From assembly GCA_020852275.1 (NCBI GenBank), contig JADZBE010000039.1, forward strand, positions 62,001-126,000: a stretch of 64,000 nucleotides of DNA, given 5' to 3'. Within the stretch, counting starts at the first letter, position 1; each line of letters begins with the position of its first letter. The DNA comes from Phycisphaerales bacterium. Its GTDB lineage: Bacteria; Planctomycetota; Phycisphaerae; UBA1845. Below are positions 1 through 64,000 of the stretch, piece by piece. Under the pieces are notes generated by a model. That model did not search any database. It was not told where the DNA came from and worked only from the letters and a program-made list of their open reading frames with translations. The translations under genes and the position numbers were made by a program.

Positions 1-463
1 TTGATGCTGTACGGGCGCTCGGGTAGGGCGAGGCCCGCTTCGACTGAGGCTGCAGCCGACTAAGGTCAGCCCCCGCACGTCGGGCCCTGGACGACAGCCT
101 TCGACCGGCGGTCGGGCCACGTTGAGGCGAAGTCGGGCTCTCGCGCGACCTCTCGCAGCGTCGTTTGACGCACCGCTATCTCTTTGACGCAGCTCTATCT
201 AAAGGCTGCATCCTGTGCAGGTTAGGGTGTGGGCAGTCTTCTTGGCACTGGAAGAGTGTGCTGCGCCAAGACGTTCCTTGGCCTGATGGCGCCTCACCCG
301 GATGGCGCGCGAAGCCTTCGTCCGCCCTCCGGGCGGCGGGAACTGAAGATGGACGATTCCAAGGGCTTCAAGCCCCTGGCAACGATCGCGCGCCCTACGG
401 GTGAAGAGCAGATGCCAGAATCCACGGCCAGACCCCGCTGGTTATGACGTGTCGCACGCCCAA
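1..463. other. Leader region, no gene recognised
   Basis: I see no convincing coding frame here. The open frames are short, lack a ribosome binding site and read as low-complexity Arg/Ala/Pro sequence. There is a small hairpin at about 363-375 (GGGCTTCAAGCCC). Ribosomal protein L21 often precedes L27 in bacteria, but no L21 is visible in this stretch. No tRNA, riboswitch or RNase P signature was recognised. Confidence 0.5.
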
Positions 464-492
464 TTGCGGGCTTGGGGCCCGGGGTGTATAAT
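464..492 (+). promoter_or_regulatory. Sigma-70-type promoter of rpmA
   Basis: A perfect -10 box TATAAT lies at 487-492. TTGCGG lies at 464-469 with a 17-bp spacer, matching three of six -35 positions including TTG. In such GC-rich DNA a consensus -10 at this spacing is unlikely by chance. Transcription would start near 499 and give a leader of about 75 nt before the L27 start codon. Confidence 0.7.
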
Positions 493-574
493 GCGGTGCT
501 TCGCGCCGGGCTGTGTTGCCGCCGGTGAGTGCGGCGGGGTCGCCGTCGGCGAGCGCGATCGAAGGGACACGCGT

Positions 575-823
575 ATGGCTCATAAGAAGGGACAGGGATC
601 GACTCGAAACGGACGGGACAGCAGCCCGCAGTTTCTGGGTCTGAAACGGTTTGGCGGCCAGGTGGTCACGTGCGGGACGATCCTCGTACGGCAGAAGGGC
701 ACGAATTTCAAGCCCGGCAAAGGTGCGGCGCTGGGGCGGGACCACACGGTGTTCGCCATGCGCGACGGCGTGGTGCACTTCCGCGGCCGGCTGATTGACG
801 TGGTGCCGGTCAGCGCGGGCTAG
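575..823 (+). CDS. rpmA: 50S ribosomal protein L27
   Basis: The protein is an 82-residue component of the large ribosomal subunit, located near the peptidyl transferase centre. It begins [16 protein letters not shown] and continues with [11 protein letters not shown] and IRQKGT-like (VRQKGTNF), all hallmarks of L27. Its length is normal. The mature-type AHKK N-terminus starts directly after the initiator Met, so no Firmicute-like cleavable leader is present. The ATG follows GAAGGGA at a good distance. The open frame extends further upstream, but nothing there resembles L27. A strong promoter lies about 80 bp upstream. The usual neighbours rplU and obg are not seen. Confidence 0.97.
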
Positions 824-1377
824 CACCGCGGGCCGGCGTCCTGCTTTGGGCGTTTGCTTCGCGGTGGCGTGAAACCGTTAGAACCCGAAGCGCAAGCGAG
901 GGCGGGGTTGGCACGTGCTGGGCCGTTGTTCCCACGCTTGCGGTTCGGGTTCGGAATGCGCGCCGAGATGGTGAGCCTGTGTGGTAGGACTGCTCGTTCA
1001 TAGAACCCGGCTCCCTCGCTTGCGCTTCGGGTTCTGAAAGCGCGGGCGCGGACGAACGGTGAGCCGACTTCGCACGACTTTCTCTTCCCAGAATGCGGTG
1101 GCCCTGCACCTGCTTTGCATATGGGACAGAAACCTCTTGACTCTGACCCCGTGAGAACCTAAGCTGGACTCATTCGTATCTTGGGATACCGGGTGTCTCC
1201 CAAGAGGGTCTGGCGTTCGGTCCCGCGGATCGAACGAAACCGACCGGCGGCGAACATCACCTCCGCGGCGGGCTTGGACCCGCGGCGGGCAGGAGCCTGC
1301 GTGTGGCTTGAGCCCGCGTGTGGCTTGAGCCCGCGGCGTGGAAGTGGTTTTCGCCCCCGGCCTGTACGGGGTGAAGC
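824..1377. repeat. Intergenic region with a 23-bp perfect inverted repeat
   Basis: No gene is supported in this 554-bp gap. It carries a perfect 23-bp inverted repeat with arms at 880-902 (beginning AGAACCCGAAGCGCAAG) and 1013-1035. A diverged single arm recurs at about 49752-49772. The arms are 110 bp apart, so they may be two copies of an interspersed element in opposite orientation rather than a hairpin. Short direct repeats (tgtggcttgagcccgcg) lie at about 1300-1335. Confidence 0.6.
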
Positions 1378-2088
1378 GTGACCATCCAGGAAGCGATCGA
1401 GCGCGCGGAAACGTCCGTCGGCTACACGTTCAACGACAAAGCCCTTCTCGAAACGTCCCTCACTCACGCGTCGATCGCCAACACCCGGCTGCTCTCCAAC
1501 GAACGGCTGGAGTTTCTCGGTGACGCGGTGCTGGGTCTGGTCGTCTGTTCCGAACTCTATCACAAGCACTTCGACAAGCTGGAAGGCACGCTGACGAAGG
1601 TCAAGTCGATGGTTGTGTCGCGCAAGACCTGCGCCGAGATGGCCGACCGGGCGGGGCTGACCGATCTGCTGATCCTCGGCAAGGGCATGACGAACCGGCA
1701 TCACCTGCCGCTGTCGATCCGCGCGGCGGTTTACGAATCGGTGGTGGGAGCGATCTACGTGGACGGCGGTCTGGAGCCGGCGCGGCAGTTCGTGCTCACG
1801 ACGACGCTGCCGTACGTGCAGCACTCCAGCGAGGGCGACGTGCTGGAGAACTACAAGTCCGCGCTGCAGCAGCACGCGCAGCGGCATCTCAACGGCGTCC
1901 CGCGATACCAATCGCTGGACGAGCAGGGACCGGACCACAGCAAGAGCTTCGAGGTGTGCGTCATCATCGGCGAGGAGCGGTTCCCCAGCGCCTGGGGCCC
2001 CAGCAAGAAGGAGGCGGAGCAGAAGGCCGCCCGCGCGGCGCTGCTGAAGCTGACCAACGGGCGGCATGAACCTCCTTGCGCGCCGTAG
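1378..2088 (+). CDS. rnc: Ribonuclease III
   Basis: This is a 236-residue endonuclease of double-stranded RNA, used in rRNA processing and RNA turnover. The catalytic domain covers about residues 5-150, with signature NERLEFLGDAVLG at 41-53 supplying E42, E45 and D49. The second metal-binding segment reads AAVYESVVGAIYVDGG, with E120 present. The position three residues before it, usually Asp, is Ala117. A double-stranded RNA-binding domain covers about 156-226, ending with the KKEAEQKAARAALLKL helix. The start is GTG at 1378, preceded by GGGGTGA. Identity is certain; the missing Asp may affect metal binding. Confidence 0.95.
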   Translation: MTIQEAIERAETSVGYTFNDKALLETSLTHASIANTRLLSNERLEFLGDAVLGLVVCSELYHKHFDKLEGTLTKVKSMVVSRKTCAEMADRAGLTDLLILGKGMTNRHHLPLSIRAAVYESVVGAIYVDGGLEPARQFVLTTTLPYVQHSSEGDVLENYKSALQQHAQRHLNGVPRYQSLDEQGPDHSKSFEVCVIIGEERFPSAWGPSKKEAEQKAARAALLKLTNGRHEPPCAP

Positions 2089-2526
2089 GTTGGGCGAGCC
2101 GCAGGTTGCCGGCGACTTCGCGGGGAACCCCTGGCGGCGGAGCTGGAGAGTGCGAGGCGATTCCTGGCGTGACGGAGCGGCGGCGCCTGGCTGAACACGG
2201 GTCCGCTGCTGCGGACGCGTGCCACGCGATCGGTCTTCGTTTCCACGGCTCGAACCCTGCTTCCCCCGACGGGTCTTTCTTGGAATTTCCTTCTTGTGCG
2301 CAGTGCGCGCCGGTGCGGCGTGGTCCTGTTTTCGCCGGTCAAGCGAAAGAGCGAATCCTGCCGAAAGGGATGGATGTTGCCGATCGGTTTTCGCCGGTCC
2401 TGCGGCGGGATCGGCGTCCTGGCGGATGACCGGCGTCCTGGCGGATGACCGGCGTCCTTGCGGATGAGCGGGGGACGGCGAGGGGGACGGCGGGTGGAAC
2501 CTGCCGGTGCGCTCAGGAAGAGCACG
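2089..2526. repeat. Intergenic region with 19-bp tandem repeat
   Basis: No gene is supported. A tandem repeat with unit GATGACCGGCGTCCTGGCG occupies about 2409-2471, with two nearly exact units flanked by partial ones, just ahead of the TPR gene. The rest contains scattered GCGAATCC/TTTTCGCCGGTC words. No clear promoter or terminator is visible. Confidence 0.55.
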
Positions 2527-4905
2527 ATGGCGGACAGCCCACAACTCAAAGCGCGCGTGGCCGGCAAGTGGCAGATACCGCTGCTGATGCTGTCGCTCGG
2601 CGCGCTGGCAAGCGCGCTGTGGACGGCGCGCACGCAGCCGGAGGAGTATCCGGTCGCGGACGCTCTGGCGCAGATCGACGCGCTGCTCGCCGAGGGCGCC
2701 CACGAGCCTGCCGCGCGGATGGCCACCACCCTGCTTCGGCGATCGGAATTCGCGCCCGAAGATCTGGCGCCGATTCACCTGCGACTTGCGCGCGCGCTCA
2801 GCGCCGTAGCGAAGGCGGCCGCGGCCGCGCCCGAAGACATTCATCGCCGCATCGTCGTTCACTACGCCTTTGCCGAGGAACACGCTGAGACGATCACGTC
2901 GGACGATCACGAATCCTGGGCCGCGGCGCTGGAGCAAGAAAAGCTCGCCGCGGACGCAGTGAACCATCTGGATGAGGCGTTCGAGCTTTCCGCGGAGTCC
3001 AAGTGGGACTGCGTGCGCCGGGCGCTGACGCTGCGTCGCAAGGCGCTGCGCGAGAGCGCGGACGAACTGGCGCCGCGGCTGGAGCGCGTGCTGACGGCGG
3101 CGGCGGCGGGACCGGAGCTGCGCGTCTGGGCGCTGGAGGAGATGGTCACGCTGCTGCACGACGACGGCCGGGTGGACGAGGCCGTCACGTTGATCGCGCG
3201 CCACCGCGATTCGGTGGACAGTCCGCAGTGGAAGGACACGATCGAATATCTGACGGCGCTGTCGATGGTGCGCGGGGGCGCGGCGGACGAGGCGGATCTG
3301 CTGGTGCGCGCGCTGCATGCCCGCCAGGCGGCGAATGACCCGAACGGGGCGCGGTGCGCGTGGCTGCTGGGCCGGATCATGTTGGGCGCGGACGGGCGCG
3401 ATCGGCCGAGCGAGGCGATCGCGCATTTCGAGGAATCGCTTCGGGCGTCGCCGCGCGGCGCGTACGCGGCGGCCTCGCGTCTGGGACTGGCCGAGGCGCT
3501 GACGGGTCTGGAGCGCGACGGCGAGGCGATCGAGCAATACCGCCAGGCGCTCGCTCAACTGGCGGAGGCTCCGGAGTCGCACGAGATTGACGCCGACGTG
3601 GTGCGGACTTCGCTCATCCAGCAGGCGGGGCTGGCGCGCGTCGCCGGGCGGTTGCGCTCGGCGCTGGACTATCTGGACGTAGCGGGCGCGCCTCAGGAAT
3701 CCGCGGGTCCGGAGAATGCGGCCGGATACTGGGAATTGCGCGGTGAAATCGCGGAAGGGCTGGCGCGCAAAACTCGGGGGGATATCGAGGATCGCACGCA
3801 CGCCGGTGAGTCGGTGGAGGCGCGCGACTGGGAGGCGGTCTCGACGGCGTTCAAGACGGCAGGCGGGAGTTTTCTGGAGCTGGCGCGGCTGGGAGTCCTG
3901 GATGAGCGGCGCGCCGCCGACGCGCAGTTCCGCGCGGCGGAGATGTTCGCCGAAGCCTCGGAACGAACCGAGGCGGCGCGGCTCTTTGCATCCATTGCCG
4001 CCGAGCACCCGCTCAGCCCCAGCGTGGGGCACGCGCTGCTTCGCCTCGGCCAGGTGCGGCAGGCGAACGGTGAATTTCAGGAGGCACTGGCGGCGTATCG
4101 CGAGTGCGTGTCGCGGTTCTCGGGAACCTTGTACGGATCGCAGGCGCTGATTCCCCTGGCGGAAACATATCTGGCCATTGCGGACGGGACGGAGGAACTT
4201 GACCAGGCCGAAGACACGCTGGGGCAGGTTCTGGAAGGATCCGAGCTTTTCCGACCGGAGTCGCGCGAGTTTGTGGACGCGCTCTTCCTGCGCGGTCAGA
4301 TCGCCAGCCTCAAGGGGGAGCATGACCGGGCGATCGCCATTCTCACGGAGGCGCTGGACCGCTATCCGTCGGATGAGCGCCGGCTTCGAGCGCGGTTCCT
4401 GCTGGCCGACGCGTATCGCCAGAGCGGGCTGGCGCTGAAAGAGGCGGCGAAACAAGCCGTCTCCGCGGGCGAGGGCGCGCAGATTCGCGAAGACTACCTC
4501 GCGCGGCTCTCCGAGGCGCGGAAGCTGTTCCGCGAAGTGATCGACGCCTTCGAGTCGCGTTCGACACAGTTGCTCGATCGGCTGGAGGGCACGTACTACC
4601 GCCACGGGCTTTTGTTCGAGGCGGACTGTCTCTTCGAGGCGATGCTCTACGCCGACGCGCTCAAGCTTTACCAGTCCGCCGCGGGGACGCTGGCGGATAC
4701 GCCGGCCGTCCTGGCGACGTACGTGCAGATTATCAACTGTCACGTGTTCCTCGGGCAGTCGCAAGACGCGCGCACGGCGCTGACGCGCGCGTTGGTGCAG
4801 CTCGACCGCATCCCCGACGCTTCGTTCGAGCAGACGTACTCGAAAGAAACGAAAGCGGACTGGAAGCGATATTTCGAGTGGCTGGACAAGTCGGAATTGT
4901 TCTAG
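2527..4905 (+). CDS. Membrane-anchored TPR-repeat protein
   Basis: The protein has 792 residues starting at the ATG at 2527, which follows AGGAAG. The open frame reaches back to a TTG at 2458, but that extension is Gly/Arg-rich repeat sequence. One transmembrane segment near residues 16-34 (IPLLMLSLGALASALW) suggests a protein anchored in the membrane with a large soluble part. The rest is helical repeat sequence typical of tetratricopeptide repeats, with motifs such as AIAHFEESLRASPRGAYAA, ALLRLGQVRQANGEFQEAL and GEHDRAIAILTEALDRYP. Such repeats act as protein-binding scaffolds. It sits 18 bp before the flgN-like gene and may be co-transcribed with the flagellar cluster. A flagellar role is only inferred from position. 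Confidence 0.85.
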   Translation: MADSPQLKARVAGKWQIPLLMLSLGALASALWTARTQPEEYPVADALAQIDALLAEGAHEPAARMATTLLRRSEFAPEDLAPIHLRLARALSAVAKAAAAAPEDIHRRIVVHYAFAEEHAETITSDDHESWAAALEQEKLAADAVNHLDEAFELSAESKWDCVRRALTLRRKALRESADELAPRLERVLTAAAAGPELRVWALEEMVTLLHDDGRVDEAVTLIARHRDSVDSPQWKDTIEYLTALSMVRGGAADEADLLVRALHARQAANDPNGARCAWLLGRIMLGADGRDRPSEAIAHFEESLRASPRGAYAAASRLGLAEALTGLERDGEAIEQYRQALAQLAEAPESHEIDADVVRTSLIQQAGLARVAGRLRSALDYLDVAGAPQESAGPENAAGYWELRGEIAEGLARKTRGDIEDRTHAGESVEARDWEAVSTAFKTAGGSFLELARLGVLDERRAADAQFRAAEMFAEASERTEAARLFASIAAEHPLSPSVGHALLRLGQVRQANGEFQEALAAYRECVSRFSGTLYGSQALIPLAETYLAIADGTEELDQAEDTLGQVLEGSELFRPESREFVDALFLRGQIASLKGEHDRAIAILTEALDRYPSDERRLRARFLLADAYRQSGLALKEAAKQAVSAGEGAQIREDYLARLSEARKLFREVIDAFESRSTQLLDRLEGTYYRHGLLFEADCLFEAMLYADALKLYQSAAGTLADTPAVLATYVQIINCHVFLGQSQDARTALTRALVQLDRIPDASFEQTYSKETKADWKRYFEWLDKSELF

Positions 4906-4923
4906 CCGCGGAGGGAAGCCGGC

Positions 4924-5379
4924 ATGACGGACATCGACGTGCGACCCGAGACTGTGCTGAGCTGGCTGCGCGAGCAGCATGGGCTGCATCAGCGCCTCGA
5001 TGCGCTGTCGCTTCGGCAGCGGGCGATGGTCGTCGCGGACGACCCCAAGCCTTTGCTGCGGCTGCTGGCCGAGCGGCAGAGCCTGACGACCGAAATGGGG
5101 CGGGTGGCGCGCCAGATCGCGCCCGTGCGCCGGCAGTGGACGGCGTATCGGCGGAGGCTCAGCCCGGCGCAGGCGTTGGAGGCGGGCCGCTTGGTGGATG
5201 TGTCCGCGGCGCTGCTGTCCGGCGTGATGACGCGGGATGAGGAGGACGCGCGGCGGCTGGCGGCGCGGAAGCGCGTCGTCTTGAAGGAGGCGGGCGAGTC
5301 GGCGGCGTCCAAGGCGATGCTCAGCGGATACGTCGCGGCCACTTCAGGCGGCTCGCCGGTCGGCTCGTGGCAGGGGTGA
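4924..5379 (+). CDS. FlgN-like flagellar export chaperone
   Basis: The protein has 151 residues and is mostly helical, with the FlgN-family pattern of a long N-terminal helix (TVLSWLREQHGLHQRLDALS) and a second segment LLRLLAERQSLTTEMGRVAR. FlgN binds hook-junction proteins FlgK and FlgL before export. The assignment rests on size, helical pattern and position at the head of a flagellar cluster; sequence conservation in this family is weak. The last residues (GSWQG and stop) lie inside a duplicated 14-bp stretch, CGTGGCAGGGGTGA, that recurs at 5445. The C-terminus may therefore have been rewritten by a repeat. Confidence 0.65.
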   Translation: MTDIDVRPETVLSWLREQHGLHQRLDALSLRQRAMVVADDPKPLLRLLAERQSLTTEMGRVARQIAPVRRQWTAYRRRLSPAQALEAGRLVDVSAALLSGVMTRDEEDARRLAARKRVVLKEAGESAASKAMLSGYVAATSGGSPVGSWQG

Positions 5380-5485
5380 GAGAGCACAGGTTGGGAAACC
5401 TGTGCCACAGCCACCGGTTGGAAACCGGTGCTACACCGTAGGCGCGTGGCAGGGGTGAAGGGGCACAGGTTGGGAAACCGGTGCC
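5366..5485. repeat. Three related hairpin repeats
   Basis: Hairpins lie at 5384-5406 (GCACAGGTTGGGAAACCTGT), 5412-5431 (CACCGGTTGGAAACCGGTGC) and 5463-5485. The first and third are each preceded by the same CGTGGCAGGGGTGA block (5366-5379 and 5445-5458), so a unit of roughly 40 bp has been duplicated. The first block forms the 3' end of the flgN-like gene. These resemble the REP-like elements common between planctomycete genes. Confidence 0.7.
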
Positions 5486-5493
5486 ACAGGGAC

Positions 5494-6369
5494 ATGGAGC
5501 AGGGGATGAGCGCGGGGCTGCTGCAACGCGGTGAGACGGGCTTCCACCAGGACAACGATCTGGCGGCGCTGATCCTGTCGTTCAACGACGTGACGGAGCG
5601 GCTGAAACAGTCGCACGAGACGCTCGGTTCGGAAGTGCGAAGGCTGCGCGAGCAACTTGAGGAAAAAGACCGGGAGCTGGAGCGCGGGCGGCGGTTGGCG
5701 GCGCTGGGAGAGATGGCCGCGGGCGTGGCGCATGAAATCCGCAATCCGCTGGGTGGGATCGGATTGTACGCCTCGCTGCTGGCGAAGGATCTGCGCGGCG
5801 ACGGCGAGAAGCACGTCACCGCGGAGCGGATTCTCGCGGGGGTGAAGAACCTGGAAGCGATCGTCGGCGACATCCTGATGTTCGCCGGGGGGGCCGAGCC
5901 GCGGTGCGGTCGCGCGGCGGCGTCGAAGATTGCGGAGGAAGCGGTCGCGTTGTCCGCGCCGCAGGCGAGGATGAAGCGCGTTCGCTTCGAATGCGGCGCG
6001 TCGCTGCAGGGCGTCGAGCTGGACTGCGACGAACGTCAAATCAGCCGGGCACTGCTGAATTTGGTGCTCAACGCGCTGGACGCGGTGGGCGCAGGCGGAG
6101 CGGTTTGGATCGATGCGGCGATGGATCGCGCATCGGAAGGACTGGTGGGGATCGCGGTCGAGGATGACGGACCGGGGATTCCGCCGGAGCAGTTGGATCG
6201 GATTTTCAACCCGTTTTTCACGACGAAAGACACGGGGACGGGGCTGGGGCTGGGGATCGTTCACCGCATCGCGGAAGCGCACGGCGGACGGATCACCGCG
6301 GTCAACCGGCCCGGGGGGGGAGCGAGGTTCACGTTGTACGTGCCCCAGTGGCAGGGAACGCCGAAGTAG
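5494..6369 (+). CDS. NtrB/FleS-type sensor histidine kinase of the flagellar cluster
   Basis: The kinase has 291 residues and no transmembrane segment, so it is cytoplasmic. A coiled coil at about 34-66 leads into the HisKA domain, with phospho-acceptor His80 in AHEIRNPLGGI. The ATPase domain shows the N box NLVLNALDA, G1 DDGPGIP near 224-230, FFTTKDTGTG and the G2 loop GLGLGI. It should phosphorylate the sigma-54 activator encoded 21 bp downstream, as FleS/FleR, FlrB/FlrC and AtoS/AtoC pairs do. The start could be ATG 5494 or ATG 5506. The open frame extends upstream through a repeat that I exclude. Confidence 0.9.
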   Translation: MEQGMSAGLLQRGETGFHQDNDLAALILSFNDVTERLKQSHETLGSEVRRLREQLEEKDRELERGRRLAALGEMAAGVAHEIRNPLGGIGLYASLLAKDLRGDGEKHVTAERILAGVKNLEAIVGDILMFAGGAEPRCGRAAASKIAEEAVALSAPQARMKRVRFECGASLQGVELDCDERQISRALLNLVLNALDAVGAGGAVWIDAAMDRASEGLVGIAVEDDGPGIPPEQLDRIFNPFFTTKDTGTGLGLGIVHRIAEAHGGRITAVNRPGGGARFTLYVPQWQGTPK

Positions 6370-6390
6370 CAATCGAACGGAGACGCAAGC

Positions 6391-7821
6391 ATGGCTCGTA
6401 TCGCAATCGTTGACGACAAGGACATTCTGCGCGACTCGCTGACGGCGACGCTGACGCGCGAGGACCACGAGGTGACGGCGTTCGCCGATCCCGCGGAGGC
6501 GCTGACCGAGGCGCGGACCGGGCGGTTCGACCTGATCCTCTCGGACCTGAAGATGCCGCGCATGGACGGGCTGGCGCTGGTGCGCGAGCTTCGGGGGGCG
6601 GGCGTCGAGACGCCGGTCATCATCATGACCGCCTACGGGACGGTGTCCAACGCGATCGAGGCGATGAAGCTCGGCGTGTTCGACTTCGTGCAGAAGCCGT
6701 TCGACGCCGAGGCGATCGGCGTGACGATCGAGCGGGCGCTGGAGCACGCGCGGCTGGCGTCGGAAAACGAGGCGCTGCGCGAATCGCTGGCGGAGGCGCG
6801 CGGACCGCGCCTCATGCTGGGGCACAGCCCGGCGATGACCGAGCTGCGCGACCGCATCGAGCGCGTGGCCGCCAGCCAGGCGACGGTGCTCATCACCGGC
6901 GAATCCGGCACGGGCAAGGAGCTGGTCGCGGCGACGATTCATCAACTGTCGGACCGTCGGGATCGCCCGATGCTGTGCGTGAACTGCGCGGCGCTGTCGG
7001 CGAGCCTGCTGGAAAGCGAGCTGTTCGGGCATGAGCGCGGGGCGTTCACCGGGGCGGACCGGACGCGCAAGGGGCGCTTCGAGATCGCCGACGGCGGCAC
7101 GCTGCTGCTCGATGAAATTTCGGAAATGGAGCCGGCGCTGCAGGCCAAGCTGCTCCGCGTGCTGCAGGAAGGCACGTTCGAGCGCGTCGGCAGCAGCGTG
7201 ACGCGGACGGCGGACGTGCGGGTCATCGCCACCACCAACCGCGACCTGCGCGAGTGGGCGGCGCGGGGCCGCTTCCGCGAGGACCTGTATTACCGCCTCA
7301 ACGTGCTGCCGGTGACCGTGCCCGCGCTGCGCGAGCGGCAGGGCGACGTGCCGACGCTGGTGGAGTCGTTCCTGCAGCGCGCCGCGGCGGCGGACGGTCG
7401 CCCGGCGCTGACCATCGAACCCACGGCCATTCGGATGCTGGAGCAGTACGGCTGGCCCGGCAACGTGCGCGAGCTGGAGAACCTCTGCCGCCGCGCGGCG
7501 ACGCTGTGCACCGGCAAGACGCTGACGACGGCGCTGATCGCACCGTGGCTGACGCAGACGGTCGAGCGCGATGCGGCGGCGCTGGGTCTGCGCGAGGGTC
7601 ACCTGCTGGAGGACATGGAGCGCAAGCTGATCCTTCAGACGCTGGAGCGGTTCAACGGCCACCGCGAGAAGTCGGCGCGCTGCCTGGGGATGGGCGTGCG
7701 GACGCTGACCATGAAACTCAAGAAGTGGCGCGAGGAGCGCGCGATGGAATGGAACACCGTCGCCGCGGTCAGCGTGCCGCGTCCCGCGAGCATTTCCACG
7801 CCGGAGCTGGTGCGCGCGTAA
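6391..7821 (+). CDS. Sigma-54-dependent response regulator (NtrC/FlrC type)
   Basis: The regulator has 476 residues in three domains. The receiver (1-118) has phospho-acceptor Asp52 in [13 protein letters not shown], Thr80 and Lys102. The AAA+ domain (about 143-370) has Walker A GESGTGKE at 170-177, the sigma-54 contact loop GAFTGA at 217-222 and Walker [10 protein letters not shown] Fis-type helix-turn-helix lies near 412-447 ([20 protein letters not shown]). It should activate sigma-54 promoters of flagellar genes when phosphorylated by the adjacent kinase. Because the flagellar cluster begins 134 bp downstream, it is the probable master regulator of hook-basal body genes. I could not identify a convincing -24/-12 promoter by eye. 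Confidence 0.95.
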
Positions 7822-7954
7822 CGCGCGGAATCGGCAGGCCGGGCGCATGTTTCGCCCATGCCCTTCGCGGGGCCCGCGCGGCGTTTTGCGCCAGGCGGGC
7901 AACCCGCGCGCGGCATGAGGCGTGCCGCGGGCAGCGGGATCGCGGAGGACACGG

Positions 7955-8383
7955 ATGTTCATCTCAACCCTGACGGGCGGCACTTCGACGCAGGCGCTCG
8001 AAGCGACGTTGCGGTTCAACCATCACCGGCTCAAGACGCTGGCGGAGAACATCGCCAACTTCGGCACGCCGGGGTACCGCGCGAAACAGCTTGATGCCGG
8101 CGCGTTTCGCAAAGCGCTGCGGACGGCGATGGACGAGCGTCGCGGAGGCGCCGCGCTGGCGGTGAACTCCGGGCGCGAGGTCCGCACGGACGCGGCGGGG
8201 CGCATGAGGATCCGCCCTTCGCAGGCGCCGGTGGAGAACATCCTGTTTCACGACGGCACCAACGCCTCACTCGAAAGCCAGATGTCGCAGCTCGCCCAGA
8301 CGGGGCTGACGCAGCGGCTGGCGACCGACCTGCTGAAGGACGAGTTTGACGGGTTGCGCAAGGCGATTCGAGGGCAGGCGTAG
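7955..8383 (+). CDS. flgB: Flagellar proximal rod protein FlgB
   Basis: The protein has 142 residues and is a component of the periplasmic rod joining the MS ring to the hook. The N-terminal rod signature is ENIANFGTPGYRAKQ. The C-terminal helix with LATDLLKDEFDGLRKAIRGQ is typical. The chosen ATG 7955 follows GCGGAGGA; the open frame begins 33 bp earlier without support. It is the first of the flgB-flgC-fliE block, the usual order, and flgC follows after 17 bp. Confidence 0.95.
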   Translation: MFISTLTGGTSTQALEATLRFNHHRLKTLAENIANFGTPGYRAKQLDAGAFRKALRTAMDERRGGAALAVNSGREVRTDAAGRMRIRPSQAPVENILFHDGTNASLESQMSQLAQTGLTQRLATDLLKDEFDGLRKAIRGQA

Positions 8384-8400
8384 CGCCTCAGGAGTAGCGC

Positions 8401-8820
8401 ATGTTCGACATTCTGGACATCAGCACGTCGGCGCTGACCGCGCAGCGCGCCAACATGGACACCATCGCCGGGAACGTCGCCAACATGAACGTGACGCGCG
8501 ACGAGGCCGGGCTTCCCAACCCCTATCGCCGGCGCGTGCCGCTCTTCGCGGCGGGCCGGATCGAGGGCGGCAAGGTGGCCGCGGGCGTGCGGGTGCAGCG
8601 GATCGTCGAGGATCCGTCGCCGTTTCATCTGGTCGAGGATCCTTCGCACCCCGACGCCCTCCGCAGCGGACCCTACGAGGGCTACGTGCGCACGCCCAAC
8701 GTCGAGATGCACACCGAGATGGTGAACATGATGATGGCGCTGCGGGCGTACGAGGCCAACGTGTCGGTGATCGAAACGACGAAGAGCATGATGACCACGT
8801 CGCTGAGGCTGCTGGCGTAG
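8401..8820 (+). CDS. flgC: Flagellar proximal rod protein FlgC
   Basis: The protein has 139 residues, the normal FlgC length, and is exported to form the proximal rod. The N-terminus MFDILDISTSALTAQRANMD and GNVANMNVTRDEAG correspond to the family's first helix and the NIANANT-like motif. The C-terminus (VNMMMALRAYEANVSVIETT) is the strongly conserved end. AGGAG precedes the ATG. The gene lies between flgB and fliE as in most bacteria. Confidence 0.97.
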   Translation: MFDILDISTSALTAQRANMDTIAGNVANMNVTRDEAGLPNPYRRRVPLFAAGRIEGGKVAAGVRVQRIVEDPSPFHLVEDPSHPDALRSGPYEGYVRTPNVEMHTEMVNMMMALRAYEANVSVIETTKSMMTTSLRLLA

Positions 8821-8953
8821 GCGGAGGGGAAGCCGGCGCAGGGGGAGAGGCTGCCGGCGCAGGCGGGTTGCGAGACGCACTCGCCGCAGCGGGCCGCGGA
8901 TCTGCGTCCGTGCGTCCGAGCCGCCGAGTCGCGGATCAGAAGGAGAGCCGCAC

Positions 8954-9265
8954 ATGATTCAACCGATCAGCTCGAACTTCTCGATGGCGCCGATTGCGCC
9001 GCTGGCGCCGATCGACGGCGCCGGGACCGGCGGCGCGGTGAAGGGCAAGGACTTCCGCGGCGTCCTCCTGGACAACCTCGGCGAGGTCAACCGGCTTCAG
9101 CAGGAGGCGGACCAGGGCGTGCAGCAGCTTCTCGCGGGCGAGACGGACGACGTGACCGGCGTGCTGACCGCGGTGAACAAGGCCGGCATCGCGTTCGACC
9201 TGCTGATGGAAGTGCGGAACAAGCTGGTCGGCGCGTATGAGGAGATTCAGCAGATGCGGGTCTAA
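8954..9265 (+). CDS. fliE: Flagellar hook-basal body complex protein FliE
   Basis: The protein has 103 residues and links the MS ring to the rod. The family features are DFRGVLLDNLGEVNRLQQEAD and the end VNKAGIAFDLLMEVRNKLVGAYEEIQQMRV, which matches the conserved FliE C-terminus. The start has AAGGAGAG upstream. A 133-bp non-coding gap separates it from flgC, so this may be the start of a second transcript, although no promoter was clear. Confidence 0.96.
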   Translation: MIQPISSNFSMAPIAPLAPIDGAGTGGAVKGKDFRGVLLDNLGEVNRLQQEADQGVQQLLAGETDDVTGVLTAVNKAGIAFDLLMEVRNKLVGAYEEIQQMRV

Positions 9266-9267
9266 AA

Positions 9268-9372
9268 AGTCGAAACGTCGAAACGTCGAAATGCAGGCAA
9301 TCGGCAACAGGCAACCGGCAGCAGGCGGGAGGCGACAGGGCAACAAGGCAACGAGTCAATAGGCAGCGGGGT
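9268..9372. repeat. Short-word tandem repeats between fliE and fliF
   Basis: The gap starts with three GTCGAAAC-type words and then a run of seven- to eight-base words of the form GGCAACA/GGCAACC/GGCAGCA. The same word family occurs at 12182-12262 and 23700-23790. No hairpin of terminator type was seen. Confidence 0.65.
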
Positions 9373-9398
9373 ACGGGCGCTGAACTACAAGGGATCGC

Positions 9399-11075
9399 AT
9401 GGATCGGGTCAAGGAATCACTGTCGCGGATCATGATGCAGCTTCGCGTGCTGACCGTGTCGCAGCGGCTGGTCGTAGTGCTGTGCGCGGCGCTGGTGGTC
9501 ACTTCGGTGCTGTGGCTGATGAACTGGTCGGCCACGCCGCAGCGCGTGCCGGTGCTGGAGCAGGACTTCGACTTCGCCATGCTGGGGACGGCGGAGACGG
9601 CGCTGCGGGCCAACGGGATCGAGTTCGAGACGGCGGGTCAGCGGATCCTCGTTCGCGCGGAGGACCAGGACAACGCCATCCGCGTGCTGCACGAGAGCAA
9701 TGCCGTGCCGCAGGACGGGCGCATCGACCTCGACGCGCTCATCAAGGATACAAACCCCTTCGTGCCGGAATCCGAGCGAATCTTCGCGCGGACGGTGGCG
9801 AAGGGGAACAAGCTGGCGCAGATCATCAAGAAAAGCCCGCAGGTGCTCGACGCCGAGGTCGTGCTGAACCCGGAGCAGAAGCGGCGCATCGGCGCGCCGT
9901 CGGACGTGCCGACGGCCTCCGTCATCGTCACGCTGGCGCCGAACGCGGAGATGTCGGCGTCGATGGTGCAGGGCTTCGCGAACCTGGTCAGTCGCGCGGT
10001 GGCGGGGCTGACGCCGCACATGGTGTCGATCATCGACGGTCGCACGTTTCAGCATTACTCCGTGCCGTCGCCGCAGGACGCGGTCGTGGCCGGGCATTTG
10101 GACGAGGTGAAGAAGCACGAGTCGCACCTGCTGGCGAAGGTGATGGAGACGCTGCGCTACGTGCCGAACGTGCTGGCGAGCGTGACCGTGGAGCTGGACA
10201 ACGCCCGCGTCACCAAGGAAACGCAGAAGTACGACAAGCCCGAGATCAAGACGGAGGAGTCCACGGAAGACACCAGCACGGCCCCGGAGAGTTCCGGCGA
10301 GGAAGGCGTGTACGCCAACGTCGGCGCTGGGATTTCGGGAGGCTCGTCCGGCGGCAACACCAGTGCCTCGACGCAGAACACGGAGTTCTTTGATCCCAAG
10401 CTGACGGAAATGACCAAGACGGAGCAGATCGCGCCCAGCCGCAAGCGCGTCACGGCCGCGGTGCACCTTCCGCGAAGCTGGATCGCCGGCGTGTTCCGCC
10501 TCGCCAACCCGGACAAGGACAAGCCGACGGACGCCGACCTGCAGCCGACGATGACGGCCGAGCGAGATCGCATCAAGGCGAGCGTCGCCAAGACGATCAT
10601 GGCGGACCCCAAGGACGTCGAGGTGGATATCTACCCGGACATGGACGCCAGCGGAGCCCCGATCGCCGCGATGACCGCCGGCGTGCCGGCGGCGCTCGGT
10701 CTGGCGCCGGGAGCGACGGGTTCGAGCTGGAAGGGCTATCTCGACGCGTTCGGTCCGCAGGCCGGGCTGGCGTTCCTGGCGCTGATGAGCCTCCTGATGC
10801 TCGGGCGCACGGCGCGGCGTTCGGCGGTGCTGGCGGAGGAGCAGCGCAAGCAGGAGGTGCGCAAGGAAGTCGAGCGGATGGAGGATCTGATCGCGGAAGA
10901 GACGGCGGAAGTGCTCGGGACGGCGGAGTTCTCCGACGACGCGCTGGAAGGAAAGGAAATCAGCCCCGACCTGCTGCGCAACCGCAACCTCGTTTCGCAG
11001 GTGAGCCGCATGGTCGAAAAGGATCCGCACGGCTCGGCGGAGCTGCTGCGGAAATGGGTTCAGGATCAGACGTGA
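9399..11075 (+). CDS. fliF: Flagellar MS-ring protein FliF
   Basis: The protein has 558 residues. It forms the inner-membrane MS ring that houses the export gate and binds FliG. The first membrane segment is near residues 28-48 (VVVLCAALVVTSVLWLM) and the second near 450-472 (AGLAFLALMSLLMLGR). Between them lie the ring-building modules (for example QDNAIRVLHESNAVPQDGRI and VTVELDNARVTKETQKYD). The C-terminal FliG-binding tail ends VSRMVEKDPHGSAELLRKWV, a clear family match. AGGGA precedes the ATG. The Ser/Gly-rich stretch near 305-325 is probably a periplasmic linker. Confidence 0.97.
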   Translation: MDRVKESLSRIMMQLRVLTVSQRLVVVLCAALVVTSVLWLMNWSATPQRVPVLEQDFDFAMLGTAETALRANGIEFETAGQRILVRAEDQDNAIRVLHESNAVPQDGRIDLDALIKDTNPFVPESERIFARTVAKGNKLAQIIKKSPQVLDAEVVLNPEQKRRIGAPSDVPTASVIVTLAPNAEMSASMVQGFANLVSRAVAGLTPHMVSIIDGRTFQHYSVPSPQDAVVAGHLDEVKKHESHLLAKVMETLRYVPNVLASVTVELDNARVTKETQKYDKPEIKTEESTEDTSTAPESSGEEGVYANVGAGISGGSSGGNTSASTQNTEFFDPKLTEMTKTEQIAPSRKRVTAAVHLPRSWIAGVFRLANPDKDKPTDADLQPTMTAERDRIKASVAKTIMADPKDVEVDIYPDMDASGAPIAAMTAGVPAALGLAPGATGSSWKGYLDAFGPQAGLAFLALMSLLMLGRTARRSAVLAEEQRKQEVRKEVERMEDLIAEETAEVLGTAEFSDDALEGKEISPDLLRNRNLVSQVSRMVEKDPHGSAELLRKWVQDQT

Positions 11076-11149
11076 TGCAGCGGCGAGGGGCGGGCGCGCG
11101 GCGCCTCGTCAGGACGTAGTGGAAGGGCGGCAGCGGAGAAGGCAGCGGA

Positions 11150-12181
11150 ATGTCGACGGCACCGGCGGTACAAACCGAGCGAACGCTGAAAGGCTCGCAG
11201 AAGGCGGCCGTGCTGCTCCTGTCACTGGAGACGGAGGTGGCGGCGCGGATCCTGAAGCTGCTGGACGCGAACATCGTGGAGGAGATCACGCGCGAGATCG
11301 CCTCGCTCGAGAATGTTTCGGACAAGATCAGCAACAAGGTCGTCGAGGAATACTATCACGTGGCGATGGCGCAGCAGTACCTCAAGCAGGGGGGACTGCT
11401 CTACGCCCGCATGTTGCTGCAAAAGGCGCTGCCCGCCGACGACGCCAAGCGCGTCATCGCCCAGATTCAGCATCACGTCATTCAGGCGCCGTTCGCCTTT
11501 CTTCAAAAGGCCGACAGCGAAAACCTGCTGGCGTTCATTCAGGACGAGCATCCGCAGACGATCGCGCTGATCATGTCGCACATGCCGCCGAACAAGGCCA
11601 GCGAGCTGCTGGTCGGGTTGCCGGCGAGCAAGCAGCTCGAAGTGGTCGTGCGCATGGCGCGCATGGATCAGACGAATCCCGAGGTCGTGAAGGAAGTCGA
11701 GAAGGGTCTGGAGATGCGCGTCTCGGGCTTCGTGACCCAGACGTTCTCCAAGTGCGGCGGGGTGGACACCGTGGCCGGCATCCTCAACCTCGTGGACCGC
11801 TCGACGGAAAAGACGCTCTTGGAGTCGCTGGAGGCGGAGGCGCCCGACCTCGTGGATCCAATCCGGCGCCTCATGTTCGTCTTCGAGGACATCATTCTCG
11901 TCAACGACCGCGGCATTCAGTCCGTGCTCAAGGAAATCAACAACGACGACCTGGTGCTGGCGCTGCGCACCGCCAGCGACGAGCTCAAGGAGAAGATATT
12001 CAGCAACATGTCCGAGCGCGCGGCGCAGATGATCAAGGAAGACATGGAGTACATGGGCCCGGTGCGCCTCAGCGACGTCGAGACGGCGCAGCAGCGCATC
12101 GTGGACGTCGTGCGCCGCCTGGAGGACTCGGGCGAGATCATCATCTCCGGCCGCGGCGGCGATCGGGAGCAGATCGTGTAG
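11150..12181 (+). CDS. fliG: Flagellar motor switch protein FliG
   Basis: The protein has 343 residues and is the rotor protein that binds FliF and takes torque from the stator. The N-terminal domain has KAAVLLLSLETEVAARILKLL. The middle domain has the EHPQTIALIMSHM motif, characteristic of FliG. The C-terminal domain has VFEDIILVNDRGIQSVLKEI and RAAQMIKEDMEYMGPVRLSD, carrying the charged residues that face the stator. The length is normal. Start ATG 11150 lies downstream of GAGAAGG. Confidence 0.98.
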   Translation: MSTAPAVQTERTLKGSQKAAVLLLSLETEVAARILKLLDANIVEEITREIASLENVSDKISNKVVEEYYHVAMAQQYLKQGGLLYARMLLQKALPADDAKRVIAQIQHHVIQAPFAFLQKADSENLLAFIQDEHPQTIALIMSHMPPNKASELLVGLPASKQLEVVVRMARMDQTNPEVVKEVEKGLEMRVSGFVTQTFSKCGGVDTVAGILNLVDRSTEKTLLESLEAEAPDLVDPIRRLMFVFEDIILVNDRGIQSVLKEINNDDLVLALRTASDELKEKIFSNMSERAAQMIKEDMEYMGPVRLSDVETAQQRIVDVVRRLEDSGEIIISGRGGDREQIV

Positions 12182-12262
12182 AGGAAGGCAACGAGGCTGC
12201 GCAGCAACAAGGCAGCAGGCAATAGGCAAGAAGCAATCGGCAACCGGCAGAAGGCAGCAGGG
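12182..12262. repeat. Short-word tandem repeats between fliG and fliH
   Basis: This is an array of GGCAACGA, GGCAGCA, GGCAATA, GGCAAGA and GGCAACCG words with about an eight-base rhythm, like the fliE-fliF gap. No other signal is visible. Confidence 0.6.
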
Positions 12263-12270
12263 TCTGAAGC

Positions 12271-12987
12271 ATGGCGGCATCGACGGTTATCAAGGCGGGG
12301 CACATGGGGTCCGTGCTGCAGCGGCTCTCGCGCGTGGACCTGGCGGATCACCTGCGTGAGGCCGACGCCGTCGTCGGGGCGGCGCGCCGCCAGGCGGAGG
12401 AGCTGCTGCGGCAGGCACGTGGGGAAGTGGCAGGACTTCACGAGGCGGCGCGACGCGAGGGTTACGCGCTGGGGTTTGACGAGGGTCGCGTGCAGGGTCT
12501 GAAAGACGGGCACGAGGAAGCGTTCCGTCAGGCGTCGGAGAAATTCGCGACCCAGCAGGCGCAGGCGATGCACCTGGTCACGCAGGTCATCGGCGAGTTT
12601 GAGGCGCGCAAGCGCGACCTCCTCTTCGAGGCGGAGCAGGACCTCGTCCGCTTCGCGGTGGAAGTGGCTGGGCGGCTGACGTTCGACCTTGGCGCCCAAC
12701 GCGGCGAGGCGGCGAAGGCCAACATGGAACGGGCGCTGGCGAAAATCAGCTCCGCGACTGACTTGACGATTCGCGCGAATCCGTGCGACGCGGCGACGCT
12801 GGAGACTTTCGCGGCGGAACATGTGAAGTCGTGGGGCGAGGCGGTTCATGTCCGCATGGTTCCGGACGAAAGCATCGCTCCGGGCGGATGCGTGGTGACG
12901 GCGGGCGCGACGCAGATCGACGCTGACCTGACCACGCTTGTGCGGCAGATGAACGCGGCCATTCTCGGAGAAGCGGAGCATGCCTGA
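12271..12987 (+). CDS. fliH: Flagellar assembly protein FliH
   Basis: The protein has 238 residues and is the stator-like regulator of the FliI ATPase in the export apparatus. It shows the FliH/V-type ATPase subunit E pattern: a long charged helix (VGAARRQAEELLRQARGEV), a glycine-spaced helix (EGYALGFDEGRVQGLKDG), then a folded C-terminal domain with VVTAGATQIDADLTTLV. It overlaps fliI by 8 bp, which implies translational coupling. Confidence 0.92.
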   Translation: MAASTVIKAGHMGSVLQRLSRVDLADHLREADAVVGAARRQAEELLRQARGEVAGLHEAARREGYALGFDEGRVQGLKDGHEEAFRQASEKFATQQAQAMHLVTQVIGEFEARKRDLLFEAEQDLVRFAVEVAGRLTFDLGAQRGEAAKANMERALAKISSATDLTIRANPCDAATLETFAAEHVKSWGEAVHVRMVPDESIAPGGCVVTAGATQIDADLTTLVRQMNAAILGEAEHA

Positions 12988-14305
12988 GCTGTTCGCCGAA
13001 GCTCGACGCCGTCTAAGCGACGCGTCGTTTCTCCGCGTGACCGGGCGCGTGGCGGAAGTCAGCGGGCTGACCGTGCGATCGGTCGGGCTGCCGCTTCCGG
13101 TGGGGGCGATGTGCCGGATTGGCCGTCACACGGGATCGCCGGTGCCCGCGCAGATCGTGGGCGTGCGCGGCGACGAAGCGGTGCTGATGCCGCTGGCGGA
13201 CGCTTACGGCGTGGCGGCGGGCGACGCGGTCACGGGCGATGGGGCGATGCCGCGGATCGGCGTGGGGCGGGCGCTGCTGGGGCGGATCGTGAACGGGATG
13301 GGCGAGCCGATCGACGGTCGCGGCCCCGTTCGTGCCGAGGGGCGAGTGCCGCTGTATGCCGCGGCGCCGCGCGCCTTGGATCGACGCGCCATTGACGAGC
13401 CGCTGTCCATCGGCGTGCGCTCGATCGACGGGATGCTGACCATCGGCGCGGGGCAGCGCATGGGCGTCTTCGCGGGCACGGGCGTGGGCAAGAGCGTGCT
13501 GATGGGCATGATCGCGCGGTACACGGCCGCGGACGTGGTGGTAGCGGCGCTGGTCGGCGAGCGCGGCCGGGAAGTGGGCGACTTTCTGCGCAAGGACATG
13601 GGCGAGGAAGGACTGAAGCGATCGGTCGTGGTGGTAAGCACGTCGGACGAGTCTCCGGTGCTGCGGGTGCGGGCGTGCTTCTCCGCGACGGCGATCGCCG
13701 AGTTCTTCCGCGATCAGGGGCTGCACGTGCTGCTGCTGATGGACTCGGTCACGCGCATGGCGATGGCGCAGCGGCAGATCGGGCTGTCCGCGGGCGAGCC
13801 GCCGACGACGAAGGGTTATCCGCCGAGCGTCTTTTCGCTGATGCCGCAGCTCATGGAGCGGTGCGGCACGGCGGCGCGCGGCAGCATCACCGGACTGTTC
13901 ACCGTGCTCGTCGAGGGCGACGACCTCACGGAGCCGATCGCCGACGCGGCGCGCGGCATTCTCGACGGGCACGTCTGGCTCTCGCGCGATCTCGGCAATC
14001 GTGGGCATTTTCCCGCGGTTTCCGTGCTGGAAAGCGTCAGCCGCGTGATGCCGGACGTGGCCGGTCCGACGCAGATGAAGGCGGCGAGGACGCTGCGCCG
14101 CGTGCTGGCGACGTGGGCGTCGATCGAGGACATGGTGAACATCGGGGCGTATGCGCCGGGATCGAACGCGGCGTTCGACACGGCCATCCGCATGAAGCCA
14201 AAGCTGGATGCCTTTCTCCAGCAGGGCATGAACGAGCGCGCGGCGCTGGAGGACACGCGCGCGGCGCTCTACGAACTGGCGGCGGAAGCGGGCGCGGCGC
14301 CGTGA
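12980..14305 (+). CDS. fliI: Flagellum-specific ATPase FliI
   Basis: The ATPase has 441 residues and energises the flagellar type III export apparatus. Walker A AGTGVGKS is at 165-172. The F1-beta-like segment LVGERGREVGDFL is at 191-203 and Walker B LLLMDSVTR at 251-259. The motif GEPPTTKGYPPSVFSLMPQL near 272-291 is diagnostic for FliI and type III secretion ATPases. Length is normal. The ATG overlaps the end of fliH, with GGAG upstream. Confidence 0.98.
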   Translation: MPELFAEARRRLSDASFLRVTGRVAEVSGLTVRSVGLPLPVGAMCRIGRHTGSPVPAQIVGVRGDEAVLMPLADAYGVAAGDAVTGDGAMPRIGVGRALLGRIVNGMGEPIDGRGPVRAEGRVPLYAAAPRALDRRAIDEPLSIGVRSIDGMLTIGAGQRMGVFAGTGVGKSVLMGMIARYTAADVVVAALVGERGREVGDFLRKDMGEEGLKRSVVVVSTSDESPVLRVRACFSATAIAEFFRDQGLHVLLLMDSVTRMAMAQRQIGLSAGEPPTTKGYPPSVFSLMPQLMERCGTAARGSITGLFTVLVEGDDLTEPIADAARGILDGHVWLSRDLGNRGHFPAVSVLESVSRVMPDVAGPTQMKAARTLRRVLATWASIEDMVNIGAYAPGSNAAFDTAIRMKPKLDAFLQQGMNERAALEDTRAALYELAAEAGAAP

Positions 14306-14315
14306 TCCACGAGAC

Positions 14316-14786
14316 ATGGCGAAACGGTTCAAGTTCAACCTGGAGATCGTGCGTACGATTCGCCGCCGCGCGGAAGAGGAGCAGCAGCGCGTCGTCGCTC
14401 GCAAGACGGCGGAACTCGTCGAGCTGCAGGCGCAGTTGCAACGGCTTCGGGACAAGGTGGCCGACGAGTGCCGCGGAAAGCGGGACCGGCAGCACGCCGG
14501 ACCCATGGACGTGGACCGGCTTCGGCGCGTGCAGTTTTATCTCGGTTCGCTGCGCCGGGCGATCGAGGATCGGGAGCGGACGCGCGTGGACCTTGAGGTC
14601 GCGCTCCGTGCGGAGCGGTTGAAACTGGCGGACCTCAGCGCGCAGCGGAAGGTCCTGGACAAGCTGCGCGAGAAGCGCTGGGCGGCGCATCGCGCCAAGC
14701 TCCTTAAAGAGGAGCAGGCGCAGTCGGACGAGATCGGCGTGCAGCGGTTTCTCCGTGAATCACGGCTGGCGCAGGCGGGTGCGTAG
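14316..14786 (+). CDS. fliJ: Flagellar export protein FliJ
   Basis: The protein has 156 residues and is almost entirely a charged coiled coil (RTIRRRAEEEQQRVVARKTA ... DLEVALRAERLKLADL). This matches FliJ, the stalk-like partner of FliI. Position directly after fliI supports the call. It is 10 bp downstream of fliI and 12 bp upstream of the motE-like gene. Sequence alone would be weak evidence, because many coiled coils look similar. Confidence 0.85.
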   Translation: MAKRFKFNLEIVRTIRRRAEEEQQRVVARKTAELVELQAQLQRLRDKVADECRGKRDRQHAGPMDVDRLRRVQFYLGSLRRAIEDRERTRVDLEVALRAERLKLADLSAQRKVLDKLREKRWAAHRAKLLKEEQAQSDEIGVQRFLRESRLAQAGA

Positions 14787-14798
14787 GAGAGCCACGAG

Positions 14799-15599
14799 AT
14801 GAAGGGCATGTTGCGGCAGGTGTACGAGCTGGCGGCGGTCTTCGCGATCATCAATCTCGCGGGCGTGGCGGGTGTGGCGGGTTACCTGGGAATGTCCGGC
14901 AAGCTCAACGCGGCGCGCGCTCACCGCATCGCCGAAGTGCTGCAGGGCAAGCTCGACGACTATCAGTCGCCCGAAGGAGAGGACGCCGGGCACGCGACGA
15001 CTGGAGAAGGAACCGGCGCGGCGCCCGAGGGATCCGGCGAAGCGGGCGCCGAGGCGGAGGCGCAAAGCGGATCGGCTGACGGGCACGGCGCCGCGGCCGA
15101 CGGGCACGGCGCCGCGGTTACCGGCCACGATGCAACCGGCGCGCACAAGACGTCCGTGGACCAGTCGCGCGAAGCCGTCACGGACCGGGAGCTGGCGCTG
15201 CGCGAGCGAAACCGTTTCGAGGCGGAGATCAATCAGCGTCTGGCGCTGGCCAACAGCATCATGCTGCAGGTGACCACGAAGCTGGATTCCCTGCACGCCG
15301 AGGTGGACGCGTTTGAGAAGCGGAAGACTTCCGAGGCGGGCCTGCGCGACGACGAAGGGTTCAAGAAAGAGCTGGAAGTTTTCAAGACGCTCAAGCCGGC
15401 GCAGGCGTTTGAGTACCTCAGCCGCAAGGACGTGGCCGAATCCGCCCGGCTGCTGATCGAGATGGACCCGCGCACGATCGGCGCGATTCTGCAGTCGGCC
15501 AAGACGCCGGACACGAAGAAGAAGGCGGACGAGATTCTCGTCAAGATGCGCGAGGTGGCGCCGGCGAGCGCTTCGCAGGTTGAGACCGCGGGCGGCTGA
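14799..15599 (+). CDS. MotE-like membrane protein following fliJ
   Basis: The protein has 266 residues. One N-terminal membrane segment (LAAVFAIINLAGVAGVAGYLG, about 9-29) is followed by a Gly/Ala/His-rich linker containing a duplicated GHGAAADGHGAA block and a coiled coil. The C-terminal module (LKPAQAFEYLSRKDVAESARLLIEMD...ILVKMREV) resembles the MgtE-N-like end of MotE. MotE is a periplasmic chaperone for stator-associated MotC in Rhizobia; related genes often follow fliJ elsewhere. The function here is inferred from layout and position, since no stator genes lie in the window. Confidence 0.65.
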   Translation: MKGMLRQVYELAAVFAIINLAGVAGVAGYLGMSGKLNAARAHRIAEVLQGKLDDYQSPEGEDAGHATTGEGTGAAPEGSGEAGAEAEAQSGSADGHGAAADGHGAAVTGHDATGAHKTSVDQSREAVTDRELALRERNRFEAEINQRLALANSIMLQVTTKLDSLHAEVDAFEKRKTSEAGLRDDEGFKKELEVFKTLKPAQAFEYLSRKDVAESARLLIEMDPRTIGAILQSAKTPDTKKKADEILVKMREVAPASASQVETAGG

Positions 15600-15656
15600 A
15601 TGGAAGCTCGCTGAAGGGGAACCGGGTGGCACGGGTGCGCAGCAGCGACGGGGTGG

Positions 15657-15728
15657 CACGGTCTGGCGTACTCGCCTGACCGTGGCGGGCGGGGCAAGAG
15701 CATGGTCAACGGAGTACCGTAGACCATG
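15657..15728. repeat. Pair of covarying 28-nt hairpins upstream of fliK
   Basis: Two 28-nt imperfect palindromes occupy 15657-15684 (outer stem CACGGTC/GACCGTG, inner GGCG/CGCC, loop TACT) and 15701-15728 (outer CATGGTC/GACCATG, inner ACGG/CCGT, loop AGTA). They belong to one family in opposite orientation, with base changes that preserve pairing. Short GGTGGCA/TGCCACC flanks surround them, and an extra GTAGACCATGCCACCCGC copy follows. They could act as REP-like RNA processing or termination signals. Confidence 0.7.
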
Positions 15729-15784
15729 CCACCCGCCGTAGACCATGCCACCCGCGCTCCACCCTGTGCCCGGACGAGTCAATC

Positions 15785-17062
15785 ATGGATATGAACGTTG
15801 CAACACTGAGCCGGTCGTCGTCAACCGCGGAGAGGAATGTGGAGCCGAGGGACGCCTCCGCGCCGGCGAGCGCCGGCGCGTTCGAGGCCGTGCTGGCGAC
15901 GCTGCAAGGCTCCAGCGTGATTTCCAACGTGGAGGCGAGCGCACCTGCGGCGTCCGAGGTATTCGAGCAACCCGCCGCCGATCCGCGCCGGCACCGCATG
16001 GAAACGATGCGCAACGACGCCCGCCAGTCCGACCTGCGCGGCGAGGGGCCGGGGGCGCCTGACCGCGCGGCGAGTTTGAAATCCGGGGATTTACAGGACG
16101 CGTCCGCAGCCGGTCGAGACGAATCGCTGAGGCACGAGACAAGCGGCGGCACGGTGAACTCAAGCTCGCCCGCAAGTGCCCCGCCCACCGCCGCATCGAC
16201 GGACGCACACGCGACCAATACTCCAGCCCCGGCTCAGGTTCGACAAAGCGCCTGGAACAGCGACCGTGCCATGGAGTCTGGCGGCGCGTCGCGCGGAAGC
16301 GGCGAAAATCGCGCCCAGTCACTGCGTTCCCCGGGGGCGCTCCAGCCGTCGAGTGCGGCGTCAAATCAGTCGAGCATCGCCGCAAGCTCCGGCGGCGGCG
16401 CGGTGGCGGAACGGATTGCGCAGTGGATTTCCCAGCCGGGTGCGGGCGAAGCGAAGGCGCAGGGACCCGCCAGCGCCGTGGCGCCCGCGGGTCCGACCGC
16501 GGGTGCGGCACGTTCCGCGGAATCCTCGCCTCCGACCCGGGCGCGCGATGCGGCGAAGCCCGGCGAGACGCCGACGCCGCAATCCTCCGGCCCGGCCCGC
16601 GACTTTGAAAAACTTGTTCACTCGATCCGCCTTCAGCAAAACGGCTCCCGCTCGCGTGCCACGCTGGACCTCAAGCCCGCGGAACTCGGGCGCGTGCGCA
16701 TCGAGGCGAGCATGGAGGACGGTCGGCTGGAACTGGTGATTCAGACGCAGACGGCCGAGGCGCGCGAGGTGCTCGGGGGGCGGCTTGCGGAGCTGCGCGA
16801 GGCGCTGCAGCAGCAGGGCGTGCAGCCCGGCGCGTTCGAGCTGGCGCCGTGGAACGCGGAGGAGTCGTCCTCGTGGATCGCCGGGGGGGGGGAAAGCGCG
16901 GATCGGCGCGGCGAAACCGCCGCGCCGTTTGAAGGCGAGACGGAGCAGGTCGGCGTGACGCGCGCCCCCGCATCGAGAGAACCGAAAGATCCAGCGACCG
17001 GCGACCTTGCGACGATGGGTGTGATCGCGCCGGTCGACGGACGGTGGGACATCCGCGCGTAA
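15785..17062 (+). CDS. fliK: Flagellar hook-length control protein FliK
   Basis: The protein has 425 residues and is an exported molecular ruler that sets hook length and switches export specificity. Residues 1-285 form a low-complexity Ala/Ser/Pro-rich linker, as usual in FliK. The conserved C-terminal domain reads ATLDLKPAELGRVRIEASME with LAELREALQQQGVQPGAFEL. A run of ten G residues at 16883-16892 lies within the coding region close to the C-terminus and could be prone to slippage. No ribosome binding site is obvious before the ATG. Confidence 0.9.
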   Translation: MDMNVATLSRSSSTAERNVEPRDASAPASAGAFEAVLATLQGSSVISNVEASAPAASEVFEQPAADPRRHRMETMRNDARQSDLRGEGPGAPDRAASLKSGDLQDASAAGRDESLRHETSGGTVNSSSPASAPPTAASTDAHATNTPAPAQVRQSAWNSDRAMESGGASRGSGENRAQSLRSPGALQPSSAASNQSSIAASSGGGAVAERIAQWISQPGAGEAKAQGPASAVAPAGPTAGAARSAESSPPTRARDAAKPGETPTPQSSGPARDFEKLVHSIRLQQNGSRSRATLDLKPAELGRVRIEASMEDGRLELVIQTQTAEAREVLGGRLAELREALQQQGVQPGAFELAPWNAEESSSWIAGGGESADRRGETAAPFEGETEQVGVTRAPASREPKDPATGDLATMGVIAPVDGRWDIRA

Positions 17063-17493
17063 GCCTTGATACTTGATCGACGAGGATTGAGTGGGTGGCA
17101 AATAGGATCGCTAACGGGCGGACGAACTGCTCGGCGTTGGGCACGAATCCGAAAAGCCTTTGAAAGATGCGTCATGAGCGGCGATTCGCGTGTGGGCTGG
17201 AGCCGGGTCGGCTTCAGCGGGCCGGAGCAGGGTCGGCTTCAGTCGACCGGCTCCTGCCACCCGCTTCAGCGGGTGGGGCAAGCGCCGCGTGCATCAATCG
17301 AGCCGGCTTCAGCCGGCTTGCCTCGCACGGAGCGAAAGCCGGCTGAAGCCCGGCTGGCGACGGAAGTTCTGGATGTACCCACGGCCTCAAGGCCGTGGCA
17401 ACCACCGTCCGGCTGAAGCCGGCCCGGCGCCATCGACTGGCCGAAGGGTGGATTAAGACCGAACGCCAGATTTCTTTTCCCAGGAGCAACGGA
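17063..17493. repeat. Hairpin-rich gap between fliK and flgD
   Basis: This 431-bp gap has no gene. It contains small hairpins with TTCA or TCAA loops: 17257-17276 (CCACCCGCTTCAGCGGGTGG), about 17303-17316 (CCGGCTTCAGCCGG), and about 17380-17397 (CACGGCCTCAAGGCCGTG). Around them are repeated GCCGGCTGAAGCC and GGTCGGCTTCAG words in both orientations. This looks like a cluster of interspersed elements. Confidence 0.6.
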
Positions 17494-18093
17494 ATGGACA
17501 TCGCTTCCCTGACGAACGAAACGCAATCCGCGGCCTCGACGCAGAAACGATCCGGCTTCGAGAACATGGGGTCGGAGGATTTCCTCAAACTGCTGATCAC
17601 GCAGCTTTCCAATCAGGATCCGTTTCAGCCCGCCAGCAATGAGGAAATGATGCGGCAGATCGCCACGCTGCGCGACATCGAAATGTCCACGTCCATCACC
17701 GATGCGATGCGGACGCTGACCGGGCAGCAGAAGTTCGGGTCGGCAGGCTCAATGATCGGCCGCTACGTCAAGTCCGCGCCGCAGGCGGACGGCTCCGTGC
17801 AGGAAGGCGTCGTCACGTCCATCCGGCTGGACCCGTCGGGCAAGGCCGTGCTGAACCTGTCCACCGGCGGCGAGATCCCGCTCGATCAGGTTGCGCAGAT
17901 CGAGACGGCACAGCAGGCGGCGGAGCGGTTGATTCAGAAGGAGGTCACCGGCGTGGACCTGCGGAAGCCGGCGGGGCAGCAGCTCGTTCGCGGCGTCGTG
18001 ACCGCCGTCGGGGCGGACGAAACCGGCGATGCCGTGCTGCACCTCGACACCGGCGACCTGCGCCTCCGGGACGTCGTGGCGGTTTCGGCGTAG
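17494..18093 (+). CDS. flgD: Flagellar hook assembly protein FlgD
   Basis: The protein has 199 residues and is the scaffold that caps the growing hook. The conserved N-terminus reads SEDFLKLLITQLSNQDPFQP followed by EEMMRQIATLRDIEMSTSI. The second half (SAGSMIGRYVKSA...) is shorter and simpler than the FlgD core of enterobacteria. The start ATG 17494 follows CAGGAG; the open frame reaches back into repeat sequence and is not used. It is followed by flgE, the usual order. Confidence 0.95.
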   Translation: MDIASLTNETQSAASTQKRSGFENMGSEDFLKLLITQLSNQDPFQPASNEEMMRQIATLRDIEMSTSITDAMRTLTGQQKFGSAGSMIGRYVKSAPQADGSVQEGVVTSIRLDPSGKAVLNLSTGGEIPLDQVAQIETAQQAAERLIQKEVTGVDLRKPAGQQLVRGVVTAVGADETGDAVLHLDTGDLRLRDVVAVSA

Positions 18094-18142
18094 GGTAGGA
18101 GCATGCGCGTCCGTACATCCCGCACCTGCGTGCATGATTGTT

Positions 18143-18183
18143 ATTGCAGCATTCAGCATTCAGCATTCGGCATTCAGCAGTGA
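18143..18183. repeat. GCATTCA word repeat before flgE
   Basis: Four to five copies of a seven-base word (CATTCAG/CATTCGG) lie between flgD and flgE, starting after TTATTGCA. The region is less GC-rich than its surroundings. No hairpin is visible. Confidence 0.55.
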
Positions 18184-18222
18184 GCGTCCGCCGGATGAGA
18201 CAGACCTTGTGAGGAGCCAATC

Positions 18223-19938
18223 ATGTCCCTGACCTCGGCCATGCTGGTCGGTTACACCGGCATTCAGAGCAACCAGACGACGGTGAACACGGTGGGCGAC
18301 GACATCGCCAACCTGAACACGACGGCGTTCAAGCAGCAGCGGACGCTGTTCGAGACGTTGATGTACGACACGCAGTCGCCGGGCAGCGGTCCGTCGGCGG
18401 AATCCGGCGGAACGCTTCCGCGCCAGGTCGGCCGAGGCTCGACGGTGTCGGTCGTGCAGCGCGACTTCGGCCAGGGGGCGATCGAGGCGACGGGCGTGGA
18501 ATCCGACGTTGCGCTCGACGGACGCGGCTACCTGGTGCTCGAGGATTCCAATGCGTCGCTGCGCTACACGCGCGACGGCGCGTTCTCGCTGGACCCGACG
18601 CACACGCTCGTGTCGACGGACGGCTTGAAGGTGCGCGGCTACGCGGCGGACGCCTCGGGGGCGATCGTGCGCGACGCGCTGACCGACATCGTGGTCCCGC
18701 TGGGCATGGTGGGCGAACCAAAGGCCACGGGGCAGGTCGTGGTCGGCGGGAAGCTCAACGCGGCGGATGCGGTGGCCTCGACGGCGCAGGTCTCCGCGTC
18801 GCAGGCGCTGACCACGTCGAGCGGCGCCGCCGCGACGAGCTCGACCGCGCTGACGGATCTGGTGGACGAGAACGGCGCGGCGCTGTTCGCCACGGGCGAC
18901 GAGATCGAGCTGTCGATCAACAAGGGAGGCGGGACGCTGCCGACCTCCACCTTCGTCGTCGGCACGACCGGCTCCACCCTCGGCGACTTCGCAAGCTATC
19001 TCGAAACGGTCGCGGGCATCTACGTCGATCCCACGCTGGCCCCCAACGCGGGAGTCACCGTCGCCGAAGGCCCGGATCCCGCGGCCGGCACGCTCGTGAT
19101 CTCCTCCAACGTCGGCGAGTCGAACGCGGTGAAGGTGCATCGAGAGGATGACGAGCTGGAGTACGGCGAGATCCGCAACAAGCGCACCGGGGCGACGCCG
19201 TTTGACTTCTCGACCACCACGGAGCCGGTGGGCGAGGGCGCCTCCACGAACTTCGAGGTGTACGACTCGCTGGGCAACCGCGTGGAGACGCGCCTGCGCT
19301 TCGTGCTGGAATCCAAGACGACGGACGGCACGCAGTGGCGCTACTTCGCCGAATCGCTGGACGACTCCGACCTCAGCCCCATCCTCGGCACCGGCACGGT
19401 TCTGTTCGACAGCGGCGGGCGGTACGTCTCGGCGACGGTCGATCCGCTGACCATCGACCGCGCGGGAACGGGAGCGGCCACCCCGCTGTCGGTGGCGCTG
19501 GATTTCAGCGGCATGACAGCGCCGGCGACGGCGACCTCCGCATCGCAAGTGTTCATGGAGTCGCAGGACGGCGCGCCCGCTGGCGAGTTGGTCGGTTTTG
19601 AGATCGACACGGACGGCGTCGTGCACGGGAACTTCAGCAATCAGCAGAAGGTCGTGCTCGGTCAGCTCGCCGTGGCCACGTTCATCAACGATGAAGGACT
19701 GCTGGCACAGAGTCAGAACACGTTCGTGCCCGGTCCGGATTCCGGCGACCCGAGCATCGGCGTGGCCAACGAGGCGGGCGCGGGGGCGATCGTGGCGGGC
19801 GCACTGGAGCAGAGCAACGTCGAGCTGGTGCGGGAATTCGTGGACCTGATCTCCGCCTCGACGGGCATCTCCGCCGCCAGCCGCGTGGTGCGAACGTCGG
19901 ATGACCTGTTGCAGGAGCTGCTGCTGCTGGCGCGGTAG
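18223..19938 (+). CDS. flgE: Flagellar hook protein FlgE
   Basis: The protein has 571 residues and is the exported subunit of the hook. The N-terminal rod/hook motif is MVGYTGIQSNQ...GDDIANLNTTAFKQQRTLF. The FlgE/F/G core has SDVALDGRGYLVLEDSN and AFSLDPTHTLVSTDGLKVRGY. The C-terminal helix has EAGAGAIVAGALEQSNVELV followed by REFVDLISASTGISAASRVV. It is longer than the roughly 400-residue enteric protein because of a surface-domain insertion in the middle (about 180-330). GAGGAG precedes the ATG. Confidence 0.96.
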   Translation: MSLTSAMLVGYTGIQSNQTTVNTVGDDIANLNTTAFKQQRTLFETLMYDTQSPGSGPSAESGGTLPRQVGRGSTVSVVQRDFGQGAIEATGVESDVALDGRGYLVLEDSNASLRYTRDGAFSLDPTHTLVSTDGLKVRGYAADASGAIVRDALTDIVVPLGMVGEPKATGQVVVGGKLNAADAVASTAQVSASQALTTSSGAAATSSTALTDLVDENGAALFATGDEIELSINKGGGTLPTSTFVVGTTGSTLGDFASYLETVAGIYVDPTLAPNAGVTVAEGPDPAAGTLVISSNVGESNAVKVHREDDELEYGEIRNKRTGATPFDFSTTTEPVGEGASTNFEVYDSLGNRVETRLRFVLESKTTDGTQWRYFAESLDDSDLSPILGTGTVLFDSGGRYVSATVDPLTIDRAGTGAATPLSVALDFSGMTAPATATSASQVFMESQDGAPAGELVGFEIDTDGVVHGNFSNQQKVVLGQLAVATFINDEGLLAQSQNTFVPGPDSGDPSIGVANEAGAGAIVAGALEQSNVELVREFVDLISASTGISAASRVVRTSDDLLQELLLLAR

Positions 19939-19978
19939 CGTAGTGCCGCAGGAGTAGAGCATCGTTTGTCTTTCAGAG

Positions 19979-20080
19979 CCGCGCCCGTTCAGAGCCGCGA
20001 CCGTTCAGAGCCGCGAACGTTAGGAAGCGGACTGTGATGATCGGAGGCGGGACCGCTCCCTTACGGTCGCGGCTCGGATC
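19979..20080. repeat. Interspersed R element, two copies facing each other
   Basis: Three 16-bp units of the form TTCAGAGCCGCGNCCG end in TTAGGAAGCGG (to about 20030). About 25 bp later comes an inverted copy (CCGCTCCCTTACGGTCGCGG, about 20053-20075). The arms can pair into a long hairpin. The element core GAGCCGCG...GTAAGGAAGCGG recurs at about 34289, 34750, 35994, 38223, 55813 and 58395. Confidence 0.7.
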
Positions 20081-20138
20081 AGACGTAACTGCAACGAGGC
20101 ACTACCCCAGGCAAGCCGCCGGATATCGGAGAATGGAG

Positions 20139-20333
20139 ATGGTCCTGCTGACGCGCCTGAACGGTCGGACGTTCGTGGTCAATGCCGAGCTGATCAAGTT
20201 GATCGAGTCCACGCCGGACACGCTGCTGACGCTGATCAACGGCGACTGCATCATGGTCCGGGAAACGGTGGACGAGGTCGTTGAGAAGGCGGTGGATTAC
20301 CAGCGGCGGATCCACGGATTCTCGGTCGTTTGA
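20139..20333 (+). CDS. flbD: Flagellar FlbD family protein
   Basis: The protein has 64 residues and matches the small FlbD family found in spirochaete, firmicute and planctomycete flagellar operons. The pattern is LTRLNGRTFVVNAELIKLIE, then TPDTLLTLINGDCIMVRETV and a terminal helix. The biochemical role is not established. I chose ATG 20139 because family members begin just before LTRLNG and GGAGA is correctly spaced; ATG 20133 is also possible. In many clusters flbD is followed by motA and motB, but here a 218-bp gap and then fliL follow. Confidence 0.9.
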   Translation: MVLLTRLNGRTFVVNAELIKLIESTPDTLLTLINGDCIMVRETVDEVVEKAVDYQRRIHGFSVV

Positions 20334-20551
20334 ACAGGGGCCACGCAGGGCGCGAGGAATCGGACCCGGGCCGGGATGAGTCGGACGCGGCGTGGGGCTG
20401 CGGCGTGCCGGCCCTCAACGAAAAAACCGGGTTTGGTCGATACATCCCTGTGCATGAACGGCGCAGGCGGGGGCGTCGAGATCGCATGGAAGGGCGCCTG
20501 AGTTTGAGCAGGCGCTCCCCAACAACGGCGTGTTCCCGGAGAGATTGAGTC

Positions 20552-21100
20552 ATGGCCTCCGAAAGACAAGCTGAAGCCGCGAAGGAAGCCGCGCCTCCCG
20601 CCAAGAAATCCAAGATGGTCCTCTTCATCCTGGTCGGCGGCATGATGTTGATCGAGGGCGTCGGCGTCTTCGCGCTGGTGAACTTCCTCTCCCACAAGCC
20701 GGACGAAGCCGCGGCCGAGACCGTGGAAGCGGTCGAGAGCGAAGAGCACAAGAAGTGGGAGGATCCGCCGGACTCGCAGTTCGCCGAGTGCGTCGTCGCC
20801 GACTGCCGCCCCACCAACGTCCTGACCGGCAAGCTGGTCTACTACAACGTCAAGGTCTCCATCCTCGTCGATCGGCAGAAACTGCCGGGCGTGCAGAAGA
20901 TGGTGGAGCAGAACAAGTCCCGCCTCGAGGACGCGGTCAACACCGTCGTCCGCAGCGCCGAGCCGAAGATCCTCAACGAGCCCACGCTCCAGACCGTCAA
21001 GCGCCAGCTCAAGGCCGAGCTGGACCGCATCCTCGGCGACGACAAGATCATCAGCGAAGTGCTCGTTCCCCAGCTCATCCAGATCGGCTCGGGGAAGTGA
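20552..21100 (+). CDS. fliL: Flagellar basal body-associated protein FliL
   Basis: The protein has 182 residues with one membrane segment near 23-45 (MVLFILVGGMMLIEGVGVFALVNFL) and a periplasmic stomatin-like domain. FliL surrounds the stator units and supports torque. The conserved part includes YYNVKVSILVDRQKLPGVQK and the C-terminal KRQLKAELDRILGDDKIISEV. GGAGAG lies before the ATG. Its usual stator neighbours motA and motB are missing from the window. Confidence 0.92.
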   Translation: MASERQAEAAKEAAPPAKKSKMVLFILVGGMMLIEGVGVFALVNFLSHKPDEAAAETVEAVESEEHKKWEDPPDSQFAECVVADCRPTNVLTGKLVYYNVKVSILVDRQKLPGVQKMVEQNKSRLEDAVNTVVRSAEPKILNEPTLQTVKRQLKAELDRILGDDKIISEVLVPQLIQIGSGK

Positions 21101-21164
21101 GTCACGCCGAAACGCGGCTTGATCCGATAAGCACGGGACGTTTGTTGCTTCAAGAGGATCGCGC

Positions 21165-21917
21165 GTGGCCGACGACTCAACGAATCCACAATCCGCCGCA
21201 GACGCCTTCGACGCATCGGTCGGGTTCTCGCAGGACGAGATCGACAAGCTCTTCGCCGCGCAGTCCGCGGGAAGCGGCACGCCGGCGCCTGCAAGTTCCG
21301 CCGCTGGGGCGCAAAACCCGGCGTCCGCGGGCGGCGATGATGTCAATCTTTCCCAGGACGAGCTGGATGCGCTTCTCGCCGGCGCCGGGCTGACAGACGC
21401 TGGGCCTTCGAATCCAGCGCCGCCTGCGCCTGCAACGGCTGGACCGGCCAAGCTCGACGCCTATGGGCGCCCGTTCGACGAAGCCGCCGCGGCCATGGCG
21501 GCGGCCATTGAAGAGGAGAAGCAGGCCGCGGCCGCTGCGGCTGCGACCAAGACCGCGTCGGGCAAGGCGTCCGCGCCGGCAGTCCCGCAAGGCAAGCCTC
21601 TGGACACGGGGGCCTTGCCGCAGTTCGCGCCGGGCATCCTTGCGGAGCAGACGGCGCCCGATGGGCTTGATCTCCTTCTCGACGTCAATCTGCGCGTGAA
21701 GATCGAGCTGGGGCGAACCCGCATGTTGGTGGAAGACGTGCTCCGCCTGGACGAGGGCAGCGTCGTCGAGCTGGACCGGCTGGCGGGCGATCCCGTGGAC
21801 ATCTACGCCAACGACCGCCTCGTGGCACGCGGCGAGATCCTCGTGCTCAACGACAACTTCTGCGTCCGCGTCAGCGAAGTCATCACGCTCGATCCGCATC
21901 GCGTGGGAGCGGCCTGA
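21165..21917 (+). CDS. fliN: Flagellar motor switch protein FliN with two EIDALL-like N-terminal motifs
   Basis: The protein has 250 residues, starting with GTG after AGAGGA. The C-terminal 75 residues form the SpoA/FliN domain (LLLDVNLRVKIELGRTRMLV, then VVELDRLAGDPVDIYANDRL). FliN forms the lower C-ring. The 165-residue N-terminal part is Ala/Pro-rich and unusually long. It contains two copies of a motif like the FliM/FliY CheY-binding peptide: FSQDEIDKLFAAQ (about 21-33) and LSQDELDALLAG (about 62-73). No fliM gene is present in the window, so this protein may take part of FliM's signal-receiving role. Confidence 0.92.
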   Translation: MADDSTNPQSAADAFDASVGFSQDEIDKLFAAQSAGSGTPAPASSAAGAQNPASAGGDDVNLSQDELDALLAGAGLTDAGPSNPAPPAPATAGPAKLDAYGRPFDEAAAAMAAAIEEEKQAAAAAAATKTASGKASAPAVPQGKPLDTGALPQFAPGILAEQTAPDGLDLLLDVNLRVKIELGRTRMLVEDVLRLDEGSVVELDRLAGDPVDIYANDRLVARGEILVLNDNFCVRVSEVITLDPHRVGAA

Positions 21918-21942
21918 TTCAATCACGGAGGAGCGCAAGGTC

Positions 21943-22680
21943 ATGGACGGACCGTCGATCATTCTCACGCTGACGCTGATGTGGGCGTGCGCGACAGGGG
22001 GCCCGGCGGATGAAAAAGACCTTCCGTCCACCCAGAGCAACGTAGGCCTGGCGCTGAACGCTGAAGCGGATTCCACGTCAAAGTCCACGGCGAATGAAGC
22101 GGCGACACCTGAGTCAACGGGCGCTGCGGATCCGAAATTGTTCAAGCGTCCAGCCGGCGCGGCTCCTCCATCGCAGAATGCCGCAGAATCCAGCTCAAGC
22201 GGATCCTCGGCTGTCGGCGTCGCGTGGTATCGCTCGGGCATGGTCTCGATGGCGGCGGTGCTGGCGCTGATCGGCGCGATGTTCTGGGCCGCGCGCAAAT
22301 TCATGCCCGGAGCGGCCGCGCGATCGAGCGGCGTCATGAACCTTGCCGCACGCGCGGCGCTTTCGCCGAAACACAGCGTGGCGCTCCTGCAGGTTGGGCG
22401 TCGACGATTCGTGCTGGTCGGGATTTCGTCCGATCGGCTGGCCACGCTGGCGGATATGACGGACGCCGAAGAGGTGGCGGAGCTGGCGGCACTGACGCTG
22501 AGCGCGCCGTCCGTAACGGACCGCAAGTTCGAGCGGGAGCTGACGCAGGCGTCGAAGGCGTTTGAGCCGCCGGAACTGGTCGAGCCAACGCCGCCCGACG
22601 ACAAACGCCGGCACGTCGCCGATGCACGCGGGCAACTGGAAGCGCTGCTTGCACGGCTCAAGGGAAAAAACGCGGCCTAG
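21943..22680 (+). CDS. fliO: Flagellar biosynthetic protein FliO
   Basis: The protein has 245 residues. It has a weak N-terminal signal-like segment, a Ser/Thr-rich region and one membrane segment (about 97-115, VSMAAVLALIGAMFWAARKF). The cytoplasmic FliO core follows, with LAARAALSPKHSVALLQVGR and RFVLVGISSDRLATLADM. FliO assists assembly of the FliP ring in the export gate. The placement directly before fliP supports the call; the family is poorly conserved outside the core. Confidence 0.85.
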   Translation: MDGPSIILTLTLMWACATGGPADEKDLPSTQSNVGLALNAEADSTSKSTANEAATPESTGAADPKLFKRPAGAAPPSQNAAESSSSGSSAVGVAWYRSGMVSMAAVLALIGAMFWAARKFMPGAAARSSGVMNLAARAALSPKHSVALLQVGRRRFVLVGISSDRLATLADMTDAEEVAELAALTLSAPSVTDRKFERELTQASKAFEPPELVEPTPPDDKRRHVADARGQLEALLARLKGKNAA

Positions 22681-22823
22681 CGCCGCAAAAGCACGGGCTG
22701 ACCGCAGCGCGACCAGCGGCACTCAGCTCGCGCGTTCTTTCCGCAGCATCCAGAGTCGGGGACTAAGACGGTGACCGCGGATCGGAGATCGGCGGCGGAT
22801 CGAAGGAGCAGGAGGCTCAAAGC

Positions 22824-23699
22824 ATGGCTGGCGTGCGTCCGGCAATTCTCGCGTTGATCCTGACTGCCGCCGCAGCGGGCGTCAGCGCGCAGGTCGCGCC
22901 ATCCACCATCGCGCCTCCCGCACCCGCCGGCGTGGCCGCCTCGAGCCCCATCGACAATTCCACGCTTGCGGTTCCGGATGTCCGTGCCGTCTTCCCCGCG
23001 GCTACGGACCGGCAGGGCGTCAGCTCCACCTTGCAGATCGTCGTCCTGATGACGGTGCTTGCCCTGGTACCGTCCATCCTGGTGATGATGACGGCGTTCC
23101 CGCGCATCATCATTGTGCTGGGCCTCCTGAGACAGGCCATCGGCACGCCGCAGCTTCCCCCGGGACAGGTGCTGCTGGGGCTGTCGCTGTTTCTCACCAT
23201 GCTGGTCATGGCGCCCATCTGGCAGAGGATCAACGCGGAGGCCGTCACGCCGTATTTCAACAACGCCCCGGGCATGACGCAGCAGAAGGCCATCGACGTA
23301 TCGCTCAAGCATCTGCGCGACTTCATGTACGCCCAGATTCAGCGCGGCGACAATGATGAAGACGTATTCCTGTTCCTTGAGTATGCCCTTGGCCGAAAGA
23401 TCGCGCCGAACGAAGCGGTTGGATTGGAGAACACCGACGGACACACACTCGTTGTGCCCACCACTGTGCTGATCCCGGCGTTCATGCTCAGCGAACTAAA
23501 GACGTCGTTTATCATGGGTTTCAAGATTTATCTCCCATTTCTCGTAATCGACATGGTCATTGCCTCCATCCTGATCTCCATGGGCATGATGATGCTGCCG
23601 CCGGTCCTCGTGTCGCTGCCGTTCAAACTGGTGCTGTTCGTGCTGGCCGGGGGGTGGAGCCTGGTGGTGGAATCGCTGCTGGTCAGTTTTGTGATGTAG
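22824..23699 (+). CDS. fliP: Flagellar export gate protein FliP
   Basis: The protein has 291 residues and forms the core of the export gate with FliQ and FliR. A cleavable signal peptide (ALILTAAAAGVSAQV) precedes the family core. That core has SILVMMTAFPRIIIVLGLLRQAIGTPQLPP, typical of FliP, then PAFMLSELKTSFIMGFKIYL and the GMMMLPPVLVSLPFKL region. The C-terminal VLAGGWSLVVESLLVSF is also conserved. GGAGG lies upstream. The length of about 290 is slightly long because of the Pro/Ala leader. Confidence 0.97.
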   Translation: MAGVRPAILALILTAAAAGVSAQVAPSTIAPPAPAGVAASSPIDNSTLAVPDVRAVFPAATDRQGVSSTLQIVVLMTVLALVPSILVMMTAFPRIIIVLGLLRQAIGTPQLPPGQVLLGLSLFLTMLVMAPIWQRINAEAVTPYFNNAPGMTQQKAIDVSLKHLRDFMYAQIQRGDNDEDVFLFLEYALGRKIAPNEAVGLENTDGHTLVVPTTVLIPAFMLSELKTSFIMGFKIYLPFLVIDMVIASILISMGMMMLPPVLVSLPFKLVLFVLAGGWSLVVESLLVSFVM

Positions 23700-23790
23700 C
23701 GAAGGCGAGGCAACGAGGCAACGAAGCAACCAGGCAACGAGGCAACGAGGCAGCAAGGCAACTAGGCAACGAGGCAACGAGGCAACGGAC
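23700..23790. repeat. GGCAACGA word repeat between fliP and fliQ
   Basis: About nine copies of an eight-base word (GGCAACGA with variants GGCAACCA, AGCAACCA, GGCAGCAA) form a nearly continuous array. It is the cleanest example of the word-repeat class that also fills the fliE-fliF and fliG-fliH gaps. Confidence 0.75.
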
Positions 23791-23828
23791 TGACGTCAGT
23801 CAACCAACAAAGATAAAGGGAGCAAGTC

Positions 23829-24086
23829 ATGGAATTATCACAGGCACTGGACATGGGCCGCGAAGCGTTCTTTGTTGCATTGAGCACATCAGCGCCGATT
23901 CTGGTCATCGGCATGGTCGTAGGATTGGCGATCTCGCTCGTGCAGACGGTGACGCAACTTCAGGAGCAAACTTTGACGTTTGTGCCGAAGATCGCGGCGA
24001 TGGTGGTCGCGGCGGCCTTCTTCATTCCGTGGATCGCGCAGCAGATGCTGGAATACACAAGGGCGATGCTGGGCGCTAATCTGTGA
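23829..24086 (+). CDS. fliQ: Flagellar export gate protein FliQ
   Basis: The protein has 85 residues and two membrane helices (LVIGMVVGLAISLVQTVTQL and IAAMVVAAAFFIPWIAQQML), matching FliQ, a gate subunit. The conserved QTVTQLQEQTLTFVPKI loop is present. GGGAG precedes the ATG. The downstream fliR is in the same reading frame after the TGA. Confidence 0.97.
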   Translation: MELSQALDMGREAFFVALSTSAPILVIGMVVGLAISLVQTVTQLQEQTLTFVPKIAAMVVAAAFFIPWIAQQMLEYTRAMLGANL

Positions 24087-24173
24087 CGGCCGCCGCCTAC
24101 GGCAAAGAAACGCGGACTTTTCGCCGCCAGACCCAATGCCTCGTCGCCGTTGCGACGCTCGGAGCGATCTCAG

Positions 24174-24995
24174 TTGTTTTCCGCCGCCAACATTTTGCTC
24201 TTGCTTCCCGCTCTCGTGCTGATCATGGGGCGGCTGACGGGTCTGATGCTGGCCGCTCCAGTTTTCAGCAGTCGTGCGATTCCGCGACGCATCAAGGCGG
24301 CCTTTGTCATGGTTGCCGCATGTGTGCTGCTGCCGATGGTGTCCGGCACCGTGCCGGCTCAAGTATCACTGGGCGTCGTCGTGGGCGGCATGGTCGTGGA
24401 AATGCTGGTCGGCGCGGCGATTGGACTGGTGGTAACCATGATGGCGTCCAGCGTGGAGTACGCGGCCAACCTTGTCGGGCAGCAGGCGGGGCTTTCGCTG
24501 GCGCAAGTGTACGATCCGACGCTCAATCAGGAGACGAGTGAACTGGGCCAGCTTTACAGCATTGTGTTCTTCATGTCGTTCCTGCTGGTGGGAGGGCATC
24601 GGGCGATGTTTGCAGCTCTGCTGGACACGTTCAAGTGCATTCCTCCTCTTTCATTTGTGATGGGCGAGTCGCTGGTGGGAACTTTGACCCAGGTCATGAA
24701 TGCTGCACTGGCGCTGGGCATTCGCATCGGCGCGCCGGTCATGCTGAGCATGTTGGTGCTCATTCTTATCATGGGGTTTCTTTCGCGGACCATTCCACAA
24801 CTGAATGTGCTGACCGTCGGTTTCAACCTCAAAGTCGTGTTGCTACTTGGGGCGTGTGGGTTGACGCTGACGTTCTGCGATGAGCTGATTGCGGACGCGA
24901 TAACCGACAGTGTGACCTGGGCCAATCAGAGCGTCGGCGGCGGGGGATCGGCCTTAAGGGCCCCTGCAACTACAGGGGGGCATTCCCCATTGTGA
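24174..24995 (+). CDS. fliR: Flagellar export gate protein FliR
   Basis: The protein has about 273 residues and six or so hydrophobic segments, matching FliR. Features include LVLIMGRLTGLMLAAPVFSS, the GQQAGLSLAQVYDP-type loop and the end QLNVLTVGFNLKVVLLLGAC. No ATG is available. I chose TTG 24174 because GGAG lies nine bases upstream and the protein then begins MFSAANILLLLPAL; TTG 24150 is an alternative without a ribosome binding site. The frame is open all the way back to the fliQ stop, with no other plausible start. Confidence 0.93.
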   Translation: MFSAANILLLLPALVLIMGRLTGLMLAAPVFSSRAIPRRIKAAFVMVAACVLLPMVSGTVPAQVSLGVVVGGMVVEMLVGAAIGLVVTMMASSVEYAANLVGQQAGLSLAQVYDPTLNQETSELGQLYSIVFFMSFLLVGGHRAMFAALLDTFKCIPPLSFVMGESLVGTLTQVMNAALALGIRIGAPVMLSMLVLILIMGFLSRTIPQLNVLTVGFNLKVVLLLGACGLTLTFCDELIADAITDSVTWANQSVGGGGSALRAPATTGGHSPL

Positions 24996-25011
24996 GCGGG
25001 AAAAGGACTGG

Positions 25012-25041
25012 ACGGCAGAAAATGAATGCCGTGGCCTTTTT
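25012..25041 (+). terminator. Possible Rho-independent terminator after fliR
   Basis: A six-bp stem ACGGCA/TGCCGT at 25012-25017 and 25027-25032 with a nine-base loop is followed by GGCC and five T residues (25037-25041). The stem is short, so this is at best weak or partial termination between fliR and flhB. Confidence 0.35.
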
Positions 25042-25097
25042 GTAAGATTGATAGCGCGTTTTGCTGGGCAACCTGCACCGGCGGATAGCGACTCGTA

Positions 25098-26177
25098 GTG
25101 TTCTCAGATCACGAGGACAAAACGGAAGCCCCAACCCCGCGCCGGCGCCAGCAGGCGCGAGCGCAGGGGCAGATTCCGCGCAGCGCCGACTTGACGGCCA
25201 CTGCAGCGCTGCTCAGCGGTTTGCTGTTTCTGGGATGGTGGGGACCGAAGTTGTGGCCGCGATTGATCGCTTTGCTTGCAACCGCGCTGTCCGCTGAGCG
25301 CCTCTCAGACGACGAAGCGCCTGTGATCTTCGCCGCGGCGATGAGCGTAGAAGCCGGCAAGCTGGTTTGGCCGATCTTCGCGGTGGTTTGCAGCGTCGTG
25401 CTGGTGGTCGTCTGGGCGCAGGTCGGGTGGAACTTCACGCTCAAGCCGCTGACGCCGAACCCTGGCAAACTGAATCCGATCAATGGACTGAAGCGGCTGG
25501 TGTCGGGCGCCTCGGCGGTGAGCCTGCTGACCAACTTTGCCAAGCTGGTCGTCGTCGGGATTACGGCGTATGTGACGATTGCGGCGCGTATTGACGAGAT
25601 TCTGCTGGCGTGCGTGCTGGGATTTGAGAACCTGGTAGGCGCCGGCGCGGCGGTGATTTATCAGCTCGGCGTGCGGCTCGGCGTCGTGTTGCTGATTCTG
25701 GGTCTTGCGGACTACGTGTATCAACGGCTCCGGCACGAAAAGCAACTGCGGATGACAAAGCAGGAGGTGAAGGACGAGATGAAGGCCATGGACGGCGATC
25801 CGGTGGTCAAGCAGCGCCGTCGTCGCATTCAGATGGAGCTGATGCGCCAACGGCTGCGACGCACGGTTCCACAGGCCGACATGGTGATCACCAATCCGAC
25901 GCATCTGGCGATTGCGCTGAAGTATGACGCGGACACCATGCCCGCGCCGCGTGTTTTGGCAAAGGGCGCTGACGAAGTCGCGCTGCTCATTCGTGAGATT
26001 GCTTCCCGGTGTGGCATTCCAGTCATTGAGCGCAAGTCCCTGGCGCGGGTGATGTATGCACAAGTCGAGGTAGGGCAGTACATTCCAGAGAAGTTCTATC
26101 AGGCCGTCGCCGAAATCCTGGCTTATGTGTATCGCATCACTGGGCGCACGGGGCGCGCGGCGAGGAGAGCTGGGTGA
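25098..26177 (+). CDS. flhB: Flagellar export switch protein FlhB
   Basis: The protein has 359 residues, starting with GTG. It has four membrane segments and a cytoplasmic C-terminal domain. It begins DHEDKTEAPTPRRRQQARAQ, the conserved FlhB entry sequence. The autocleavage motif NPTH is at residues 266-269 (VITNPTHLAIALKYD). FlhB switches export from hook to filament substrates after cleavage and interaction with FliK. Spacing to fliR is about 100 bp. Confidence 0.97.
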   Translation: MFSDHEDKTEAPTPRRRQQARAQGQIPRSADLTATAALLSGLLFLGWWGPKLWPRLIALLATALSAERLSDDEAPVIFAAAMSVEAGKLVWPIFAVVCSVVLVVVWAQVGWNFTLKPLTPNPGKLNPINGLKRLVSGASAVSLLTNFAKLVVVGITAYVTIAARIDEILLACVLGFENLVGAGAAVIYQLGVRLGVVLLILGLADYVYQRLRHEKQLRMTKQEVKDEMKAMDGDPVVKQRRRRIQMELMRQRLRRTVPQADMVITNPTHLAIALKYDADTMPAPRVLAKGADEVALLIREIASRCGIPVIERKSLARVMYAQVEVGQYIPEKFYQAVAEILAYVYRITGRTGRAARRAG

Positions 26178-26400
26178 TGCCGACGATCAAACGGGGGTTG
26201 GGATTTTGAAACGCAGAATCAGGAATCAAGAGTGCAGGATTGAAAATCTGAGATTTGAGAAAGTGCAGGATTGGAAATCTGAGATTTGAGATTGCAAATT
26301 TGAAATCTGAAATCTCAGACTGGATGCGCAAATTGTGAAACTTAATATCCGAAATCCGAGATCTGAAATCCGCAATCCGAAATCCGTAATTTGACTTATC
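26178..26400. repeat. AT-rich word-repeat region upstream of flhA
   Basis: This gap has much lower GC than anything around it. It consists of repeated words of the type GAAATCTGAGATTTGAG, GCAGGATTG and GAAATCCGAGATCTG, partly palindromic (AAATCTGAGATTT). It ends directly at the flhA ATG without a Shine-Dalgarno sequence. I see no perfect promoter, but the base composition makes it a candidate regulatory or structured leader. Confidence 0.65.
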
Positions 26401-28503
26401 ATGCCAATTCCGGAACTCAGTCGAGCGAATATTGCAACAGGCCTGAAGCGCCATTACGGCGCAGCGCTGCCGATTCTGGCAATGGCCATGATCTTTGCGC
26501 TGCTCGTGCCGCTGCCGACGTGGCTGATGGACCTGCTCCTGGTGCTGAACCTGGGGCTATCGGCGGTGATCGCCCTGACGGTCATGTACATGAACGGGCC
26601 GCTGGAGTTCAGCTCGTTCCCCACGATTCTTCTGGGCACCACGCTCTTTAGACTGGTGCTCAACGTCAGCACGACGCGCTTGATCCTCACGGACGCGGGG
26701 CGCGTCGGCGCCTCCGCGGCGGGTGAGGTCGTCCGCCAGTTCGGAGAGTTCGTCGCCAGCGGCTCGCTCGTCGTGGCCATCATCATCTTCGCCATCATCG
26801 TCGTCATCCAGTTCGTGGTCATCACCAAAGGCGCCACGCGCATCGCGGAAGTGGCCGCCCGCTTCACCCTGGACGGCATGCCCGGCAAGCAGATGGCCGT
26901 GGACGCCGACCTCAACGCGCACATCATTTCGGAAGATGAAGCGAAGCGGCGGCGGGCGGACATCACGCGGGAAGCGGACTTCTACGGAGCGATGGACGGC
27001 GCCAGCAAGTTCGTGCGCGGCGACGCCGTCGCGGGCATTATCATCACCCTGATCAACATCGTCGGCGGCGTGCTCATCGGCTGGCTCGAGCACGACATGG
27101 AGCTGGCCGACACGTTGCGCACCTACACCGTGCTGACCATCGGCGACGGGCTGGTCTCGCAGATCCCGGCGTTCATCGTGTCCATCGCCGCCGCCATGAT
27201 CGTCACCCGCTCCGCCAGCAAGAAGAATCTCGGCCGCGAAATCCTCGGGCAGATCAGCGATCAGCCCACGGCGCTGGTGATGTCCGGCGGGTTCCTCATG
27301 CTGCTGGCGGTCACGCCGCTGCCGAAGGCGCCGCTGATTCTGCTCGCCCTCTCCTGCGGCGGGCTGGCGATGCTGGTCGCCCGCGCGCGAAAGCAGGCGG
27401 CGCTGGCGGCGGCCGCGCCGACCAAGGCGAAACCGCAGTCGGAGAAGGTGGAAGATCACCTCGCGCCGGATCCGATGGGGCTGGACGTGGGATACGGCTT
27501 GATCCGCCTCATCGACCGCAAGCAGGGCGGCGACCTGCTCGACCGGATCAGCAACCTGCGGCGACAGATGGCGCAGGAACTGGGCATCATCATCCCCCCG
27601 ATCCGCATCCGCGACGACATCAAGCTGCCGCCCAACACGTATCGCGTCACGCTCAAGGGATTGGAACTTGCTACCGGAGAAGTATTGCCGGGGCACCTGC
27701 TGGCGATCAACGCGGGCACGGTGACCGAGCGCATGCGCGGCGTCGAGACGACCGAGCCGGCGTTCGGTCTGCCCGCGGTGTGGGTGGACAACGCCCTGCG
27801 TCACGACGCCGAGCATCGCGGGTACACCGTGGTCGAAGCCTCCAGCGTGCTGATCACGCACGTTTCGGAACTGATCAAATCGCACGCCGACGAAATCCTG
27901 ACGCGGCAGGAGGTCAACCGGCTGCTGGACAAGCTGAAGGAGCGCTCGCCCAAACTCGTCGAAGACGTCGTGCCGGAGGTACTCAAGGCCGGCGAGGTGC
28001 AGCGCGTGCTCCAGTCCCTGCTGCGCGAGCGCGTGCCGATCCGTGATCTGGAGTTGATCCTGGAAGCCATCAGCGACGTCGCAGACCGGACGAAGGACGT
28101 CGAGGTTCTCGGCGAGTACGCGCGGCACGCGCTGGCGCGGACGCTGTGCCATCTTCAGCGGGCGGATGACGGGAAGATTCACTGCATCACGCTGGATCCA
28201 ATGCTGGAGGAATCGCTGGTCCCGTCCTTCTCGCGGAGCGACAAGGGGCTGCCGCCGTCGATTCCGCCGAAGCTTCAGCAGCGCATCGTGGACGCGCTGC
28301 GCTCGCGCGTGGAGGAGGCGATGCCGAGTTGCCGGGGCCGCGCGCCGGTCCTGCTATGCGCGCCGCAGATTCGCGCGGGCGTGCGGCGCTGGATCGAGCA
28401 CGTGCTTCCGGCCGTGGCGGTCCTTTCATACAACGAAATCGTGCAGGGGGTGGCGATTGAATCGCATGGTCTGGTGACGATCGAAGGCGAGGCGGGTGCA
28501 TGA
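26401..28503 (+). CDS. flhA: Flagellar export gate protein FlhA
   Basis: The protein has 700 residues and is the largest gate component. An N-terminal domain of about eight membrane helices (PTWLMDLLLVLNLGLSAVIAL onwards) includes the FHIPEP-type region with GNTYRV-like sequences and the conserved KGATRIAEVAARFTLDGMPG followed by KQMAVDADLNAHI. A cytoplasmic nonameric-ring domain follows, ending ...VLSYNEIVQGVAIESHGLVT. The gene overlaps flhF by 4 bp (ATGA). No ribosome binding site is visible before the ATG, only the AT-rich leader. Confidence 0.98.
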   Translation: MPIPELSRANIATGLKRHYGAALPILAMAMIFALLVPLPTWLMDLLLVLNLGLSAVIALTVMYMNGPLEFSSFPTILLGTTLFRLVLNVSTTRLILTDAGRVGASAAGEVVRQFGEFVASGSLVVAIIIFAIIVVIQFVVITKGATRIAEVAARFTLDGMPGKQMAVDADLNAHIISEDEAKRRRADITREADFYGAMDGASKFVRGDAVAGIIITLINIVGGVLIGWLEHDMELADTLRTYTVLTIGDGLVSQIPAFIVSIAAAMIVTRSASKKNLGREILGQISDQPTALVMSGGFLMLLAVTPLPKAPLILLALSCGGLAMLVARARKQAALAAAAPTKAKPQSEKVEDHLAPDPMGLDVGYGLIRLIDRKQGGDLLDRISNLRRQMAQELGIIIPPIRIRDDIKLPPNTYRVTLKGLELATGEVLPGHLLAINAGTVTERMRGVETTEPAFGLPAVWVDNALRHDAEHRGYTVVEASSVLITHVSELIKSHADEILTRQEVNRLLDKLKERSPKLVEDVVPEVLKAGEVQRVLQSLLRERVPIRDLELILEAISDVADRTKDVEVLGEYARHALARTLCHLQRADDGKIHCITLDPMLEESLVPSFSRSDKGLPPSIPPKLQQRIVDALRSRVEEAMPSCRGRAPVLLCAPQIRAGVRRWIEHVLPAVAVLSYNEIVQGVAIESHGLVTIEGEAGA

Positions 28504-29702
28504 CGTTGAAGACGTTCACGGCGGAGACCATGGCCGAGGCGCTGCGGCGCGTGCGCGATCACTTTGGCGACGGCGGCGTGATCGTGAGCACGCGAACGGT
28601 GAGCCGGACGCGCCTGCCGGGGATTAAGGCTAAGACCTTAGTGGAAATCACGGCTGCGCGAGGCATGGAGGACTTGCCCGCCGAGCTGCAGCGCGGTAGC
28701 CTTCGCATGAGTCGGGAGGAGGGTTCGCGTGTGGATGGAGCCACAACGAACGTGTCCGACGCTGCGTTAATCAGCCCGGCGGTCCAACCCGCGGCCGCAT
28801 ACTCAGACCCGCGCCCCGCGCGGGCCAGGCCGTTGTCGCCCCACGTTTTTCCGGAGTTTTCGCCCGATCCTGAGCCGAAATCCCTGTATGCCAGCGAGCT
28901 GGCACTCGCAAAGCAGCGCGTCGCATCCGATTTGGCGAAAGATCTCGTGGACCGCGTTCGCCGATCTCTGGGGACCGACGGGTGCCAGGATCCTGTCGCC
29001 GTGCGGGCCATGCTGCGCGAGTTCGTGGCGTCGATGTTGCCGACGTGCGGCGAGTTGCAGCCTGGATCCGCGGGCCGGGCGAAGCGCGTCGCGCTCGTGG
29101 GACCGACGGGCGTGGGCAAGACCACGACGATCGCCAAGCTGGCCGCGGACCTCGTGATCCGGCGCAGGCTGTCGGTCGGACTGATTACGCTCGACACGGT
29201 TCGGGTCGGCGCCGTCGAGCAACTGCGAACCTATGCCGACGTGCTGGGTGTTCCGCTGGAAGTGGCCGCCGAGCCGGCGGACCTTGCGCTGTCCGCGCGA
29301 CGGCTGGGCGACCGCTCGATCCTTCTGATCGACACGCCCGGGTGTGCGGCGCGCGACGCGGCGGGGCTGACGAGTCTGCGGGAGTGCCTTGCGCGTGTCA
29401 CTCCAGACGAAGTGCACCTGGTTCTGGCGGGCTGCTGCGACGAACCGGTGCTGCACGAAACGCTCGATCGTTATCGCGATCTGGGCGTAAACCGCGTGAT
29501 ATTTACGAAGCTCGACGAGGCCATCGGGTTCGGCGTGATGCTCAACTGTCTTCGCGCCGCCGGGGCCGCACTCTCCTACGTGACCGCAGGGCCGAACGTC
29601 CCTGATGACATACAACCCGGTGCGGCGCGGGCGCTCGCCAACCTGATCGTCGGCGAGCCTGTCGCGTCGGAAGCGGGACCGCGTGCGTTCGTTCGCCGGT
29701 GA
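28500..29702 (+). CDS. flhF: Flagellar SRP-type GTPase FlhF
   Basis: The protein has 400 residues. The N-terminal domain starts MTLKTFTAETMAEALRRVRD, typical of FlhF. A variable linker (65-130) leads into the NG GTPase domain, with G1 GPTGVGKTTT at 201-210, DTVRVGAVEQLRTYA, G3 LIDTPG near 276-281 and G4 TKLD at 336-339. FlhF directs flagellar placement and number at the cell pole. It overlaps flhA and flhG by 4 bp if the GTG of the latter is used. Confidence 0.95.
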   Translation: MTLKTFTAETMAEALRRVRDHFGDGGVIVSTRTVSRTRLPGIKAKTLVEITAARGMEDLPAELQRGSLRMSREEGSRVDGATTNVSDAALISPAVQPAAAYSDPRPARARPLSPHVFPEFSPDPEPKSLYASELALAKQRVASDLAKDLVDRVRRSLGTDGCQDPVAVRAMLREFVASMLPTCGELQPGSAGRAKRVALVGPTGVGKTTTIAKLAADLVIRRRLSVGLITLDTVRVGAVEQLRTYADVLGVPLEVAAEPADLALSARRLGDRSILLIDTPGCAARDAAGLTSLRECLARVTPDEVHLVLAGCCDEPVLHETLDRYRDLGVNRVIFTKLDEAIGFGVMLNCLRAAGAALSYVTAGPNVPDDIQPGAARALANLIVGEPVASEAGPRAFVRR

Positions 29703-29842
29703 AAGTTCATCGATGCGAGGCGCGCGACGTCGTCCGAAGCGTGCGATGGCGCGAGGACGCGAGAGTGCGAGGGCGTACGCGGTTGAGCGGTGGTTCGATC
29801 GGGCGAACGGGCGCCGGCTCGGCGCGCGGTCCGTGCAGCGTG

Positions 29843-30694
29843 ATGGGCGCTTTGAAGCTCAGTTCTCGATCGCGCATGACATCCCCTGTGGGGAGACCCC
29901 GCGCGCAGACATTGGCCATTGCCAGCGGCAAGGGCGGCGTGGGCAAGACGAACGTCGCGGTGAACTTGTCCGTCGCGCTGGCGGCGCGCGGGTTCCGCGT
30001 CGTGCTGGTGGACGCGGACCTGGGTTTGGCGAACGCGGACCTGCTGCTGAACGTCTCGGCGCGGCTGAACCTCTCGCACGTGCTCAGCGGGGCGTGCGCA
30101 CTGGAGGACGTGATGCTGGGCGTGCCCGGCGGTTTTCGCCTGATTCCCGGTGCTTCCGGCCTGGACCGTGCCGCGGAACTGTCACCGGCGGAACGGGCCG
30201 TGCTGGTGGATCAACTGGAGACGCTCGAACAGCTTGCGGACGTGGTGGTGATCGACTGCGGCGCCGGTCTTTCGCACAACGTGTTGGGCTTCGCGCAGTG
30301 TGCCGACCAGATTGTGGTGGTGACGACGCCGGAGCCGACGGCGATGACGGACGCGTATGTCACAGTGAAGGCACTGCACCGGCGCGGCGCCTCCGCGCGA
30401 TGCTGGCTGCTGCCGAACAAAGTTGCCGGTCGAGACGAGGCGCAGCGCACGTTTGAGCGCATCGAATCGGCGGCGAAAAAATTCTTGAACTTTTCTATTG
30501 AATTCGCCGGCTACTGCCTGCAAGATGCCCGTGTGGAGGACGCCGTCAGACGACGGATGCCCTTCATGACGCTGTATCCGCGGTGTCCGGCGAGCGCGTG
30601 CATCGAGGCCGTGGCGGGGAATTTGTTCCGCAGGCCGTGCGTGCAGCACCGGGACGCGGGGTTCTTTCGCAAGGTCGTGGGGCTGTTTCTGTAG
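29843..30694 (+). CDS. flhG: MinD-like ATPase FlhG
   Basis: The protein has about 283 residues from ATG 29843. It has a deviant Walker A SGKGGVGKT (28-36), the second ParA/MinD motif VVLVDADLGLANADLLLNV, and VVIDCGAGLSHNVLGF. FlhG limits flagellar number together with FlhF. The frame extends back to a GTG at 29699 that overlaps the flhF stop, but residues encoded there are Arg/Gly-rich and unlike the family. ATG 29876 is another option. The start is therefore uncertain, the identity is not. Confidence 0.92.
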   Translation: MGALKLSSRSRMTSPVGRPRAQTLAIASGKGGVGKTNVAVNLSVALAARGFRVVLVDADLGLANADLLLNVSARLNLSHVLSGACALEDVMLGVPGGFRLIPGASGLDRAAELSPAERAVLVDQLETLEQLADVVVIDCGAGLSHNVLGFAQCADQIVVVTTPEPTAMTDAYVTVKALHRRGASARCWLLPNKVAGRDEAQRTFERIESAAKKFLNFSIEFAGYCLQDARVEDAVRRRMPFMTLYPRCPASACIEAVAGNLFRRPCVQHRDAGFFRKVVGLFL

Positions 30695-30911
30695 GCGCGG
30701 TCAAACAGCCCGCGGCGGCGGAGGAATCGGGAGCGACAGAGGATGCCGTTGCTTCGAGGATGCAGGGATGCTGAGCGGGCGCCGCGCGGGCGGCGCAGGA
30801 TCGGCGCATCGCCGGTCGCAGGACGCGGGGACGAATGCGTTCCGAGCGTCGTTGTCCCTTTCCATCCTCTGACATCCAACGCGCACGCCTCGGTCGCACG
30901 GGGGTGACAGG

Positions 30912-31196
30912 ATGGTGTCACGTTTCTTAAGCGCGGGGCTGGGATGCCTGGCGTTCGCCGTGGCGGCGTTCGCCGGTCTGGCGGTTCGCAATCCGATCGA
31001 GGTCACGCTGACGCGCGCGCTGCTGGGGCTGGTGGTGTTCTACGCCATCGGCCGGCTTCTGGGCGGCGCGGTGGAACTGGTGATCGCCGAGCATGTGGAG
31101 ACCCGCCGCAAGCTCGCCGCCGCCGCGACCCATCCGCCGCCTCAAGCTTCGGAGATCCCGTCCGCTGAGAAAGTCAGGGCGCCGCGCAAGGTATGA
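30912..31196 (+). CDS. Small membrane protein between flhG and the flagellar sigma gene
   Basis: The protein has 94 residues with two likely membrane helices (LSAGLGCLAFAVAAFAGLAV and LTRALLGLVVFYAIGRLLGG) and a basic, Pro-containing cytoplasmic tail. I do not recognise the family. Its location between flhG and the sigma factor, in the same direction, suggests a flagellar or placement role. The start codon ATG 30912 has only a weak GACAGG upstream. The preceding 217 bp hold no gene I can support. Confidence 0.65.
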   Translation: MVSRFLSAGLGCLAFAVAAFAGLAVRNPIEVTLTRALLGLVVFYAIGRLLGGAVELVIAEHVETRRKLAAAATHPPPQASEIPSAEKVRAPRKV

Positions 31197-31368
31197 CCTC
31201 GTCGCAGCGTGCCGGGTCCGATTCGGCCGCTTGCCAGAGGCTGGATCCAAAGCCCGATGCGCGTCGCGGCCGAAAGCCGAATCGCGCTCGACCGGTTCCG
31301 GCGCGAGGGGTCGCTTGACAGGCGCCGATCAGCGCGGTTGTGGCAGGACCACTCAAGGAGGAGACGAC

Positions 31369-32154
31369 ATGCCGGTCGTTGAAGTGGAAGACGACGTCCG
31401 AGGATTGTGGAACGAACTGAAACGCACGGGCCGCCGCGAGGTGCGCAATCGCCTCGTCGAAAAGTTCCTGCACGTCGTGCGGATCAACGCCGAACGCATC
31501 TGGGCGCGCATGCCCAACGAGGTGGATCTCGACGACCTCATCTCCGCCGGCACGTTCGGGCTGATGGGCGCGATCGACGCCTACGATCCGCGCCGCGGCA
31601 TCAAGTTCGAGACCTACTGCGCCCCGCGCATCCGCGGCGCCATTCTCGACGAGCTGCGCAGCATGGACTGGGTCCCGCGCCTGGCGCGCAGCCGCGCGCA
31701 CCGCGTGGACGCGGCCTCGCGGCAGCTGGAGTCAGAGCTGGGGCGGATGCCCTCGCACGGGGAACTGGCGCGGCGGCTGAACCTGACGGACGAGGAGTTC
31801 CGCCGCGTGCTGCGCGACGCGACGACCATCGCGGTCAACTCGCTCTCGCGCAGCACGGTCGAGTCCAACTCCGCGCGCGAGCTGGACGGGCTGGACATCC
31901 TCCCCGACCGCAACGGCGTGGATCCCGTGCACGAGATGCTCAAGGACGACATCAAGCAGGTGGTGACGCGCGGACTCAACCGCGCGGAGCGCCTCGTCAT
32001 CCTCCTCTACTACTACGAGGATCTGACGATGAAGGAGATCGGCTCAGCGCTGGACCTCTCCGAAAGCCGCGTCTCGCAGATGCACACCTCCGTCATGGAC
32101 CGGCTCAAGGACCACCTGTGCCAGCGGCGGCGGGAGCTGGTTTTGGGGCGGTAA
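31369..32154 (+). CDS. fliA: RNA polymerase sigma factor FliA/WhiG (sigma-28 type)
   Basis: The protein has 261 residues. Region 2 includes LDDLISAGTFGLMGAIDAYD and FETYCAPRIRGAILDELRSM, then DWVPR, a sequence characteristic of FliA/WhiG factors. Region 4 ends in YYYEDLTMKEIGSALDLSES and RVSQMHTSVMDRLK. It should drive late flagellar genes, including filament and motor genes, which are elsewhere in the genome. The start ATG 31369 has a strong AAGGAGGA. The gene ends two bases before the stop of a convergent mazF relic. Confidence 0.97.
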   Translation: MPVVEVEDDVRGLWNELKRTGRREVRNRLVEKFLHVVRINAERIWARMPNEVDLDDLISAGTFGLMGAIDAYDPRRGIKFETYCAPRIRGAILDELRSMDWVPRLARSRAHRVDAASRQLESELGRMPSHGELARRLNLTDEEFRRVLRDATTIAVNSLSRSTVESNSARELDGLDILPDRNGVDPVHEMLKDDIKQVVTRGLNRAERLVILLYYYEDLTMKEIGSALDLSESRVSQMHTSVMDRLKDHLCQRRRELVLGR

Positions 32155-32155
32155 G

Positions 32156-32468
32156 TCAGTCCAGTTCGAGTGCGAAGCGCACCGCCCGGGCAAGTTCCGC
32201 AAGCTTCTTCTGCCGCAGGGCGCCAAGTTGGTGCATCAATCGCACTTTCGGGAGAGTCAACAGATTGTCTGCGTTGGCCACGCTTGGCACGTAGTCCCTC
32301 CAGGCGTCGCAGGCTCACCTCGGATTGGAGCCCCCTCCAGCGGCGGGTGACAAGACATACGACGACCGAATCGATGGTCTCCAACACGGAATTGCGCGTC
32401 AGCACGGCCACGGGACGTCAACCAGCCGGCGGTGGAATGTCTGCCCACCAAACCTCACCGCGCCGCAT
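32156..32468 (-). pseudogene. MazF/PemK-type toxin gene broken by a stop and a frameshift
   Basis: Read on the minus strand from ATG 32468, the sequence gives MRRGEVWWADIPPPAG, then a TGA at 32420-32418 where an Arg codon (CGA) is expected. It continues RPVAVLTRNSVLETIDSVVV in the same frame. After EVSL, near 32309-32313, the frame must shift by one base. It then gives DAWRDYVPSVANADNLLTLP and a helical end LAELARAVRFALELD and stop. All MazF elements are present (RGEVWWAD, PVAVLTRN, SVANADNLLT), so the gene was intact recently. About 103 residues would result if repaired. Two independent lesions make a single sequencing error unlikely. Confidence 0.85.
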
Positions 32469-32493
32469 CGGATTCGGGCCTTTCAGTGTCAGT

Positions 32494-32703
32494 TCACTCC
32501 TCGGTGCCACCGAGTTCCGGGACCAGCGCCAGTTGCGTTCGCCCCACGTCCTCGGCGCTGAGGTCGTCTTCCAGCGCTGAACCCAGGTACCACCGAAGAG
32601 CTTCCTCGAGGAGGGCTTCAGGCGGGCGCTGCTGCCGAAGAGAAAGCGCCATGAGCTGGCGAAGAACCGGGTTGGAGAGGTGCAGGGTCATCCCTGAAAT
32701 CAT
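32494..32703 (-). CDS. Small antitoxin-like protein upstream of the mazF relic
   Basis: The protein has 69 residues with an intact frame, starting at ATG 32703 after GGGGGA. It reads MISGMTLHLSNPVLRQLMAL followed by a helix with PPEALLEEALRWYL and an acidic tail (LEDDLSAEDVG). The ribbon-helix-helix-like N-terminus and acidic C-terminus fit an antitoxin. Its stop lies 25 bp before the start of the broken MazF gene, the usual antitoxin-toxin order. It does not look like classic MazE. With no working toxin it may be a survivor without function or an anti-addiction partner for a related toxin elsewhere. Confidence 0.65.
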   Translation of the reverse strand: MISGMTLHLSNPVLRQLMALSLRQQRPPEALLEEALRWYLGSALEDDLSAEDVGRTQLALVPELGGTEE

Positions 32704-32984
32704 CGTGCGTCCCCCGCTCTGACTCAACCCAGCCAAACACAACCTGACCAAGCCCACCCGCCTGGAAGCTCACCCAGGAGCGGGTCTGGGTCACGCCTGC
32801 CCTTGCGGCCTACCGGATTGGGACCCTTGCCCTGCAAGCCATGGCACGCAACGTGTTCCCCGATTTTCCACCGGTTGGTCCGGTCGGGTGACCTCAGGAC
32901 GCGCCGCGCGCCTGTCAGATCACTCCGGGTTCTTCGCGCCGCGCGGCAGGCAGGCGGTGCGTTTGGGCGCGCCGGAGATCAGTT
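32704..32984. other. Gap between antitoxin and aminotransferase promoter
   Basis: No gene is supported. The aminotransferase frame is open through this stretch, but the upstream part has no ribosome binding site and no resemblance to the enzyme. Nothing else is recognised apart from the promoter that follows. Confidence 0.5.
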
Positions 32985-33012
32985 TTGCCGCGCCGGTCGC
33001 CACTCGTATAAT
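32985..33012 (+). promoter_or_regulatory. Sigma-70-type promoter of the aminotransferase gene
   Basis: TTGCCG at 32985-32990, a 16-bp spacer and a perfect TATAAT at 33007-33012. The same TTGC-type -35 plus TATAAT design is seen upstream of rpmA. Transcription would begin near 33019, about 50 nt before the ATG. Confidence 0.7.
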
Positions 33013-33069
33013 CTCGGCCTCGAAATCACCGTTTTCCGCGACGCTTTTTGCAGGAAAGGCTCGATACCC

Positions 33070-34212
33070 ATGAAGAAGATCCGGCTGTTCACGCCCGGCC
33101 CCGTCATGATTCCCGAAGAAACCATGCTGGAGATGGCCCGCCCCATCGACCACCATCGCACGGCCGCCTTCCGCGAGGGGTTCAAGGAGCTGGGCACGCT
33201 GCTGCAGTACGTCTTTCAGACCAGCGGAACGTGCGTCACCATCACGGGGAGCGGGACGGCCGCGGCGGAGGCGGCGATCGTCGGCTGCTGCCCGCCGGGG
33301 CATAAAGCGCTGGTCGGGCTTAACGGCAAGTTCGCCGAACGCTGGGCCAAAGTCTGCGCCAACTTCGGCATTCCGCACACCACGATGAACGTCGAATGGG
33401 GCACGGGCGTGAAGGCGGCCGACGTCGAAGCGCAGTTCAAGGCCGATCCGAAACTTGACACGGTCATCATCGTACACAGCGAGACCTCGACGACGGCGCT
33501 CTCCGACGTGGCGGCGATCGCCAAGGTCACGCGGGCGCACAACGCGCTGCTTATCGTGGACGGCATCACCGCGGTCGGCGCGATCCCGGTGAAGATGGAT
33601 GAGTGGGGCGTGGACGTGTACATCACCGGCTCGCAGAAGGCGCTGATGCTGCCGCCGGGTCTGGGGTTCCTCGCGGTGAACGATCGCGCCTGGCAGCGCA
33701 TCGACTCCGGCAAGACGCCGACGCTGTACAACGATCTGAAGGCGTATCGCAAGTCGCTGGAGAAAAACGACGTGCCGTACACGCCTGCCAACATGCTCGT
33801 GCTCGGCGCGCTGCATAACCTGCGCAAGATCAAGGAACGCGGGCTGGAGAACATCTGGAAAGAGACCGCGCTCTTCGCCAAGGCCACCCGCGCCGCCGTC
33901 GCGGCACTGGGCCTGAAGACCTACGCGAAAGACCCGACGGACTCCGTGACCGGCATCTGGGTCCCGCAAGGCGTGGACGAAGCCAAGCTGCGCAAGACGC
34001 TCCGCGGCGACTTTGGCCAGCAGTGGGCGGGAGGCCAGGGCGACCTCGAAGGCAAGATCGTCCGCATCACACACATGGGCTACATGGACATGTTCGACAC
34101 CCTGGGCGGCATCTCGGCGCTGGAACTGGCGCTGAAGAAGAATGGTTACGCAACGCCGCTCGGCGCGGGCGTGGCGGCGGCGCAGAAGGTGTTCGCGGAG
34201 GCGATGGGGTAG
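33070..34212 (+). CDS. Class V aminotransferase (alanine/serine-glyoxylate type)
   Basis: The enzyme has 380 residues and is pyridoxal-phosphate dependent, fold type I. It starts MKKIRLFTPGPVMIPEETML, the family entry (TPGP). The small-domain segments TGSGTAAAEAAIVG and LIVDGITAVGAIPV carry the phosphate- and ring-contacting residues (Asp164). The Schiff-base Lys190 is in ITGSQKALMLPPGL. Relatives act as alanine-, serine- or phosphoserine-glyoxylate/2-oxoglutarate aminotransferases; the substrate cannot be decided from the sequence. The last 60 bp of the gene recur as decayed copies at 34693-34745 and 35914-35975. Confidence 0.92.
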   Translation: MKKIRLFTPGPVMIPEETMLEMARPIDHHRTAAFREGFKELGTLLQYVFQTSGTCVTITGSGTAAAEAAIVGCCPPGHKALVGLNGKFAERWAKVCANFGIPHTTMNVEWGTGVKAADVEAQFKADPKLDTVIIVHSETSTTALSDVAAIAKVTRAHNALLIVDGITAVGAIPVKMDEWGVDVYITGSQKALMLPPGLGFLAVNDRAWQRIDSGKTPTLYNDLKAYRKSLEKNDVPYTPANMLVLGALHNLRKIKERGLENIWKETALFAKATRAAVAALGLKTYAKDPTDSVTGIWVPQGVDEAKLRKTLRGDFGQQWAGGQGDLEGKIVRITHMGYMDMFDTLGGISALELALKKNGYATPLGAGVAAAQKVFAEAMG

Positions 34213-34404
34213 GTCGGCACGGCGTGCCGACAGTCGGGCATGCGGTCTCTCCGAGGCGACATGGGGTAGTTCGTCGCTCCGCGACGATCGGAGCCGCGCA
34301 CGTAAGGAAGCGTTTCTACTTGATGCAAGGCCGATGGTCTATGAATGCCCCGTAAGCCGGGCACCTGGAGCCGGCGGTGCCCGAGTATCGGCATCCTATC
34401 AGGA
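34213..34404. repeat. Hairpin and R element after the aminotransferase gene
   Basis: Directly after the stop is a perfect 8-bp stem with a 3-base loop (GTCGGCACGGCGTGCCGAC, 34213-34231), which could terminate or stabilise the transcript but has no T tract. A second hairpin CGTCGCTCCGCGACG at about 34272-34286 is followed by an R element (GGAGCCGCGCACGTAAGGAA, 34290-34309). The same hairpin plus R element follows the third tail copy at about 35979-36020. Confidence 0.65.
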
Positions 34405-34433
34405 TTCAGTTTTGCACCTGGAACGGGTATAAT
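34405..34433 (+). promoter_or_regulatory. Promoter giving a leaderless transcript
   Basis: A perfect TATAAT at 34428-34433 has TTCAGT at 34405-34410, with a 17-bp spacer. The next gene's ATG begins only 8 bases after the -10 box, at the expected transcription start. Translation of this gene would be leaderless. There is no Shine-Dalgarno sequence in between. Confidence 0.6.
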
Positions 34434-34440
34434 CGTCATC

Positions 34441-34680
34441 ATGCATCCTGAAACACTCGCACATGAACTTGAGCGTGAGCCGTTCATCCCGCTGCGGCTC
34501 TACCTTTCCGACGGGCGCACGGTTGATGTCCAAAATCCGGGTCTTTGCTACATCGCCCGACTGGCTCTTTACCTGTTTAAGCCGGGCCGCCAGCATCGCA
34601 CCCTCGCCGAGGATGTTGACGTGGTTTCTTTGCGACACATCGTTTCCGTCGAAACTCGGGAGGGGCTTTCCAAGCCCTGA
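34441..34680 (+). CDS. Small conserved-looking protein, planctomycete type
   Basis: The protein has 79 residues from ATG 34441. It reads PFIPLRLYLSDGRTVDVQNP, then a hydrophobic strand region (CYIARLALYLF) and VDVVSLRHIVSVE. I associate the pattern F-x-P-F/L-R-L-x-L-S-D-G-R with small uncharacterised proteins frequent in planctomycete genomes; no function is known to me. The promoter geometry supports this start. The gene lies between two copies of the aminotransferase tail, so it looks like inserted cargo. Confidence 0.7.
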   Translation: MHPETLAHELEREPFIPLRLYLSDGRTVDVQNPGLCYIARLALYLFKPGRQHRTLAEDVDVVSLRHIVSVETREGLSKP

Positions 34681-34692
34681 CGATCCAGCCGG

Positions 34693-34745
34693 AAAACGGC
34701 ACGAGCGCGGCCGCGGCGCAGAAGGTGGTTGCGGAAGGGATGTAG
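34693..34745 (+). repeat. Decayed copy of the aminotransferase 3' end (copy 2)
   Basis: The stretch GCGGCGCAGAAGGTGGTTGC followed by GGAAGGGATGTAG closely matches the end of the aminotransferase gene (GCGGCGCAGAAGGTGTTCGC followed by GGAGGCGATGGGGTAG, 34177-34212). The match includes the stop codon. Immediately afterwards comes CACAGCCGCGACCCTAAGGA, an R element, as after the original gene. It is not part of a functional gene here. Confidence 0.7.
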
Positions 34746-34846
34746 AACACAGCCGCGACCCTAAGGACGCCGAGCTGGTTAGCGGACGCGCCGGGGAGAA
34801 CTTCGATTTCCTTCGCGGCGGTCTTGCCAAAGCGGAAGTTCGAGCA

Positions 34847-35779
34847 ATGGCCGAGCAAAGCGCACTGAAAGTCGGCGTTTATGTTGACGTCGCGAACATC
34901 TCTCAATGCGGCGGGCGCGGGATGCGTTTCGACGTCTTGCGCGATTTCGCGTCGCGCGGCGCCGTCGAACCCATCCGACTGAACGCATACGTGACTTTCG
35001 ACGCCCGTCGCGCAGACAATGATGGCGACTTTCGGCGATTGCAGATGAACTTTCACTCCACGCTTCGCGATTTCGGATACAAGGTCATCGTCAAGGAAGT
35101 GAAGTGGTACCAGGATGAGTCCGGCGCTCCCTACGGCAAGGCCAATGCCGACCTCGACATGGCCGTCGATGCCCTGCTCCAATCCGAGAACCTTGATCGC
35201 GTGCTTCTGGCGACGGGCGATGGAGACTTTGTCCAAGTGGTTCGGGCCCTGCAGAACAAGGGCTGCCGCGTGGAGGTCGTGGCATTCGACTCGGTGTCGG
35301 GAGAGCTCAAGCGTGAGGCCGACCACTTTATTTGCGGTCATCTCATCCCGAATCTGCTTCCGATCAACGACGGCGGCGTGGCATGGGGCGCCGAAGGAAG
35401 CCGGGTTCGCGGCGTCTGTTATTCGTTTCTGCACGAGAAAATGTTTGGCTTCCTGAAGTTCTTGAAGGAGATTCGCACCGGACTCTGGAACACGGACACG
35501 CGAAGGAAGGACTCGCCGTATGGCAGCGCCTTCGTGCATGGAAGTGAATTGCGCGGGTTCGATCTCACGCTCCTGCCCAGCCGAGAGTACGTTTTTGAGT
35601 TCTCGCTTTCGACCACCGACAAGGGCCTGCAGGCACGCGACATCGTATTGGTTTCATCGCCGGCCTCGGCGCGCCGCCTGGAGGTCCATCCGCCGTCCCT
35701 CAACCACCCGGACCAAGGCGGCGCGACCGCCTCGCGCGGGGCGGCCGCCGGGCCTGTGGGTTCGGGCGTTGCCACTTGA
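34847..35779 (+). CDS. NYN-domain (LabA/DUF88-like) nuclease
   Basis: The protein has 310 residues. The NYN domain of the PIN-like fold covers about residues 8-160. Conserved acidic residues lie in VGVYVDVANI, ANADLDMAVDAL and LLATGDGDFVQVVRAL, followed by GCRVEVVAF and LKREADHFI. NYN proteins are predicted metal-dependent RNases. The C-terminal 150 residues (GVCYSFLHEKMFGFLKFLKE ... EYVFEFSLSTTDKGLQARDI) resemble nothing I can name, though the end suggests a small beta-domain. Start ATG 34847 has GGAAG upstream. It sits between tail copies 2 and 3, in an area of toxin and defence-type genes. Confidence 0.85.
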   Translation: MAEQSALKVGVYVDVANISQCGGRGMRFDVLRDFASRGAVEPIRLNAYVTFDARRADNDGDFRRLQMNFHSTLRDFGYKVIVKEVKWYQDESGAPYGKANADLDMAVDALLQSENLDRVLLATGDGDFVQVVRALQNKGCRVEVVAFDSVSGELKREADHFICGHLIPNLLPINDGGVAWGAEGSRVRGVCYSFLHEKMFGFLKFLKEIRTGLWNTDTRRKDSPYGSAFVHGSELRGFDLTLLPSREYVFEFSLSTTDKGLQARDIVLVSSPASARRLEVHPPSLNHPDQGGATASRGAAAGPVGSGVAT

Positions 35780-36069
35780 CGACTTCTCGCAGCAGAACGC
35801 ACTTGAAGAGCTTGTCCTGACCGGCGCCGGTCGCGCGAAGTGGCGGTGTGGGAGCCATGCGAGACGCGGGTGGCGGTTACACTGCCGACCCCGGCGCCAG
35901 GAAGAACGGGGCTAACACGCCGCTGGGCGCGGGGTGGCCGCGGCGTAGAATGCGTTTGCGGAGGCAGTGGGCTAGCCCGTCGCTCCGCGACGAATCAGAC
36001 TCGCGTCCGTAAGGAAGTGGTTTTGGTCGGTAATTTGCTCAGCGGAACCGCGGCGAAACCGGTGGCGCC
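35780..36069. repeat. Gap with third aminotransferase-tail copy and R element
   Basis: Positions 35914-35975 repeat the end of the aminotransferase gene with about four in five bases conserved (ACGCCGCTGGGCGCGGGG ... TTTGCGGAGGCAGTGGGCTAG). The copy is followed by the CGTCGCTCCGCGACG hairpin and an R element to about 36020. No gene is supported in the gap. Confidence 0.7.
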
Positions 36070-36096
36070 TTGATTATCCCCTGCCGATGATATAAT
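36070..36096 (+). promoter_or_regulatory. Promoter of hicB
   Basis: A perfect TATAAT at 36091-36096 has TTGATT at 36070-36075. The 15-bp spacer is short. The predicted start site near 36103 leaves only about eight bases before the ATG at 36111, with AGGA in between. The transcript would have an extremely short leader. Confidence 0.55.
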
Positions 36097-36110
36097 CGCA
36101 CGAGGAAACT

Positions 36111-36341
36111 ATGCCGCGAGAACTGACCATCATTTACGAACCGGCTGAAGACGGCTGGTGGATCGCTACGATCCCCGAAATCCCGGGCGCCTTCTCCCAG
36201 GGCCGCTCGAAGGCGGAAGCGCGGGCAAACGTTGTGGACGCCTTATCGGAACTGATGGCGGCTCGACGCGAAATGGCGCTGGAGCATCCCGCAACCGGCT
36301 ACGAAACTGAGGCCCTCCCGCTTTCCGCTACCGCTCAGTAG
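36111..36341 (+). CDS. hicB: HicB-family antitoxin
   Basis: The protein has 76 residues. The partly degraded RNase-H-like fold of HicB is seen in LTIIYEPAEDGWWIATIPEI, PGAFSQGRSKAEARANVVDA and ALSELMAAR. It lacks a long DNA-binding extension. It should neutralise HicA. Its gene runs towards hicA and overlaps it by 14 bp at the 3' ends, whereas in known loci the two genes normally run in the same direction. Confidence 0.9.
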   Translation: MPRELTIIYEPAEDGWWIATIPEIPGAFSQGRSKAEARANVVDALSELMAARREMALEHPATGYETEALPLSATAQ

Positions 36342-36540
36342 GCGCGTCGATTTCCAGCTCCTTGCATATCTTCAAGACGAGCGGCCACGCGATCTCGTTG
36401 TGGCGAGGCACCGGCGCCGTCTTCCGACTCTTCACGTTGTGAAAGACCGAGTGCCCTGCGCCTTCCCGGTGAAGCTCGCAGCCATGAAAAATCAAATGTC
36501 GGATAAGCTTCACGCGTTTCATTTCGAACGTCCTCGTCAT
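36328..36540 (-). CDS. hicA: HicA-family mRNA interferase toxin
   Basis: The protein has 70 residues from ATG 36540, or 64 from ATG 36522, where most HicA proteins begin (MKRVKLIRHLIFHGCELHRE). It has a double-stranded-RNA-binding-like fold with catalytic His in GAGHSVFHN and the PVPRHNEI motif. It cleaves mRNA. The first ATG lies 13 bp after the stop of the TIR gene with AGGG between them, so the two are probably co-transcribed and perhaps coupled. The cognate HicB is on the opposite strand, tail to tail. Confidence 0.92.
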   Translation of the reverse strand: MTRTFEMKRVKLIRHLIFHGCELHREGAGHSVFHNVKSRKTAPVPRHNEIAWPLVLKICKELEIDAPTER

Positions 36541-36553
36541 GGTTAGGCCCTGC

Positions 36554-37687
36554 CTACGACGTACTGCGGAGCTTCTTGATCGCTTCCATTAACCGCATCC
36601 CATCACCCCATGACAAGTCCGCCCCCTGGAATTCCTGTCGATAGAGCCCCTGCAGGTTCGAGGGAACTTTTACACCTTTTTCCCAAAGCAGAATCACGCT
36701 CCTGGCATAGAGCACGAAGGCGGCACCAATTTCGATGAGAACATTCGGGTTGATCTCGCTAGCGGGATTCGTATCCATATGACCTGTGGCGGATGTGTCG
36801 TCGCGCGTAACGCAAATGATTGCCGCGTTGCATTTGCGCATCGCATCAGCCACCTTCTCTGGGACGGGAATCGCGGTTGCTGCCTCCTCGACCGCTATCT
36901 CGAACTCGACTTCAGCGACATTCAGCATTGATTTCACTTGGTCGACGATCGCTCGATTCTTCCCGTGGGAGATAAACACGCGCGTTCGGGCATCCTTCTC
37001 CCTTTCGAACGGCCGAGCCATTCCAGCTCCATGGGGCGCGGAAAGCTCATCCTCCTCCTCAGGGACATCCTGCTGACACTTCGGATCCAATTGATCCTCA
37101 CCAACATCTTCCGATGATGCACCGGATATCGTGGTCGCGGTGCCTTGGAGATCGACGTAGTGATTTCCTTTGATTTCCCGGAGCAAACCGAGCATCCTGG
37201 CGCCTTCCTCTAGGACCTTCAGAGCCCGAAGAGTTGCCTCGTGTGGCACACCTAATTCTGCCAGCACGTTTCTAGCGATATCTTCACGTGGCAACCTTGC
37301 GCCGTCGTATCGCGAAAGGAACTCTCCCAACACACGCGGGCGCAGAAAGGCTTCTCGCATCGCCTTCATGTCATCACCTTCCGCTGTGGGAGCGACGACC
37401 CGTTTCCCAAGCGGAGTGAGCACGATCTGAGCAGCATTGTAACCGCCGTCCGTTAGTCCGTACGCGATGGAGGATCCGCATAGCATGCGAAAGGACGCCG
37501 TCGTTGGTTGAACGCCCAAGGCTTGGGCGATCTGAACGGGTCGCGCTGGCTTATACCCGAAGTTTTCAGCCAACGCTCTCGATATCTTCGTAGCCTCCCG
37601 AAGAGGGAAGAGCGGGACGTCCGCCTGAGAAAGATACTTCCGCCCTGACGGGTCTCGCTTCGTTTCCAATTTGCTTTTGCGCGCCAT
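36554..37687 (-). CDS. Winged-helix protein with C-terminal TIR-like nucleotide-binding domain
   Basis: The protein has 377 residues; start ATG 37687 follows GAGGAG. Residues 20-185 look like one or two winged-helix modules (RPVQIAQALGVQPTTASFRM; REDIARNVLAELGVPHEATL). An acidic linker (190-225) leads to a TIR-like domain at about 235-355: RVFISHGKNRAIVDQ, IPVPEKVADAM with Glu277 at the usual catalytic position, AAIICVTRDD and NPNVLIEIGAAFVLY. This matches the family described as predicted nucleotide-binding proteins with a TIR-like domain, which includes NAD-degrading effectors of cyclic-nucleotide defence systems. No nucleotide cyclase is nearby. The winged-helix part may sense a signal or repress the operon it forms with hicA. 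Confidence 0.85.
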   Translation of the reverse strand: MARKSKLETKRDPSGRKYLSQADVPLFPLREATKISRALAENFGYKPARPVQIAQALGVQPTTASFRMLCGSSIAYGLTDGGYNAAQIVLTPLGKRVVAPTAEGDDMKAMREAFLRPRVLGEFLSRYDGARLPREDIARNVLAELGVPHEATLRALKVLEEGARMLGLLREIKGNHYVDLQGTATTISGASSEDVGEDQLDPKCQQDVPEEEDELSAPHGAGMARPFEREKDARTRVFISHGKNRAIVDQVKSMLNVAEVEFEIAVEEAATAIPVPEKVADAMRKCNAAIICVTRDDTSATGHMDTNPASEINPNVLIEIGAAFVLYARSVILLWEKGVKVPSNLQGLYRQEFQGADLSWGDGMRLMEAIKKLRSTS

Positions 37688-37985
37688 CTGCTGCTCCTCG
37701 GAGAAGTGTTGGGATTCTAATGGCTGATTGCGTTCCCGTCAAACATTCAATTTCTCGTGGCAGTGAATTTACATGTTCGTATCGTTGTAAAGTGTTTCGG
37801 AGAAACGAGTTATGATGTCGCTATGAATATGCCGCCTCAGGCATTTGATGTTTGGAGTTGACCTCAAGCGAGATGAACGCGGTGAACCACGCAGTTGGAG
37901 ACGTCTGTGATGATTAAGTGATCTTCCGCGTCGCGTTCGACGATGTCACGATCTCATCCTGCCCGCGAAGACAGGCCAAGAGCGG
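37688..37985. other. AT-richer upstream region of the TIR gene
   Basis: No gene is supported. Positions 37741-37870 are clearly lower in GC than the surroundings (for example TTTACATGTTCGTATCGTTG), which suggests foreign DNA. It should hold the promoter for the minus-strand TIR-hicA unit, but I cannot point to a consensus box with confidence. Confidence 0.5.
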
Positions 37986-38220
37986 TTGCGCATGGTGGAC
38001 GGCTTTTTCCGCTTTGCTCGGGAGCTGGCGGCCGTATCCATTCGGACGGCTCATCCCGATTGGATGCCGGACGATGTACGCCGTGAGATCGCGCGGAGGA
38101 TGTTGCATGGAGCGGTCGCCGTCTGGGCTGCTCGCGAAGTGCACCGCGGAGATCGATCAACCGAATCCGCAAAGACAGAGGCGCGAGCATCAGAGACCTG
38201 TCCCGTGCAGCGCATGAAGA
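37986..38220 (+). pseudogene. Fragment of a small helical protein gene
   Basis: In this frame the sequence reads LRMVDGFFRFARELAAVSIR followed by TAHPDWMPDDVRREIARRML and HG. It resembles a recurrent small helical protein family of planctomycetes as I remember it. The upstream half is missing: the frame is closed by a stop near 37912 and there is no ATG with a ribosome binding site. The downstream half runs into an R element with 15-bp repeats. I read it as a relic; a short real gene starting at TTG 37986 or ATG 37992 is possible. Confidence 0.4.
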
Positions 38221-38222
38221 AT

Positions 38223-38335
38223 CCGCTTCCTTACGGTCGCGGCTCCGATGCGCGCGGCTGTAATCGGCGCGGCGCTGATAGGCACGGCGCTGGTGCGCGC
38301 GGCGCGGATGGGCGCGGCCCCGATGTACGAGGCGA

Positions 38336-38345
<10 letters not shown>
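38223..38345. repeat. R element followed by 15-bp tandem repeats
   Basis: CGCTTCCTTACGGTCGCGGC (an R element in reverse orientation) is followed by about six degenerate 15-bp units such as GATAGGCACGGCGCT and GATGGGCGCGGCCCC. The array reaches the end of the VOC gene. A sister array occurs at about 55813-55905. Confidence 0.6.
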
Positions 38346-38817
<472 letters not shown>

Positions 38818-38821
<4 letters not shown>

Positions 38822-39054
38822 CTATGACCTCCCGCTTGAACATCACGTCCCGCTTGAATATCGCTTCCCGCTTGAAACTGCTGCCGGCTTTGGGCCTCCC
38901 GCCTCGCCCGGCGCGACGCAAAAAACTCGGCGACGGCGCCCATCTGCTCGATCCGCTGGAGTTTCGCCCGCAGAGGAAGGGCGAAGAATTCCTCGTGCTG
39001 ACGCCGGCGGTTCCCCTCAAACGTCGTCAGGCTCCAGTCGATGTCATCCGGCAT
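38818..39054 (-). CDS. Small partner protein downstream of the nucleotidyltransferase
   Basis: The protein has 78 residues; start ATG 39054 follows AAAGG. It reads DIDWSLTTFEGNRRRQHEEF, then FALPLRAKLQRIEQMGAVAE and a basic helix. I recall similar short proteins beside nucleotidyltransferases of the AbiEii/MNT type in planctomycetes, which suggests a toxin-antitoxin-like pair; this is inference. The C-terminus (SDIQAGRDVQAGGH) is encoded by an 18-bp tandem repeat at about 38826-38884 and may vary in length between strains. Confidence 0.7.
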
Positions 39055-39109
39055 GGGTGCGCCTTTCGTTCAGCGTGCTTGTTCCACGGGTCCCTCAATC
39101 GAGGATGGC

Positions 39110-39622
39110 TCATCCGGCGCTCGAACTCCCGCCATGCAGCAGGCGAAGTTCAGCGATGTCGGCGAGATCCTGCGGTCGGCCCGCCTGGCGCTTGAGGCGC
39201 AGCGAAGTTTCCAGTCGTGCGATGCGGAGCGGAACGCCCGGCGCGAGTTCCTCGACGAGCGCGGCCCGGTATTCGCGCTCGAAATCAAAAGGCTCGGTGA
39301 CGAACATGTCGACGGGCGTCTCGCGGTGCCGGTCGCAATGAAAACTGAGGACGGTCATGCCTTTCTCAGCGATCCAGCGCGCCCGCTGGGCGGGGTCGGC
39401 AAGTCCTTCCGCGGTGACCGGGACGCGCGGCTGATACCCGAGTTCGGCCAGCGCCCGAAACGCTTTGCGGAGGGTCTCACCCTCAAGGCGCACGACCAGG
39501 TTCATGTCCAGCGTCTGACGCCCGTATCCGTGGGCTACGACAGCCATGCCGCCGACGACGATGAAAGGAACTAGCGCCCGGTTCAGGGCCCGAACCACTT
39601 GCTCGATGCTTGTGAGCTTCAT
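39110..39622 (-). CDS. MNT/AbiEii-like nucleotidyltransferase
   Basis: The protein has 170 residues from ATG 39622; the frame extends upstream through a repeat and is not used. It has a minimal nucleotidyltransferase fold: VPFIVVGGMAVVAHGYGRQT, LDMNLVVRLEG, and a third strand VDMFVTEPFDF. The usual pair D-x-D in the second motif is D-x-N here (LDMNLV), so the first Asp is kept and the second is Asn. The end has the helix LKRQAGRPQDLADIAELRLL typical of such proteins. Activity may be altered. The partner gene follows after 55 bp. Confidence 0.85.
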   Translation of the reverse strand: MKLTSIEQVVRALNRALVPFIVVGGMAVVAHGYGRQTLDMNLVVRLEGETLRKAFRALAELGYQPRVPVTAEGLADPAQRARWIAEKGMTVLSFHCDRHRETPVDMFVTEPFDFEREYRAALVEELAPGVPLRIARLETSLRLKRQAGRPQDLADIAELRLLHGGSSSAG

Positions 39623-40172
39623 GCGTGTGTCAGCAACCCTGCGATCTTCCCCGCTGCGCCAGGCGATCAGGTTCCCTTGCGCCGTCCGATCATACCCTTT
39701 CGACTGTGCTGGAACCAACCGACCCGCGGCTCGGCGCGACAGGCTGGCCGCGGCTGCGCTATCAGTCCGTGGTGAACGGAGGCGCACGTCATTCCCGTGA
39801 AGGCGGGAATCCAGCTTCGTCATTCCCGCGCAGGCAGGAATCCTGCCCGCGGCTTGCGAGGAGGCACAATTCCCACGGTTTCCCTGGGCGGACTGGACCC
39901 GCGCCTGCGCGGGGGTGACGGACCCCATGTCCAGTTCAGAGTTCCCCAACGGACTGTTACCCTCGCTGGCGCTACGGGTTCGGATGGACGCCGGTGCGAC
40001 GGGGCGGCCAGCGAGCCGGGCCCCTTGACTTGCTTTCCCTTTGGTGATATATAGGTCTTAGAAGAGGATGGGAACAGCCGCCCGCGAATTGCGTGGTGCT
40101 GCCCCGCGTTCTTCGTCGCCTAGGAGGTCCGCCCGTGACCCGAACAGGCCGCCCGCTGCGTAGCAAACATAT
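39623..40172. repeat. Intergenic region with a 103-bp element (copy A)
   Basis: A full element covers 39818-39920, starting CGTCATTCCCGCGCAGGCAG and ending GCGCGGGGGTGACG. A 30-bp half copy precedes it at 39788-39817. The two ends are inverted repeats of about 28 bp. Equal-length copies lie at 60646-60748 and 63009-63111. The remainder to 40172 has no gene I can support. Confidence 0.75.
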
Positions 40173-40252
40173 GGTCATCCGGTCATCCGGTCATCCGGTC
40201 ATCCGGTCATCCGGTCATCGGGTCATCCGGTCATCTGGTCCGCCGGTCATTG
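40173..40252. repeat. 8-bp tandem repeat GGTCATCC, ten units
   Basis: Ten consecutive 8-bp units, most exactly GGTCATCC and the last few altered, lie about 130 bp before the cysteine-rich protein gene. There is no coding frame with support across it. Such arrays vary in copy number between strains. Confidence 0.85.
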
Positions 40253-40382
40253 GGGAATCCGCCGCTGTTGCGCGGAAGCGGGTGGGTGTAGCCCGCCGTT
40301 CGAGCGGGCCCCGAGCGTCAAGCCGGGAGCGAGATTCCCTCGCCCGCGGCGCTCGCCGGTTCCGCCTGCGTGGCTGATCCTC

Positions 40383-42368
40383 GTGTTCTTTTTCCTTTCC
40401 GCGCACGTTGGATTTCCGACGGCGCGCTTTGCGGGGCGACACCTTGTGTTTCCGGCTGCCGCGGCGATGGCTCAGGAGGGCGAGTCCTTCGGCGGGGGCG
40501 ATCCGTGCTACGAAGGCGGCGGCGGCCCTCCGACGGAGAACGGCACCGGCGGAGGCTGCTGCCCGAACGACCGCTGCTGCAACGGCGCGCCGCCGGAATG
40601 CTGCGAGAGTCCGGACCCCTGCTGCCTCCCCGACGACCCCTGCTGCGGCAACCCGGACCGATGCTGCAATCCTGACAATCCATGTTGCGAAAGCCCGGAC
40701 CCATGTTGCAATCCGGGCGACGAGTGCTGCAACGACCCGGATCGCTGCTGCAACGACGACAACCCGTGTTGTGGAAGTTCCGACCCATGCTGCAACTCCA
40801 GCGATCCCTGCTGCGGCGATTCCAACCGATGCTGCAACGACGACAACCCATGCTGCGGAAGCCCCGACCCCTGTTGCAATTCGAGTGATCCGTGCTGCGG
40901 CAATCCGGATCGCTGCTGCAATGACGACAACCCATGCTGTGGAAGCCCCGATCCCTGCTGCAATCCAGACGATCCCTGTTGCGGAAACTCCGATCCGTGT
41001 TGCAACCCGGACAACCCTTGCTGCGGCATCTACTGCAGTGACGAGGATCCATGCACTGACGACCTCTGCGATCCTCTGACCGGCGAATGCGTGTTTGAGC
41101 CCAAGGACTGCGACGACGATGATCCATGCACGGAAGACTCCTGCGACCCCGAGACCGGGGAATGCATAAACGAATGCGGCGGTGATAGCGGGATCGGACT
41201 GGAGGACTGCGGCATCCAAATCCGGGTGCTCGAAATCACGTTTCTCAACGACCACCAGGTTTACGCCGAGACGGAACCGGGAGGCTGGGGTGACGGGAAT
41301 GCACTGACTCCGCCCGATTGGCGATCGGAGAATAACCCGGATCATCCAGTTTCCTACAAGCGTCGGGATCGGTTGAGCATGTCAGTTAAGCTCGAAGTAA
41401 CGTACACAGAGTCGGATCAGGCGACCTTGAAAGTCAGAACCTCGCCTATGGACTTGAGCGGAATCTGCGCGATACCTCTGGTTTGCGGGAAGAAAGTCGT
41501 CACGGTGAACATTTCAACGACGGATGGACCGCCTGGATCGGGGGGGCGGCTTCCGGACTATGTTCGATGCCAAGGGCAACATTGCACCGAAGGTCGGATT
41601 GCGCTCGAGTGGCTAATTCAATGGCCCGGCGCATCCGAATTCGTTCCAGCCGGCGCCACATCCCATGATCTGTATGTAACTTATCGCGCGCCCAATGCAG
41701 AGCGACCTACGCGGCAACGCCTCGGAATGGTGTGTGGTGCGGCGCACGGTTGGGGGTCGCCAGCGAGCATCGCGGATCGAGTTCACCAGCGACTTGACGC
41801 GGATCCGCCGCATGACGGGCACAGCGCAGGGAACAGCGTCGACGATTGGCGGATCATGAGTGGGGTTCCTTACAGCGGCGAATGCGATGAGCAAGCTCGA
41901 TTCATGGTGCGTTGTCTAAAGCTCTTGGGTGTGCCGGGCTCCTCGGTGTACTTCACATTCGCATCGTCGGACTGTGATCCTCAAAACGAAGAGCGGCGCC
42001 TCGCGAGCGATGCTGGCATAACGTGGGATCTTGACTCTGACGGCATAGTCGGGGAGGAGCAAGTTGAACTTCGATTTGACTTCGACGGGGGTGCGGGCAC
42101 GAACATCAACGCCTTCGAAGGCTCAGTTGCATTGGCGGCAACCCCTTCTCGCTACTACGCCGTCTGGCCAAGCCTTGCCGCATCCACACGGTGTGGGCTT
42201 CTGCTTGAATTGCGAGATCGAGCCAGCGCTGTTCAGTGTTGGGTATGTTATGATTGCGGCAGCACACAGCAGGAGCAAGAAAGCAACCGCTGGGTTCCGA
42301 TACGCGACCCGAACACGGGCGCGCTGGTTACCGCCCCTTTCCCGACTTGTGGTCAGTCGTGCCCGTAA
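40383..42368 (+). CDS. Secreted protein with Cys-Cys heptad array and degenerate transglutaminase-like domain
   Basis: The protein has 661 residues from a GTG at 40383 with a hydrophobic leader (VFFFLSAHVGF...FPAAAAMAQ). Residues 59-214 hold 23 CC pairs; twenty repeat exactly every seven residues as CC-x5 with Asp, Asn, Pro and Ser (CCGSPDPCCNSSDPCCGNPD). Residues 215-265 are two copies of DPCT-DD-CDP-TGEC. A domain of about 330-660 resembles transglutaminase-like folds, with Cys501 in YSGECDEQARFMVRCLKLLG. The later His and Asp of the triad are not found: the region reads FEGSVALAATPSRYYAVWPS where the paralogue has NHQLVKIAGQYYDPSYG. The array could bind metal or crosslink. The function is unknown. 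Confidence 0.85.
   Translation: MFFFLSAHVGFPTARFAGRHLVFPAAAAMAQEGESFGGGDPCYEGGGGPPTENGTGGGCCPNDRCCNGAPPECCESPDPCCLPDDPCCGNPDRCCNPDNPCCESPDPCCNPGDECCNDPDRCCNDDNPCCGSSDPCCNSSDPCCGDSNRCCNDDNPCCGSPDPCCNSSDPCCGNPDRCCNDDNPCCGSPDPCCNPDDPCCGNSDPCCNPDNPCCGIYCSDEDPCTDDLCDPLTGECVFEPKDCDDDDPCTEDSCDPETGECINECGGDSGIGLEDCGIQIRVLEITFLNDHQVYAETEPGGWGDGNALTPPDWRSENNPDHPVSYKRRDRLSMSVKLEVTYTESDQATLKVRTSPMDLSGICAIPLVCGKKVVTVNISTTDGPPGSGGRLPDYVRCQGQHCTEGRIALEWLIQWPGASEFVPAGATSHDLYVTYRAPNAERPTRQRLGMVCGAAHGWGSPASIADRVHQRLDADPPHDGHSAGNSVDDWRIMSGVPYSGECDEQARFMVRCLKLLGVPGSSVYFTFASSDCDPQNEERRLASDAGITWDLDSDGIVGEEQVELRFDFDGGAGTNINAFEGSVALAATPSRYYAVWPSLAASTRCGLLLELRDRASAVQCWVCYDCGSTQQEQESNRWVPIRDPNTGALVTAPFPTCGQSCP
40557..41024 (+). 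repeat. 21-bp/84-bp coding repeat of the Cys-Cys array
   Basis: The Cys-Cys region has a 21-bp period. It also has a higher-order unit of four heptads (84 bp) that recurs about four times: CC-NDDNP, CC-GSPDP, CC-NSSDP, CC-GNPDR. Codon choices within units vary (TGTTGC, TGCTGC, TGTTGT), so this is maintained protein sequence, not a recent DNA duplication alone. Confidence 0.85.
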
Positions 42369-42404
42369 TGCTTGTGTTTCGTAGACCTTCGGAGATCCAT
42401 CATC

Positions 42405-43403
42405 ATGTCACTTTTTTCACGAATCGCTACTCGACTGTGTTGCTTTGGATCGCTGATGGCTTTCGGCGTCGGGTGGTGTCCGGTGAGGGGACAGGGGCAG
42501 ACCATGCCGGCCACGGCGTCTGAGTCCTTCTGTGCTCCGCAGGCGCGAACGCAAGGCGATCGCAGAGCGCCAACGACATCCGGCACACTTGCCCTTGATC
42601 CATTCTGCTTCCAACAATTGCCTTCCAGCCCGCTTGCCTGGCAACAGGAACCGGTGTCCGACGCGGCGTCCGCAGAGCATTATTCAACAGCACTGAGGGC
42701 GGAACTCACTCGGCTGTCGCCTTTTGATACAAAGGTCGGGCAACGAATTCGCGGTGTCGTTCCTGTTGAAGATGTCGCCTCCGAACTTCGCGAGGATGTC
42801 CGTCGCCTTTGGGAGCGCCTGCTGAGTCCGAAGTATTTTCCAGAACCTGATCAACAAGTCGAGTGGCGCGCCGTCCTCTGGTCTCAAGTGAATTGGGAGC
42901 CTCCGCGGCCGCACAGCAAGGACCCCACACCGCCGCGAATGAACGATTATCTGGCGAGGTGGACCGCCTGTGACACTGTCGTCGTAGCCGCCTGCGTCCA
43001 GCGCGAGAACGGCCCGCTGGATGGTCTGAGAATCACCATTACGTTGAAGGGCGACGAGCGCATCCAATGTCAATATCCGACGGCCACGGATGCGGTGAAT
43101 CAGAAGTTTGACAGACGGCGGAACAGCGGGCGCGTGCCGGTCAAAGACATTGACAAACAGCGCCTCTTGAATGTTCTCACGAGGGTTTTCCGATTCCCCT
43201 GGGAGACGAAGGCGGATTTCATTGTGACTTGGGATCCCAGTCCGACCAGCGGGGGAGATTTGCACATTGAATCCAGCCGCATTCATGAGGAAGGCGCTGA
43301 CAGGCAGTGGTTTGACGAAGTTGGGCTGGACCTTGAGGACGCCGGCGACGCGCAGACCCTTTCGATTTCGGCATCGCTACCGAGCCGAGCGCCCGGCGGT
43401 TGA
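42405..43403 (+). CDS. Secreted protein of unknown function
   Basis: The protein has 332 residues; start ATG 42405 follows GGAG. A signal peptide (MSLFSRIATRLCCFGSLMAF) precedes a mixed alpha/beta protein with VEWRAVLWSQVNWEPPRPHS, RWTACDTVVVAACVQREN and FPWETKADFIVTWDPSPTSG. I recognise no family. Base composition is lower in GC than the flagellar region. Its stop codon overlaps the next gene's start by one base (TGATG), so the two are coupled. Confidence 0.75.
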   Translation: MSLFSRIATRLCCFGSLMAFGVGWCPVRGQGQTMPATASESFCAPQARTQGDRRAPTTSGTLALDPFCFQQLPSSPLAWQQEPVSDAASAEHYSTALRAELTRLSPFDTKVGQRIRGVVPVEDVASELREDVRRLWERLLSPKYFPEPDQQVEWRAVLWSQVNWEPPRPHSKDPTPPRMNDYLARWTACDTVVVAACVQRENGPLDGLRITITLKGDERIQCQYPTATDAVNQKFDRRRNSGRVPVKDIDKQRLLNVLTRVFRFPWETKADFIVTWDPSPTSGGDLHIESSRIHEEGADRQWFDEVGLDLEDAGDAQTLSISASLPSRAPGG

Positions 43404-45091
43404 TGGCCGAGAACGACGACTTCGACGAGAACAAGGGCGACCCTAACGTGCAGCGCAACCCGGATGATGACGATGTTTCGCCGGCGTTCGAGAACGGCCT
43501 GTCGATGGTGACGGACGACCTGGTTCCGCTGTCGCGCGTCATTCTGCCGGCAGGGGACGCACTGCTCGATGGGGCGACGGTTACGCTGACGAAAGTGGGC
43601 GGGTCGGGCACGGTGCGCGTGCTGGCGATCCATCCGAATCCCGAGCTTCCGCTGACGGACGACTGGGTTGAAGTTTCGCTGGGCGCGAACCTGCGCGACA
43701 ATTTCTTCCTGTCCACCGGGCCGTACAAATCGTTCAACTGGTACGCAGAGGGGCTGACCTTCGGCGAGGTAACACTGGAGCTGAAGTTCGAGAACGGCCC
43801 GATGCGCGTCAAGGACAGGGTCGTGCTGTCGGTGGTGGATTTGGATGTCGTCGAGCTGACGTTCACGGGGGCAACGGGCGAGTATTTCGTGGTGAAGAAG
43901 GACGACGGCTCCGGCGACTACGGCACGCCGCACTGGAAAGACGCCAACCGCGACGGCGATGCCAACGACACCGGCCCGCCGGCCGACAACCGATTCCCGG
44001 CCGCGTATCTGCGCGACAAAAACCCGCAGGTGACAGCGGTTAAGATCGTTTATGAGCCACAGGGCATCCTCAGTGGTCCGGTTCGCGTGCTTGGCGATGG
44101 GCCGAACCTGCTGGACTTTCAACAAGACTTGACGGCCACCGGTTCCCAGATGGTCACCAGCGACATTACGGCGCAGAGCAAATTCGCCAACGAGATCGAT
44201 TTCTTCTGGCCGATGAACATCGACTGGCGCGTATCCAAGGACAGCGGAACCGTCTGGCTCGACGCGGGACGGACCAGCACGCAGGTGTACGTGACGCTGG
44301 GAACGCCGAACACCGGCTCGCGCTACCATACCCTGCTGCACAACTCCTGCCGCGACGCGGACGGGAAGACAGCGAACGCCGACGTGATTTCCGCCATCTG
44401 GGGCGACTTTACGGATCAGGCCGTGTACCGCGCAGACCCCAAAGGCCTGACGGATGGAACGCAATTGACGTATTACGACAACTGGACAGTTTCGTACGTG
44501 ACCACTGCTGATCTTCTCAAGCACGGCGACGGCCAATGCTATGCGTGGGCGCAATTGTTCATTAATCTGCTGGGTGCTCAAGGAGTCAATCAGCAGAACG
44601 ACTATGTGAATCTGACTGCGGCAACGGCTGACGGGTTCCTTGTGAAGGACTGGAGCTTTCCTGGTGGCAATGGAATAAGCGGGCATTCAACGTATCCGTT
44701 CCTGAACCTTCCGCAATCATTCCAAACCTTCATCAACCAAAGCTCGTATCTCTGGCGGTTTGCGGAGGTTACGGATAGCACCGGCGTCCCGGGTCAGGGG
44801 ACGGACAACCCGCTTTCATGCTTTAGCAACCATCAATTGGTTAAAATCGCAGGGCAATATTACGACCCCAGCTATGGCAAGGTTTACGCATCGCTGGCAG
44901 ATTTTGATGCCCAAGCCATCAGCGGCTATGTGCTGGGGGCATCGAGCTGGCTTGTGAACGAGCCGGACGTTGGGTTGGATCTCAATGGGAACGGAAACCA
45001 GACTGACATGGGCGTGCCAACGGATTCGTTTCTGATACAAAAAAACCCGTCTGGAAACGACCTGTCGGAGACAGTCACCGATTACCCTTAA
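43403..45091 (+). CDS. Transglutaminase-like protein with intact Cys-His-Asp triad
   Basis: The protein has 562 residues from ATG 43403. It begins with an acidic segment (MAENDDFDENKGDPNVQ...DDDD), then several beta-rich domains. A transglutaminase-like domain follows, with Cys379 (HGDGQCYAWAQLFINLLGAQ), His477 (CFSNHQLVKIAG) and Asp488 (YYDPSYG). The segment before it (AGRTSTQVYVTLGTPNTGSR) aligns with AGATSHDLYVTYRAPNAERP in the cysteine-rich protein, so they are paralogues. It lacks a signal peptide with this start; an N-terminal part may be lost. It could form isopeptide bonds or act as a cysteine protease outside the cell. Confidence 0.8.
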   Translation: MAENDDFDENKGDPNVQRNPDDDDVSPAFENGLSMVTDDLVPLSRVILPAGDALLDGATVTLTKVGGSGTVRVLAIHPNPELPLTDDWVEVSLGANLRDNFFLSTGPYKSFNWYAEGLTFGEVTLELKFENGPMRVKDRVVLSVVDLDVVELTFTGATGEYFVVKKDDGSGDYGTPHWKDANRDGDANDTGPPADNRFPAAYLRDKNPQVTAVKIVYEPQGILSGPVRVLGDGPNLLDFQQDLTATGSQMVTSDITAQSKFANEIDFFWPMNIDWRVSKDSGTVWLDAGRTSTQVYVTLGTPNTGSRYHTLLHNSCRDADGKTANADVISAIWGDFTDQAVYRADPKGLTDGTQLTYYDNWTVSYVTTADLLKHGDGQCYAWAQLFINLLGAQGVNQQNDYVNLTAATADGFLVKDWSFPGGNGISGHSTYPFLNLPQSFQTFINQSSYLWRFAEVTDSTGVPGQGTDNPLSCFSNHQLVKIAGQYYDPSYGKVYASLADFDAQAISGYVLGASSWLVNEPDVGLDLNGNGNQTDMGVPTDSFLIQKNPSGNDLSETVTDYP

Positions 45092-45106
45092 GAGGCGAAG
45101 ATTGCA

Positions 45107-46099
45107 ATGACAACTCACATGCTGCAGATTTTGATTATGGCACGCGGCATCCTTCTATCAACGTCCCTTGCCTTGTTGGAATCGCCGGTTGTCCAAGCGC
45201 AACCTGATTCCCTTGTCTTAGAACGTATTGTGATTAGAAGCAGCAAGGCGTGGACTTTCTGCTGTGCGCAGGAACCCATGTTCGGGAAGCCGCTCTTGGT
45301 AATTGCCTCGCAATTGGAAGTGGAGATGTTTGATGTTTTCGGTGGTTCGCAACCACTCTCCGATCCCCATTTTCGATGGACTATCGGAGAGGATGTAGCA
45401 TTCGTGACGAGGTCGGTGAATCACCTTGGAAGTTGCAGTGTAACGAGATATCCGCTGTTCGCATTGATTCATCCTCCACCTGCCTCAGCTTGGCCATTTG
45501 ACGACGCGAAAGTAAGTTCAAAGTGGATTAGTCCTCAGACGGGTAGGGTGGATCTGGATTTTGGAACCGTCTTCCCATATGAGCTCGTCAAAAAACATGG
45601 GGTTGTGTGGACCCAAGATGGAAAGGCCGGAAGCGTCCCCAGGTCGAGGAGCGAGGCGGTGTTCCTCGATATCTTGGGGCAATCAAGGACATCCGTTCGA
45701 CTCTTCATTACGATCGATGATGACTTGTCAATTTGGGACAAAGATGGAAGTAGCTGGCGATTAATCAAGGATCACGCCGGGACTATCAAGGGGCCATTCT
45801 TCGCGACCGATCAGGGGAGGTCATTTGTTGGCACCCAAGAGGACGATTGGGGGGTATTCAGTAAAGGCGGTGAAAGTCAACTGCGGTTTACCTCGCTCGT
45901 CCAACGCCATGAGAGCGAGCCGTTGCTCCTCGTCGAGGATCGCGACGCCAGCGTCAACTACTTTGTGTTCAACGGCGTGATTCTGGATCAGAACGGGGAA
46001 GCCTTGGAGCGACTGCCGGGGCGGCAGTCTGCCGAGGAGCGACTCTCGCACATCCTGCGCTTCGCCCTTGATCGGCGCCCCGAGAAGAAGGATCCCTGA
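45107..46099 (+). CDS. Secreted protein of unknown function
   Basis: The protein has 330 residues with a signal peptide (ILIMARGILLSTSLALLESP, cleavage after QAQ likely). The rest is beta-rich with two short repeats, VFLDILGQSRTSVRLFITID and FFATDQGRSFVGTQEDDWGV, suggesting strands of a propeller or sandwich. I do not recognise the family. It is 15 bp after the transglutaminase gene and follows it in the same direction, so they form one unit. GC content is clearly lower than the window average. Confidence 0.75.
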   Translation: MTTHMLQILIMARGILLSTSLALLESPVVQAQPDSLVLERIVIRSSKAWTFCCAQEPMFGKPLLVIASQLEVEMFDVFGGSQPLSDPHFRWTIGEDVAFVTRSVNHLGSCSVTRYPLFALIHPPPASAWPFDDAKVSSKWISPQTGRVDLDFGTVFPYELVKKHGVVWTQDGKAGSVPRSRSEAVFLDILGQSRTSVRLFITIDDDLSIWDKDGSSWRLIKDHAGTIKGPFFATDQGRSFVGTQEDDWGVFSKGGESQLRFTSLVQRHESEPLLLVEDRDASVNYFVFNGVILDQNGEALERLPGRQSAEERLSHILRFALDRRPEKKDP

Positions 46100-46409
46100 T
46101 CTCCGTATTGGCGGGCAAGCGCGCCGGGGCGGCTGATGGCCGGGAACGACGACTTCGGTGGGAACAACGGCGCGCTTGGCGTCCGCACGCTGCCCGGCCA
46201 GGCTTGCGCAGCCATGCACGCACTAGGCGCGGCCATGCACGAACCCCGTGCGGCGACACTTCACCGCGGCAATGCGGGGCGCTGCCAGGGCGTTGAAAAA
46301 CTCCGAATTGCATGGTTCGGCGCAGGTATTTATTGGAGGAAGCACGCCCCGAAGGTCCGCGGAGAATGCACGGCCCGGAGGTCCGTGCCACCCCACTTGC
46401 AACCGCCGG
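46100..46409. repeat. Gap with relic of the MAENDDF start and a shared 3'-flank element
   Basis: At 46137-46175 the sequence GATGGCCGGGAACGACGACT followed by TCGGTGGGAACAACGGCG repeats, with few changes, the start of the transglutaminase gene at 43402 (GATGGCCGAGAACGACGACT). A second element at about 46292-46412 reappears at 52772-52870. It contains GGTTCGGC(G/A)CAGG and CCCGGAGGT(C/T)CGTGCCACC. Both copies end at the stop of a minus-strand gene. No gene is supported. Confidence 0.65.
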
Positions 46410-47525
46410 TTACTTGTCGCCGTTGCGATGCCGGTCGAGCAGGTCGATGAGATGGCGGATGTTGGCGGGGAAGGGAGCTTCGACTTCGAGGGTCGTTTCG
46501 AGGATGGGGTGCACGAGTTTAAGACGGCGGGCGTGCAGTGCCTGGTGCTCGATGAGCGGCTGCTCGGAGCCGCTGCCGGACAGGTCGCGCTCGCTGATCC
46601 ACGGTCCGCCGTACAGGCGATCGCCGACGATGGCGTGCCCGATGCTCGCCATGTGGACGCGGAGCTGGTGCGTGCGGCCGGTGCGCGGGTAGAGGTTCAC
46701 CGTGGTGAAGCCGTCGTAGCGGCGGTCCACGCGGTACTCGGTGACGGCTTCCTTGAACATGGCCTGGCGCGGCGGGTGGGCGGTGCCGGGCAGGACCATG
46801 CGCTGCGTGGTGTCGGCGTGCGGCGCGAGCGGCTTGTTGATCACGTCGCCGTCGAGTTGCACGCGCCCCTGCACGACGGCGAAGTACTCCTTCTTGACGC
46901 TGCGGCGCTCGAACTGCAGCGACACGCGCCAATGGGCCTCGTCGCACTTGGCGATGAGCATGACGCCGGTGGTGTTCTTGTCGAGACGGTGAACGATGCC
47001 GGGGCGGAACGGGTCGCTGCCGCGGCTGAGCTGCTTGGCGTATCCGGCGACCGCGTTGGCGACCGTGCCCGTCTGCTCGGCGAACGCGGGATGGCACACG
47101 ATGCCCGCCGCCTTGTTGATGATGATGAGCCACTCGTCCTCGTAGAGGATGTCGAGGGGGATGTCCTGCGGAAGGACGTCGCTGGGGGGAGGGGGGGGGA
47201 CGACGACACGGACGACGTCGCCCTGCTTGGGCTCGTAGCTGGGCTTGGCCGGGAGGTCGTTGACGGTGACCTCGCCGGATTTTATCCACTTTTGAATCAG
47301 GGTGCGGCTGATGCGCGGGAAGCGCCCGTGGATGTAGCGGTCGAGCCGGCGTCCCGCGACCGAGCGCCGCACGCGCACGCGCTTCACCTGGGGTTGCGTG
47401 GCGGAGCCGGTTTCGTCGGTTGCCGCGGCTTCCTCCACCTCGACATCGGTTTCGTCGTCGTCGAGATCCGATTCCTCAACGGCGAGATCGAACTCCTCAT
47501 TGAATTCCTCGTGCCTTGCGGTCAT
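46410..47525 (-). CDS. RluC/RluD-family pseudouridine synthase
   Basis: The protein has 371 residues. An acidic N-terminal extension (residues 1-45, many Glu/Asp) is followed by an S4 RNA-binding domain (58-105, RRLDRYIHGRFPRISRTLIQ). The catalytic domain has Asp182 in GIVHRLDKNTTGVMLIAK and the end RTGRTHQLRVHMASIGHAIV. It converts uridines in 23S rRNA or tRNA to pseudouridine. A G-rich tract (including nine G at 47191-47199, plus strand) encodes a PPPPPP segment and may be slippery. RluD itself is a candidate identity. Confidence 0.93.
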   Translation of the reverse strand: MTARHEEFNEEFDLAVEESDLDDDETDVEVEEAAATDETGSATQPQVKRVRVRRSVAGRRLDRYIHGRFPRISRTLIQKWIKSGEVTVNDLPAKPSYEPKQGDVVRVVVPPPPPSDVLPQDIPLDILYEDEWLIIINKAAGIVCHPAFAEQTGTVANAVAGYAKQLSRGSDPFRPGIVHRLDKNTTGVMLIAKCDEAHWRVSLQFERRSVKKEYFAVVQGRVQLDGDVINKPLAPHADTTQRMVLPGTAHPPRQAMFKEAVTEYRVDRRYDGFTTVNLYPRTGRTHQLRVHMASIGHAIVGDRLYGGPWISERDLSGSGSEQPLIEHQALHARRLKLVHPILETTLEVEAPFPANIRHLIDLLDRHRNGDK

Positions 47526-47598
47526 GACCGGTGGATTCTTGCAGGTGATTCGACGGAAGGCAAAGAACGGCGGTTCGGCGGTTCCGGGAAATGAAAGA

Positions 47599-47624
47599 GG
47601 GTCAGGTCCCCTTGGACCTGACCC
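47599..47624. terminator. 11-bp hairpin between two minus-strand genes
   Basis: A perfect inverted repeat GGGTCAGGTCC/GGACCTGACCC with a 4-base loop lies between the start of the pseudouridine synthase and the end of the next minus-strand gene. There is no T tract on either strand. It may stabilise the 3' end or be an interspersed hairpin element. Confidence 0.4.
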
Positions 47625-47685
47625 CTCACTTGTTCAGACTTTCGCAGGCGTCGAGCCTCGCGTTCGGCTTCGAGAAGCGCCGTGA

Positions 47686-49500
47686 TTACGGACAGGTGAC
47701 GACGATCGGATCCTTGCAGCCGGCCGGCACGTCGAGGGCGACGGTGTGGTTGCCGCTGTAGCAGCACTGACCGACCTTGCCGCGACCGTTGGCCACCGTG
47801 GCATTGAACGGCTGCCCGTCGATGGAGATCGTGACCGTCTCGCCGTCATGCGCCGTGCTGGTGAAGACGACCTTGCCGATGATCTTGCCGGTGCGTTTGC
47901 ACTTGGCGGTGAACGCCTGAACGTCGTCGCAGATGCCGCCGCCGCCGCCGCAGTCGCTGACCTGGTAGCCGCCGATCCACGTGGCCCAGTTGCTGGTGCC
48001 AGTGGCGTACTCGCCGACGACCCAGAAGGTGGTGTCGTCGCTGGGGTCCACGGCGATGTCGAAGTAGTCGCCCCATCGCCCGCCGTTGTAGCCGCTTGTG
48101 CCTACGGCCAGTTGCGTCAGCGCGCCCATCGTTCCCGGCGGATCGCTGCTGCGACGACCGGTGACCTGGACGCTGGCTCGGGTGGAGGAGCTGCTCATCG
48201 CCACCACGACGCCCACGTCGCCGCACTCATTCTCGGCGAGGGCTGGGAACCATGTGTGCACGCCGCTGCCGCCGTCGATGTTGCCGGACTGGGTCAGGGT
48301 CGGGGAACCGCTGTTCGGCCAGTTGTTCACGGCGAACTGATACCAGCGGGCCATGTTCTTGCTGTTGAGGCGCACGCCGTGCCCGGCGTAGAGCCGCCCG
48401 CCGCGATAAAAGACGTTGATGATGCGCCCGTCGAGCACGTCGATGCTGCTGCCGCCCGAGTTGGGCGCGCCGCCGGAGGGATAGGAATAGGCCGGCACGT
48501 TGACAATGGCGCTCGCCAGCGAAGGCGTTCCGAGCGGATCGCGAATCGCGTGGATCTTGATCTGCGTCGTGCTCCAGTCCTGCACGAAGTACGGCACCGA
48601 GGGCGAGTCGAACGACTGCGCCGCCTGCACGGAGTAGGCCGACCCGTCGCGGAGGTCGCTGAACGTCGCGGGCTGACCGGAGAGAAGCGGGGTCTTGTTG
48701 AAGATGCGGAACACGGCGCCGCCGAAGCCGCCGCAGTTGCCGCTGAGGAGGAAGAGGTTGCCGGTTACGTAGTAGCCCTGATGGTCGTATCCGAAGCCGG
48801 GATAGTCCACCCAGTATCGGCAACTGCCCACGGCGATGCGTGCGTCGGTGCGGTACTTGTACCACGTGCCGTTGGGGTTGTTGTCGTCGGAGACGGCGAT
48901 GTCGATGAACGCCTGCGTCGAGCCGTACACCTCAAGGGCGACGATGACGAAACGTCCGGCGTAGTGGTCGTAGAAGCACTTGGGGTCGAAGGTGAAGTTG
49001 CCGGCGCCGACGTCCTCGAAGAAGCCGGGGTTGCCCGTGTTGTCGAGGTTCTGCGAGAACTCCAGCGCGCCGGTGGATTTGTTGTAGAACGCCAGCGCCA
49101 TGTTGACCGTTTCAACGATGTGGGTGGGGCCGACCGCCAGCGTTGGGTCCGGCGGCGTCCAAGGCGTCTGCGAGATGCCCGGGAACAGGGGTCCGGGCGT
49201 AGTGTTCACTTCGTCGGAGAGTCCGCCGGCGGGGAGGTCGTTGCTCCCGTTTTCGCGGCGGAACTGCAGGTCGGGTTTGGAGTGGGGAGGGAGGTGCTCC
49301 TTGACCAGTGTGACTTTGCCCTTCCAGTTGGAAAAGGCCTGAATCTGCGGGTCCACGAGCGTGGTGTCGTAGATCACGGCCTCGGCGGTGCCGCGAGACA
49401 CGGCGCCTTCCTGAGTGAGATCGGATTCCTGCGCGAGCGCCGTCGCCCACGGCAGCACCGCGCCCGTCAGCAGCGCGTACTTGAAGCCCTTCATCGTCAT
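47686..49500 (-). CDS. Secreted beta-rich protein with shared C-terminal domain
   Basis: The protein has 604 residues; ATG 49500 follows GGGAGG and the signal peptide is MTMKGFKYALLTGAVLPWAT. The body is beta-rich with repeated motifs typical of propeller-like surface proteins: DPTLAVGPTHIVETVN, FDPKCFYDHYAGRFVIVALE, GGRWGDYFDIAVDPSDDTTF. Residues 524-604 form a compact domain (CDDVQAFTAKCKRTGKIIGK ... VVTCP) that recurs at the end of the endonuclease-like protein at 59048. I infer an exported protein attached or sorted through this domain. No catalytic motif was seen. Confidence 0.85.
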   Translation of the reverse strand: MTMKGFKYALLTGAVLPWATALAQESDLTQEGAVSRGTAEAVIYDTTLVDPQIQAFSNWKGKVTLVKEHLPPHSKPDLQFRRENGSNDLPAGGLSDEVNTTPGPLFPGISQTPWTPPDPTLAVGPTHIVETVNMALAFYNKSTGALEFSQNLDNTGNPGFFEDVGAGNFTFDPKCFYDHYAGRFVIVALEVYGSTQAFIDIAVSDDNNPNGTWYKYRTDARIAVGSCRYWVDYPGFGYDHQGYYVTGNLFLLSGNCGGFGGAVFRIFNKTPLLSGQPATFSDLRDGSAYSVQAAQSFDSPSVPYFVQDWSTTQIKIHAIRDPLGTPSLASAIVNVPAYSYPSGGAPNSGGSSIDVLDGRIINVFYRGGRLYAGHGVRLNSKNMARWYQFAVNNWPNSGSPTLTQSGNIDGGSGVHTWFPALAENECGDVGVVVAMSSSSTRASVQVTGRRSSDPPGTMGALTQLAVGTSGYNGGRWGDYFDIAVDPSDDTTFWVVGEYATGTSNWATWIGGYQVSDCGGGGGICDDVQAFTAKCKRTGKIIGKVVFTSTAHDGETVTISIDGQPFNATVANGRGKVGQCCYSGNHTVALDVPAGCKDPIVVTCP

Positions 49501-50235
49501 CGCATCCTCCCTTGTCAAAACCACGATTGCCCCCGGAGTTAGATCGGTCCCCCGGAGCCGATCTTGCCCCAAACGGCAGTTTATCGAGCCATCCCGGGTT
49601 ATTCAAGGAACAATTGCGCAATCTTCGGACGCAGGCGTGGCTGGGATTCCGGGCATAGCGAGACGGAACGCCTGTCCGGACTTGCGTGTGCGGTGGGTCG
49701 TCGCCGCCGCTGCGAGACCGGATGGCGCGCCCTTGCCGGCGCTACGGGTTCAGAACCCGAAGCGCAGGCGAGAGCGGAAGCTTAAGCTTGTTATTCCGGA
49801 CATGCCGGTGAAATCGAACCGCCGACCCCCGAGGGCGCTGGAGCGGCGCCCGGGTCCGCCGACCCCCCAAGGCCGGGAACGCGCTCGGGCCGCGAGTCTG
49901 CTCGCGGTGTGCGAGTTCGCTCGCAGTTCGAGCACGGGTCCTTCGCCGTGGTTGCGGGCCGTCGCCGCTGGGGGGGGAGCATCTTCGGACCCAGCGACCC
50001 GGGGCGCATGACGGCAGAATTGGGGCTTTTGGGCATCAACCAAGGATCGCGGCAGCCTTCGCGATGATCGGGCCCATTGCATCGGATACAATCAACGACC
50101 TCGTCTCGGCAGCATGACAGAGACGTGGCATGGCGGATGATGAGGGCACGGCGGCTGAGCTGCGGACCGGGTTGGGGGACTTGCGGTCACTCGCCGCGGC
50201 AAGGACTTGGGCCGGGAGATTCGGCGGGAGCGGGC
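49501..50235. other. Gap between divergent secreted-protein genes
   Basis: No gene is supported in 735 bp. A partial copy of the AGAACCCGAAGCGC element lies near 49752. The dockerin protein frame is open from 50077 but lacks support upstream of 50236. This gap should contain promoters for both flanking genes; no consensus box was clear. Confidence 0.45.
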
Positions 50236-51834
50236 ATGTCGGGAAGGGACACTGACGTAGATCGGTTGAAAGGCGCATCAAGGGCCGGCCGGCGGGGCGG
50301 CGGGGAAGCGCTGCGTTGTGGCGTGTGCGTCGCCTTGCGGCGATTCCGCGGCCGTGCCGTTGCCTGTCTCGCGCTTCACGTGCTGGGGCTTGCCGCGCAC
50401 GCCAGTGATTTCGAGGTCCATCAGGACGGGCTGGGGGACGCCGTCATCCGCCGCACCGACCTCGGCGGCGACGGACTCGTCGACGACTTGCTCCACCGTC
50501 TGCCCGACATCAAGCAGATCACCATCGGCTCGTGGAAACCCGGCGACGCCTGCTCGAACCTCTACAGCGGGCAGTGGGACGAGTCGTCGAACAACCGCTT
50601 TCTGCGCGTGGACGTCGTTCTGGACGGCGTGATGAACCCGCCGGGCTTCCTGCCCTACGAGAGTTGGGGAGCGGACCCGTTTGCCTTCGGACCCAATCCG
50701 GTTTTCGGTTTCATCGAAATGGACGCGGACGAATCCGCAAACACCGGCGGGGAGTTCGATTACCCGGACCTGCGCTACCTGGGCAACGGCGTCCGTTTCG
50801 GCGGCGTGCCGCACGAGCGCAGCGAGCTTCGCGGCCGCTTCGCCCGCAGCGCCGACGATTTCGACGGCGATTGCAGCCGCGGGCGCGATGTGGACTACAG
50901 CGGCGAGGAGCTGCACATCGCCTTTTCTCGACGCGAATACTACCAGCACTTCGTCGTGGTGGGCGATGCGGACGAGACATTCGAGGCCGGTGAGACATGG
51001 GACGTCGAGGGCGAATGGCTGCACCGTGCGCACGGCTATGACGACTTCAGCACATGCGGCTCGGATCCGTTCGAGCCGGTCTGCACCCTGCGCTGGTCGC
51101 ACGATCTTTCCAGCGACCGCACCACGATTACGCTCGTCTTTCCGCTGACGAACCGCGCGGCACAGGACATGCGCTGCGAGGGCTTCGAGGAGTCCTTCGA
51201 CTGCGACCCGACGAACCAGACCTCGGTGCAGGAAATCCTCAAGGACCTGGAGGACGCGGGCGACTACTGGAAGGGCCGCTCGAAAGCGTGCAAGCGCGTC
51301 GTCGTGGACTGGTGGGATGAGGATTCGAACGACTTGCTGCGCCCTCGTCAGTGGGAGATCAACGCGCTGCTCGGCAGCACCTACGCGGAGGAGGCGGACG
51401 GCTACGGTTACGTCTGGACGGACCTCTACCCCAACGCGTCGGAAGGCAACGTGAACGGGGACAGCTCGACAGATCTTTCTGATTATCTCGAAGTGTACAA
51501 TTACGTCCGCGCCCGCGACGGGACGGCGGACGACGCGGATGGAGTGGTCAACGGAAAAGTGGCGATACCGGGGTTTGCAGTGAACTTCTCGGTGTATGAC
51601 GTGGATTTCGACGGCGTGGTCAGCGCGGCGGACGCCGATCGGGCATACACCCGAGGGGATTTTGATGGGGACGGCGACGTGGACCTTGACGACTGGGCGG
51701 GGTTTGCGTTATGCTGGACCGGTCCACTGGGAGGAGTCGCGCCGGAATGTGTCCTTTCGGACATGGATTTCGACGGCGACGTGGACCTCGCAGATGCTCA
51801 ACTCTTTCAATCGGCGTTTACGTCCGGAGGTTAG
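50236..51834 (+). CDS. Secreted protein with C-terminal dockerin-like repeats
   Basis: The protein has 532 residues from ATG 50236, preceded by GGGAG. The signal region (AVACLALHVLGLAAHASDFE) starts about 40 residues in. A family-unknown body (GQWDESSNNRFLRVDVVLDG; EWLHRAHGYDDFSTCGSDPF) is followed by a C-terminal pair of calcium-binding dockerin type I-like repeats: GDFDGDGDVDLDDWAGFALC and SDMDFDGDVDLADAQLFQSA. Such ends are frequent in planctomycete secreted proteins, probably without a cellulosome. The 3' end overlaps the prepilin-like gene by 41 bp in another frame. Confidence 0.88.
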   Translation: MSGRDTDVDRLKGASRAGRRGGGEALRCGVCVALRRFRGRAVACLALHVLGLAAHASDFEVHQDGLGDAVIRRTDLGGDGLVDDLLHRLPDIKQITIGSWKPGDACSNLYSGQWDESSNNRFLRVDVVLDGVMNPPGFLPYESWGADPFAFGPNPVFGFIEMDADESANTGGEFDYPDLRYLGNGVRFGGVPHERSELRGRFARSADDFDGDCSRGRDVDYSGEELHIAFSRREYYQHFVVVGDADETFEAGETWDVEGEWLHRAHGYDDFSTCGSDPFEPVCTLRWSHDLSSDRTTITLVFPLTNRAAQDMRCEGFEESFDCDPTNQTSVQEILKDLEDAGDYWKGRSKACKRVVVDWWDEDSNDLLRPRQWEINALLGSTYAEEADGYGYVWTDLYPNASEGNVNGDSSTDLSDYLEVYNYVRARDGTADDADGVVNGKVAIPGFAVNFSVYDVDFDGVVSAADADRAYTRGDFDGDGDVDLDDWAGFALCWTGPLGGVAPECVLSDMDFDGDVDLADAQLFQSAFTSGG

Positions 51835-52636
51835 GCGCAGGGCGCGGGGCGCGGCGCGACGCATCGGCGCGCGCCCGGGCTTCACGTTGATCGAGCTGCT
51901 CGTCGTCGTCGGCATCGGCACGGCGGTCATGGCGCTCATCGCCGGCGCGGCCTCGAAGTTGCGGCAGGGCGCGCGAGGCGTGGCCTGTCGCAGCAACCTG
52001 CGCGGCGTGGCGCTGGACTTCATCACGTTCGCCGAGGACCTCAAGCAGGACCGTGGCGAACGGAGCAACGATTTGCCCGGCGATGCGCGGTTCTACCTGC
52101 TGAGCTTCGCGGACAAGACGTACCGCGTCGGCGACTTTTACGAGTCGAGTGTGCGTCGCGCCAGGATCGAACCGTCGATGGAAGCGATCATGTGCCCGTC
52201 CGGGCCTGATTCCCTGACCCGGCTCGGCGCGATGCCCTGCGACGACGGCGGCATCGGACCCGGCGAGAACGTCAGCCTCGCGTTCAACCGCCGTCTTTAC
52301 TATCAGACGGTCCTCATCAACGGCAACAAGCGCGTCGCCGAGGCCGTGCTGGACTCCAGGTTGCTCGGGCATTCGGATGTTCCGCTGCTCTTCGACGTGG
52401 ACGGCGCCGGCGCGATCAAGCGCGCGGTCAAGCCTTTCTTCAGCGCGCCACCGGTGGAAGGCTGGAACGACTACTATGCCCAGGACAAGCGTTTTTGGTT
52501 CCCGGCGATGCGCCACGGCGGGAAGATGAACGTCGTGTTCGTGGGCGGACATGTGCTGAGCAGCGCCGATCCCCTGCACGAGGAGGGCTGGGACTGGACG
52601 TACCAGTTCACGGCGTTTGATAAGCCGAAGAAGTAG
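51794..52636 (+). CDS. Type IV prepilin-like protein (N-methylation motif)
   Basis: The protein has 280 residues. The prepilin signal PGFTLIELLVVVGIGTAVMA lies about 30 residues after ATG 51794; cleavage would fall after Gly in PG-FTLIE. It then has the alternating helix (KLRQGARGVACRSNLRGVAL) and a globular head with MRHGGKMNVVFVGGHVLSS, characteristic of the planctomycete pilin-like families. The ATG sits within the preceding gene, implying coupling. Other frame starts upstream lie within the dockerin gene and are less likely. Confidence 0.85.
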   Translation: MLNSFNRRLRPEVRRRARGAARRIGARPGFTLIELLVVVGIGTAVMALIAGAASKLRQGARGVACRSNLRGVALDFITFAEDLKQDRGERSNDLPGDARFYLLSFADKTYRVGDFYESSVRRARIEPSMEAIMCPSGPDSLTRLGAMPCDDGGIGPGENVSLAFNRRLYYQTVLINGNKRVAEAVLDSRLLGHSDVPLLFDVDGAGAIKRAVKPFFSAPPVEGWNDYYAQDKRFWFPAMRHGGKMNVVFVGGHVLSSADPLHEEGWDWTYQFTAFDKPKK

Positions 52637-52771
52637 CGATCCCGGCGCCCGTCGGACTGAAGTTTTTCGCCCTTCACCCTCCAACAGCGCAGGTCAGGGC
52701 CCGCTGCCGGGTTCGTGCCCTCGCGCGGCGCCGGAGTCGCACCCGCCGCCTGCTTTTCGTGCTTGCCAGCC

Positions 52772-52870
52772 CGTTGCAGAACTTGGAATCGCAAGGTTCG
52801 GCACAGGAGTTTGCCGGGAAGACCACGTCCCGGAGGTTCGTGCCACCGCTCTTGCCACGGCCTGCTACTC
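52772..52870. repeat. Second copy of the 3'-flank element
   Basis: This stretch matches 46292-46412: CCGTTGCAGAACTTGGAATC, GGTTCGGCACAGG and CCCGGAGGTTCGTGCCACC. It also abuts the stop of a minus-strand gene (52865), as the first copy does. It might be a transcription or processing signal. Confidence 0.55.
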
Positions 52871-54274
52871 CCCGGCTTCCAGCGTGACGTGCTGCTCCTT
52901 CTGATTGATGCCGCTGCGGGTTGTGACGCGGTAGGCGAGGTCTTTCTTCTCCGCGGGCGCAAGGGTCGCGCTGAACTGCACGGTGCGGTAGTCGTGCAAC
53001 GTGGGCGACAGCAGGCTGTGGAACACCACGTCGCCGTCGAATGGCCTTCGCACTTCCACGTCGATCGGCTTGGCGCGGTAATTGCGGATGCGCTCGAGGC
53101 GCAGCTCGTGCGCGTCCCAGCCGATCACGCGGTCATCCACCTTGATCTGGTGTCCCTGTCCCGGGCTGTAGTACACGTTCGCGCCACTGCGCTGGAACCA
53201 GATGTTGTCGCGATACGCGCGGGAGAGGATCCACTCGTGGATCACTTCCGGGTCCGCACCGAGGTTCAGCTCAATCTCCTGGCCGATCGGCACGTACTTG
53301 ATGCCCTGCTGCGCCAGCATCGCCAGTCCGTCGCGCCCGTTGTCCTTGAAAAGGCGGACGACGCCGTCGGGCAGCGGAGTCGTGCCGAGGCTGCTCTTTT
53401 CGTCGTTGCGCAGGAGGAACATCCTGACGAGCTGGTCGCCGTACTCCCGCGGGCGGTAGCGGTATTGAATGCGGAAGGGCGCGCTCGTTCCCGAGAAGAG
53501 GCGCATGCGCTTGGACCATGTGTTCGGGATCGTCTCCGTGCCTTCGACGGTGTAGATGAAGTATTCGGAGAGACCCTCCTTGATAATGGACTTCTCGTCC
53601 GCCTCGGCGTATCCAAGGCCCTTCATCGCCTTGTCGGCGATCTCCGCGCGAGCCTTGGGCGCCTTGAACTTCGAGGCCGGCATCTCGCCTTTCCTGTGAG
53701 CGCGTTCCTCCTGGTCCGTGATCAACCCGCGTTTGGCCAGGTCCGCGACTTTCTCGACGAGATTCAGCGTGCCGACGACGAGTCGGACCTGTGCATCCTC
53801 GTAGTCCTCTCCGGAGTTGTTCGTGATCCGCACAAAACCGTCGAACGCAAGGTGTGTTTCGTCGGCATTGCTGACGCAGACGTAGTCCGCCGCCCACGTA
53901 ATCCCGCTGGTGAAGTACGTGATTTCGACCGCGGCATCGCCGTTCAGGCCGCTGCGTACGCTCCACGTCAGCTCCTGCGGTTTGTCGTGCGGGAAGGTCG
54001 TGTCGAGGAGTTCCAGCGCTTCCGCGTGCGTCTTGAAGCGCAGTTGCACGCTGGTGGGGTCGATCAGGGTGTTCGCCCAGGAGAACTGAAGCCCGTTGAC
54101 GCCGGTCTTGAACGTGACCGTTCGCGTCTCGCGCACGAGCGTCAGGTCTTCGCTGTTGTAAATGGTCAGTTGCACCGTGTCGCGCGGCGGAACGGTGGAG
54201 AGGTCGATGTTCTGGCGCGCCAGCGCCGGCAGCGCTGTCACTGCGAACAAGATGCCATACAAAACAGTTCTCAT
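52865..54274 (-). CDS. DUF4139-type secreted protein, copy 1
   Basis: The protein has 469 residues with signal peptide MRTVLYGILFAVTALPALAR. The body is beta-rich and matches the DUF4139/mucoidy-inhibitor-like family: NSEDLTLVRETRTVTFKTGV, LQFSWANTLIDPTSVQLRFK, EITYFTSGITWAADYVCVSN. The C-terminal half has the conserved NYRAKPIDVEVRRPFDGDVV and DLAYRVTTRSG. Function is not established for the family. It is the last of three related genes in a row on this strand. The next copy ends 56 bp upstream. Confidence 0.88.
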   Translation of the reverse strand: MRTVLYGILFAVTALPALARQNIDLSTVPPRDTVQLTIYNSEDLTLVRETRTVTFKTGVNGLQFSWANTLIDPTSVQLRFKTHAEALELLDTTFPHDKPQELTWSVRSGLNGDAAVEITYFTSGITWAADYVCVSNADETHLAFDGFVRITNNSGEDYEDAQVRLVVGTLNLVEKVADLAKRGLITDQEERAHRKGEMPASKFKAPKARAEIADKAMKGLGYAEADEKSIIKEGLSEYFIYTVEGTETIPNTWSKRMRLFSGTSAPFRIQYRYRPREYGDQLVRMFLLRNDEKSSLGTTPLPDGVVRLFKDNGRDGLAMLAQQGIKYVPIGQEIELNLGADPEVIHEWILSRAYRDNIWFQRSGANVYYSPGQGHQIKVDDRVIGWDAHELRLERIRNYRAKPIDVEVRRPFDGDVVFHSLLSPTLHDYRTVQFSATLAPAEKKDLAYRVTTRSGINQKEQHVTLEAGE

Positions 54275-54329
54275 ACCCGTGTAATCCGAAGGTGTGAAAC
54301 AACCATGCTTCAAATACGCCCGGCGCATG

Positions 54330-55751
54330 TTATGACCCCGCCTCCAACGTAACGTGCTGCTCCTTCTGGTTGTAGCCGTTTCGCGTGGTGACCCGGTATT
54401 GAAGGTCCTTCTTCTCCGCGGGCTGGATCGTGGCCTTGAACTGGACCGTGCGGTAATCGTGCAGCGTGGGGTTCAGGTCACTATGGAAAACCACGTCGCC
54501 GTCGAAGGCGCGCCGCATTTCCAAGTCGATGGGCTTGGCGCGGTAATTGCGAATGCGATCGGTCCACACTCCGTGCTCATCCCAGCCGGAGACCTGGTCA
54601 TCCATTTTGATCTGATGTCCCTGCGCGGGATTGTAATAGAGGTTGGCAGTGCGGCGGTGGAACCACGTGTTGTCACGGTAGCCGCGCAGCAGGATACATT
54701 CGTGGATCACTTCGGGGTCCGGTCCCAGATTAAGCTCGATTTCCTGCCCGATGGGAACATATTTGATGTATTGTTGGGCGAGCATGGACAGGCCGTCTTT
54801 GCCGTTGTTGCGAAACAGCCGCACGGTTCCGTCCGGCAGCGGCGTGAGACCAAGCTGACTCTTCTCGTCATTGCGCAGCAGGAACATCCTGACAAGCTGC
54901 TCGCCGTATTCCTGCGGGCGGTAGCGGTATTGAATGTGAAATGGAGCGGCCTTCCCCTCGAAGAGCCGCATGCGTTTGGACCAGGTGTTGCGGAGGGTCT
55001 CCGTTCCTTCGACGGTGTAAATGAAATACTCCGAAAGTCCTTCCTTGATGATCTGCTTGGCTTCGGCCCCGGCGCCGCCGGCGAAGTCCATTCGGCCTGC
55101 AACCTCCTTGCCCAAAAAGACGCGGGCATCGGCGGGCATGGGGGCTTTTGCCGTGAAGGCGCCCTCGCGCAGCATTTCGCCCGCCTGCTCCTGGCTGATG
55201 ATGCCCCGTTGCGCGAGCTCCTGAATCTTTTCGACAAGGTTAATGGTGCCCACGACGAGCCGGACCTGGGCGTTTTCATAGTCCTCGCCGGAGCTGTTGG
55301 TGATCCGGACGAATCCCTCGAAGGACATCTTGGTTTCATCGGGATCGCTGACGCAGACGTAATCCGCCGCCCAGCTCAGCCCGCTGGTGAAGTAAGTGAT
55401 TTCCAGCGATGCGTCGCCGTCCATGGTGCTGCGCACATTCCAATACAACATCTGCGGTTTGTCGTGGGGGTAGGTCGTGTCCAGCAGCTCCAGTTTATCC
55501 GTCTGAGTCTTGATGCGCATCTGCACGCTGGAGGCGTCGATCAAGGTATTGGCCCAGGAGAACTGCAGCGGGTTGATCCCCTGCTTGAAGGACACGGTGC
55601 GGGTCTCGCGGACAAGCGTGAGGTCTTCGCTGTTGTAAATCGTGAGTTGCACCGTGTCGCGCGGCGGAACCGTCGAAAGGTCGATGTTCTGCTGGGCGAA
55701 GACCGGCGCGGCAACAAGTGCGGCAATGCGGATGAGTGCTGCGAATCGCAT
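54330..55751 (-). CDS. DUF4139-type secreted protein, copy 2
   Basis: The protein has 473 residues and is a close paralogue of copy 1. Both share the mature start QNIDLSTVPPRDTVQLTIYN and very similar C-termini. Signal peptide MRFAALIRIAALVAAPVFAQ. Differences are concentrated in the middle (EEQAGEMLREGAFTAKAPMP-like region). The tandem arrangement indicates duplication, and the divergence shows it is not recent. ATG 55751 has a poor ribosome binding site. Confidence 0.88.
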   Translation of the reverse strand: MRFAALIRIAALVAAPVFAQQNIDLSTVPPRDTVQLTIYNSEDLTLVRETRTVSFKQGINPLQFSWANTLIDASSVQMRIKTQTDKLELLDTTYPHDKPQMLYWNVRSTMDGDASLEITYFTSGLSWAADYVCVSDPDETKMSFEGFVRITNSSGEDYENAQVRLVVGTINLVEKIQELAQRGIISQEQAGEMLREGAFTAKAPMPADARVFLGKEVAGRMDFAGGAGAEAKQIIKEGLSEYFIYTVEGTETLRNTWSKRMRLFEGKAAPFHIQYRYRPQEYGEQLVRMFLLRNDEKSQLGLTPLPDGTVRLFRNNGKDGLSMLAQQYIKYVPIGQEIELNLGPDPEVIHECILLRGYRDNTWFHRRTANLYYNPAQGHQIKMDDQVSGWDEHGVWTDRIRNYRAKPIDLEMRRAFDGDVVFHSDLNPTLHDYRTVQFKATIQPAEKKDLQYRVTTRNGYNQKEQHVTLEAGS

Positions 55752-55812
55752 GAGTCGTGGAATCCATGGAGTAGGTTTGTCAAAGCAACACAGTTGTCAG
55801 CAGTTCTTGAAT

Positions 55813-55905
55813 ACCGCTTCCTTACGGGCGCGCCTCTGTTCCGCTCGGCTCTGATTGGCACGGCTCTGTTCCGCTCGGCTCTGTTCGGCGCGGAGCGCAC
55901 TGTGA
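55813..55905. repeat. R element followed by 15-bp repeats
   Basis: CGCTTCCTTACGGGCGCGCC is followed by 15-bp units CTGTTCCGCTCGGCT and CTGATTGGCACGGCT. In one frame they read ALFRS-ALIGT-ALFRS-ALFGA, the spacing of pentapeptide repeats. There is no start or stop arrangement that would make a gene. Confidence 0.55.
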
Positions 55906-55918
55906 GTGGCCCGCGCGG

Positions 55919-57106
55919 TTACCATTCGTTCTTGATCAACAGGTGAAGGTCAATGGTCTGCTTCGCCGCCTGCTGGTCGGCGCCGCGCGGCGTGAGGGGA
56001 ACGTGGAACAGAAGCTTGTCCGCCGTGGTCTTCTCCTTGTCCAGCATTTCCGCCAGCGGCGTATCGGTCATCAGTTCCCACTCGACGGGTCTGCCGGTGT
56101 CGTTGCCGAGAATCTCGCGCCGCAGCGCCGACATGGATTCGGCAATGTCCAGCGTGACGGGCTGATCCTTGAAGTTTTCAATCTCGAAGCGCACGACGAC
56201 ATCATAATTAAACAGATTGCCCAGCACGCGGTTCTGGTCGCGCTTGGCGAGGGTTCGCTTGACTACCACGTCCTTGGCCACGCCGAGATAGAGCCGCACT
56301 TCGTCGTCGCGCGGCGTGAATTTCAGCCAGTCCTCGCCGAGAAAGGCCGTCGTCCCGCGTCCGTCATCCTGATACACGCGCGCCTTGCCGTACATGAAGG
56401 GGAACTGGCCCAGCGCGTTGCCGGCGTCGTTCTTCAGCAGGTAGTGCATGGGCACGCGAAGCTGCTGCTTGCCGGCGTCGAGGTAGCCGAACTCCGACAG
56501 GTCGGCCGTATACACCTTGCGCACCGGCACGTTCTCGAACTTGGAGGAGAGAAGCTGCTTGGTCTCATTCGTGCCGATGGGCCGCTCGAAGCGCTCGCCG
56601 AAGCCGGGCCACATGCCCGACACGCCGAACTCCTCGTTCGCCCGATTGTGCAGCAGGATGTACTGCCGCAGCGTGAGCGCCTTCTCGTCCTTGGCGGCGA
56701 CGGCCTCGTAGGCGAAGGACTTGTCGAGCTGCCCGATGAGGTAGCTGATGCGCACCTTGGCGGAACCGGCCTTGGGCGCGGCCACCTGCCACGTCAGCGC
56801 GTTTTCATTCGGCGGGTAGGAGGTGGACAGGACCTTGACGTTTTCGGGGTCGGAGAGCGAGCGGAACTGGATGCTCTCCTTGTCCACCTGCGTGTTGGTC
56901 CAGGCGAAGACGACCTCGTTCACCCCGGCGTTGAGCGGGACGACGCGCTCCTCCTCGACGAGCGTGACGGAGGGGTTGTCGAGCTGGATCTCGACGCGTT
57001 CCCTGGGCGGCAGGGTGATCAGCTTGATGCCGGCCTGAAGCGGGGCGGCGAGGATCGACGCGAGCGCGATGGCAAGCCCCATCGCCGGACGAGCGCACGA
57101 GAGCAT
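55919..57106 (-). CDS. Diverged relative of the DUF4139-type pair
   Basis: The protein has 395 residues; start ATG 57106 follows AAGGAGAC. The signal peptide is AMGLAIALASILAAPLQAGI. It shares the family start pattern (LPPRERVEIQLDNPSVTLVE) with copies 1 and 2 (VPPRDTVQLTIYNSEDLTLV), plus FAWTNTQVDKESIQFRSL and LTWQVAAPKAGSAKVRISYL. The C-terminal half has diverged strongly. I infer an older duplicate within the same operon-like array. Function unknown. Confidence 0.8.
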   Translation of the reverse strand: MLSCARPAMGLAIALASILAAPLQAGIKLITLPPRERVEIQLDNPSVTLVEEERVVPLNAGVNEVVFAWTNTQVDKESIQFRSLSDPENVKVLSTSYPPNENALTWQVAAPKAGSAKVRISYLIGQLDKSFAYEAVAAKDEKALTLRQYILLHNRANEEFGVSGMWPGFGERFERPIGTNETKQLLSSKFENVPVRKVYTADLSEFGYLDAGKQQLRVPMHYLLKNDAGNALGQFPFMYGKARVYQDDGRGTTAFLGEDWLKFTPRDDEVRLYLGVAKDVVVKRTLAKRDQNRVLGNLFNYDVVVRFEIENFKDQPVTLDIAESMSALRREILGNDTGRPVEWELMTDTPLAEMLDKEKTTADKLLFHVPLTPRGADQQAAKQTIDLHLLIKNEW

Positions 57107-57368
57107 GTCTAAGGTCTCCTTGAAGCCTTGCAAATGTCGAATCAAGCGATTAGTCGCACGACCGGGCCGCCGGTTCCACGAACCGGGTCATGCGATGCGA
57201 ATGGCATTATCGCGCCAGGCGGAAGGATGAGAAGGCCGGGATCAGTGCACCTGACCCGCTGCCCCTCGATCCCTCTGGTGAGATGCGCCGGCCCTTACCG
57301 GTTGACGATCGCCCGCATGGGTCTGCAGGGTTCCGCTGCGGCGGACCCATGTCGCCCTGATGGGCGGC

Positions 57369-58370
57369 TCACGTCATCCCGAGAGACTGGCGGAAGAACT
57401 CCACCGTGCGGGTCAGGCCCTCGCGCAGCGGCGTGCGCGGCTGCCAGCCGAGCCGCGTCTGCGCGCGGGTGATGTCCGGGCGGCGGCGGACGGGGTCGTT
57501 GACCGGCAGCGGCCTGTACTCGACGGCGATCTTGCGGCCCATGACCTGCCCGAGCGTCTCGACGAGCTCGAGCATGGTCACCTCGGTGGTGTTGCCGATG
57601 TTGACCGGCTCATGGCTGTCCGCGGCCTCGTATTTCATCAGCCGCACGATGCCGTCAATGAGGTCGCTGACGTAGCAGAAGCTCCGCGTCTGTTTCCCGT
57701 CGCCGTACACCGTCAGCGGCTCGCCGCGCAGCGCCTGCACGATGAAGTTGGAAACGACGCGCCCATCGCCCACGGCCATGCGCGGTCCGTAGGTGTTGAA
57801 GATGCGGACGATGCGGATGTCCACCTTGTTCTGCCGGTGGTAGTCCATCATGAGCGTTTCAGCGACGCGCTTGCCTTCGTCGTAGCAGGCGCGCGGGCCG
57901 ATGGGGTTGACGTGCCCCCAGTACTCCTCGCGCTGCGGATGCTCCTGCGGATCGCCGTACACCTCGCTCGTCGAGGCTTGCAGAACGCGGGCCTTCACGC
58001 GCTTGGCAAGCCCGAGCATGTTGAGCGCGCCCATCACGCTGGTCTTGACCGTCTTGACGGGGTTGAACTGATAGTGGACCGGGGAGGCCGGGCAGGCGAG
58101 GTTGAAGATCCACTCCGCCTCGAGCAGGATCGGCTCGACGACGTCATGACGGACGAACTCGAAATCCGCCGTGCCGCAGGCCAGCCCGCCGACGGAGCGC
58201 GTGTTGGCGCCGCCGACGGGACCGGCGGCGAGGTCGATGAGATGGCGGATGTTGCGCTTGGAGCCGGTGAAGAGGTTGTCGAGGCAGATGACCTCATGCC
58301 CATCGGCCAGCAGCCGCTCACAGAGGTGACTGCCCAGAAACCCCGCGCCTCCGGTGACGAGTGTACGCAT
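57369..58370 (-). CDS. UDP-glucuronate decarboxylase / NAD-dependent epimerase
   Basis: The enzyme has 333 residues of the extended short-chain dehydrogenase family. The NAD-binding motif [11 protein letters not shown] is at 6-16, the active-site Ser region [10 protein letters not shown] at 131-140, and Tyr163 and Lys167 in [14 protein letters not shown] and [16 protein letters not shown], and [20 protein letters not shown] fit UDP-xylose synthase. The product would be UDP-xylose for cell-surface glycans. Between NIRHLID and FEFVRHDV there is an extra segment of about 22 residues (47-68, Ala/Gly/Cys-rich) that I do not expect in this family. Confidence 0.9.
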
Positions 58371-58394
58371 GTGTGACTCCGATACCGTTCATTC

Positions 58395-58480
58395 CGAGCC
58401 GCGCCCGCTAGGAAGCGGTGCTTTCGATCATGCTTCCGCACGCGGACCAATCCGATCCCGTCAACGCCTGGTAGTATAAT
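58395..58480 (+). promoter_or_regulatory. R element and TATAAT box in the UXS-EEP divergent gap
   Basis: An R element (GAGCCGCGCCCGCTAGGAAG, from about 58396) is followed by a perfect TATAAT at 58475-58480. No good -35 is visible 16-18 bp upstream. The next ATG (58488) begins eight bases after the box, the leaderless geometry seen also at 34428. The box may serve the open frame at 58488 or the secreted endonuclease-like gene at 59048. Confidence 0.45.
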
Positions 58481-58487
58481 CGGCCAC

Positions 58488-59051
58488 ATGCCCGGTGTCG
58501 GCTCACAACCCCGTGTGCCCCAAGCCCACCCGGAGTCATACGCAAACGAACCGGGCGTCTCGAATCCCCTTCGGCGAATCTCGCGAGGGCGCCGGGTTTG
58601 GCGCTGCGTCGCGTGCTTGTTTGTACTGATGCCCCCGGCGACCGTGATGGCGAGTCACCCGCGCGAAGAGTGCATGGGGTGCATCCGGATCGCGCTGGCT
58701 CGATGCGAGGCGCTGCGAAGCGTTCGCCCGCCGGACTTCCAAGGGATAGGGGCCTGGCTCGTTTCAACCGCGCAACATGACACGATCCTCCGCCGCGGCT
58801 CGATGTGGCCGCTGAAGCGCCTCCCGATCTCGGCGAGACACACGCCTGAATCGCAAACATGGGAACGAGAGGGTCCGCGGAAGACAAGGCGCGAGCCTTT
58901 CATCATGGCACCTGATACAATGGCGCGAGTGACCTCGATGCTGCCTTGGCGTCGCGCGACGCGACGCCGCTGCATTCGTGTTCGTCTGTCAACGGAAGGC
59001 GGCCGCGCACGGAGCATCCCCGAGGGTGCAAGCCTGGAGCACTTGAGATGA
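58488..59051 (+). CDS. Uncertain open frame after a TATAAT box
   Basis: The frame has 187 residues (MPGVGSQPRVPQAHPESYAN...) with a possible membrane segment near 42-56 (VACLFVLMPPATVMA). It starts at the leaderless position after the TATAAT box, and its stop overlaps the start of the next gene by 4 bp (ATGA). No family is recognised, and the Arg-rich second half looks like unselected sequence. I keep it as a possible gene only because of the promoter and overlap. Confidence 0.25.
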   Translation: MPGVGSQPRVPQAHPESYANEPGVSNPLRRISRGRRVWRCVACLFVLMPPATVMASHPREECMGCIRIALARCEALRSVRPPDFQGIGAWLVSTAQHDTILRRGSMWPLKRLPISARHTPESQTWEREGPRKTRREPFIMAPDTMARVTSMLPWRRATRRRCIRVRLSTEGGRARSIPEGASLEHLR

Positions 59052-60487
59052 ACAGCACGTTGCGAAGAACTCTGATTGTGGGCGGCTTGCTGGCTTCGCT
59101 CGCTTCCGCCGACGTGCCCGTGCGTCTGGCTACGTTCAACATCGAGAACTTCTCGGCGCGGCCGGGATCCGAGCAGTTCGAGGCGGCCGCGGCGATTCTG
59201 CGGCGCGTGGGCGCCGACGTGGTCACGCTTCAGGAAATGAACGACGAGGCCGCGTTCATTGAGCTGGCGGAGGCGACGGATTACCCTCATCGCGCAATCG
59301 CCTCGACGAGCAACGCCATCGACTCCCTGCGCCGCCCAGCCATCCTGAGCCGATATCCCATCCGCACCTGGCGCACGTTCACCGCTCGCGATCTTTCCGG
59401 CGACCCGCTCGCGCGGGATCTCACGCGCAACTTCGTCGTGGCGGAGATCGACGTCGCCGACGGCGCGCCCCCGCTGGTGGCCATCAGCAATCACTGGCAG
59501 TCGGCCAACGAGGATGCGCAGGAGTTTCAGCGATCGATCGAATCCCTCCGGGCCATGCAGGTCACGGCGCTGCACGACTCACGGAGCGTGCCGTACTTCC
59601 TCGGCGCGGACATGAACGCCGACATCTCGGAACCGTCCCCCACGCCGCTGTGGTTTACGAGTCTTCCGCCCGGGCTGCCCGGGACGTTCCGCCTCGGCTC
59701 GGACATCGCCTTCCCGGTTCGCAACAGCACCTTCGAGCCGTTCCTTTCCGGCACGGGAGAACAGGAGATCCACCGCGTGGAGGCGTTTCAGCTCGACGGG
59801 CAATACGCCACGCACGAGAACCGGTTCCGGCTCGATTACCTCTGGCGCAGCGCCGCCGTGATCGTCGTCGGCGCGGAAATCTACGATTCGCGGGACGAGG
59901 ACCTTGGCGGCGGACTTGCCAAGTACGGCGCGCCACTGCCGCCGGAAACGAGTCGCACGGCCTCCGATCACCTGATGGTGTTCGCGGATGTGCGGATCCC
60001 CGGGCAAGAGCGCGCCGGGGCGTGCTGCCTGCCGAACGGATCCTGCGCGAGCCTGCTGCATGGCGACTGCGCCGCGGTCGGGGGCGTGTGGCACGCGAGC
60101 GAATCATGCTCAACGGTCGAGTGCCCCGCGCCGGGCGCATGCTGCATCGACGATCAGACGTGCCTCCAACTCCCGGAAGCGTCGTGTGCGTTGTGGCGGG
60201 GGTCGTTCCTCGGCGAAGGGATGGACTGCCGCCGGGCATGCCCCTGCGACAAGGTGAGGAGACTTTCCGCCCGATGCTCGGATTCGGGAACGATCAAGGC
60301 CGTCGTGCGCTTCGTTGACGAGAGCTTCAACGGCACGCTCATCGACATCGCCATCGACGGCACGCCGTTCCCCACGCCCGTGGTCGACGGCAAGGCGAAA
60401 CTCATCGCCGCGCCGTACCAAGGCGCGCATGAGGTCACGCTGGTCGCGCCGGCGTGCGATCACACCGCGCATGTCGTTTGCCCGTAA
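59048..60487 (+). CDS. Secreted endonuclease/exonuclease/phosphatase-family protein with shared C-terminal domain
   Basis: The protein has 479 residues with signal peptide LIVGGLLASLASADVPVRLA. An EEP domain follows: ATFNIENFS (28-36), LQEMND with Glu63, SNHWQ, LGADMNADI with Asp188 and Asn190, and SDHLMVFAD with His308. This is the full metal and nucleophile set of DNase I-like enzymes. Residues 324-398 hold two GACCLPNGSC/GACCIDDQTC cysteine repeats. Residues 400-479 are the shared C-terminal domain (CDKVRRLSARCSDSGTIKAV...VVCP), also found in the protein ending at 47686. It probably acts outside the cytoplasm on nucleic acid or phosphoesters. Confidence 0.9.
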   Translation: MNSTLRRTLIVGGLLASLASADVPVRLATFNIENFSARPGSEQFEAAAAILRRVGADVVTLQEMNDEAAFIELAEATDYPHRAIASTSNAIDSLRRPAILSRYPIRTWRTFTARDLSGDPLARDLTRNFVVAEIDVADGAPPLVAISNHWQSANEDAQEFQRSIESLRAMQVTALHDSRSVPYFLGADMNADISEPSPTPLWFTSLPPGLPGTFRLGSDIAFPVRNSTFEPFLSGTGEQEIHRVEAFQLDGQYATHENRFRLDYLWRSAAVIVVGAEIYDSRDEDLGGGLAKYGAPLPPETSRTASDHLMVFADVRIPGQERAGACCLPNGSCASLLHGDCAAVGGVWHASESCSTVECPAPGACCIDDQTCLQLPEASCALWRGSFLGEGMDCRRACPCDKVRRLSARCSDSGTIKAVVRFVDESFNGTLIDIAIDGTPFPTPVVDGKAKLIAAPYQGAHEVTLVAPACDHTAHVVCP

Positions 60488-60645
60488 GGAAACGAACCGC
60501 GCCGAAGCGCAACGCCAGACGGGCCGGGCGAACCGGCAAAGCCCAGGGACTTCGCAGTCGGTGGTGAACGATAACGTCCGCCATTCCCGCGAAGGCGAGC
60601 CGAATGCATGTTTACGCTGAGTACAGCGAAAACATGCCACCCAGC

Positions 60646-60748
60646 CGTCATTCCCGCGAAGGCGGGAGTCCAGCCTGCAGCTTGCGAGAATGAACGAATC
60701 CAGTCGGTTACTTGGGCGAACTGGACCCCTGCCTGCGCGGGGGCGACG
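60646..60748. repeat. 103-bp element, copy B
   Basis: The element runs from CGTCATTCCCGCGAAGGCGG to TGCGCGGGGGCGACG, exactly the length of copies A and C. A short fragment (CATTCCCGCGAAGGCGAG) lies at 60581-60598 and a GTTTACGCTGAGTACAGCG hairpin lies between. The element sits between convergent gene ends. Confidence 0.8.
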
Positions 60749-60783
60749 GCCCCCAGCCCGCTTCCAGATTCCACCAACGCCCG

Positions 60784-62766
60784 TCACTTCGCGTAGTCGT
60801 ACCGCGTCAGCTTGTACTGCGTGCGCAGGTATATTTCCGCGCGGTTGTCCTGGTCGCGGTCGGCCGCGATCAGCCACTGCGCCCAGCCGCCGGAGGGTTT
60901 CTTCACGATGGCCTCGCCGCGGGAGTCAAGAATGCAGATCGCGCCGTCGTGGAAGTACACGACTTCGTCGCCGGGCCGGCCATCCACGTCCGCAAGCGCC
61001 AGGTGCTGCGGAACCTGGAAGTTCTTCACCTCCAGCTCGAGCTTCCAAAGCTCCTCGCCGGCTTGATTGGTGGCCGTCAGAACGGCGCCCTTGGGCGGAC
61101 GCCAGCCGCCGGCCTGCTGCTCCTCGCCCGCGATCGTGCTGAGGTACACGACCGCCCAATCCTTGCCGAGCTTGCCGACGGCGAAGCTCTCCTGCCCGAG
61201 CGGATCGGCCGTCTTTTTCAGGAGCGGAAGCTCGATCACCTTCTCGCCCGAGGGGCTGATGCCGAGGATCGCGCCCTTGTCGCGCACCCAGAACACCTTG
61301 TCGTCGTACTTGCTGCCGCCGCTGGAGAAGGACATGTTTCCGGCGCTGGCGCGGACGGACCACGCTTCTTTCAGACGATCCTCGTTGAGCGGCTCGCTCG
61401 TGCCCATCCCCATGCTCGCGGAGCGCTGCTCGAAGGCCTCGTCCTTCTGCTCGTCGGTCATCTTCTCCGCGGCCGGCAGCGCCTCCCCGGCCACCAGCTT
61501 GTCGAGATCCTTGCGCAGGCTCTTGCCCGTCATTTCGTTGAAGAAGCCGGAGTACCGCCCTTGCACCACCCCGTCCTTGCCCACGAGCACGATGCCCATG
61601 GCCCACGCCTCGTCGAAGTACTCGCCCGCGACGCTGCGATCCGGGTCCAGCACGATCGTCAGACTCGGCTCGCGCCCCAGCGACTCGACGAGGCTGTCCG
61701 CCTTGGGGGACGGATGGATGCACACCACGGCCACGTCCTTGTCTGCGTACTCGCGTTGAACGTCGTCAAGCTTGGCGAGGCCCGTGTCCTGGTTGTTGCC
61801 GCCGAAGCGCGGGAAGCCGAAGTACAAGACGGTAATGCGGCCGCGCAGCGACTCCAGCGAAACATGCCCGCCGCCGTGCGCTTCAAGCTCGAACGCCGGC
61901 GCCTCGTGTCCGGACAGCTCGAACTGCTGAGCCGTGTCGCCTCCGCCGCCCATTCCGGACGAGTAGAACTTGTCGACCTTCTTGGCGCTCGACGGCGCTT
62001 CAAACGCGAAGGCGTTCTCGTCGGGGCGCTCGTTGATCTTGATGTCCTTGACGTCGTAAATCACCTTGAACTCGGAGACCTGCATCATGCCGCCGGCCTG
62101 CTCCATCTGCTTTTTCATCGCCTCGGACAAGTCGATCTCCACGCGGCGCAGCAGCCCGTCGCTCTTGCGCAGCATCAGCCGCACCGGCGTATCGCTGCTC
62201 ACGATGGGGATGGCGTCCTCGTTCATCTTGCCTTCGAGCACGTGGCAGCCGTCGCCGTCCACGTCCTCCTCGCCGGTGCGGTCCAGCTCCTTGAACACCT
62301 CGGTGAAGAGCTTGGCGGGCTTGCGGCTCAGCAGCAGTTGACCGGTGCCGAACTTCAGCCCCATGCCGCCGAAATACTCCTCGAGCTGATCGGGAAGGTC
62401 GTCCTTCAGCGGCGTGGTCTGGTAACGGTTGGCGGCCTTGAGCAGGACGTGCAGCTCCTTGCCGTCGCTGACGAGCGTGTGCGTCTGGGTCTCCATGCGG
62501 AACTTGCGTTCGCGCATGAAGGAGAAGGGCATCTTCTGCTCCTGCCCGGCGGCGCCGAACATCGCGTCCGTCTTCATGGTGATGACGCCCTGATCGGAGT
62601 AAGTCTTGACCTCCTTGAGGCCTTCGATCATCCGCTTCAGGACGGCGACGGCGCTCTTGGAATAACCCTCCAGTGGATCGCCGTCCGGCTCGTCCTGCGC
62701 GTACGTCGGCGCGGCACACAGGCATGAGAGGCAGGTCAGCACGAGAGCACGGCGAAAGGCGATCAT
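60784..62766 (-). CDS. Secreted thioredoxin-fold protein with C-terminal propeller-like repeats
   Basis: The protein has 660 residues; ATG 62766 follows GGGAGA and the signal peptide is ALVLTCLSCLCAAPTYAQ. Residues 30-300 resemble outer-membrane-lipoprotein-like DUF2092 sequence (YSDQGVITMKTDAMFGAAGQ; CHVLEGKMNED). Residues 305-450 have the AhpC/TSA-type thioredoxin layout (APAFELEAHGGGHVSLESLR, then TVLYFGFPRFGGNNQD). The Cys-x-x-Cys site is replaced by PRFGGN, so no disulfide chemistry is expected. The end (ALADVDGRPGDEVVYFHDGA; RDQDNRAEIYLRTQ) looks like VCBS/FG-GAP repeats. Confidence 0.85.
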   Translation of the reverse strand: MIAFRRALVLTCLSCLCAAPTYAQDEPDGDPLEGYSKSAVAVLKRMIEGLKEVKTYSDQGVITMKTDAMFGAAGQEQKMPFSFMRERKFRMETQTHTLVSDGKELHVLLKAANRYQTTPLKDDLPDQLEEYFGGMGLKFGTGQLLLSRKPAKLFTEVFKELDRTGEEDVDGDGCHVLEGKMNEDAIPIVSSDTPVRLMLRKSDGLLRRVEIDLSEAMKKQMEQAGGMMQVSEFKVIYDVKDIKINERPDENAFAFEAPSSAKKVDKFYSSGMGGGGDTAQQFELSGHEAPAFELEAHGGGHVSLESLRGRITVLYFGFPRFGGNNQDTGLAKLDDVQREYADKDVAVVCIHPSPKADSLVESLGREPSLTIVLDPDRSVAGEYFDEAWAMGIVLVGKDGVVQGRYSGFFNEMTGKSLRKDLDKLVAGEALPAAEKMTDEQKDEAFEQRSASMGMGTSEPLNEDRLKEAWSVRASAGNMSFSSGGSKYDDKVFWVRDKGAILGISPSGEKVIELPLLKKTADPLGQESFAVGKLGKDWAVVYLSTIAGEEQQAGGWRPPKGAVLTATNQAGEELWKLELEVKNFQVPQHLALADVDGRPGDEVVYFHDGAICILDSRGEAIVKKPSGGWAQWLIAADRDQDNRAEIYLRTQYKLTRYDYAK

Positions 62767-63246
62767 GGGATTCTCCCTTGTTCCAGAGCCGGCGCCGGCG
62801 CCCCCGAGCGCGGCGGCCGCGCGAACCACTCCCCGAGGTGTCATTATGTCGGCAGAAACGGCCTGTTGTTAGCAGGGCAGACAGTTTAAGACAGGAAGGT
62901 GGATGGAACCCGGGGGCATGGCAGTCCATGGCGAGGGGCGAAGTTCGTCATTCCCGCGAGGGGGGGGAGTCCAGCTCCATCATTCCCGTCTAAGCGGGAA
63001 TCCAACTTCGTCATTCCCGCGCAAGCGGGAATCCAGCTCGAGGCCCGCGATAAGGCAGAAGTCCAGCGGTTTTCCCGGGCCGATTGGACGCTCGCCTGCG
63101 CGGGCGTGACAGGCTCCATGTCCGATTCGCAGTTCCACCCTGAACCCTGACCACTGAACCCTGAACCCAGAACCCAGAACCCTGGGTGGCGGGCTCCATG
63201 TCTGCTATCGAGTTGCACCACGAGCTAATGGCGCCGCGTGCGGGGA
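62767..63246. repeat. Gap with 103-bp element copy C, half copies and CCCTGAA words
   Basis: Copy C covers 63009-63111 and is preceded by two 30-bp half copies at 62946-62977 and 62978-63008. After it, 63137-63184 is a run of CCCTGAA and CCCAGAA words, another short-word repeat. No gene is supported. Confidence 0.75.
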
Positions 63247-64000
63247 TCACACCAGGGTGCGTTCAACACACCAGTAAAGACCCGCCAAGGCAATCGCCAC
63301 CGACGCCGGGACCACGATCGCGCTGCGGTACCAGTCCTTGCCGCGAAACCAGCCCACCACCGCAAACGCCGCCAGAATCACAGAAAGCTGCCCCATCTCG
63401 ACCCCGACGTTGAACGACAGCAGCGCCGTGGCAAACTGCCCTTTCGGCAGCCCCAGCTCGGTCAGCACTCCCGCGAACCCCAGCCCGTGAAGCAACCCGA
63501 ATGCGAACACGACCCCGGGCCGCCATGGCGTCAACTTCGTCGTGAAGACGTTTTCGATGGCGACGTAAGCAATGGACAGGGCGATGAGCGGTTCGACCAC
63601 CCTCGACGGCAGGGAGATGGCTCCGTTCATCGCCAGCGCCAGCGTAAGCGTGTGCGCCACGGTGAACGCCGTCACCTGCCACAGCAGAGGCTTCCACCGC
63701 CGACCCAGCAGGAACAACCCCACGACGAACAGGATGTGGTCCAATCCCCGAGGGAGGATGTGCTCATAACCCAGGGCGACGTATTGCCACGCGACCGACG
63801 CGGCCGAAACCGCGAGCGCGCCATCTCTCAGGGAATACGGTCTGCTCTCCGCCCCGACGCCCAGCACCTGTCGCTCCACCTCCTCCGATCCTTCACGGCG
63901 GAGGGTCAGGTGTACGGCGTTGAACGAGCGCGACGCCCAGAATGTAAACTCCCGCGCTCCGTCGGGCACGGTGCCGGAGAGCCGCGCCGTAACGCCGAAC
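63247..64000 (-). CDS. HupE/UreJ-type membrane protein, 5' end cut by the window
   Basis: At least 250 residues are visible; the frame stays open to the window edge, where it reads FGVTARLSGTVPDGAREF. That continuation, together with EFTFWASRSFNAVHLTLRRE, is typical of the N-terminal extracytoplasmic part of HupE/UreJ_2 proteins. Then come six or seven membrane segments with GYEHILPRGLDHILFVVGLF, VTAFTVAHTLTLALA and VVFAFGLLHGLGFAG, whose His and Asp residues are a family signature and suggest metal (nickel or cobalt) transport. The substrate is not certain. Confidence 0.88.
   Translation of the reverse strand, partial: FGVTARLSGTVPDGAREFTFWASRSFNAVHLTLRREGSEEVERQVLGVGAESRPYSLRDGALAVSAASVAWQYVALGYEHILPRGLDHILFVVGLFLLGRRWKPLLWQVTAFTVAHTLTLALAMNGAISLPSRVVEPLIALSIAYVAIENVFTTKLTPWRPGVVFAFGLLHGLGFAGVLTELGLPKGQFATALLSFNVGVEMGQLSVILAAFAVVGWFRGKDWYRSAIVVPASVAIALAGLYWCVERTLV

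What the first reader, a model, noticed from the sequence alone, without database searches (positions are those of the whole stretch)
40383..42368. Cys-Cys heptad array fused to a degenerate transglutaminase-like domain
The sequence shows 23 Cys-Cys pairs in 156 residues, twenty with an exact seven-residue period, set in an Asp/Asn/Pro/Ser background and preceded by a signal-like leader. A higher-order 28-residue unit recurs four times. I know no described family with this architecture. Possible roles are metal binding, disulfide-rigid surface rods or crosslink substrates; these are inference.
Basis: partly seen in the sequence, partly recalled or inferred. Interest (0 to 1): 0.85.

Follow-up and report, generated by a model that had tools for sequence, protein, structure and literature searches.

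The report
Disulfide-ladder stalk repeat of Planctomycetota
A bacterium carries a gene for an exported protein whose front part is built from five copies of a 28-residue, cysteine-packed unit; the same unit occurs, mostly in whole-number copies, in a patchy set of relatives on different surface-type domains, which suggests an undescribed cross-linked rod used as a spacer.

Summary
In detail: 23 Cys-Cys pairs lie in residues 59-214 of the 661-aa ORF at 40383-42368(+), with 20 successive seven-residue spacings. The frame is real: against a relative's array pS is 0.88 and pN 0.14. The true unit is 28 residues (four phased heptads), occurring five times here, not four; capped arrays of relatives hold 4, 8, 12 or 20 heptads. 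The array signature was found in 12 of 28 genomes of the window's GTDB family, 2 of 37 others of the order, and none elsewhere in the phylum sample. The array has no Pfam, NCBIfam, PDB, phage or plasmid match. The C-terminal domain is homologous to the neighbour at 43400-45091 and, more distantly, to a protein that weakly matches Transglut_core; array proteins keep the Cys but appear to lack the His and Asp. In five genomes the next gene encodes a roughly 330-aa partner. One relative with the same C-terminus and partner has a TSP3-like linker instead of the array. Best reading: an exported, disulfide-cross-linked rod carrying a pseudo-transglutaminase. Structure prediction gave low confidence; nothing was tested biochemically.

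The parts
40383..42368 (+). CDS: leader + Cys-Cys array + two Dicty_CTDC repeats + degenerate transglutaminase-like domain (661 aa)
   Evidence: frame supported by pS 0.88 / pN 0.14
40383..40472 (+). signal-like leader (residues 1-30); the true start may lie upstream
   Evidence: read from the sequence; no signal-peptide predictor was available
40557..40598 (+). N-cap of the array, CCPNDRCCNGAPPE
   Evidence: counterparts CCNDRCCQGSxCC before the arrays of L156, L158, L160, L165, L168
40599..41024 (+). array: five 28-residue units (20 heptads) plus the closing CC
41034..41102 (+). Dicty_CTDC repeat 1 (PF00526)
   Evidence: 33.7 bits, over the 27-bit cut-off; the two-repeat segment scores E 6.8e-15
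41106..41171 (+). Dicty_CTDC repeat 2 (PF00526)
   Evidence: 31.4 bits, over the 27-bit cut-off
41205..42365 (+). C-terminal domain, degenerate transglutaminase-like; Cys of GEC at 41883-41885, His and Asp apparently absent
42372..43403 (+). partner gene, about 343 aa, function unknown
   Evidence: counterparts follow the same gene in G039, G033 (twice), G019 and G016
43400..45091 (+). paralogous C-terminal domain with apparent Cys, His and Asp (GQC, NHQ, YDPSYG) behind an N-terminal domain of its own
45107..46099 (+). fourth gene of the run; a weakly similar frame lies next to the 43400 homologue in a same-genus genome

Best explanation
The gene encodes an exported protein. Its Cys-Cys region folds, through regular disulfides made outside the cytoplasm, into a rigid rod built in 28-residue steps. 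The rod and the two CTDC repeats act as a stalk or spacer that holds a C-terminal, catalytically dead or altered transglutaminase-like domain away from the cell surface or within an extracellular matrix, probably together with the partner protein from the next gene. Shown: the array, its frame and selection, the 28-residue unit, the mostly whole-number copy counts, the domain shuffling, the homology of the C-terminal domain, the partner gene. Inferred: export, disulfides, rod shape, stalk role, loss of catalysis.
For: Purifying selection on the frame. Phased unit [CCGSxDP][CCNxxDP][CCGxxDR][CCNxDNP]; 21 of 29 NP-NP spacings are multiples of four heptads and 0 of 10000 heptad shuffles reach this; capped runs hold 4, 8, 12 or 20 heptads. 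The Arg closing the third heptad is present in 19 of 23 non-terminal and 1 of 16 terminal units, as directional stacking would give (automatic phasing misassigned a few units). The same array is joined to transglutaminase-like, Big_5, dockerin-like and CTDC-repeat domains and to a metalloprotease-like motif, the behaviour of a spacer. In G016 a protein with the same C-terminal domain and partner gene has DxDxDG (TSP3-like) repeats and few Cys-Cys pairs. CTDC repeats occur in Dictyostelium matrix proteins EcmA/EcmB (PMC4931340). The genome has a VKOR fused to a DsbA-like thioredoxin.
Against: AlphaFold2 gave mean pLDDT 56 for the array and 32 for the C-terminal domain, so no rod was shown. The window C-terminal domain has no direct Pfam hit. 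Relatives with heptad numbers not divisible by four exist, and the G007 and G006 arrays lack the four-heptad phasing. No localisation or redox data. Three same-genus genomes lack the array signature, so the function is dispensable in close relatives.
Confidence: 0.6

Rival explanations
1. The array is a matrix cement: its cysteines form disulfides between molecules, so the protein polymerises into an insoluble surface or wall layer, as proposed for cysteine-rich YTV proteins of other Planctomycetota.
For: Cysteine-rich YTV proteins are found in planctomycete cell-wall preparations and are reported as restricted to Planctomycetales (PMC8567305); CTDC repeats occur in Dictyostelium matrix proteins; very high Cys content (46 in 156 residues).
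Against: Exact spacing, phased units, a cap and mostly whole-unit copy numbers point to an internal fold rather than random cross-linking. No YTV match in 30 relatives, but that search had no positive control. Patchy presence.
Confidence: 0.2
2. The array is a metal-binding or metal-storing region, like a giant metallothionein.
For: 29% Cys and 17% Asp in the array; net charge -26.
Against: Signal-like leader; VKOR-DsbA-like oxidase in the genome; regular CC-x5 spacing with strongly conserved Asp and Pro positions; no metallothionein match.
Confidence: 0.08
3. The array is a neutral, slippage-prone tandem repeat without a specific fold, tolerated in an exported protein.
For: Tandem repetition; present in a minority of relatives.
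Against: Units are 68-81% identical in DNA within the window array, about as different as units compared between genera (64-77%), with synonymous sites near saturation, so this is not recent slippage; the phase pattern is shared between genera.
Confidence: 0.04

Closest known systems
Granulin (PF00396), stacked beta-hairpins pinned by six disulfides
   Same: Cys-Cys pairs at regular short spacing; the granulin fold is a ladder of hairpins (PMC4527844); exported.
   Different: Granulin is a 12-Cys module of about 6 kDa; the array has uniform CC-x5 spacing, an Asp/Asn/Pro background and 28-residue steps. No array locus matched PF00396; weak sub-threshold hits lie elsewhere.
Dicty_CTDC repeat (PF00526) of Dictyostelium matrix proteins
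   Same: Two copies directly follow the array; found in extracellular matrix proteins.
   Different: 24-residue repeat of another Cys pattern; the array itself does not match it.
Transglutaminase-like superfamily (PF01841)
   Same: The C-terminal domain aligns, by a chain of homology, with a protein that matches Transglut_core just below cut-off (20.8 bits, cut-off 23); the Cys at the nucleophile position is kept.
   Different: His and Asp apparently absent in the array proteins; no direct match.
Cysteine-rich YTV cell-wall proteins of Planctomycetales
   Same: Lineage-restricted, cysteine-rich, exported planctomycete proteins (PMC8567305).
   Different: No YTV domain matched in the window protein; different group within the phylum.
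Thrombospondin type 3 repeats
   Same: Such repeats occupy the place of the array in the G016 protein with the same C-terminal domain and partner gene.
   Different: DxDxDG calcium-type loops instead of Cys-Cys heptads; identified by eye, not by a profile hit.

Membership tests
Granulin (PF00396) | 12-Cys granulin profile over the Pfam cut-off | tested here: not met
   No Pfam match to array segments up to E 10; no array locus among the sub-threshold hits in 8 genomes
Dicty_CTDC (PF00526) | Match over the 27-bit gathering cut-off | tested here: met
   33.7 and 31.4 bits at window 41034-41102 and 41106-41171; 55 bits for the segment
Transglutaminase-like (PF01841) | Direct match to Transglut_core | tested here: not met
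   No match for the window C-terminal domain
Transglutaminase-like (PF01841) | Homology through intermediates | tested here: met
   hhalign 97.4%, 1.5e-11 to the 43400 paralogue; 80.5%, 1.3e-5 to the G093 domain, which scores 4.8e-4 against PF01841. hhalign E-values are for a single comparison
Transglutaminase-like (PF01841) | Cys-His-Asp catalytic triad | tested here: not met
   Cys invariant; His and Asp apparently replaced in the array proteins, present in 43400 and L226
YTV cell-wall protein (PF07639) | YTV domain | tested here: not met
   No YTV match in the window protein
Disulfide-bonded rod | Oxidised cysteines and elongated shape | not testable with these tools
   Needs protein; AlphaFold2 model of low confidence
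Metallothionein-like metal binder | Stoichiometric metal binding | not testable with these tools
   Needs protein

The most novel reading that the evidence does not exclude
The array is a new protein repeat fold: a disulfide-stapled solenoid that grows in 28-residue steps, made by one lineage of Planctomycetota as an interchangeable stalk for surface proteins, with a pseudo-transglutaminase and a dedicated partner protein as one of its cargoes.
Probability: 0.45. Interest if true: 0.8.

Novelty: new variant of a known kind. Interest (0 to 1): 0.6.

Why it matters
If the reading is right, this is an undescribed extracellular repeat module with a length quantum, so rod length could be related directly to unit number. 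It would offer a lineage-specific candidate for the old question of how Planctomycetota build cysteine-rich surface or wall proteins, and a simple disulfide scaffold made of only about eleven kinds of amino acid.

Tried and rejected
Phage and plasmid collections: no match. Viral contigs: the protein search found nothing; a DNA pattern found one protein with a real three-heptad stretch, in L198/L199. AlphaFold2 of the array and of the C-terminal domain: too low in confidence for fold searches, which were not run. Own-genome transglutaminases as a profile: too few sequences were picked up to be informative. PDB sequence searches: no relative. Disulfide topology from lost cysteines: one array lost the first Cys of a heptad and the second Cys of the next together, but losses at array ends point both ways; not used. 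YTV search: no positive control rang, so absence was not shown. Similarity of the G028 middle gene to the partner family: not detected.

Full report
What is there. The ORF at 40383-42368(+) encodes 661 residues. Residues 59-214 hold 23 Cys-Cys pairs, with spacings 6, 8 and then 7 twenty times. A five-pair heptad pattern matches 17 times in the window and never in 100 shuffles. Tandem Repeats Finder independently reports an 84-bp period, 5.1 copies. The array uses only eleven kinds of amino acid, is 29% Cys and carries a net charge of -26.

The frame is translated. The array of G025 (L153) also has 20 heptads in its main run, so the two can be compared codon by codon: 51 identical codons, 58 synonymous and 31 non-synonymous differences, pS 0.88, pN 0.14; no other frame gives as strong a contrast. 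Units within the window array are only 68-81% identical in DNA, about as different as units compared between the two genera (64-77%), so the array is not a recent expansion.

The unit is 28 residues. Across 25 heptad runs from 14 genomes, four phased heptads recur: [CCGSxDP][CCNxxDP][CCGxxDR][CCNxDNP]. Of 29 NP-to-NP spacings 21 are multiples of four heptads; 0 of 10000 within-array shuffles reach that, mean 4.0. Where a cap of the type CCNDRCCQGSx precedes the run, the run is usually a whole multiple of four (4, 8, 12, 20). Exceptions exist: G014, G012, G007 and G006 have runs of 19, 15, 7 and 7, and the last two lack the phasing. The Arg that closes the third heptad is present in 19 of 23 non-terminal units and 1 of 16 terminal ones; the automatic phasing misassigned a few units, and I read the difference as a sign of directional stacking, which is inference.

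Distribution. With a DNA signature of three in-register pairs including Asp-Pro, the array is found in 12 of 28 sampled genomes of the window's GTDB family, 2 of 37 others of the order, 0 of 233 others of the class and 0 of 391 others in a phylum-wide draw. A less strict protein search adds family members such as G025 and G035. The three same-genus genomes lack it. One relative's contig is labelled Phycisphaera mikurensis by its depositors, which suggests class Phycisphaerae. One viral contig (L198) carries a three-heptad stretch in a different Cys-rich protein.

Architecture. Behind the array lie two Dicty_CTDC repeats (33.7 and 31.4 bits, cut-off 27; segment E 6.8e-15), which a whole-protein scan had missed. 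The C-terminal domain aligns with the domain of the neighbouring gene 43400-45091 (hhalign 97.4%, 1.5e-11) and with that of a protein in another family of the order (80.5%, 1.3e-5), which itself scores E 4.8e-4, 20.8 bits against a 23-bit cut-off, to Transglut_core. In an 11-sequence alignment the Cys is invariant; the neighbour and L226 keep His and Asp (NHQ..YDPSYG, FHQ..YDPSYG), while the array proteins have NFEGS..YYAVW or the like there. The alignment in that region is gappy, so the loss is likely rather than certain. No direct Pfam or PDB match supports the domain.

Context. Genes 40383, 42372, 43400 and 45107 run in one direction with gaps or overlaps of a few bases. In G039, G033 (twice), G019 and G016 the gene after the one with this C-terminal domain encodes a protein of about 330 residues ending near VTDSDPQY; the window's 42372 product matches that group (hhalign 90.4%, 1.4e-6). 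In G028 a gene of similar size stands there without detectable similarity, followed by a 43400 homologue. In G016 the protein with this C-terminal domain and partner has DxDxDG repeats and only three Cys-Cys pairs. Elsewhere in the family the array is joined to Big_5 and dockerin-like domains, to long CTDC series, and to a protein with a metalloprotease-like motif. The genome encodes a VKOR fused to a DsbA-like thioredoxin, so exported cysteines can be oxidised.

Reading. A module with fixed spacing, a cap, mostly whole-unit copy number and many fusion partners, replaceable by another kind of linker, behaves like a spacer. With 46 cysteines in an exported protein, disulfides are the simplest way to make it rigid. 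Granulin, the best-known Cys-Cys ladder (PMC4527844), is a resemblance only: its profile does not match any array. The YTV proteins are the known cysteine-rich wall proteins of other Planctomycetota (PMC8567305) and the CTDC repeats are known from Dictyostelium matrix proteins (PMC4931340); both make an extracellular structural role plausible without proving it. Searches of the open-access library found no description of this array.

Novelty. Cysteine-rich, repeat-built extracellular linkers are a known kind of thing; this repeat, its 28-residue step and its pairing with a pseudo-transglutaminase and a partner gene are not described in the sources searched. I therefore file it as a new variant of a known kind, and leave open that the fold itself is new.

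Noticed in passing
36554-37687 (-): Gene with a CAP12/Pycsar-type TIR domain (PF10137, E 1.2e-18) matching the PADLOC candidate PDC-S35; a possible anti-phage gene.
   Followed up: partly
40173-40250: About ten copies of the 8-bp repeat GGTCATCC just upstream of the array gene.
   Followed up: no
39110-39949 (-): Weak nucleotidyltransferase-like gene whose relative (46% over 160 aa) lies about 3 kb from another array gene in G016, L167.
   Followed up: no
L198, L199: Viral contigs with a Pro-rich, CxxC-repeat protein that holds a short CCNNTDPCCGSNDPCCGNRDKCC stretch.
   Followed up: partly
L154: A second, shorter array frame without the C-terminal domain lies in the same strand near the intact array gene in G019; it looks like a decayed duplicate.
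   Followed up: no
L161, start of the array protein: Leader with a lipobox-like AMIGC, suggesting that one array protein is a lipoprotein (read by eye).
   Followed up: no
L227:9533-12382: Array protein ending in a HEIAHGLGIDH metalloprotease-like motif; Peptidase_M10 only at E 0.19.
   Followed up: partly
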